Source: Rhodocyclaceae bacterium (GTDB lineage: Bacteria > Pseudomonadota > Gammaproteobacteria > Burkholderiales > Rhodocyclaceae). Taken from it: DNA of 33,564 bases. A program made the translations under genes and the position numbers. The stretch covers positions 1-33,564 of the forward strand of contig JARRBR010000020.1 of assembly GCA_029982755.1 (NCBI GenBank). The letters run 5' to 3'. Positions 1 through 33,564 of the stretch are shown here, one piece after another (positions within the stretch are counted from its first letter, which is position 1; each line of letters starts with the position of its first letter). The notes beneath the pieces are model-generated. The model had not been told where the DNA came from. It searched no databases and saw nothing but the letters and a program-made list of their open reading frames with translations.

Positions 1-1139
<1,139 letters not shown>

Positions 1140-1170
1140 GGTGATGTGTTCCGCAATCGGTGGGTGGCGA

Positions 1171-2883
1171 TCAGAGGTCTTCGGCCGACAGGATCATCTC
1201 GGTGAGACCCTTGCCGCCCTGCACCATCGGATAGACGTTCTCGGTGGCGTCGATCTGGAAGTCGAGGAACACGAGCTCGTTCTTGTAGGTGGTGAAGGCC
1301 TCGCGCAGCGCACCCTCGACGTCGGCGGGCCGGTCGATGCGGATGCCGACGTGGCCGTAGGACTCGGCCAGCTTGGCGAAGTCGGGCAGGGAGTCCATGT
1401 AGGACTCGGAGTAACGGCCGCCGTGGAACAGCTCCTGCCACTGCCGCACCATGCCCAGGTAGCGGTTGTTGAGGTTGCAGATCTTGATCGGCAGGCGGAA
1501 CTGCCGGCAGGTCGACAGCTCCTGGATGTTCATCTGGATCGAGGCCTCGCCGGTCACGCAGGCGACGGGCATGTCGGGGTTGGCGAGCTTGGCGCCCATC
1601 GCGTAGGGCAGGCCGACGCCCATCGTTCCCAGGCCGCCGGAGTTGAGCCAGCGCCGCGGCTTGTCGAAGCCGTAATATTGCGCCGCCCACATCTGGTGCT
1701 GGCCGACGTCCGAGGTGACGATCGCTTCGCCGCCGGTGACCTCCCACAGCTTCTGGATCACGAACTGGGGCTTGATGATCTCGTCCGAGTTCTTGTAGGC
1801 CATGCAGCGCCGGCTGCGCCATTCCTCGACCTGCTTCCACCAGGTGGCGAGCGCGTCCGGGTTGGGACGCGCCTCGCCCGCCTCGAGCTGGCGGATCATC
1901 TCCTCGAGCACCTCGCGGACGTCGCCGACGATGGGCACGTCGACCTTCACCCGCTTCGAGATGGAGGACGGGTCGATGTCGATGTGGATGATCTTGCGCG
2001 GCTCCTCGGCGAAGTGCGCCGGGTTGCCGATCACGCGGTCGTCGAAGCGCGCGCCGACGGCGAGCAGCACGTCGGAGTAGTGCATGGCCATGTTGGCCTC
2101 GAAGGTGCCGTGCATCCCCGGCATGCCGAGGTACTGGCGGTCGCCGAAGGGGTAGCCGCCGAGGCCCATCAGGGTGTTGGTGATCGGGTAGCCGAGCAGG
2201 CGCGTCAGCCGGGTGATCTGTTCGGCCGCGTTGGCGAGCACGACGCCGCCGCCGGTGTAGATCATCGGGCGCTTGGCCTCGAGCAGCAGCTGCACCGCCT
2301 TCTTGATCTGGCCCGAGTGGCCCTTGACCACCGGGTTGTACGAGCGCATCGAGATCTCTTTCGGATACTCGAACTCGCAGCGCTGCATGGTCACGTCCTT
2401 CGGGATGTCGACCAGCACCGGGCCGGGACGGCCGGTACGCGCGAGGTAGAAGGCCTTCTTCATCGTCAGCGCGATGTCGCGCACGTCCTTGACCAGGAAG
2501 TTGTGCTTCACGCAGGGCCGGGTGATGCCGACCGTGTCGACTTCCTGGAAGGCGTCCTGGCCGATCGCCGCGGTGGGCACCTGGCCGGAGATGATCACCA
2601 TCGGGATCGAGTCGCAGTAGGCGGTGGCGATGCCGGTGACGGCGTTGGTTGCGCCCGGGCCGGAGGTCACGAGCGCGACGCCGACCTTCTCGGTGCTGCG
2701 GGCGAAGCCGTCGGCGGCGTGCACGGCGGCCTGCTCGTGGCGCACCAGCACGTGACGGACCTTGTCCTGCTGGAACAGCGCGTCGTACAGGAAGAGGACC
2801 GCGCCGCCGGGGTAACCGAAGACATACTCAACCTTTTCTTCCTGAAGGCACCTGATTACAATTTCGGCTCCGGACAGCACCAT
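1171..2883 (-). CDS. ilvB: Acetolactate synthase large (catalytic) subunit
   Basis: ThDP-enzyme sequence ...GAEIVIRCLQEEKVEYVFGYPGGAVLFLYDALF...GPGATNAVTGIATAYCDSIPMVIISGQV. ATG at 2883 preferred over the longer TTG start at 2952 in the ORF track. Confidence 0.95.
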   Translation of the reverse strand: MVLSGAEIVIRCLQEEKVEYVFGYPGGAVLFLYDALFQQDKVRHVLVRHEQAAVHAADGFARSTEKVGVALVTSGPGATNAVTGIATAYCDSIPMVIISGQVPTAAIGQDAFQEVDTVGITRPCVKHNFLVKDVRDIALTMKKAFYLARTGRPGPVLVDIPKDVTMQRCEFEYPKEISMRSYNPVVKGHSGQIKKAVQLLLEAKRPMIYTGGGVVLANAAEQITRLTRLLGYPITNTLMGLGGYPFGDRQYLGMPGMHGTFEANMAMHYSDVLLAVGARFDDRVIGNPAHFAEEPRKIIHIDIDPSSISKRVKVDVPIVGDVREVLEEMIRQLEAGEARPNPDALATWWKQVEEWRSRRCMAYKNSDEIIKPQFVIQKLWEVTGGEAIVTSDVGQHQMWAAQYYGFDKPRRWLNSGGLGTMGVGLPYAMGAKLANPDMPVACVTGEASIQMNIQELSTCRQFRLPIKICNLNNRYLGMVRQWQELFHGGRYSESYMDSLPDFAKLAESYGHVGIRIDRPADVEGALREAFTTYKNELVFLDFQIDATENVYPMVQGGKGLTEMILSAEDL

Positions 2884-3110
2884 CGCTAACTCGCTTGTCT
2901 TTAGGGGGTTGAATAAACGCAGAACGTTACCGGCGGCCGCTGTTTTGGTCAAGGCTGCGCCGGGCGTGCGCGTCGCGGATGCGGCGCCCGTTCCCGGCTG
3001 AACGCGCTCCCGTATTGCCTGCCGCTGTCCGGCCTCGTACTCGCCTCATTGCGCTCGCTCATTGCGCTCATTCTCGCGTGCAGGTGCGCGCGACTTTTCC
3101 GGAACATTCC

Positions 3111-3638
3111 ATGACCCGCAGGGAAAGCAGGGCCGGCGCGGCTCGACAGGCGCAGGCCGGCAGCACTTCGTCGTCACCACCGGGCGTCGCCGGCACGACC
3201 CGGCCGCTCGCCGAACTCGCGGGCCTGCGCCGCCGGCTGGCGTCGATGCTCTACGAGTCGATGCTGCTGCTCGGCGTGCTGGCGCTGACCTTCCTCGTGC
3301 CCTACCTGATCCTCGGCCCCGTCGCCGGCTTCACGCCACCGGGCTGGGTGCTGTGGCTGCACGTGTTCGCGGTGCTGGGCGTCTATTTCGTCTGGTACTG
3401 GCGGCGCGGCGGGCAGACGCTGGCGATGCAGACCTGGCGGCTGAAGATCGTCGATGCCACCGACGGGCGCATCGCGAGCCGCGGACGCTGCTGGCTGCGC
3501 TATGCGCTGGCCTGGCCCTCGGTGCTGCTGGGCGGGGTCGGCCTGCTGTGGGCCCTGGTCGACCGCGACCGCCAGTTCCTGCACGATCGCCTGGCGAGGA
3601 CCTGCATCGTGCTGCTGCCGCTGCCGTCCAAGGGCTGA
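3111..3638 (+). CDS. RDD family membrane protein
   Basis: Hydrophobic segments plus ...GGQTLAMQTWRLKIVDATDGRIASRGRCWLRYALAWPSVLLGGVGLLWALVDRDRQFLHDRLARTCIV, typical of RDD proteins. ATG 3111 chosen (MTRRES). Confidence 0.85.
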   Translation: MTRRESRAGAARQAQAGSTSSSPPGVAGTTRPLAELAGLRRRLASMLYESMLLLGVLALTFLVPYLILGPVAGFTPPGWVLWLHVFAVLGVYFVWYWRRGGQTLAMQTWRLKIVDATDGRIASRGRCWLRYALAWPSVLLGGVGLLWALVDRDRQFLHDRLARTCIVLLPLPSKG

Positions 3639-3784
3639 GACGGCCCCCTGACGCGGCGCGCGGGCCCCGGGGTGCGCGCGATGCATTAACATTCCATCGA
3701 ATATTGCGTCGATTGCCCGTCTGCCGCAGCGGCTGAGGACAGATCGCGCCCGGCGTCCCCCCGTTTCATGACCAGGAGGAGTCG

Positions 3785-5506
3785 ATGGCCGAAACGCTGG
3801 CCCACGGACCGTATGCCGAGTTCGCGCTGCTGCTGATCATCTCGGCCGTGGCGGGCGCGATCGCGGTCCGGCTGCGCCAGCCGGTGCTGATCGCCTACAT
3901 CGTGGTCGGCATCCTGGTCGGGCCGGCGGTGTTCGGCATCGTCAAGGCACACGATCAGGTCGCGCTGCTCGCCGAGATCGGCGTCACCGTGTTGCTCTTC
4001 GTCGTCGGCCTCAAGCTCGACCTGCACCACATCCGCCACATCGGCCCGGTGGCGCTGGCGACCGGGCTGGGGCAGCTCGGCTTCACGATCGTGTTCGGCT
4101 TCGTGCTCATCGTGCTGATGGGCAGGAGCCTCATGGAGGCGCTCTACGTCGCGGTGGCGCTGACCTTCTCGAGCACGATCATCGTGGTGAAGCTGCTGTC
4201 GGACAAGCGCGAGCTCGACTCGCTGCACGGGCGGATCGCAGTGGGCTTCCTGATCGTGCAGGACGTCGCGGTCGTGCTGGCGATGATGGCGATGAGCGCG
4301 CTGCGCGGTGCCGGTGAAGCGGCGATCGTCGAGGTCGCGGGCTCGCTGGTGCTGCGACTCATCGCGGCTGCGGCGCTGATGTACGTGCTGATGCGCTACG
4401 TGCTGCCGCGCCTGGTCGGGGCCATGGCGCGCTCGCAGGAGCTGCTTTTGATCTTCGCCATCGCCTGGGGCACCGGCCTGGCCGCGCTCGGCGAATGGGC
4501 CGGCTTCAGCAAGGAGGCGGGCGCGTTCATGGCGGGCTTCTCGCTCGCCTCGACCCGCTACCGCGAGGCGATGAACGCGCGCCTCACCGGCATCCGCGAC
4601 TTCATGCTGCTGTTCTTCTTCGTCGATCTCGGCGCCAAGCTCGACTTCTCCACCCTCGGCGGCGAGATCTGGCCGGCGGTGGTGCTGTCGCTGTTCGTGC
4701 TGATCGGCAACCCGCTGATCGTGATGGCGATCATGGGCTACATGGGCTACCGCAAGCGCACCGGTTTTCTCGCCGGCCTCACCGTGGCGCAGATCAGCGA
4801 GTTCTCGATCGTGTTCGTGGCCATGGGCATCACCCTCGGCCACGTCGGCGTCGAGGCGCTCGGCCTGACCACGCTGGTCGGGCTGGTGACGATCATGATG
4901 TCGACCTACATGATCCTGTTCTCCCAGCCGCTTTACGAGCGCCTCGCGCCGATGCTGGGCGTGTTCGAGCGCAAGCGGCCGTTCCGCGAGCTGGCGATGG
5001 AGCGCCAGGTCCGTCCGGCGGGACAGCCCGACATCATCATCTTCGGGCTCGGCCGCTATGGGGCGCGCCTGATGCAGCAGCTGCGCGGCGCCGGCATCGA
5101 GGTGCTGGGCGTGGACTTCGACCCCGAGACCATCCGCGAGATGCACAGGCTGCGCCAGCCGGTGCGCTACGGCGATGGCGAGGATCCGAACTTCCTCGAG
5201 TCGCTGCCGCTCGCCCATGCCCGCTGGGCGATCACCACCTTTCCGCAGTGGGAGTCCAACCGCGCCTTCCTCAGCGCACTGAAGGAGGCGGGCTTCGCGG
5301 GACGCGTCGCCGGTGTGGTGCGCGACGACCTCCATGCCGCGGCACTGGGCGCGGCGGGCGTCCAGCGTGTGCTCGATCCCTTCAGCGACGCGGCGGATTA
5401 CGCCGCACGCAGCTTCGCCGCGGAGATCGCATTCGAGGATGTGCATCGCCACGAAGCAGCCCCGACCAACCTGGCCGAGACGCCTGTAAAGGAGAAAAAA
5501 CAATGA
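3785..5506 (+). CDS. Kef-type cation:proton antiporter with C-terminal TrkA-N (RCK) domain
   Basis: 573 aa. Multiple TM segments of the Na_H_exchanger family, followed by a Rossmann motif DIIIFGLGRYGARLMQQLRGAGIEVLGVDFDPE. Confidence 0.9.
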   Translation: MAETLAHGPYAEFALLLIISAVAGAIAVRLRQPVLIAYIVVGILVGPAVFGIVKAHDQVALLAEIGVTVLLFVVGLKLDLHHIRHIGPVALATGLGQLGFTIVFGFVLIVLMGRSLMEALYVAVALTFSSTIIVVKLLSDKRELDSLHGRIAVGFLIVQDVAVVLAMMAMSALRGAGEAAIVEVAGSLVLRLIAAAALMYVLMRYVLPRLVGAMARSQELLLIFAIAWGTGLAALGEWAGFSKEAGAFMAGFSLASTRYREAMNARLTGIRDFMLLFFFVDLGAKLDFSTLGGEIWPAVVLSLFVLIGNPLIVMAIMGYMGYRKRTGFLAGLTVAQISEFSIVFVAMGITLGHVGVEALGLTTLVGLVTIMMSTYMILFSQPLYERLAPMLGVFERKRPFRELAMERQVRPAGQPDIIIFGLGRYGARLMQQLRGAGIEVLGVDFDPETIREMHRLRQPVRYGDGEDPNFLESLPLAHARWAITTFPQWESNRAFLSALKEAGFAGRVAGVVRDDLHAAALGAAGVQRVLDPFSDAADYAARSFAAEIAFEDVHRHEAAPTNLAETPVKEKKQ

Positions 5507-6399
5507 CGCCGGTCCGCACCATTCTCGCCGCCACCGATCTCTCGCCGCTCGCCCGCCATGCGATGGTGCGCGCCGCACTCGTCGCCGCCGAACTGGGTGC
5601 GCGGCTGTCCCTGCAGCACGTGGTGAATGTCGGGGCCCTCGACACCCTGCGCCACCTGATCGACGCCGGTGCCGCCGACCTGCAGCAGAGGCTGCTCGAC
5701 GAGATGCGCACCGAGGTGACCGCGCTCGCCGGCGAACTGGAAGCGCGCCAGGGCGTGCAGGCCGAGTTGCACCTGGTGGTTGGCAACGTGCTGAGCGAGA
5801 TCGCCAGCCACGCCGACGCGATTGATGCCGACCTGGTGGTGATGGGCGCGCGCGGCGCCGGATTCATGCGCGAACTGCTGATCGGTTCGACCACCGAGCG
5901 CATGCTGCGCAAGTCGCCGCGTCCGCTGCTGGTGGTCAAGCAGATGGCGCACGAACCCTATCGGCGCGTGCTGGTGCCGGTGGACTTCTCGCCGCGCTCG
6001 CTCGATGCGCTGCGCCTGGTGCAGCGCGTGGCCCCGCAGGCGGAGTACGTGCTGCTGCATGCCTTCGAGGTGCCCTTCGAAGGCAAGCTGCGCTACGCCG
6101 GGGTGGAGGAAAGCGCGCTGTCCGGCCTGCGCGTCAATGCACGCCGCGAGGCCACGGCGAAGATGAACGAACTGGTCGCCGAAGCCGCCCTGGACGAGAA
6201 CCGGGTACGCCGCATCGTGGTCCATGGCGAAGCGAGCAGCCAGGTGCTCGAGCACGAGCAGGCGCAGGACTGCGACCTGATCGTGATCGGCAAGCGCGGC
6301 CAGGGCCTGATCGGCGAGATGCTGCTGGGCAGCGTCACCAAGCACATCCTCGCCCAGTCCGCGGGCGACGTGCTGGTGGCGGACCGCGTCGGCGCCTGA
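5503..6399 (+). CDS. Universal stress protein with two tandem UspA domains
   Basis: MTPVRTILAATDLSPLARHAMVRAALVAAELGARLSLQHV... and a second domain YRRVLVPVDFSPRSLDAL...DLIVIGKRGQGLIGEMLLGSVTKHILAQSAGDVLV. Start overlaps the antiporter stop (ATGA). Confidence 0.92.
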   Translation: MTPVRTILAATDLSPLARHAMVRAALVAAELGARLSLQHVVNVGALDTLRHLIDAGAADLQQRLLDEMRTEVTALAGELEARQGVQAELHLVVGNVLSEIASHADAIDADLVVMGARGAGFMRELLIGSTTERMLRKSPRPLLVVKQMAHEPYRRVLVPVDFSPRSLDALRLVQRVAPQAEYVLLHAFEVPFEGKLRYAGVEESALSGLRVNARREATAKMNELVAEAALDENRVRRIVVHGEASSQVLEHEQAQDCDLIVIGKRGQGLIGEMLLGSVTKHILAQSAGDVLVADRVGA

Positions 6400-6452
6400 G
6401 CTGGCGTACACTTGCGCCCTGGTCGCGCCGCACCGGCGCAGATGGAGAAACA

Positions 6453-9128
6453 ATGAAAACTGAACACGCCCCGACGATCCGACGCGCCGACTACCGGCCG
6501 CTGCCGTGGACGGTGGACACCGTCGACCTGCACTTCCGCCTCGAGCCTGAGGCCACCCTGGTCACCAACCGCATGCGCTGCGTGCGCAACCCGGGGGCGG
6601 GCGAGGGGCCGATCCGGCTGTGGAGCGAAGCGCTCGAGCGCCTTTCCCTGACCGTGGACGGTGCGGTGCCGGCAGCGATGCGCGAGCAGGATGGCGTGCT
6701 CGAGATCGACGCCAGCGGCGACGCGGTGACCGTCGAGGTCGTCACCCGCATCGACCCGCGTGCCAACACCACGCTGTCCGGGCTGTACCTGTCGAACGGC
6801 GGGTTCTTCACCCAGTGCGAGGCCGAGGGTTTCCGCCGCATCACCTGTTTCCCCGACCGCCCCGACGTGATGGCGCGCTACACCGTCACGCTGGAAGCCG
6901 ATCGCGCGGCCTGCCCGGTGCTGCTCTCCAACGGCAACCTGGTCGACCAGGGCGTGCTCCCGGACGGCCGCCACTACGCGAAGTGGGAAGACCCCTTCCC
7001 CAAGCCGTCCTACCTGTTCGCGCTGGTCGCGGCCAGGCTGGTTGCGCTCGAGCGCCGCGTCACCACGATGTCGGGTCGCGAGGTGCTGCTGCAGGTGTGG
7101 GTGGAAGCGGGCAACCTCGACCGCGTCGAGCACGCGATGGACTCGCTCGTCCATTCGATGCGCTGGGACGAGGAGACCTTCGGCCTCGAGCTCGACCTCG
7201 ACCGCTTCATGATCGTCGCCGTGGCCGACTTCAACATGGGGGCGATGGAGAACAAGGGGCTGAACATCTTCAACACCAAGTTCATCCTCGCCAAACCCGA
7301 CACCGCTACCGACGTCGATTACGAGAACGTCGAGAGCGTGGTGGCGCACGAGTATTTCCACAACTGGACCGGCAACCGCGTCACCTGCCGCGACTGGTTC
7401 CAGCTCACCTTGAAGGAAGGCCTCACCGTCTTCCGTGACCAGCAGTTCTCCGCCGACATGCTGGCGCGCGCGGCCGGCCCCGAGGGCGCGGCTTCCGCGC
7501 GCGCGGTCAAGCGCATCGACGACGTGCGTGTGCTGCGCGCTGCACAGTTCCCCGAGGATGCAGGGCCGATGGCGCACCCGATCCGCCCGGACAGCTACCA
7601 GGAAATCAACAACTTCTACACTGCCACGGTGTATGAGAAGGGCGCGGAAGTCATCCGCATGCTGCACACCCTGCTGGGGCCCGAGGGGTTCCGCAACGGC
7701 ATGGATCTCTACTTCAGCTACTTCGACGGCCAGGCCGTGACCTGTGACGATTTCGTCGAGGTGATGTCGGAAGCCAACAACGGCTTCGACCTCGACCAGT
7801 TCATGCGCTGGTACGAGCAGGCCGGCACGCCGCGCGTGCGCGCGCACGGCGACTGGGATGCCGCCGCTGGCGCCTACACGCTGACGCTGGCCCAATCCAC
7901 GCCGGCCACCCCCGGGCAACACGCCAAGCTGCCGCTGGTGATCCCGGTCGCGCTCGGCCTGATCGGACCGGACGGGCGGGACCGCCCGCTGCAGCTCGAG
8001 GGCGAGGCCCAGCCCGGCGCCACCACCCGCGTGCTGCGTCTGGACGAGGCCGAACAGCGCTTCCGCTTCGTCGGGCTGGAGGCCGAGCCGGTGCCCTCGC
8101 TGCTGCGCGGCTTCTCGGCGCCGGTGATTCTCGAGCTCGATGAGGACGACGCGCGTCTTGCGTTCCGCATTGCGCACGATGCCGACCCCTTCAACCGCTG
8201 GGATGCGGCGCAGCGCTACGCCGAGCGCGTCGCGCTGGCGCTCGCCGCCGAGCCCGCCGCCACGGTACCCGACGCCTTCGTCGCCGCCTTCCGCACGCTG
8301 CTCAACGACGCCGCGCTCGATCCCGCCTTCCGCGCCCAGGCCTTGGCGCTGCCGGGAGAGGCCTATCTGCTCGAGCGCATGTCGCCGGCCGACCCCGGCG
8401 CGCTGCGCGCGGCCCTGATCCGCCTGATGCGCACGCTCGGCGGCGCGCTCGCGGCCGACTGGCTGCTCCTGGTCGATACGATGCAGGTACCCGGCGAGTA
8501 CCGCTACCACCCCGGCGACGCCGGTCGTCGCGCGCTCGCCAACCTGGCGCTGCGCTATCTCGCCGCCGCGGGCGATCGCGCAGGCCTGGAGCGCGCCGAG
8601 GCGCGCTTCGCCGCCGCCACCAACATGACCGAGCGCTTCGGCGCGCTCGCCGCGCTGGTGCAGAGCACGAGCCCGGCGCGCACCGCCGCGCTGCAGGCCT
8701 TCCACGAGCGCCACCGCGACGATGCGCTGGTGCTCGACAAGTGGTTCGCGCTGCAGGCCGGCGCCTGGCGCTGGGAGGATACGATGGCGCCGACGCTGGA
8801 GCGCGTGCGTGCGCTGCTCGGCGACCCGGCCTTCAGCCTGTCGAATCCGAACAAGGTGTACGCGCTGCTGGGCACCTTCTTCCGCGCCAACCCGGGCGAG
8901 TTCCACGCCGCCGACGGCAGCGGTCACGCGTTCTGGGCCGAGCAGGTGGTCGCGCTCGACGCCAGGAACCCGCAGGTGGCCGCGCGCATGGCGCGTGCGC
9001 TCGAGAACTGGCGTCACTTCACGCCCGCGCTGCAGGCCAGCATCCGCCCGCAGCTCGAACGCGTCCTCGCCGCCCCCGGCCTGTCCGCCGACGTTGCCGA
9101 GATCATCGGCAAGGCGGTGGGGGAGTGA
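6453..9128 (+). CDS. pepN: Aminopeptidase N (M1 family metallopeptidase)
   Basis: 891 aa. GAMENKGLNIFN and zinc motif VVAHEYFHNWTGNRVTCRDWFQLTLKEGLTVFRDQ are hallmarks of PepN. Confidence 0.97.
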   Translation: MKTEHAPTIRRADYRPLPWTVDTVDLHFRLEPEATLVTNRMRCVRNPGAGEGPIRLWSEALERLSLTVDGAVPAAMREQDGVLEIDASGDAVTVEVVTRIDPRANTTLSGLYLSNGGFFTQCEAEGFRRITCFPDRPDVMARYTVTLEADRAACPVLLSNGNLVDQGVLPDGRHYAKWEDPFPKPSYLFALVAARLVALERRVTTMSGREVLLQVWVEAGNLDRVEHAMDSLVHSMRWDEETFGLELDLDRFMIVAVADFNMGAMENKGLNIFNTKFILAKPDTATDVDYENVESVVAHEYFHNWTGNRVTCRDWFQLTLKEGLTVFRDQQFSADMLARAAGPEGAASARAVKRIDDVRVLRAAQFPEDAGPMAHPIRPDSYQEINNFYTATVYEKGAEVIRMLHTLLGPEGFRNGMDLYFSYFDGQAVTCDDFVEVMSEANNGFDLDQFMRWYEQAGTPRVRAHGDWDAAAGAYTLTLAQSTPATPGQHAKLPLVIPVALGLIGPDGRDRPLQLEGEAQPGATTRVLRLDEAEQRFRFVGLEAEPVPSLLRGFSAPVILELDEDDARLAFRIAHDADPFNRWDAAQRYAERVALALAAEPAATVPDAFVAAFRTLLNDAALDPAFRAQALALPGEAYLLERMSPADPGALRAALIRLMRTLGGALAADWLLLVDTMQVPGEYRYHPGDAGRRALANLALRYLAAAGDRAGLERAEARFAAATNMTERFGALAALVQSTSPARTAALQAFHERHRDDALVLDKWFALQAGAWRWEDTMAPTLERVRALLGDPAFSLSNPNKVYALLGTFFRANPGEFHAADGSGHAFWAEQVVALDARNPQVAARMARALENWRHFTPALQASIRPQLERVLAAPGLSADVAEIIGKAVGE

Positions 9129-9224
9129 GGCTCGGCCGGCAAGGAGCGCCGGCGCGCAGCGCCGCGTAGCAGCGGCGGCAGCCGCGCAGGCCGCCCCGCC
9201 TTCCGCCCGCTACCCGAAAACGAC

Positions 9225-9258
9225 AACGCCGGACCCGACTCCCGTCGGTCCGGCGTTT
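9225..9258. terminator. Bidirectional intrinsic terminator between convergent pepN and CBS-domain gene
   Basis: Perfect 11-bp inverted repeat AACGCCGGACC (9225-9235) / GGTCCGGCGTT (9247-9257), with T-rich flank on the plus strand and A-rich (U in the opposite transcript) flank on the other side. Confidence 0.75.
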
Positions 9259-9294
9259 CCAACTGCCCCGCGGCGATGTCGCCGCAGGCCGGGC

Positions 9295-9741
9295 TTATTC
9301 CGCGGCGAGGTCGCCGGCGATGTAGCTCTCGAGCTGCTTGATCGTCTTTTCCTGCTGGCTGACGATGGACTTGACCATGTCGCCGATGGTGACGATGCCG
9401 AGCAGCTTGCCGTTCTCGACCACCGGGATGTGGCGGAAGCGCTTCTCGGTCATGGTGGCCATCAGGTCGTCGGCGGTGCCCGAGAGGCCGACGGTGTAGG
9501 GCTTGTGGGTCATCAGGTCGCCGACCCTGACGTCGCGCGATACCAGGCCCTTGAGCACGACCTTGCGGGCATAGTCGCGCTCGGTGAAGATCCCCACCAG
9601 CTTGTCGTTCTCGGTGACCAGCACGCAGCCGATGTCGAACTGCGCCATTAGCGACAGCGCGTCGAAGACCGAGTCCGTCGGCCGTACTGCGTGGAAGACG
9701 CTGCCTTTCTGCTCGAGGATCTGCTTCACGGTCGTCATCAT
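9295..9741 (-). CDS. CBS domain-containing protein (two CBS motifs)
   Basis: 148 aa: VKQILEQKGSVFHAVRPTDSVFDALSLMAQFDIGCVLVTENDKLVGIFTERDYARKVVLKG...HIPVVENGKLLGIVTIGDMVKSIV. Confidence 0.92.
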   Translation of the reverse strand: MMTTVKQILEQKGSVFHAVRPTDSVFDALSLMAQFDIGCVLVTENDKLVGIFTERDYARKVVLKGLVSRDVRVGDLMTHKPYTVGLSGTADDLMATMTEKRFRHIPVVENGKLLGIVTIGDMVKSIVSQQEKTIKQLESYIAGDLAAE

Positions 9742-9873
9742 GGTCCTACTCCCCCTCTTTCGTTGTCGAGATGCGCGCCGCGATGCGCGGGCGACTTTTT
9801 TTGTCGAGTCTTCGTTTTGTAACCAGAAGCGCGTGCGGATGCAAGGCCGGGCGTACCCTGATCCGCGCCCGCC

Positions 9874-10701
9874 TCAGATCTCGAGGTTGTCGATCAGCCG
9901 GGTGCGGCCGAGCCGGGCGGCGGCCAGCACCACCAGCGGGTCGTCCATGTGCACCGGCGGCTGAAGGTCGGCGCGGCGGCGCACCGCGATGTAGTCGGGC
10001 TCCCAGCCGGCGGCGGCGAGTTCGGCCATGGCGTCGGTCTCGAGCTTGAGAAGGTCGTGGTCGCCGGCGCGCACCGCATCGCGGATGCGGCTGAGCAGGC
10101 GGTAGAGCAGGGGCGCGCGGGCGCGTTCGTCGGCGCTCAGGTAGCCGTTGCGCGAGGACAGCGCCAGTCCGTCTTCGGCGCGCACCGTCTCGCCCGGCAG
10201 CACCTCGACGGGCATCGCCATCTCGCGCACCATGTTCGACAGCACCATCAGCTGCTGGTAGTCCTTCTTGCCGAACAGCGCGATGTCGGGCTGCACGATG
10301 TTGAGCAGCTTCATGACCACCGTGGCCACGCCGCGGAAATGGCCGGGGCGGAACTCGCCCTCGAGGATCGACACCTGGGCCGGCGCCGGATCGACGTGGT
10401 AGCGCTGCGGCTGCGGATACATGACCGTCTCGTCTGGGGCGAACACGTGCGCCACGCCGGCTGCCTCCAGTTTCTCGCAGTCGGCAGCGAAGGTGCGCGG
10501 GTAGCGGTCGAAGTCCTCGCCGGCGCCGAACTGCAGGCGGTTGACGAAGATGCTGGCGATGACGCAATCGGCGTGCGCGCCGGCCTCGCGCATCAGCGTG
10601 ATGTGGCCCTCGTGGAGATTGCCCATGGTGGGCACGAAGGCGACCTTGCCGGCGCGCGCGCGCGCGGCGCGCAGGCTGTCGATGGTGTCGTGGATCTGCA
10701 T
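9874..10701 (-). CDS. panC: Pantothenate synthetase
   Basis: [74 protein letters not shown] at 10701, downstream of panB. Confidence 0.96.
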
Positions 10702-10781
10702 GGTGGCGGATGTCGTCCGGGAGAATACGGTCCGGGGGAAGGGGCCCCGGCCCCTGCGCGGTCGGGCAGGGGCGGCAGGGA

Positions 10782-11597
10782 TCAGTAGCAGTGCTCGGGC
10801 GCGGGGAAGCTGCCGTCCTTGACCGCGGCGACGTAGCGCGCCACGGCGTCCTCGATGTTCGCGGCGCCGTCCATGAAGTTGCGCACGAAGCGGGCGGTCT
10901 TGCCGGGGAAGATGCCGAGCATGTCGTGCAGCACCAGTACCTGGCCGTCGCAGCCCGCGCCGGCGCCGATGCCGATGGTGGCCATGCTCTGCAGGCTGGC
11001 GGTGATCTCGGCAGCGAGGGCGGCGGGCACCATCTCCATGACCATCAGTGCGGCGCCGGCCTGCTCCAGCGCATGGGCGTCGGCCTTCAGCCGAGCGGCG
11101 CCTTCCTCGCTGCGGCCCTGCACGCGGTAGCCGCCGAGCTGATGCACCGCCTGCGGCGTGAGACCGATGTGCGCACACACTGGCACCCCGCGTTCGACGA
11201 GGAAACGCACGGTCTCGGCCATGAACTCGCCGCCCTCGACCTTGACCATCTGCGCGCCCGCCGCCATCAGGCGGGCGGCGTTGCGCATCGCCTGCTCCGG
11301 ACTTTCGTGGTACGTGCCGAAGGGCATGTCGGTGATGACGAACGGGCGGGCGCCGGCGCGCGCCACGCATTCGGTGTGGTAGGCCATGTGCTCGAGCGTG
11401 ACCGGCAGCGTCGACTTCTGCCCCTGCAGCACGTTGCCGAGCGAATCGCCGATGAGGATGGAATCGACGCCGGCGCGGCCGAGCAGCGCGGCGAAGCTGG
11501 CGTCGTAGGCCGTCAGCATGGCGATCCTGCGGCCCTCGGCGCGCATCTTGCCGAGCTCGAAGAGGGTGACGGGCTTCTGGTCCTGGAGATAGCTCAT
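10782..11597 (-). CDS. panB: 3-methyl-2-oxobutanoate hydroxymethyltransferase
   Basis: 271 aa: [59 protein letters not shown]... Confidence 0.97.
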
Positions 11598-11625
11598 TCA
11601 TCGCTCCTGAAGGGAGGGCGCAGTG

Positions 11626-11642
11626 TTCACCAAACTGGTGCA
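11626..11642. promoter_or_regulatory. NtrC-like interrupted palindrome upstream of panB
   Basis: TTCACCAAACTGGTGCA, with perfect inner arms CACCA-N3-TGGTG. Resembles the NtrC consensus TGCACCA-N3-TGGTGCA. Located 29-45 nt upstream of the panB ATG. Confidence 0.35.
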
Positions 11643-11689
11643 TTGCACAAGTGCATTGCCGCGAATGCGCAACGGGTTTCGGCTAGGTC

Positions 11690-12328
11690 CTACCCCGCAT
11701 AGGCGAAGAATTCGCGATAGCTGCGCATCTCGCGCAGGCGCTCAAGCAGCAGCTCGAAATCCTCGTCGCGGTCGACCGGATTGAGCTGCCTGGCATCGAC
11801 GATGAAGAGCGGCGCGGCGTCGTACTGGTAGAAGTAGCGCGTGTAGCGTTCGGCGACCTGGTGCAGGTAGGACTCGGTGATGTGGCGCTCTGCCTCGAGG
11901 CCGCGCTTGCGGATGCGCTCCATCAGCGTGTCGGGCCGGGCCTGCAGGTAGATCACCAGGTCGGGCCGCGGCAAGCCGGCCGGATGCACGCCGTCGTGGA
12001 TGCGGCGGTAGAGCGCGAGCTCGTCCTCGGACAGGTTCTGCTCGGCGAACAGGCGATCCTTGTCGAGCAGGAAATCGGACACCACCCGGCGGCCGTCGCC
12101 GATCGTGCCCAGCCCCGCGAGCTGGTCGATGCGCTGGAACAGGAAGGAGATCTGGGTCGCCATCGCCCAGCGCTCGGGCTGGTGGTAGAAGCGGCTCAGG
12201 AAGGGATTGAACTCGGCCTGCTCGAACAGGGTGTCGGCCTGCAGGCGCTCGGCCAGGCGTCTGGCGAGCGAGGTCTTGCCCGCGCCGATCGGGCCTTCCA
12301 CGACGATGTAATGTGCCTTGTCCAGCAT
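11690..12328 (-). CDS. Deoxynucleoside kinase (deoxyadenosine/deoxyguanosine kinase-like)
   Basis: P-loop IVVEGPIGAGKTSLARRLAERL and DRLFAEQNLSEDELALYRRIHDGVHPAGLPRPDLVIYLQARPDTLMERIRKRG. Confidence 0.92.
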   Translation of the reverse strand: MLDKAHYIVVEGPIGAGKTSLARRLAERLQADTLFEQAEFNPFLSRFYHQPERWAMATQISFLFQRIDQLAGLGTIGDGRRVVSDFLLDKDRLFAEQNLSEDELALYRRIHDGVHPAGLPRPDLVIYLQARPDTLMERIRKRGLEAERHITESYLHQVAERYTRYFYQYDAAPLFIVDARQLNPVDRDEDFELLLERLREMRSYREFFAYAG

Positions 12329-12358
12329 GCGTGGCCGCCCCCGGTTCGCTGCTCCGCG

Positions 12359-12742
12359 CTAGCTGCGGAAGATGAAATAGACCGCACCGAGCATACACAA
12401 GGCGGCCCACAGATAGTCAAGCTTGATCGGCTGCTTCATGTACAGTACGACAAAGGGCACGAACACCAGGAGGGTGATCACCTCCTGCATGATCTTGAGC
12501 TGGGCGAGGCTCAGCGCCGTCGCCCCGATCCGGTTCGCCGGGACCTGCAGCAGGTACTCGAACAGCGCGATGCCCCAGCTCACCAGGGCGGCCACGTACC
12601 AGGCCTTGCCCTGCATGTTCTTGAGGTGGCCGTACCACGCGAAGGTCATGAACACGTTGGAGGCGGTGAGCAGCAGCGCGGTCTGCAGCCAGACCGGGCT
12701 GGCGCCGAGCGTGGCGGTGGCGGACTGGAGCCAGGCGGGCAT
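12359..12742 (-). CDS. DUF486 family small membrane protein
   Basis: 127 aa: ASNVFMTFAWYGHLKNMQGKAWYVAALVSWGIALFEYLLQVPANRIG...LAQLKIMQEVITLLVFVPF, typical of DUF486. Confidence 0.9.
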   Translation of the reverse strand: MPAWLQSATATLGASPVWLQTALLLTASNVFMTFAWYGHLKNMQGKAWYVAALVSWGIALFEYLLQVPANRIGATALSLAQLKIMQEVITLLVFVPFVVLYMKQPIKLDYLWAALCMLGAVYFIFRS

Positions 12743-12748
12743 GGCGGT

Positions 12749-13276
12749 TCAGCCGCGGCGATCCGCCGGGGGGGCGGACGCGATGCGCTCGATGGCCTGG
12801 CCGGCGACCGTCGGCAGCAGCTCGGCCACCCTGCCGATCCCCGGGATCGGCACGTCGGGCGCGATCTCGGCCAGCGGCAGCAGCGTGAAGGCGCGCAGGT
12901 GCATGCGCGGATGCGGCACCTGCAGGCCGGGCTCGTCGATGACCTCCTCGCCGTACAACAGCAGATCGAGGTCCATCGTGCGCGGGGCCATGTGGAAGGC
13001 GCGGGTGCGCCCGCCCTCGTGCTCGATGGCGAGCAGCGCCTCGAGCAGGGCGCGAGCGCCGAGCGTGGTGTCGAGCGCGATCACCGCGTTGATGTAGTCG
13101 GGCTGTCCTTCGACCCCGATCGGTGCGGTCCGGTAGAGCGCGGACTGCGCTGTCACCCGGGTGCCGGGCAGGGCGTCGAGGCGCTCCAGCGCGAGCGCGA
13201 AGGCGGCGGCGGGGTCGCCGAGGTTGGCGCCGAAGGCGACGAAGGCGCGCACGGCGGCACTCCGGGAGGCGTTCAT
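12749..13276 (-). CDS. folK: 2-amino-4-hydroxy-6-hydroxymethyldihydropteridine diphosphokinase
   Basis: From ATG 13276: AFVAFGANLGDPAAAFALALERLDALPGTRVTAQSALYRTAPIGVEGQPDYINAV...TMDLDLLLYGEEVIDEPGLQVPHPRMHLRAFTLLPLAEIAPD. Confidence 0.96.
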   Translation of the reverse strand: MNASRSAAVRAFVAFGANLGDPAAAFALALERLDALPGTRVTAQSALYRTAPIGVEGQPDYINAVIALDTTLGARALLEALLAIEHEGGRTRAFHMAPRTMDLDLLLYGEEVIDEPGLQVPHPRMHLRAFTLLPLAEIAPDVPIPGIGRVAELLPTVAGQAIERIASAPPADRRG

Positions 13277-13296
13277 GGGGCGGGAGGCGGGGTGTC

Positions 13297-14709
13297 TCAG
13301 GCGTCGCCCGCGGCCGTGGCCGGCGCGTCGGCGGCCATCTCGCCCGCTGCGCCGGCAGGCTTGCGCTTGCGCCGGCGGCGCTTCTTGGCGGCCGGGGCGG
13401 CCTCGGCGGGGGCCTGGCGGATCAGTGCCTCGCGCTCGTCGTGGCCGGCGTGGGCGAAGCGGTCCCACCAGTCGACGATCTCCATCGGGATCTCGCCGGC
13501 CTGCGCGCGCAGGCGCAGGAAGTCCCAGCCGGCGCGGTAGCGCGGCTGCTCGATCACGCGGTAGGGGGTCTTGCCGGTACGCTTGTCGAAGCGCGGCTGC
13601 AGCGCCCAGATGTCCTTGATGTCGCCGGCGATGCGGCGCGTGATCGCGAGCTTGCCCGCCTGCGCGTCGAGCACCTCGTCCATGGCCTCGAACAGCGCCG
13701 GCTGGCTGTGCTCGCCGGCGGCCTTCTTCTGCTCCCAGGTCTTCAGCACCTCATGCCACAGCAGGGTCGAGAACAGGAAGCCGGGCGACACCGACTTGTC
13801 CTGGCGCACGCGCTCGTCGGTGTTCTCCAGCGCCAGGGTGACGAAGCGCTCGCCCATCGGCTGCTCGAGGATGACGTCGAGCAGCGGCAGCAGGCCGTGG
13901 TGCAGGCCTTCGCCACGCAGCTGCTGCAGGCACTTCAGCGAGTGACCGGAGAACAGCAGCTTGAGCATCTCGTCGAACAGCCGCGCCGCCGGCACGTTCT
14001 CGAGCAGCGGACCCATTTCGCGGATCGGCTGGCGCGCCGCCGGGTCGATGGTCAGTCCGAGCTTGGCCGCCAGCCGAACCGCGCGGAGCATGCGCACCGG
14101 GTCCTCGCGGTAGCGCGTGCGCGGATCGCCGATCATGCGCAGGGTCTTCTGCTGGATGTCGGCGACGCCGTGGTGGTAGTCGACGATGGTCTCGGTGCCG
14201 GGATCGTAGTACAGCGCATTGACCGTGAAGTCGCGCCGGGTCGCGTCCTCTTCCTGGTTGCCGAACACGTTGTCGCGCAGCACGCGGCCGTGCTCGTCGG
14301 TGTCGGCGCTCTCGGCATCCTGGCTGGCGCGGAAGGTCGAGACCTCGATGGTCTCCGGGCCGCTCATGACGTGCACGATCTTGAAGCGGCGGCCGATGAT
14401 GCGCGAGCGGCGGAAGGCGGCGCGCACTTCCTCGGGCGTGGCGCTGGTGGCGACGTCGTAGTCCTTGGGCGGCTGCCCGATCAGCAGGTCGCGCACCGCG
14501 CCGCCGACGACGAAGGCCTTGAAGCCCTTCTCCTGCAGCACCGCGCACACCTTGCGCGCGGCCGGAGACAGTTGCTCACGGCGGATGCCGTGGCGTTCGA
14601 CGGGGATGAGGGCGGGTTCGTGGCGTGCGGGGGTGGCCGGGCGCTTGAAGACCTTGCGCAGCAGCTTGCGGATCATCGGGAAAGGAGTCGTGCGTGCATA
14701 GGGGCGCAA
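13297..14709 (-). CDS. pcnB: Polynucleotide adenylyltransferase (poly(A) polymerase I)
   Basis: GFKAFVVGGAVRDLLIGQPPKDYDVATSATPEEVRAAFRRSRIIGRRFKIVHV...RRDFTVNALYYDPGTETIVDYHHGVADIQQKTLRMIGDPRTRYREDPVRMLRAVRLAAKLG. Start may instead be ATG 14676 (MIRKLLRKVF). Confidence 0.94.
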   Translation of the reverse strand: MRPYARTTPFPMIRKLLRKVFKRPATPARHEPALIPVERHGIRREQLSPAARKVCAVLQEKGFKAFVVGGAVRDLLIGQPPKDYDVATSATPEEVRAAFRRSRIIGRRFKIVHVMSGPETIEVSTFRASQDAESADTDEHGRVLRDNVFGNQEEDATRRDFTVNALYYDPGTETIVDYHHGVADIQQKTLRMIGDPRTRYREDPVRMLRAVRLAAKLGLTIDPAARQPIREMGPLLENVPAARLFDEMLKLLFSGHSLKCLQQLRGEGLHHGLLPLLDVILEQPMGERFVTLALENTDERVRQDKSVSPGFLFSTLLWHEVLKTWEQKKAAGEHSQPALFEAMDEVLDAQAGKLAITRRIAGDIKDIWALQPRFDKRTGKTPYRVIEQPRYRAGWDFLRLRAQAGEIPMEIVDWWDRFAHAGHDEREALIRQAPAEAAPAAKKRRRRKRKPAGAAGEMAADAPATAAGDA

Positions 14710-14774
14710 TGATAACCGATCGCTTCGCGCGCCCGGTCATCTGCCGTTGCAGGCAGCTCCGGGCACCGTGTGGT

Positions 14775-15437
14775 TCAGCGCAGCGAGATCACCGGCCAGC
14801 CCTTGCCCTGGGCGTGGGCGCGCAGGGTGTCGTCCGGATCGACTGCGACCGGGTCGGTGACGCGGCCCATCAGCGGCAGGTCATTGTGCGAATCGCTGTA
14901 GAACCAGCTGCGCTCGAAGCTGCCCAGGTGGAGGCCGAGCGACTCCAGCCAGTTGTCGACGCGCTCGATCTTGCCCGCCTTGAAGGCCGGCATGCCGCGC
15001 GGCTTGCCGGTGAACGCACCGCCCTCCTGCGCCGGGACGGTGGCGACCAGGTGGGGGATGCCGAATTCGCGCACGATCGGGCCGGTGACGAAGGCGTTGG
15101 TCGCCGTCACCACCGCGACCAGCGCGCCGCTGTCGAGGTGCTCGCGCACCAGCGCGCGCGACTTGGCGGTGATCATCGGCCGAACCGACAGGTCCATGAA
15201 CTCTCGGTGCCAGGCGTCGAGCTGTGCGCGCGGATGGCGGGCCAGCGGCGCGAGCTGGAAGTCGAGGAATTCGAAGATGTCGAGCGTGCCGGCCTTGTAC
15301 TGTTCGTAGAACGCGAGGTTCCTCGATTCCTGCACCTCGCGGTCGAGCACGCCCTTGCCGATGAGGAACTGCGCCCAGGCGAAGTCGGAGTCGCCGGCGA
15401 GCAGGGTGTTGTCGAGGTCGAAGAGGACGAGATTCAC
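14775..15437 (-). CDS. HAD-superfamily hydrolase (HAD-IB, SerB-like phosphatase)
   Basis: VNLVLFDLDNTLLAGDSDFAWAQFLIGKGVLD...FYSDSHNDLPLMGRVTDPVAVDPDDTLRAHAQGKGWPVISLR. GTG start at 15437. Confidence 0.88.
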   Translation of the reverse strand: MNLVLFDLDNTLLAGDSDFAWAQFLIGKGVLDREVQESRNLAFYEQYKAGTLDIFEFLDFQLAPLARHPRAQLDAWHREFMDLSVRPMITAKSRALVREHLDSGALVAVVTATNAFVTGPIVREFGIPHLVATVPAQEGGAFTGKPRGMPAFKAGKIERVDNWLESLGLHLGSFERSWFYSDSHNDLPLMGRVTDPVAVDPDDTLRAHAQGKGWPVISLR

Positions 15438-15454
15438 GATTGTTGCTCCGATGA

Positions 15455-16147
15455 TCAGATTTCCAGGCCCTGCTGCATCATCTCGCGCAGCAGGGGCAGA
15501 GTGATGGGGCGCTTGCGTTCCAGCGAGGCGGCGTCGAGCGCGTCGAGCACGCCGCGCAGGCTGGACAGCTCGCGACGGCCGTGGCGCAGCAGGAAGTCGA
15601 CGACCTCGTCGGCCAGGCGCAGGCCGCGGCGTTCGGCCAGGGTGGTGAGGATGGCCGCGCGCGAGGCGTCGTCCAGGGGCTGCACCTCGTAGATCAGGCT
15701 CTGGCCGATGCGGGTGCGCAGGTCCTCGCGCAGGCGCAGGGCGAGCGGCGCGGCCGGGCCGGACAGCAGCAGCGACTGGCCGTTGCTGCGGGCGCGATTG
15801 AAGGCGTTGAAGAGTGCGATCTGGGCCTCGGGCGCGAGCTGGTCGACGTCGTCGATCGCGAGCAGGGCGTCGGCGGTCTCGGGCAGGCTGTCGTCCACGT
15901 CGGCGGCGGCGAGCAGGTGCACCGGCCGGCCGGCCTCGCGCGCCATCGCGGCGGTCGCGCGCAGCAGGTGGCTGCGGCCGCTGCCGGCCCCGCCCCACAG
16001 GTAGATGTGGCGCGCCGGCAGTTGCGCCGCGGTCGCCGGGTCGGCCAGCAGCGACACGGTCGCCACCAGCTCCGCGTTGCTGCCGGCGACGAAGTTCTCC
16101 AGCGTGGGCGGGGCGTCGGGGCGGATGTCGAGGACGAGCTGCTTCAT
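15455..16147 (-). CDS. hda: DnaA regulatory inactivator Hda
   Basis: MKQLVLDIRPDAPPTLENFVAGSNAELVATVSLLADP...IYLWGGAGSGRSHLLRATA...LLAIDDVDQLAPEAQIALFNAFNRARSNGQSLLLSG. Confidence 0.93.
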   Translation of the reverse strand: MKQLVLDIRPDAPPTLENFVAGSNAELVATVSLLADPATAAQLPARHIYLWGGAGSGRSHLLRATAAMAREAGRPVHLLAAADVDDSLPETADALLAIDDVDQLAPEAQIALFNAFNRARSNGQSLLLSGPAAPLALRLREDLRTRIGQSLIYEVQPLDDASRAAILTTLAERRGLRLADEVVDFLLRHGRRELSSLRGVLDALDAASLERKRPITLPLLREMMQQGLEI

Positions 16148-17247
16148 CGTGGCCCCGGGGTTTCGTCCAGTGCCGGGGGTTCCTTCCCCAGATAGACCGG
16201 GCTGGCGAGCCAGGCGCCCAGCACCTCGCGCAGGCCGACCAGCAGCGCCGCGCTCACCGGCAGGGCGACGAGCACGCCGACGAAGCCGAACAGCTGGCCG
16301 AAGGCCATCAGCGCGAAGATCACCGCGAGCGGATGCAGGCCGATGCGCTCGCCCACCAGGTAAGGGGTGAGGAGGAAGCTTTCCACCAGCTGCCCGAGGC
16401 CGTAGACGATCGCCACGCCCGCCAGCGGCGGCCAGCCCTGGCCCTGCAGCAGGGCGGCGAGGATGGCGAGGAGCAGGCCGCCGCCGAAGCCGACGTAGGG
16501 GATGAAGACCAGCAGGCCGGTCAGTACGCCCACCGGCAGCCAGAAGTTGAGCCCGGCGAACCACAGGCCCACGCTGTAGAACACCGCGAGCAGCAGCATC
16601 ACCGACAGCTGTCCGCGCAGGAATTCGGACATCACCGAGTCGATGTCGTTGAGGATGCGCATCGTGCGCGCCAGCCAGGGGCGCGGCACGATGCGTTCGA
16701 GCGCGTCGAGGATGCGCGGCCATTCCTGCAGCAGGTAGAACATCACCAGCGGGATCAGGAACAGGTTGGCGACGAAGCCGAGCAGGGCCATGCCGCCGGC
16801 CTTGAGGTGGCCGAGCACGATCGGCACGATGTCCTGCGCGTTGGTCCAGTTGTCGGCGACGAGCTGGCGGAACTGCGCGGCGTCGAGCTGCAGGTCGATG
16901 CCCAGCCGCGTCATCAGCAGCGGCGACACCTGGGCGTTGAACATCTCGACCAGGTCCGGGAACCGCCGCACCAGCAGCACGCCCTCGCGATACACCATCG
17001 GCACCAGGATCAGCGCCAGCGCGACCAGCACCAGGCCGAGCGCGACGATCACCAGCAGTACCGCCAGCGCGCGCGGCACGCGCCGCGCCACCATCCAGTT
17101 GACCGCGGGATCGCAGATGTAGGCGAACACCGCGGCGATGACGAAGGGGGTGAGGATCGGCCCCAGCAGCCAGAACAGGCCGACGATCGCCAGGCCGGCC
17201 GCGGTCCAGGCGAAGGTTTGCAGGCGATCGGCGCGGGGAGCGTTCAT
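16144..17247 (-). CDS. AI-2E family transporter (PerM-like permease)
   Basis: 367 aa membrane protein with LGPILTPFVIAAVFAYICDPAVNWMVARRVPRALAVLLVIVALG...PYVGFGGGLLLAILAALLQGQG. Stop overlaps the hda start. Confidence 0.9.
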   Translation of the reverse strand: MNAPRADRLQTFAWTAAGLAIVGLFWLLGPILTPFVIAAVFAYICDPAVNWMVARRVPRALAVLLVIVALGLVLVALALILVPMVYREGVLLVRRFPDLVEMFNAQVSPLLMTRLGIDLQLDAAQFRQLVADNWTNAQDIVPIVLGHLKAGGMALLGFVANLFLIPLVMFYLLQEWPRILDALERIVPRPWLARTMRILNDIDSVMSEFLRGQLSVMLLLAVFYSVGLWFAGLNFWLPVGVLTGLLVFIPYVGFGGGLLLAILAALLQGQGWPPLAGVAIVYGLGQLVESFLLTPYLVGERIGLHPLAVIFALMAFGQLFGFVGVLVALPVSAALLVGLREVLGAWLASPVYLGKEPPALDETPGPR

Positions 17248-17433
17248 TTAAAGTAAAATCGCGGACTTGGCGCGGGGCGAAGAGCCCGCGAAAACCCGTA
17301 AATGTAGCCACTTGGCGTTGCGGCCTCAAGACGAGACCGTCGCCATGCGGCACCAGGCCAGTTTTTCCCACTGCCTTTTCCGAGCCTGGCCCTTGCCCAG
17401 TCCTTGCCTTTCTCCGAGCCCAGAGGAACGATC

Positions 17434-18492
17434 TTGAGCGCACCCAACTCCTCCAACCAAGCCTCCCTCTCCTACCGCGACGCCGGTGTGGACATCGAAG
17501 CCGGCGACGCCCTGGTCGACCGCATCAAGCCCTTCGCCAAGCGCACCATGCGCCCCGAGGTGCTGGGCGGCATCGGCGGCTTCGGCGCGCTGTTCGAGCT
17601 GTCGAAGAAGTACAGGGAGCCGGTGCTGGTTTCCGGTACCGACGGCGTCGGCACCAAGCTCAAGCTCGCCTTCCAGCTCGACAAGCACGACACCGTCGGC
17701 CAGGACCTGGTGGCGATGAGCGTCAACGACATCCTGGTGCAGGGCGCCGAGCCGCTGTTCTTCCTCGACTACTTCGCCTGCGGCAAGCTCGACGTCGACA
17801 CCGCCGCGGACGTGGTCAAGGGCATCGCCCAGGGCTGCGAGCTGGCCGGCTGCGCGCTGATCGGCGGGGAGACCGCCGAGATGCCGGGCATGTACCCGGC
17901 GGGCGAATACGACCTCGCCGGCTTCGCGGTCGGCGCGGTCGAGAAGGCCGACATCATCGACGGCAGCAGGATCGTGCCGGGCGACGTCGTGCTCGGCCTG
18001 GCCTCGAGCGGCGCGCACTCCAACGGCTACTCGCTGATCCGCAAGATCATCGAGGTCGCCAAGCCCGACCTCGACGCCGACTTCCACGGCCGCAAGCTGC
18101 GCGACGTGGTCATGGAGCCGACCCGCATCTACGTCAAGCCGCTGCTGGCGCTGATGCAGTCGCAGCCGGGCGCGGTGAAGGGCATGGCCCACATCACCGG
18201 CGGCGGCATCACCGAGAACGTGCCGCGCATCCTGCGCGACGAACTGACCGCCCGCATCGACGCCGCGAGCTGGACCCTGCCGCCCCTGTTCCAGTGGCTG
18301 CAGAAGGAAGGCAACGTCGACATGCAGGAGATGTACCGCGTGTTCAACTGCGGCATCGGCATGGCGGTGGTGGTGGCGGCGGCCGACGCCGACGCGGCCG
18401 AAGCGGCGCTGAAGGCGGCGGGCGAGACCGTGTATCGCATCGGCCGCATCGACGCGCGCAAGGACGGCGAGGCGCAGACCATCGTCGGCTGA
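17434..18492 (+). CDS. purM: Phosphoribosylformylglycinamidine cyclo-ligase
   Basis: [44 protein letters not shown]...[53 protein letters not shown]. Probable TTG start at 17434 with AGAGGAA just upstream. The ORF track uses TTG 17404. Confidence 0.95.
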
Positions 18493-18543
18493 AGCCGGCG
18501 CACGGCTTCGTCCCGCCGGCCGGGGCAGCCGGCCGACCCGCAG

Positions 18544-18570
18544 ACCCGGCCGCGCGCCGGGTTTGTCGTT
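18544..18570 (+). terminator. Putative intrinsic terminator downstream of purM
   Basis: 7-bp stem ACCCGGC (18544-18550) / GCCGGGT (18556-18562) with CGCGC loop, followed by a T-rich stretch TTGTCGTT. Confidence 0.6.
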
Positions 18571-18585
18571 GATGGGAGCGCGCAG

Positions 18586-18951
18586 ATGATCCATCGCCTC
18601 GCCGCAGATGCCGTGCTGCTGCTGCATCTGGGCTTCATCCTGTTCGTGCTGCTCGGCGGCCTGCTCGCCCTGCGCTGGCGCCGGGCGCCGGTGCTGCACC
18701 TGCCGGCGGCGGCCTGGGGCCTGTACGTCGAGCTCAGCGGCAGCCTGTGCCCCCTGACGCCGCTGGAGAACCGCCTGCGCATCGCCGCCGGGGAGGCGGG
18801 CTACGCCGGCGGCTTCATCGAGCATTACCTGCTGCCGCTGATCTATCCCGCCGGCCTGACGACGGAGATCCAGTACGTTCTCGCCGCCATCGTCCTCGGC
18901 GTGAATGCGCTCGCCTACGCCTGGGTGTGGTCGGCGCGCCGGCGGCGGTGA
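18586..18951 (+). CDS. DUF2784 family small membrane protein
   Basis: 121 aa: LAADAVLLLHLGFILFVLLGGLLALRWRR...YVELSGSLCPLTPLENRLRIAAGEAGYAGGFIEHYLLPLIYPAGLT, the DUF2784 signature. Confidence 0.88.
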   Translation: MIHRLAADAVLLLHLGFILFVLLGGLLALRWRRAPVLHLPAAAWGLYVELSGSLCPLTPLENRLRIAAGEAGYAGGFIEHYLLPLIYPAGLTTEIQYVLAAIVLGVNALAYAWVWSARRRR

Positions 18952-19106
18952 GCGGTGGCGGCTGCCGCGGACCGGCGCCTGTCCGGCCCGCCGGAATCGG
19001 GAGTAGCATGCAGGACAGATGCTCCACACCGTGATCCGGGCCGCGTTCCGACGAGGCCTGCAAGCGGGTGCGAGCTGAAGCTGGATAAACCCGGAAGAGG
19101 TCTGCG

Positions 19107-21008
19107 ATGGCCGTCAATGCAATCCCCGTCGACCAACGGGTCATCGACATCGACTCGCGGCGCTTCGCCTCGATCGAGAAGGCGCTGGTGGAGCTCGTCA
19201 CCAACGCCGACGACAGCTACACGCGCCTGGAGCAGGGCGGCGAACAGGTGTCCGGCGCCATCCTCGTGCGCTATGAGCGTCACCGGCGCGGCGCGCTGCT
19301 GACGGTGACGGACCAGGCCGAAGGCCTGGGCTTCGACAAGGCCTGCGCCATCCTCAGCTATGGCGGCGCCCACAGCCTGCTCGCGCAGGGCCGGGCAGGC
19401 GGGCGCGGCTACTTCGGTCGCGGTCTCAAGCAGGCGATCTTCGGCCTCGGCTACGGCTGGCTGGAGACGGTCCACGACGGACGGCTCTCGCGCATCGAGC
19501 TCTTCCGCGGCGAGGATGGCGCCTACCTCTACGACGATGGCGGCCACGACCGCGAGGCCACGGCCGCCGACCGCGAGCGCCTCGGCATTCCGCGCGACGG
19601 CACCCGGGTGGCGATCGTCATCGACAGCCCGCAGGCCAGCATCTCCCAGTTCGGCGCGCTGGTGCATGCGCTCGCCGACAACATCTACCTGCGCGACGTG
19701 CTGGACCGCCGTGCGCTCGAGGTGGTGCACCTGAAGGACGGTGCCGAGGTCGAGCGCAGCGGTCGGGTGCGCTTCGAGGAGCCGCCTGCGGTGGTGCTGC
19801 TCGGCCCCGAGGCGCCGGGCCAGTTCCAGTACGAGCACCGGAGCTGGCAATTCACGCTCACGCTCAAGCGCGCGCTGGACGCGGAGCTCGTGGCGCGCGG
19901 CGATGAGCGCACGAGCGGCCTGCTGGTACTGTCGGGCACCGCGGTGCTGGATTGCCAGTTCTTCGATTACGAGAACCAGGTCGGCACCGAGTACCTGTTC
20001 GGCACCGTGCGCTGCCCGGCGCTGGTCGAAAGGCTCGCGGCGGGCGAGGCGGTGATCAGCGACGAGCGCGCCGGACTCAACCCGAAGGCGCCGATCGTCG
20101 CCGCCTTCTACCGCGCGGTGAGCCGGATGATCGCGCCCCATGTGCAGACCGAGCAGGACAAGCTGCGCCACCTCGAGCGCGCCACCACCTCGGGGCGCAC
20201 CGCGCACATGATCGAGCACCTGCTCGAGCGCATGAACCTGGCCGCGATCCACGACTTCGGCATCGTCCATCCGTCCGCGGCGGGAGCGCCCGCAGGGGCG
20301 GATGAAGCCGAGGCGCCGGCGCCGCTGCGGTTCTCCACGCCGTTCTACTACCGCAGGCCGGACCATCCCTTCCACGTCCGGCTGCTGGTCGACCCGCAGC
20401 AGCTCGATGCGGATGCGATGCTGAGCGTGGAGGCCACCGCGAGCGCGGGCCTGCTCATCGAACCGTCGCCGGCCCCGATCCCGGTCGCCAGTCTCGGCGG
20501 CGAGGGCGCCTTGAGCTGGACCGTGACCGGCCTGGGACCCGGCGAGCGTGGCGAACTGCTGGTGCGCGCGGGCGCCTACCTCGCGTGGTGCGAGATCGTC
20601 ATCGCCGAGCACGCCTCCGGCCACGCCCACCATCCGACGGCGCATCCCCGCCATCCGGGCCGGCATCGTCCGCCCAAGGACCACGGCGAGGCGATGTTCA
20701 CCGGCTATGCCTTCCGCTGGCTGGGCAGGGAGGCGGACCGCGCGGTGTATAGCCCCGATGAGCGCCGGATCCTGATCAACACTGCCGCCCCCACCGTGCA
20801 GCTCTACGTCGATGGCCGCGGCAATTTCCGCGATTCGGCCCGGCTGCTGCTGGCGGAACTGTTCCTCGACGTCATCGCCGACGAGCTGGCGCGCTACCGC
20901 ATCGCGCGCGCCGGGCGGGCGGGGGACGTCGACGCCTTCCTCGCCGCCAAGCGCGAGATCGTCTGCCGCTACGGCAGCGATATCCACCTGTCGTTCATGG
21001 CGGGCTGA
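19107..21008 (+). CDS. Stand-alone GHKL (HSP90/MORC-like) ATP-binding protein of unknown function
   Basis: 633 aa. N-box IEKALVELVTNADDSY, G1-like DQAEGLGFDKA, glycine-rich lid GRAGGRGYFGRGLKQAIFGLG, in the order expected of a Bergerat fold. No kinase DHp or receiver region is evident. Confidence 0.8.
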   Translation: MAVNAIPVDQRVIDIDSRRFASIEKALVELVTNADDSYTRLEQGGEQVSGAILVRYERHRRGALLTVTDQAEGLGFDKACAILSYGGAHSLLAQGRAGGRGYFGRGLKQAIFGLGYGWLETVHDGRLSRIELFRGEDGAYLYDDGGHDREATAADRERLGIPRDGTRVAIVIDSPQASISQFGALVHALADNIYLRDVLDRRALEVVHLKDGAEVERSGRVRFEEPPAVVLLGPEAPGQFQYEHRSWQFTLTLKRALDAELVARGDERTSGLLVLSGTAVLDCQFFDYENQVGTEYLFGTVRCPALVERLAAGEAVISDERAGLNPKAPIVAAFYRAVSRMIAPHVQTEQDKLRHLERATTSGRTAHMIEHLLERMNLAAIHDFGIVHPSAAGAPAGADEAEAPAPLRFSTPFYYRRPDHPFHVRLLVDPQQLDADAMLSVEATASAGLLIEPSPAPIPVASLGGEGALSWTVTGLGPGERGELLVRAGAYLAWCEIVIAEHASGHAHHPTAHPRHPGRHRPPKDHGEAMFTGYAFRWLGREADRAVYSPDERRILINTAAPTVQLYVDGRGNFRDSARLLLAELFLDVIADELARYRIARAGRAGDVDAFLAAKREIVCRYGSDIHLSFMAG

Positions 21009-21046
21009 GCGCTGTGGAAGTGGCGCGGGGTGCAGGCGGCGGGCGG

Positions 21047-21523
21047 ATGCGGACGGTCTGGGCGAGCGGCGTGGTCGCCGCGGCCCTTTTCATCGGGTTG
21101 AGCCTGTATCTGGCGCCGCTGCGGCCCGGCGCGATCGCACTGCAGTTCGCCTGGCAGCCGCAGACCTTCGGCGCCATCGTCCACCTGTGGCCGCCCGAGG
21201 ATCTCGTCCGTTACCGCAACCACCTCGTGATCGACAGCGTGCTGCTGCTGGCCTACGCCACCTTCGGCTGGCTGCTCGCGACCCGCAGCGGCGTCTTCCT
21301 GTCGCTCGCCCCCGCCGCGCGGCTGTTCGCGCGCCTGTGCCTGCCGCTGGCCGCGCTGTTCGACGCGGCGGAGAACGCGTTCCACTGGTGGCTGACCGAG
21401 GTGCCGCGCTTCGACACGCCGAGCACCTATGTGCTGTCGACCACCTGTTCAACGCTGAAGTGGATCCTGCTGATCGGCTTCGGCGCGCTCGTGCTGTACG
21501 CGCTGGCGCGGGCGGAGGACTGA
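21047..21523 (+). CDS. Small hypothetical membrane protein (about 4 predicted TM segments)
   Basis: Hydrophobic stretches VVAAALFIGLSLYLAPL, VIDSVLLLAYATFGWLLA, LCLPLAALFDAAENAFHWWL, TLKWILLIGFGALVLYALA. ATG 21047 or GTG 21014. Starts within 40 nt of the GHKL stop. Confidence 0.7.
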   Translation: MRTVWASGVVAAALFIGLSLYLAPLRPGAIALQFAWQPQTFGAIVHLWPPEDLVRYRNHLVIDSVLLLAYATFGWLLATRSGVFLSLAPAARLFARLCLPLAALFDAAENAFHWWLTEVPRFDTPSTYVLSTTCSTLKWILLIGFGALVLYALARAED

Positions 21524-21564
21524 AGGGGCGGACCCGGCGGACGCAGGCGACGCGGGGCGCGGCC

Positions 21565-22467
21565 TCATTCGCCCGCCGCGCCGCAGGCCAGCAGGCGGTC
21601 CACCGCGGCGCGCATCCGCTTCCAGTGCGATCCTTCCCAGAACACCCGTCGGCAGCGGTCGCAGGTCGAGAAGCGGTCGTGCCGCGCACGCACGTCCGGT
21701 GGCAGGCGCTGCGCGATCTCGGCCTTGGCGATCGGGTGCAAGGGCGCATTGCATTGCAGGCACAGCGAGAACGGCCGCGCGCTGCGGGCGAGGTCGAGGC
21801 GCGCGAACAGCTCCGCCGCCTGGCGCTCGGGCTGCAGCGCATGGATGAAGCAGCCGTGGGTGAGCTCGCGGCGCTTCAGCAACTCGCGGTCGCGGGTCAG
21901 CACGATGCGGCCTTCGCGGCCGGCGATGGCGACGATCTCGGCATCATCGCAGTGGTTGTCGTAGAGCGTGTCGAAGCCGGTCAGGCGCAGCAGGCGCGCG
22001 AGGCCGCCGAGGTGGGCGTCGGCGATGAAGCGGGTGACGCGCAGCGGCGCGGCGCGCACGCGCAGCAGCGGCGTCACGTCGAAGGTCTCGAAGCGGGGAT
22101 AGACCGACACCCGGTCGCCGTGGCGCAGCAGGCGCTCGAAGCCGACCGATTCGCCATTGACCAGCACCAGCTCGACCTCGGTATGCGGCACGCCCAGCGC
22201 CTCGATCATGTGCTTGACCGTGGCGGCGCGGGCGCAGCGGGCCTCGAACGCGTGCCGCCGGTGATCCGGCGCGAGGAAGTCGTTGAGTTCCTCGTAGAAG
22301 CGGAACGTGGCGACGACCGGCTCGGCGTCGGTTGGGGACGTGCCGCCGTGGCCGGGCTCGGGCGTCGCGTCGGGCGTCGAATCGTGAGTGGGGTCTGGAA
22401 CGGGGTCTGGAACGGGGTCGGGAGCGGGGTCGGGAGCGGGGTCGGGAGCGGGGGCCGGGGAGGGCAT
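21565..22467 (-). CDS. Ubiquitin-like/Mut7-C RNase domain protein with C-terminal zinc ribbon
   Basis: Beta-grasp segment TFRFYEELNDFLAPDHRRHAFE...VELVLVNGESVGFERLLRHGDRVSVYPRFE, Mut7-C core FIADAHLGGLARLLRLTGFDTLYDNHCDDAEIVAIAGREGRIVLTRDRELLKRR, then CLQC...CDRC. ATG 22467 (MPSPAPAPDPAP) or ATG 22506. Confidence 0.88.
   Translation of the reverse strand: MPSPAPAPDPAPDPAPDPVPDPVPDPTHDSTPDATPEPGHGGTSPTDAEPVVATFRFYEELNDFLAPDHRRHAFEARCARAATVKHMIEALGVPHTEVELVLVNGESVGFERLLRHGDRVSVYPRFETFDVTPLLRVRAAPLRVTRFIADAHLGGLARLLRLTGFDTLYDNHCDDAEIVAIAGREGRIVLTRDRELLKRRELTHGCFIHALQPERQAAELFARLDLARSARPFSLCLQCNAPLHPIAKAEIAQRLPPDVRARHDRFSTCDRCRRVFWEGSHWKRMRAAVDRLLACGAAGE
22390..22449. repeat. 12-bp tandem repeat, 5 units, inside the Mut7-C gene N-terminal coding region
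   Basis: Two copies of GGGGTCTGGAAC followed by three copies of GGGGTCGGGAGC. Read on the minus strand these encode APDP/VPDP repeats. Confidence 0.9.
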
Positions 22468-22582
22468 GGACGTCACCTGTCGGGCAATCCGTGACGAATC
22501 AAGCATAGCGCGCGCAGCGGCGGGCGACGGCGGTGCGGCCTTGCTGATAGGCTCGAGACTCTGCTTTTCTGCGAGTGTGCGC

Positions 22583-23569
22583 ATGACCTGGATGCCTGAA
22601 GAACGCGCGCTGCTGCTCCGGCTGGCCGAGTCGGGCGGGCTGCGTCGAGAGCAGCTCGCCGCCGCGAGCGCCCGTGCGCCGCTGCGGCCGGCGCCGGCCG
22701 AATGGGGGAGCGCGCTCGATCGGGTGTTCGCCCTCGGCGGGGCGCTGTTGCTGGCTGCGGCGGTGGTGTTCTTCATCGCCTACAACTGGGACGCGATGCA
22801 CCGCTTCGCCCGTCTCGGACTGGCGATCGGGGTGCTGGCGGCGTTCTGTGGCGGTGCGCTCCTCGCCCGCCCGGCCGGTGTGGGCTGGCGCGCGGCGCTG
22901 TTCGGCGCCTGCGTCGCGACCGGGGCGGTCCTGGCCCTGGTCGGGCAGACGTACCAGACCGGCGCCGACGTATGGGAGCTGTTCGCCGCCTGGGCGGTGC
23001 TGATGCTGCCCTTCGCGTGGGTGTCGCGCTCGACCGCGAGCTGGATGTTGTGGCTGGGTGTCGCGAACCTCGCGCTGATGCGGGCACTGTCGCAATCGGC
23101 GTGGTGGGGCGTCATCGGCACGCTGTCCGATGGGGATGAGCTGCTCGCAATCGCGGCCTTCAACCTGGTGGTGCTGCTGATCCTCGAGGCCTTCGCCGGC
23201 GTCCTCGTCGCAGCGCCGCGGCGCTGGCTGCACCGGCTGGCGGCGCTGGGCGTGCTGGGGCCCTTGTGCGCCGGTGCGATGCTCGGCTGGTGGGAGACCG
23301 AGTTCCGGGTCGTGGCGGCCGCATTCTCGGTGGTGGCGGGCGTGGCTGCGGCGGTTTACCACCGCGTGCGGCGCGACCTGCCGATCCTCGCGCTCGCCGT
23401 CTACGGCGGCATTGCGGTGCTCACCGCCGGGCTCGTGAAACTGTTGCCGGTGGCGAGCTTCTTCGGCATGAATCTGGTGGGCCTCTTCATCATCGCCGCC
23501 TCGGCCGGCGCCGGCATGTGGCTGGCGGGCCTGCATCGCGAGGCGGCCGTCGGCGGAGCGGAGCGATGA
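22583..23569 (+). CDS. DUF2157 domain-containing membrane protein
   Basis: From ATG 22583: MTWMPEERALLLRLAESGGLRREQLAAA... then ALLLAAAVVFFIAYNWDAMHRFARLGLAIG...GQTYQTGADVWELFAAWAVLMLPF, typical of DUF2157. Confidence 0.85.
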   Translation: MTWMPEERALLLRLAESGGLRREQLAAASARAPLRPAPAEWGSALDRVFALGGALLLAAAVVFFIAYNWDAMHRFARLGLAIGVLAAFCGGALLARPAGVGWRAALFGACVATGAVLALVGQTYQTGADVWELFAAWAVLMLPFAWVSRSTASWMLWLGVANLALMRALSQSAWWGVIGTLSDGDELLAIAAFNLVVLLILEAFAGVLVAAPRRWLHRLAALGVLGPLCAGAMLGWWETEFRVVAAAFSVVAGVAAAVYHRVRRDLPILALAVYGGIAVLTAGLVKLLPVASFFGMNLVGLFIIAASAGAGMWLAGLHREAAVGGAER

Positions 23570-25212
23570 GCGGGCGCGGGCGCCGCGCTTCGGGGACGAT
23601 GCAGGCCGCCGACGCCCTGCTTGCGGACGGGTTTCTCGACCAGGCGCAACACGCGCGGGTCGTGGCCGATGCCCGCGCGCCCTGGTGGCTGATGCTGCTG
23701 CAGACGCTGGCGGCCTGGGTGGCGTCGCTGCTGATCCTGTCGTCCTTCATGCTGCCGCTGGCCGTGGTCGGTGACAGCGCGGTGGCGCGGGCGCTCGCGG
23801 GGGCGCTGTTGTGCGCCGCGGCGATTGCACTATTCCGCCGCGAGCGCCTGTTCACCGCGCAGATGGCGCTCGCGTTCTCGCTCGCGGGCCAGGCCCTGCT
23901 GGTGTCGGCGAGCGGGCCGGGCTGGGGTGCGTTCTTCGACGGCGGGCGGCACTGGGCGGCGATCGGCGCCGGGGTGGCGGCGGCGATGATGTGGCCGCCT
24001 TCGGCGTCCCTGCATCGCAGCCTGTGCGCGGTGCTGCTCGCCGCCCACGTCGGGGCGCTGATCGGCGACGGCCCCGGCATGGAGGCCTACGCGGCGTGCC
24101 TGACCGCGGGCGTCGCCGTGCTGTGGCTGGCGCGCCCGCGCTGGGCGGGGACGGCGCACGGTGGCCGGGTGGCGGCGCTCGCGCGTGGCGGCACGGTGGC
24201 CGCGCTGGCGCTGCCGGTGATCGTCGGCCTGTCGGGCGAGGACGCCGCGCGCTGGCTGCCCGGAGCTGGCGCTTCCTTCGCACGGTCGGTGGATGTGCTG
24301 TCGATCGGTGCGGGGCTGGTGTTCGTCGCCGTGGCCTGCGCGCTCGCCAGCGCCGCCGGGCGCCGCGTCGGCGTGAGCGCGCTGGCGGCGGCGCTGGTGC
24401 TCGCCATCGTGTCGCAACCTGCGCCGGGGCTGCTGGTCGCGGCCAGCCTGGCGCTGGCCTGCTTCCACGGCGGGCACCGCGGCCTGGCGGCGCTCGCGCT
24501 CGCTGCGGCGGTGGCCTACGTCGGCGAGTACTACTACCGGCTCGACACGACGCTGCTGCTGAAATCCGGCCTGATGGCGCTCGCCGGCGCCGTGCTCCTC
24601 GCGCTTCGGCACGCGCTGCGGGCGCCGCGCGGGAAGGCGCCGGCCGTCGATGCCGCACGCGGCGAGGCTTCGGCGAGGGCGCAATCCGGGCGCGGCGAGC
24701 GTCGTGTGGGCGGCGGGCTTCGCGTGGGCGTGGTGATGGCCCTGGCGCTGGTGGTCGGGGTCGGCGTACGGGCCGTCATCGAGCGCGAGCAGGTACTGGA
24801 GCGGGGGCGCGTCGTACTCTTCGAGCTCGCGCCGGTCGATCCGCGTTCGCTGATGCAGGGGGACTACATGGCCCTGCGCTTCGCGATCGATGATGTGCTG
24901 GCGCATCGGGAGCGCGCGCCCGCCGGGCGGCCGCCGCGCTTCGCCTACCTGGATGTCGACGCCGAGGGCCGTGCGCGGCTGGCGGGCGTCGGCGACGAAC
25001 TGCCCGCGTCCGCCACGCAGGTGGCGGTGCGCATCCGCATGCGCGACGGCGCACCGAGCGTGGGACCGAACGCGTTCTTCTTCCAGGAGGGGCAGGCGGA
25101 GGTGTTCGCCGGTGCGCGCTGGGGCGAGTTGCGCGTGGCGGCCGACGGCACGGCGCTGCTCGCTGACCTGCGGGACGAAAATCTGCAGCGCCTGGGCGCG
25201 TCCCGGCGCTAG
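23566..25212 (+). CDS. DUF4401-type membrane protein fused to a GDYXXLXY domain
   Basis: N-terminal multi-TM region (PWWLMLLQTLAAWVASLLILSSFMLPL...) and C-terminal REQVLERGRVVLFELAPVDPRSLMQGDYMALRFAI, which carries a GDYxxLxF motif. Start overlaps the DUF2157 stop (ATGA). Confidence 0.85.
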   Translation: MSGRGRRASGTMQAADALLADGFLDQAQHARVVADARAPWWLMLLQTLAAWVASLLILSSFMLPLAVVGDSAVARALAGALLCAAAIALFRRERLFTAQMALAFSLAGQALLVSASGPGWGAFFDGGRHWAAIGAGVAAAMMWPPSASLHRSLCAVLLAAHVGALIGDGPGMEAYAACLTAGVAVLWLARPRWAGTAHGGRVAALARGGTVAALALPVIVGLSGEDAARWLPGAGASFARSVDVLSIGAGLVFVAVACALASAAGRRVGVSALAAALVLAIVSQPAPGLLVAASLALACFHGGHRGLAALALAAAVAYVGEYYYRLDTTLLLKSGLMALAGAVLLALRHALRAPRGKAPAVDAARGEASARAQSGRGERRVGGGLRVGVVMALALVVGVGVRAVIEREQVLERGRVVLFELAPVDPRSLMQGDYMALRFAIDDVLAHRERAPAGRPPRFAYLDVDAEGRARLAGVGDELPASATQVAVRIRMRDGAPSVGPNAFFFQEGQAEVFAGARWGELRVAADGTALLADLRDENLQRLGASRR

Positions 25213-25362
25213 TGCGTGCTATGAAGGAGGAGTGGGGCGCGAGCGGTGAAGGGCCCGCGCCCCCGATCGCGCTGCGTCACGGCGCTGTGTCGGGTCCTCG
25301 CATTCCCCGCGCGGCGGCCCGATGGCGCCGAAGCCATCCGAACCTGCCTGAGGAGCACGACC

Positions 25363-25620
25363 ATGAAGATCCGCCCTCTGCCGATGACCCTCGCCATCCT
25401 CGCGGTGACGGCTGCGGTTGCCCTGGCGCTGAGCGCCGCGCCGGTCGCTGCCGATGCCACTGCCCGACCCGTCCTGGGCGTGCAGCCCGATGCCTGCGTG
25501 TGCTCGCGCGGCGTGAATCTTGGCGGTGAGCGCAGCGTGGCCTCGATGCTGTACAACTGCCAGTGCGGCGCGATGCAGTGCGTCGTCCACGGCCAGTCCG
25601 GCCAGTTGCAGTGCCGGTGA
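25363..25620 (+). CDS. Small exported Cys-rich hypothetical protein
   Basis: 85 aa. Signal peptide-like MKIRPLPMTLAILAVTAAVALALSAAPVAADA, then a mature part with 6 Cys (CVC...CQC...C...C). AGGAG upstream of the ATG. Confidence 0.65.
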   Translation: MKIRPLPMTLAILAVTAAVALALSAAPVAADATARPVLGVQPDACVCSRGVNLGGERSVASMLYNCQCGAMQCVVHGQSGQLQCR

Positions 25621-25676
25621 GTGCGGGGGGCTAGGATGGATCCGGCCAGCGGGGCCGTTGCGCAGCGGAGGCGGGC

Positions 25677-26156
25677 ATGAGTGCCGCCGGCTGCGAACCT
25701 GGCGCGGACGGTCCCTCCGACCGTGACCCCTTCGACCTAGGCCGTTTCGTCGAGGCGCAGCGTGGCGGCGTGCATGAGCAGGCCCTCGCCGAGCTGCGCG
25801 CGGGGCGCAAGCGCACCCACTGGATGTGGTTCGTGTTCCCCCAGCTGGCCGGCCTGGGGCTGAGCCCGACCGCGCTGCACTACGGCATCCGCAGCCTGGC
25901 CGAAGCGCAGGCCTACCTGCGCCATCCGGTGCTGGGCCCCCGGCTTCGCGAATGCGCGCGGGCGCTCCTCGAACTCGAGGGCGTATCGGCGGAGGCGATC
26001 TTCGGTTATCCGGACGTGCTCAAGCTGAAGTCCTCGATGACGCTGTTCGCCGCGGTGCCGGATGCCGGCCCGGAGTTCGCCGCGGTGCTCGCGCGCTACT
26101 ACGGCGGCGCGCGGGACCCGCGCACGCTGGGCCTGCTCGACCCGGGCGCTTCCTGA
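25677..26156 (+). CDS. DUF1810 family protein
   Basis: DPFDLGRFVEAQRGGVHEQALAELRAGRKRTHWMWFVFPQLAGLGLSPTALHYGIRSLAEAQAYLRHPVLGPRLRECARALL, the DUF1810 signature. Confidence 0.93.
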   Translation: MSAAGCEPGADGPSDRDPFDLGRFVEAQRGGVHEQALAELRAGRKRTHWMWFVFPQLAGLGLSPTALHYGIRSLAEAQAYLRHPVLGPRLRECARALLELEGVSAEAIFGYPDVLKLKSSMTLFAAVPDAGPEFAAVLARYYGGARDPRTLGLLDPGAS

Positions 26157-26201
26157 GCGCCTTCATCCTTCCCCGCCACGACCACCACGAGGAAACGCAG
26201 C

Positions 26202-26627
26202 ATGAAGCCCCGCATCAGCGTCATCACCCTCGGCGTCGACTCGCTCGAGCGTGCGCTCGCCTTCTATCGCGACGGGCTCGGCTGGTCGACCAAGGGCATC
26301 GTCGGCCACGAGTTCGAGCATGGGGCGGTGGTGTTCTTCGACCTGCAGCCCGGCCTCAAGCTCGCGCTGTTCGCGCGCACGAGCCTGGCCCACGACGCCG
26401 GGGTGGCGGTAGGGGCGGCGAGCGCCAGCGAATGCCTGATCAGCCACAACGTCGCGGCGCGGACCGAGGTGGACCAGGTGATGCTGCAGGCCCGGGCGGC
26501 TGGTGCGCGCATCCCGCAGCCCGCGCGCGATACCTTCTGGGGCGGCTACGCGGGCTACTTCCAGGACCCGGACGGGCATCTGTGGGAAGTGGCGTGGAAC
26601 CCGAAGTGGCCGGTGCCTGAAGACTGA
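26202..26627 (+). CDS. VOC (glyoxalase/bleomycin resistance) family protein
   Basis: MKPRISVITLGVDSLERALAFYRDGLGWSTKGIVGHEFEHGAVVFFDLQPGLKLALF...FWGGYAGYFQDPDGHLWEVAWNP. Confidence 0.92.
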   Translation: MKPRISVITLGVDSLERALAFYRDGLGWSTKGIVGHEFEHGAVVFFDLQPGLKLALFARTSLAHDAGVAVGAASASECLISHNVAARTEVDQVMLQARAAGARIPQPARDTFWGGYAGYFQDPDGHLWEVAWNPKWPVPED

Positions 26628-26820
26628 CGCGACTGACGGGCCACGCCGCGCCGCGCGCACGTACGCGCTCCCGTCCCGGACGCATGCGAATGGCGATGGC
26701 AAGGAACCGGACAGCGGGTGCTTTTGTCCCTAAACTGCTGGCTGCCCCTCGGGCGGCCTCGCGTCCCCGCTGCACGCCCGCTCCGCCGGCCGTCTTCCAT
26801 CGTCCTTGCGCTGATCGCCC

Positions 26821-27951
26821 ATGCCTTCGAGTCGTCGTCCCATCGTTGTTCTCAGCCTCATCGGCCTCGCTGCGCTGGCCGGCTACGCCTGGCATCTGAA
26901 TCGTGCGCCGGAGCCGTCGGCGGGCAGCACGGCCGCGGCGCCCGTCAAGGGGGCAGCAGGGGGCGGAGGCGGCGCGCAGGCGGCGCCGGTGGCGGTGGAA
27001 ACCCATACCGTGGCGACGCGTGCGCTCGCCGACGATGTCAGCGCCGTCGGCTCGCTGGTATCCAACGAATCCGTGGTGCTGCGCCCGGAGGTCTCCGGCC
27101 GGATCGAGGCGATCCGCTTCCGCGACGGCGAGACGGTGCGCCGCGGCGCGGTGCTGGTCGAGCTCGATCCCGCGGTGGAGCGCGCCGAGCTTCAGCAGGC
27201 GCGCGCCAACCTGACCCTGGCCGAATCGAACTTCCGTCGCACGCAGGACCTGTTCGGGCGCAAGTTCGTCAGCCAGAGCAGCCTGGACGATGCGCGCGCC
27301 AAGCTCGAGGTGGCGCGCGCCGGCCTCGCGCTGGCGCAGGCGCGGCTCGCGCGCATGCAGATCCGCGCGCCCTTCGACGGCGTGGTCGGCATCCGCAGCG
27401 TCAGTCCCGGCGACTTCGTCCAGGACGGCGATGCGCTGATCAACCTCGAGGACATCGCTACCCTCAAGCTCGACTTCCGCCTGCCCGAGCTCTACCTCGA
27501 CCGGGTGCGGCCAGGACAGGCGCTGGAGCTGTCGAGCGACGTGCTGCCGGGCGAGACCTACACCGCGACGGTGGAGGCGATCGATCCGCTGGTCGATGCC
27601 CAGGGGCGCGCGGTGCGCCTGCGCGCCAGCCTGGTCAATCCCGAGATGCGCCTGCGCCCCGGCGTGTTCGCCCGCGTGCGTCTGATCCTGGCCGAGCGCG
27701 GGGAGATTCCGGTGGTGCCCGAGGCCGCACTGGTACCAGCGCCGGGCAACGTGCAGTTCGTGTACCGGGTGGAGGACGGCAAGGTCCAGCGCGTGAACGT
27801 GACGACCGGCCAGCGCCGCGACGCGATGGTGGAGGTGGTCGACGGCCTGGCGCCGGGCGCAGTCGTGGTGACCGCCGGCCAGCTCAAGCTGCGTGATGGC
27901 GCGGCGGTGAAGGTGGCGGGCGTACCGGCCGGCGTGGCGCGGGCGGATTGA
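26821..27951 (+). CDS. RND efflux transporter periplasmic adaptor subunit
   Basis: N-terminal membrane anchor, then VVLRPEVSGRIEAIRFRDGETVRRGAVLVELDPAVERAELQQARANLTLAESNFRR...IRAPFDGVVGIRSVSPGDFVQDGDALINLEDI, typical HlyD/MexH-like adaptor. Confidence 0.93.
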   Translation: MPSSRRPIVVLSLIGLAALAGYAWHLNRAPEPSAGSTAAAPVKGAAGGGGGAQAAPVAVETHTVATRALADDVSAVGSLVSNESVVLRPEVSGRIEAIRFRDGETVRRGAVLVELDPAVERAELQQARANLTLAESNFRRTQDLFGRKFVSQSSLDDARAKLEVARAGLALAQARLARMQIRAPFDGVVGIRSVSPGDFVQDGDALINLEDIATLKLDFRLPELYLDRVRPGQALELSSDVLPGETYTATVEAIDPLVDAQGRAVRLRASLVNPEMRLRPGVFARVRLILAERGEIPVVPEAALVPAPGNVQFVYRVEDGKVQRVNVTTGQRRDAMVEVVDGLAPGAVVVTAGQLKLRDGAAVKVAGVPAGVARAD

Positions 27952-27954
27952 GCC

Positions 27955-30900
27955 ATGGTCATCTCCGAGCTCTGCATCCGTCGCCCGGTGTTCGCCACCG
28001 TGCTGTCCCTGCTCGTGCTGCTGGTGGGCCTGATGTCGTACTCGCGGCTCACCGTGCGCGAGTACCCCAACATCGACGAGCCGGTGGTCACCGTCGACAC
28101 GACCTACCGCGGCGCCAGCGCCGAGATCGTCGAATCGCAGGTCACCAAGCCGCTGGAGGATTCGCTCGCCGGCATCGAGGGCGTCGATGTGCTGTCCTCG
28201 ATCAGCCGCCAGGAGCGCAGCCAGATCACCGTGCGCTTCCGCGTCGAACGCAGTGCGGACTCGGCTGCGGCCGACGTGCGCGACCGCGTGTCGCGGGTGC
28301 GCCAGCGCCTGCCGGACGACATCGACGAGCCGGTGATCGCCAAGGTCGAGGCCGACGCCAGCCCGATCATCTGGGTGGCGTTCTCGTCCGACCGTCATGC
28401 GCCGATGGAGATCAGCGACTTCGCCAACCGCGTCATCAAGCCGCGCATGCAGACCCTGCCCGGTACGGCCGATGCGCGCCTGTTCGGCGACCGGCGCTCC
28501 GCGATGCGGGTGTGGCTGGACCGCGATCGGCTGGCCGCCTTCGGGCTCACCGTGCAGGACGTCGAGGACGCCATCCGGCGCCAGAACGTGGAGCTGCCCG
28601 CCGGCCGCATCGAGAGCCGCGAGCGCGAGTTCGCCGTGGTCGCGCAGACCGATCTCACCCAGCCCGAGCAGTTCGGCGCCATCGTGCTGCGCCAGGGCGA
28701 CACTGCCGATGCCTATCCGGTGCGCATCCGCGACGTCGGCCGGGTGGAGGTGGCGCCCGAGAGCGAGCGCACCTCGGTGCGCTTCATGGGCCAGCCGGCG
28801 GTGTCGATCGGCCTCATCAAGCAGTCGGTGGCGAACCCGCTCGACCTCAAGCGCGGCCTCGACGAGATGCTGCCGCGGCTGCAGGCCGAGCTGCCCGAAG
28901 GCATGACGATGACGATCGCCAACGACACCACGGTGTTCATCGAGCGCTCCATCGAGGCGGTGTTCTCGACCATCTGGGAGGCCGTGCTGCTGGTGGCCGC
29001 GGTGTGCCTGTTCTTCCTGCGCAACTGGGGGGCGATGCTGGTGCCGCTGGTGACCATCCCGGTGTCGCTGGTGGGGGCGTTCACGCTGATGCTGGTGTTC
29101 GGTTTCTCGATCAACACGCTCACGCTGCTCGCGCTGGTGCTGGCGATCGGCCTGGTGGTGGACGACGCCATCGTGGTGCTGGAAAACATCTACCGCCACA
29201 TCGAGGACGGCATGGCGCCGCTCGCGGCCGCGTTCAGGGGCGCCAAGGAGATCGGCTTCGCGGTGGTGGCGATGACGATCACGCTGGCCGCCGTGTATGC
29301 GCCGGTGGCCTTCATGACCGGGCGCACCGGGAAGCTGTTCACCGAGTTCGCGCTCACGCTCGCCGGCGCGGTGATCGTGTCCGGCTTCGTCGCACTGACG
29401 CTGTCGCCGATGATGTGCTCCAAGCTGCTGCGCCACGAGCCGAAGCACGGCCCGATCTACAACGGCATCGAACGCTTCCTGTCCTGGCTCACCGCGGGCT
29501 ACCGCGGCGTGCTGCAGGCGGCGCTGGGCGCGCGCTGGCTGGTGATGCTGGTGTTCGCGGTGGTGGCGGGGAGCTCGGTGTGGCTGATGGGGCAATTGAA
29601 GACCGAACTCGCGCCGCTCGAGGACCGCGGTCGCGTGGTGGGCATGTTCACCGGGCCGGAGGGTGCCACGCTCGACTACATGGCGCGCTACGCGGCGGAG
29701 ATCGAGCGCATCTACGCCGCGCTGCCCGAGGTCGATCGCTACCTGGTGATCGCCGGCAACCCGACGGTGTCGCAGGGCATCTCCTTCGTCGGCTTCGGCG
29801 ACTGGGCGGAGCGCGAGCGCAAGGCCGGCGAGATCGCAGCCGAGCTGCAGCCCAAGCTGCGCGCGGTGCCGGGCGTGAATGCCTTTCCGATCATGCCGGC
29901 CTCGCTCGGGCAGAGCGTGCGCTCGCGGCCGGTGAGCTTCGTGGTGTCGACCTCCGAGAGCTACGACGAGCTCGCGCGCGTGGCGGACCGCTTCCTCGAT
30001 GAGATGCGCGACAACCCCGGCTTCGTCTCGCCCGACACCGATCTCAAGCTGACCATGCCGGAACTGGCAGTGGAGGTCGATCGCGACCGTGCGGCCGACC
30101 TCGGCGTCGCGGTCGATGTGATCGGCCGCACGCTGGAGAGCATGCTCGGCGGCCGCCAGGTCACCCGCTACAAGCAGGACGCCGAGCAGTACGACGTGAT
30201 CGTGCAGGTCGGCGCCGACGAGCGCCGCGACCCGCACGACATCCGCGACATCTACGTGCGCGCGCGCAACGGCGACATGGTCCCGCTGACCAGCGTGGTC
30301 AAGGTCAGCGAGCGGGTGGCGCCGCGCGAGCTCAACCACTTCGGCCAGCGCCGTTCGGTGACGATCTCCGCCAACTTGGCGCCGGACTACGCGCTCGGCG
30401 AGGCCCTGCAGTGGATGGACGACACCGCGGCCCGCATCCTGCCGCCGGGCTACAGCACCGACTACGACGGCCAGTCGCGCGAGTTCAAGACCAGCTCGCA
30501 GAGCCTGACGCTGGTGTTCCTGCTCGCGCTCGCGTTCATCTACCTGGTGCTGGCGGCGCAATTCGAGAGCTTCCGCGACCCCTTCATCATCATGCTGACG
30601 GTGCCGCTGTCGATGACCGGTGCGCTGGGCGCGCTGTGGCTGGCTGGCGGCACGCTCAACGTGTACAGCCAGATCGGCCTCGTCACGCTGGTGGGCCTGA
30701 TCACCAAGCACGGCATCCTGATCGTGGAGTTCGCCAACCAGCTGCGCGAACAGGGGCGCGATCTGGTGGAGGCGGTGGTGGAGGCGGCGGTGCTGCGCCT
30801 GCGCCCGATCCTGATGACCACCGGGGCGATGGTGCTGGGCTCGGTGCCGCTCGCGCTGGCCACCGGGGCCGGCGCGGAGAGCCGCCAGCAGATCGGCTGG

Positions 30901-31026
30901 GTGATCGTCGGGGGCTTGCTGATCGGCACCTTCTTCACGCTGTTCGTGGTGCCGACGGTGTATACCCTGCTCGCGCGCAGGACGCGCACCGCGGAAATGC
31001 CGGAGGCGCAGCAGGCAGCGGCTTGA
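27955..31026 (+). CDS. RND family efflux pump permease (AcrB/MexI-like HAE1 type)
   Basis: 1023 aa: MVISELCIRRPVFATVLSLLVLLVGLMSYSRLTVREYPNIDEPVVTVDTTYRGASAEIVESQVTKPLEDSLAGIEGV...LALVLAIGLVVDDAIVVLENIYRHIEDG. Confidence 0.95.
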   Translation: MVISELCIRRPVFATVLSLLVLLVGLMSYSRLTVREYPNIDEPVVTVDTTYRGASAEIVESQVTKPLEDSLAGIEGVDVLSSISRQERSQITVRFRVERSADSAAADVRDRVSRVRQRLPDDIDEPVIAKVEADASPIIWVAFSSDRHAPMEISDFANRVIKPRMQTLPGTADARLFGDRRSAMRVWLDRDRLAAFGLTVQDVEDAIRRQNVELPAGRIESREREFAVVAQTDLTQPEQFGAIVLRQGDTADAYPVRIRDVGRVEVAPESERTSVRFMGQPAVSIGLIKQSVANPLDLKRGLDEMLPRLQAELPEGMTMTIANDTTVFIERSIEAVFSTIWEAVLLVAAVCLFFLRNWGAMLVPLVTIPVSLVGAFTLMLVFGFSINTLTLLALVLAIGLVVDDAIVVLENIYRHIEDGMAPLAAAFRGAKEIGFAVVAMTITLAAVYAPVAFMTGRTGKLFTEFALTLAGAVIVSGFVALTLSPMMCSKLLRHEPKHGPIYNGIERFLSWLTAGYRGVLQAALGARWLVMLVFAVVAGSSVWLMGQLKTELAPLEDRGRVVGMFTGPEGATLDYMARYAAEIERIYAALPEVDRYLVIAGNPTVSQGISFVGFGDWAERERKAGEIAAELQPKLRAVPGVNAFPIMPASLGQSVRSRPVSFVVSTSESYDELARVADRFLDEMRDNPGFVSPDTDLKLTMPELAVEVDRDRAADLGVAVDVIGRTLESMLGGRQVTRYKQDAEQYDVIVQVGADERRDPHDIRDIYVRARNGDMVPLTSVVKVSERVAPRELNHFGQRRSVTISANLAPDYALGEALQWMDDTAARILPPGYSTDYDGQSREFKTSSQSLTLVFLLALAFIYLVLAAQFESFRDPFIIMLTVPLSMTGALGALWLAGGTLNVYSQIGLVTLVGLITKHGILIVEFANQLREQGRDLVEAVVEAAVLRLRPILMTTGAMVLGSVPLALATGAGAESRQQIGWVIVGGLLIGTFFTLFVVPTVYTLLARRTRTAEMPEAQQAAA

Positions 31027-31051
31027 TCACGTCCTTGCGGCACAAAAGACT

Positions 31052-31117
31052 CGCGGCTTCCGCCGCTCCCACGGGGCGCCGAGGCGATCGGCACCCGTGG
31101 GAGCGGCGGAAGCCGCG
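31052..31117. repeat. REPIN-like inverted repeat (two REP-type arms in opposite orientation)
   Basis: Perfect 24-bp arms CGCGGCTTCCGCCGCTCCCACGGG (31052-31075) and CCCGTGGGAGCGGCGGAAGCCGCG (31094-31117) separated by 18 nt, in the intergenic space between convergent genes. Confidence 0.85.
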
Positions 31118-31153
31118 ATCATCTGCGCGACGGCTTTCGCCGCCCGTCGTCGC

Positions 31154-31375
31154 TCAGCTTTCGGTCTCGAGCTTCTTCAGGTAGGCGTAGATCTGGTCCT
31201 TGACCGCCAGCTTCTCCTTCTTCATCACCTCGATCTCGAAACCGGTGCCCGGGACCACGTGGGTCTCGATGTTGTGGATCTTCTGGTCGAGTTCGTTGTG
31301 CTTGTCGAAGAGCTGGGTGAAGTGGCGGTCGGAGTGCTTGAGACGGGTGATCAGGTCGCGGTATTCGGGAAACAT
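31154..31375 (-). CDS. DUF465 (YdcH-like) family protein
   Basis: 73 aa: MFPEYRDLITRLKHSDRHFTQLFDKHNELDQKIHNIETHV...EIEVMKKEKLAVKDQIYAYLKK. Confidence 0.93.
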   Translation of the reverse strand: MFPEYRDLITRLKHSDRHFTQLFDKHNELDQKIHNIETHVVPGTGFEIEVMKKEKLAVKDQIYAYLKKLETES

Positions 31376-31581
31376 GGCGGAGCTCCTGGAGTCAGGGTTG
31401 TGGAAAGCCTGGAAGGGTCGGATGCTCGTTTCAAGGCCAGTCTACTCCCCCGTCCGGTGCGCGGCCAGCGCTGCGGGCAGCCCCGAAGGGGCCATCGCAG
31501 CCCGTTGCGGGCGGTTCCGGGCACAGCGGGAAATCGCCCGATTGCGCCCCCAAGCTCGGCTGCTCGCGACCGCATTCCCGA

Positions 31582-32127
31582 TCAGCCGAAGAGGTAGGGG
31601 AAGAGCCGCGCGCGCTCCTCGGCGGTCAGCGCCTTCATGCGCGCGATGTTGCGCTCGGGGATGCCATCGACGTCGGGATGGTGCTCGATCGCCTTCTCCA
31701 GGCTCTCCTCGCGGATGATGTGCAGCAGCGGCCAGGGCGAGCGGTTGGTGAGGTTGCCGGGATCGTCCGCCTCGGTGTCGGCGAACTGGTACTGCGGGTG
31801 GAAGCTCGCCACCTGCAGCTCGCCTTCCCAGCCGAACTGCTCCACCCACAGGTCCACCGCGTCGAGGAAGTCGTTGTAGTCGGCGAAGTCCTCGAGCATG
31901 TCGGGGATGGCGAGCAGCGTGGTTTCCAGCTCGGCCACCGGGGTGTCGGCCAGGCGCTCGAGCTCGGCCTGCAGGTCGTCGAGCAGGGCTTCGGGGGTGG
32001 TGGCGTGGCTGACCGCGATGCGCACGCGCTTCTCGCGCCGCGGGCGGGCGGCGAAGGGACAGAGGTCGAGGCCGATGACGACCTCGTCGAGCCATTGCTC
32101 GACGTCGGCGATGATCTGTTCATCCAT
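31582..32127 (-). CDS. DUF1415 family protein
   Basis: From ATG 32127: MDEQIIADVEQWLDEVVIGLDLCPFAARPRREKRVRIAVSHA...FHPQYQFADTEADDPGNLTNRSPWPLLHIIREESLEKAI. Confidence 0.93.
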   Translation of the reverse strand: MDEQIIADVEQWLDEVVIGLDLCPFAARPRREKRVRIAVSHATTPEALLDDLQAELERLADTPVAELETTLLAIPDMLEDFADYNDFLDAVDLWVEQFGWEGELQVASFHPQYQFADTEADDPGNLTNRSPWPLLHIIREESLEKAIEHHPDVDGIPERNIARMKALTAEERARLFPYLFG

Positions 32128-32213
32128 GGGTGGGCTCCTGAGGAAGGGGAATGGCGGCCGCGCGCGCGGCGCGGGCGGCGTAGTGAATGAGCGCGGGCGG
32201 GTGGCGCACGACC

Positions 32214-33182
32214 TCAGCCCAGCGCATGCAGCTGGCGCAGCGCGGCGCGCAGCACCGCATCGGGCAGGTCGGGGCGCAGGCAGTCGAGCTCGACGAAGCC
32301 CGGCCAGGTCTCGCGGAACTGGCGCTGCCAGGTGAGCTGGCGCTTGGCGAGCTGGCGGGTGGCGGCGATGCCCTTGAAGCGCAGTTCGTCGTAGCCGATC
32401 TCGCCGTCGAGGTATTCCCAGGCCTGGCGGTAGCCGACGCAGCGCATCGAGGGCATCGCCGGATCGAGCCGGTAGCGCGCGCGCAGGCGGCGCACCTCGT
32501 CGACGAAGCCGGCGTGCAGCATGGCGTCGAAGCGCTCCGCGATGCGCGCATGCAGCACGCTGCGATCCGAGGGCGCGAGCGCGATCGGCAGCAGGCGGCA
32601 GGGCAGGGGGGCGTCTTCCTTCCGCGCATAGCTCTCGGCGAGCGGACGGCCGGTGAGGCGCACGATCTCGAGCGCGCGCTGGATGCGCTGCGCGTCGCCC
32701 GGCTCCAGCCGTGCGGCGGCCTCGGGGTCGAGGCGGGCGAGCTCGGCGTGCAGCCCCGGCCAGCCGCGCACCGCAGCCTCCTCGTCGATGGCGCGGCGCA
32801 GTTCGGGATCGGCCGCCGGCAGATCGGACAGGCCGTCGCGCAGGGCCTTGAAGTACAGCATCGTGCCGCCGGCGAGCAGCGGGACGTTGCCGCGCCCGAC
32901 GATCTCGCCCATCAGCCGGACGGCGTCGGCGCGGAAACGCGCGGCGGAGTAGCTGTCCTCGGGCGAGACGATGTCGATCAGATGGTGCGGGCACAGCGCC
33001 CGCTCCGCGGCCGTCGGCTTGGCGGTACCGATGTCCATGTCGCGATACACCAGCGCCGAGTCGACGCTGATGATCTCGATCGGCAGGGCCTGCGCCAGCG
33101 CCAGCGCGCTCGCGGTCTTGCCGCTGGCGGTGGGGCCCAGCAGGAGCAGGGCGGGGGGGGGGCTAGGGGTCGTGGGCGTCAA
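32214..33182 (-). CDS. miaA: tRNA dimethylallyltransferase
   Basis: [76 protein letters not shown]. The ORF-track start at 33182 is a TTG codon, so the true start is uncertain. Confidence 0.95.
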
Positions 33183-33313
33183 GCGGTCGGGGGGAGGAGG
33201 GCGCGCAGCCGGTTACGGTCGGACCGGGGCGACCGACTGCGTGATAGTAGGGAGGTGGATTATCCCTCAGGTCGCCCGACTGGAGGAAAGCCTAGGCGAT
33301 CAAGAAAGCAAGA

Positions 33314-33341
33314 AGGCGATGCCCGCCGCGGGACATCGCCT
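33314..33341 (-). terminator. Putative intrinsic terminator (minus-strand transcript) upstream of miaA
   Basis: Inverted repeat with 8-bp outer arms AGGCGATG/CATCGCCT. On the minus strand it is followed by the T-rich TTCTTGCTTTCTTG. Confidence 0.6.
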
Positions 33342-33352
33342 CCGGATCTGCT

Positions 33353-33397
33353 TCAACGCAGGGCGCGCAGTTGCTCGAGCGTGGGGTGGGTGAGCAT
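33353..33397 (-). pseudogene. istB: istB remnant (IS21-family ATP-binding protein), first 14 codons then premature stop
   Basis: Minus-strand ATG at 33397 reads MLTHPTLEQLRALR*, matching the conserved IstB N-terminus as I know it (ML.HPTL.QLRALRLDGM...), then diverges immediately to TGA. Confidence 0.65.
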
Positions 33398-33437
33398 CGT
33401 GGTTTCTCCGGCGCGGGTGGTTAATGGGGTGGGTCGA

Positions 33438-33456
33438 GCCGTTACGGCGTAACGGC
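33438..33456. repeat. 19-bp palindrome between istA and istB remnants
   Basis: GCCGTTACG-G-CGTAACGGC, perfect 9-bp arms with a 1-nt centre. Confidence 0.8.
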
Positions 33457-33465
33457 GCTGCGGGG

Positions 33466-33564
33466 TCAGTGGTAGTAGTGCGCGCCGCGCAGGTTGGCGT
33501 GCGCATCGGGCAGGGCGAGTTCGGCCTGTTGCGGCGCACTCGCCGGCAGCGGTGCGCGATCGAG
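33466..33564 (-). CDS. istA: IS21-family transposase IstA, C-terminal end (continues beyond window)
   Basis: Minus-strand frame open from the window edge reads ...LDRAPLPASAPQQAELALPDAHANLRGAHYYH*. The H-x-N-[LIV]-R-G-x-x-Y-Y-H ending is typical of IstA. Followed by an IstB-like start. Confidence 0.6.
   Translation of the reverse strand, partial: LDRAPLPASAPQQAELALPDAHANLRGAHYYH

Follow-up and report, generated by a model that had tools for sequence, protein, structure and literature searches.

The window, a 33,564-nucleotide stretch that is part of a Thauera metagenome-assembled genome (G000:C151), encodes a stand-alone GHKL ATPase of 633 amino acids (19107–21008, + strand). This protein is the founder of a new family within the known GHKL/paraMORC radiation. 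On balance, we favor a reading in which the protein is a self-sufficient, single-gene, ATP-gated homodimeric clamp, with closure of the GHKL domains passed via an S5 transducer to client-holding domains.

A stand-alone GHKL ATPase

The 633-aa open reading frame (ORF) is a genuine gene, as judged from GC content by codon position, dN/dS, and full-length homologs. Its third-position GC is 0.91, compared with 0.48 at second positions. Seventeen full-length homologous loci are found in species genomes, from Thauera to Rhodococcus, and relatives occur in 10 further Thauera genomes, which are partly the same records as the 17 loci. The gene is under purifying selection (dN/dS of 0.20–0.32 against other Thauera copies), and the same comparison gave no evidence of rapid or positive selection. 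Large antisense ORFs in the region (e.g., 18915–20987, − strand) were set aside as high-GC artifacts.

The ATPase domain occupies residues 21–200 (19167–19706, +). The motifs read by the first-pass annotation are present exactly as it gave them: the N-box ALVELVTNADDSY (key residues E29, N33, and D36), the G1 motif DQAEGL (D69, A71, and G73), and the lid GGRGYFGRGLKQA, which spans G99-RGYFGRGLK108. Across 18 homologs, E29, N33, D36, D69, A71, G73, G99, G101, G104, G106, and K108 are invariant, as is the lid GRGxFGRGLKQ. Of these, E29 is predicted to be catalytic and N33 to bind Mg. The annotation had called G1 divergent, which overstates the case. The motif is DxAxG in every homolog, with the adenine-contacting Asp and the second (last) Gly kept, and is thus a mild variant.

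Profile and structure searches point to the same fold. All 18 members match the Pfam domain HATPase_c_3 (best E-value 2.2e-7), two of them (L018 and L020) clearly above the Pfam cut-off. The window member by itself scores only E = 0.017, below the cut-off, so the homologs were needed to establish the fold. A full-length AlphaFold2 model is of moderate to low confidence (pLDDT 63, pTM 0.46). The Bergerat fold was nevertheless recovered, and the top Protein Data Bank (PDB) matches of the model in Foldseek are all GHKL modules: GyrB 43K (1.2e-6), SMCHD1 (4.9e-6), and Hsp90 (~4e-5). Pfam, Foldseek, and the invariant residues together identify the marks of the GHKL superfamily (N-box, G1, and lid motifs on a Bergerat fold), and the 633-aa protein carries a Bergerat-fold GHKL ATPase. 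The description of a stand-alone GHKL ATPase thus stands. Domain searches gave no DHp, sensor, or receiver match in it. Neither Pfam nor NCBIfam gave a match above cut-off to Hsp90/HtpG, GyrB, MutL, or histidine-kinase models or to their partner domains (DHp, HSP90, TopoII, and MutL_C), in agreement with the earlier exclusion of GyrB, MutL, and HtpG. The only match above cut-off to any named family is to the general HATPase_c_3 domain.

Gene neighborhood and distribution

The membrane protein reported within 40 nt of the ATPase stop is real. It is 158 aa long from ATG 21047 (21047–21523, +), its hydropathy profile has four peaks, and its start lies 38 nt past the ATPase stop on the same strand. 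Its homologs start at the equivalent of ATG 21047 rather than at GTG 21014 further upstream. This proximity, and the adjacency of the two genes in the L005, L006, L013, G008, and G017 loci, speaks for an ATP-driven two-gene membrane module, as had been proposed. The wider survey contradicts that proposal. Of 29 Thauera genomes, 6 carry the ATPase gene together with the four-transmembrane (4-TM) gene, 5 carry just the former, 14 just the latter, and 4 neither, so the association is not positive (odds ratio 0.34, Fisher p = 0.24). G005 and G028 have the 4-TM gene immediately after the DUF2784 gene, the ATPase gene being absent from the site, and none of six further genera, ranging from Stutzerimonas to Rhodococcus, has it next to the ATPase. 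Because of these co-occurrence counts, the empty sites, and the other genera, an obligate module is refuted, and we regard any ATP-driven membrane module of the two proteins as very improbable. The 4-TM protein is a neighbor, not a partner, of the ATPase. In L008, L009, L010, and L017, the ATPase gene directly follows purM, without an adjoining DUF2784 or 4-TM gene.

The gap between the DUF2784 and 4-TM genes (18952–21046 in the window, compared with L052, L053, L054, and L058) is a variable spot in Thauera, which holds the GHKL gene, other genes, or nothing. It contains an apparent racemase gene and an SRPBCC-like gene in G001 and an apparent Na+/H+-antiporter-like gene in G004, all three named by reading their translations rather than by a database hit.

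The remainder of the window is core chromosome, with genes of ilvC/H/I type and genes for a Na+/H+ exchanger, an M1 aminopeptidase, poly(A) polymerase (pcnB), and purM. Beside these and the DUF2784 and 4-TM genes are Mut7-C, DUF2157, DUF4401/GDYXXLXY, and DUF1810 genes, along with the HlyD-type component of an RND efflux pump. The window has no recognized mobile element, and searches for tRNAs and RNA families in it were negative. A promoter and terminator scan gave no signal above shuffled expectation, and upstream regions of homologs from different genera, compared by eye, have no obvious common motif except the ribosome-binding site. In the mechanical ORF list, the ORFs for the Mut7-C protein (21565–22776, −) and the DUF2157 protein (22388–23566, +) overlap on opposite strands. 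The Mut7-C start is probably placed too far upstream, since homology to other Thauera begins well inside the ORF in most loci.

Outside Thauera, the ATPase gene lies in a different setting in each genus. In Stutzerimonas, it adjoins an HI0933-like flavoprotein gene and is followed downstream by a gene for a DEAD-box helicase in L011 and for an alcohol dehydrogenase in L015. The DEAD-box gene near Stutzerimonas copies (e.g., L011) is of RhlE type and is not common to other genera. The Keguizhuia copy is near CSD/DUF1294 and EamA genes, and adjoining genes are LysE and a PEMT-type gene in Marinobacter, a methyltransferase-like and a Rieske gene in Billgrantia, and a lipoprotein and a deaminase gene in Rhodococcus. 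In Rhodocyclus purpureus, the homolog starts ~16 nt after a TPR-S/MAP3K_TRAF_bd gene (L021, 4641–5984). Proteins of this type occur in proposed conflict systems, and the gene is the sole neighbor that hints at conflict biology. No neighbor common to different genera was found, and the flanks are mostly housekeeping or unrelated genes. The absence of a nuclease alongside, noted for the window, extends to the homologs: no nuclease or restriction–modification (R-M) gene co-occurs with the ATPase in the examined neighborhoods, and neither a nuclease nor the 4-TM gene is consistently linked to it. The ATPase family is without any fixed partner gene.

The ATPase is present in 11 of 29 Thauera genomes. 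Searches of 399 phylum-level and 369 class-level genomes, which scored top candidates per genome only and could miss very distant members, found none besides the window's own genome. The 17 loci, all on genome contigs, span Pseudomonadota plus one Actinomycetota; they come from a scan with exact peptide patterns, which retrieves close relatives only. The ATPase has no phage, plasmid, or viral-contig match, and phage protein families gave chance-level matches only (best 0.018). The family is rare, chromosomal, and patchy across unrelated bacteria. A mobile-element origin was rejected on the lack of phage, plasmid, or viral-contig matches and because the window has neither a tRNA nor an RNA-family match.

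When mapped on a purM tree that comprises 17 Thauera loci, presence and absence of the ATPase require 4 changes, a pattern consistent with long residence of the gene at one fixed site and repeated losses. Forcing the Thauera copies into a single clade lowers the log-likelihood by only 1.87 units (p-AU 0.18), which is not a significant rejection, and gene-level exchange between Thauera, Stutzerimonas, and Keguizhuia was accordingly not accepted from the tree. Identity of 60–73% across orders and phyla, combined with rarity, suggests transfer of the gene.

A patchy distribution with repeated presence change would also fit a defense gene. The protein could be a single-gene anti-phage defense, a MORC-like sensor/effector that detects phage and whose C-terminal domain acts with no need for a separate nuclease. 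The several changes within Thauera and the closely preceding gene in Rhodocyclus favor such a role, which we nonetheless consider unlikely. Apart from that single Rhodocyclus neighbor, there is no positive context for it: the gene sits in core chromosome (ilv, pcnB, purM, and RND pump) rather than in a recognized mobile element, matches nothing on phages, plasmids, or viral contigs, and lacks signs of rapid or positive selection. The conflict context suggested by the first-pass annotation is thus not borne out by the flanks.

Domain order and relation to known GHKL systems

Members of the family are ~630–640 aa long and 60–91% identical. They share the order N-terminal arm, GHKL domain, S5-like transducer, helices, variable linker, Ig-like beta-sandwich, His-rich linker, and C-terminal domain. 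The N-terminal arm (residues 1–20; 19107–19166, +) is the most conserved segment, with 91% mean pairwise identity; model confidence in it is low. By analogy with other GHKL families, it is proposed to be a dimer-swap arm. The GHKL domain (74%), the S5-like transducer (residues 201–328; 19707–20090, +; 73%), and the helical segment (residues 329–385; 20091–20261, +; 77%) follow. The transducer was delimited by predicted secondary structure and conservation. It ends in a conserved loop of the IISDEREGLN type (IxSDEREGLN) with an invariant arginine, R321, which is a candidate for the catalytic basic residue of the transducer. The helical segment is predicted to form helices at 329–358 and 363–383. 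Given the low confidence of the full-length model, the S5 assignment and the domain arrangement are tentative.

Residues 404–633 were also modeled separately (pLDDT 73 overall and ~80–90 in the Ig-like domain). The Ig-like beta-sandwich (residues 404–500; 20316–20606, +), identified from the AlphaFold2 model and Foldseek matches to Ig-like domains, is the least conserved folded domain (59%). A variable linker (residues 501–524; 20607–20678, +), predicted to be disordered from alignment and model, is present in all homologs with ~6 His in each; it could bind metal or serve as a flexible spacer. The C-terminal domain (residues 525–633; 20679–21005, +), defined by conservation and the model, is as conserved as the ATPase (77%) and carries the motif IxINTAAPTVQLYVDGRGxFRDSARLLLAEL. 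It has no convincing match in Pfam, PDB sequences, PADLOC, or NCBIfam. A sequence search of solved structures returned a single match, 4ikc, at chance level (E = 0.13). A nuclease in the C-terminal half was considered and rejected: there is no conserved ExK and no Pfam or PADLOC nuclease match.

We compared the family profile with single GHKL proteins by hhalign, which gives single-comparison probabilities that concern essentially the ATPase part only. The highest values were for L066 and L067 (68–69%), both MzaB by PADLOC, followed by L068 (56%), the Shedu/paraMORC3-like L069 (42%), and L002, a GHKL protein of the window's own genome (20%). MutL-type proteins (L073–L075) scored below 6%. With the N-terminal half only, MzaB reached 71–74%; across both comparisons (68–74%), the alignment with L066 and L067 runs over residues 21–144. 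The nearest ATPase cores are thus of MORC/MzaB type.

MzaB and prokaryotic MORC proteins share with the family the lid style GxFGxGLKxA and an N-terminal GHKL domain followed by an S5-like domain. Past the ATPase domain there is no detectable similarity, and these proteins are ~490 aa long whereas the family, with its Ig-like and C-terminal domains, is 630–640 aa. By eye, the C-terminal domain resembles the MzaB tail (IN..xP), yet hhalign detects no relation (E of 0.2–0.4). The paraMORC3/GHKL-Shedu proteins (VcSduA type; L069) have an N-terminal GHKL domain with a similar run-up (VDxR...SxExALxELxxN), and the hhalign alignment with L069 covers GHKL and part of S5; unlike them, the family is without a C-terminal SduA/DUF4263 (RE-fold) nuclease. 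VcSduA is a GHKL defense protein from one gene (PMC12137116). That precedent and the closeness of the ATPase core to MzaB, of the Mza defense system, and to a paraMORC3/Shedu-like protein again favor a defense role. Against it, PADLOC gave a MzaB match in only 1 of 18 members, confined to the ATPase part (residues 41–123, E = 8e-4), with two further chance-level matches at ~0.05, and the protein has no recognizable nuclease. Full-length MzaB and a common MzaA–E operon, which characterize Mza, were not found.

The MORC-like lid and ATPase core, together with the Foldseek match to the SMCHD1 ATPase module, would also suit a MORC-like clamp or compaction ATPase that acts on chromosomal or foreign DNA. 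The S5 motif of the MORC family, GhXhhpXXRhl, and the paraMORC2 motif ExxxH were defined by Iyer et al. 2008 (PMC2292703). The former is absent from S5 in 18 of 18 members. The latter, in the C-terminal part of S5, is not conserved and is absent from the window, L005, L006, L018, and L019. No SFII helicase, methylase, or endonuclease gene of the MORC/paraMORC R-M context is consistently linked to the ATPase. Every member is net negative, with no strongly basic folded domain. We judge a DNA clamp to be an improbable explanation. SMCHD1 and eukaryotic MORC modules, alike in GHKL domain plus transducer and second-ranked in Foldseek through SMCHD1, differ in that no SMC hinge, CW finger, or coiled coil was found in the family, and identity is ~11–14%. 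By our own reading, Hsp90/HtpG resembles the family in its Bergerat ATPase, its transducer ending in an R-containing loop, and its overall acidity; no Hsp90 family match reaches the cut-off, however.

The best Foldseek matches in the viral structure library BFVD are proteins of Hokovirus (A0A1V0SGC9; 702 aa, 2.3e-14) and Yasminevirus (A0A5K0UA26; 759 aa, 1.5e-13). The alignments are near full length and far stronger than plain GHKL matches, whereas sequence identity is 13–14% and TM-scores are only 0.30–0.38. An architecture common to the family and these viral proteins is possible on the predicted models, and we treat it as a lead rather than proof because of the low TM-scores and the low-confidence query model.

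We found no literature on this GHKL family. It would work like a MORC/Hsp90 engine, yet we do not file it under MORC, paraMORC2, paraMORC3, or Mza because it lacks the MORC motif, a conserved ExxxH, and any nuclease signature.

A proposed ATP-gated clamp

In the clamp that we favor, ATP binding would close the two GHKL domains around swapped N-terminal arms of the homodimer. The S5 transducer would then pass this closure to the helices and to the Ig-like and C-terminal domains; both of these steps draw on GHKL biology. The Ig-like and C-terminal domains would hold the client, and ATP hydrolysis would reopen the clamp. By analogy, the working principle would be that of MORC/Hsp90, with family-specific client-binding domains. 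The conservation of the N-terminal arm and the C-terminal domain, as opposed to that of the Ig-like domain, supports the scheme. MORC2, a relative in mechanism that has been studied, is described in PMC5811534 as governed by GHKL ATPase dimerization dynamics.

Net charge is negative in every homolog (mean −12). Given this acidity and the lack of a consistently linked nuclease, methylase, or helicase, our guess leans to a protein client rather than DNA; overall acidity is weak evidence on this point. We would likewise guess at a conditional, dispensable role, e.g., in stress or niche adaptation. A bolder version, which we hold only tentatively, is that this is an undescribed one-gene clamp family (GHKL, S5, Ig-like, and C-terminal domain) with a client and role unlike those of MORC, Hsp90, and MutL, and with a whole architecture common to proteins of giant viruses of protists.

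For lists of candidate membrane modules, the consequence is that the ATPase family should be dropped. Most known bacterial MORC-like GHKL ATPases are accompanied by a nuclease, a helicase, or an R-M operon, which gives a clue to their function. Here the engine and two additional domains are retained under purifying selection, in two phyla, without a partner gene. The family would be a compact model for exploring the capabilities of a MORC/Hsp90-type clamp on its own.
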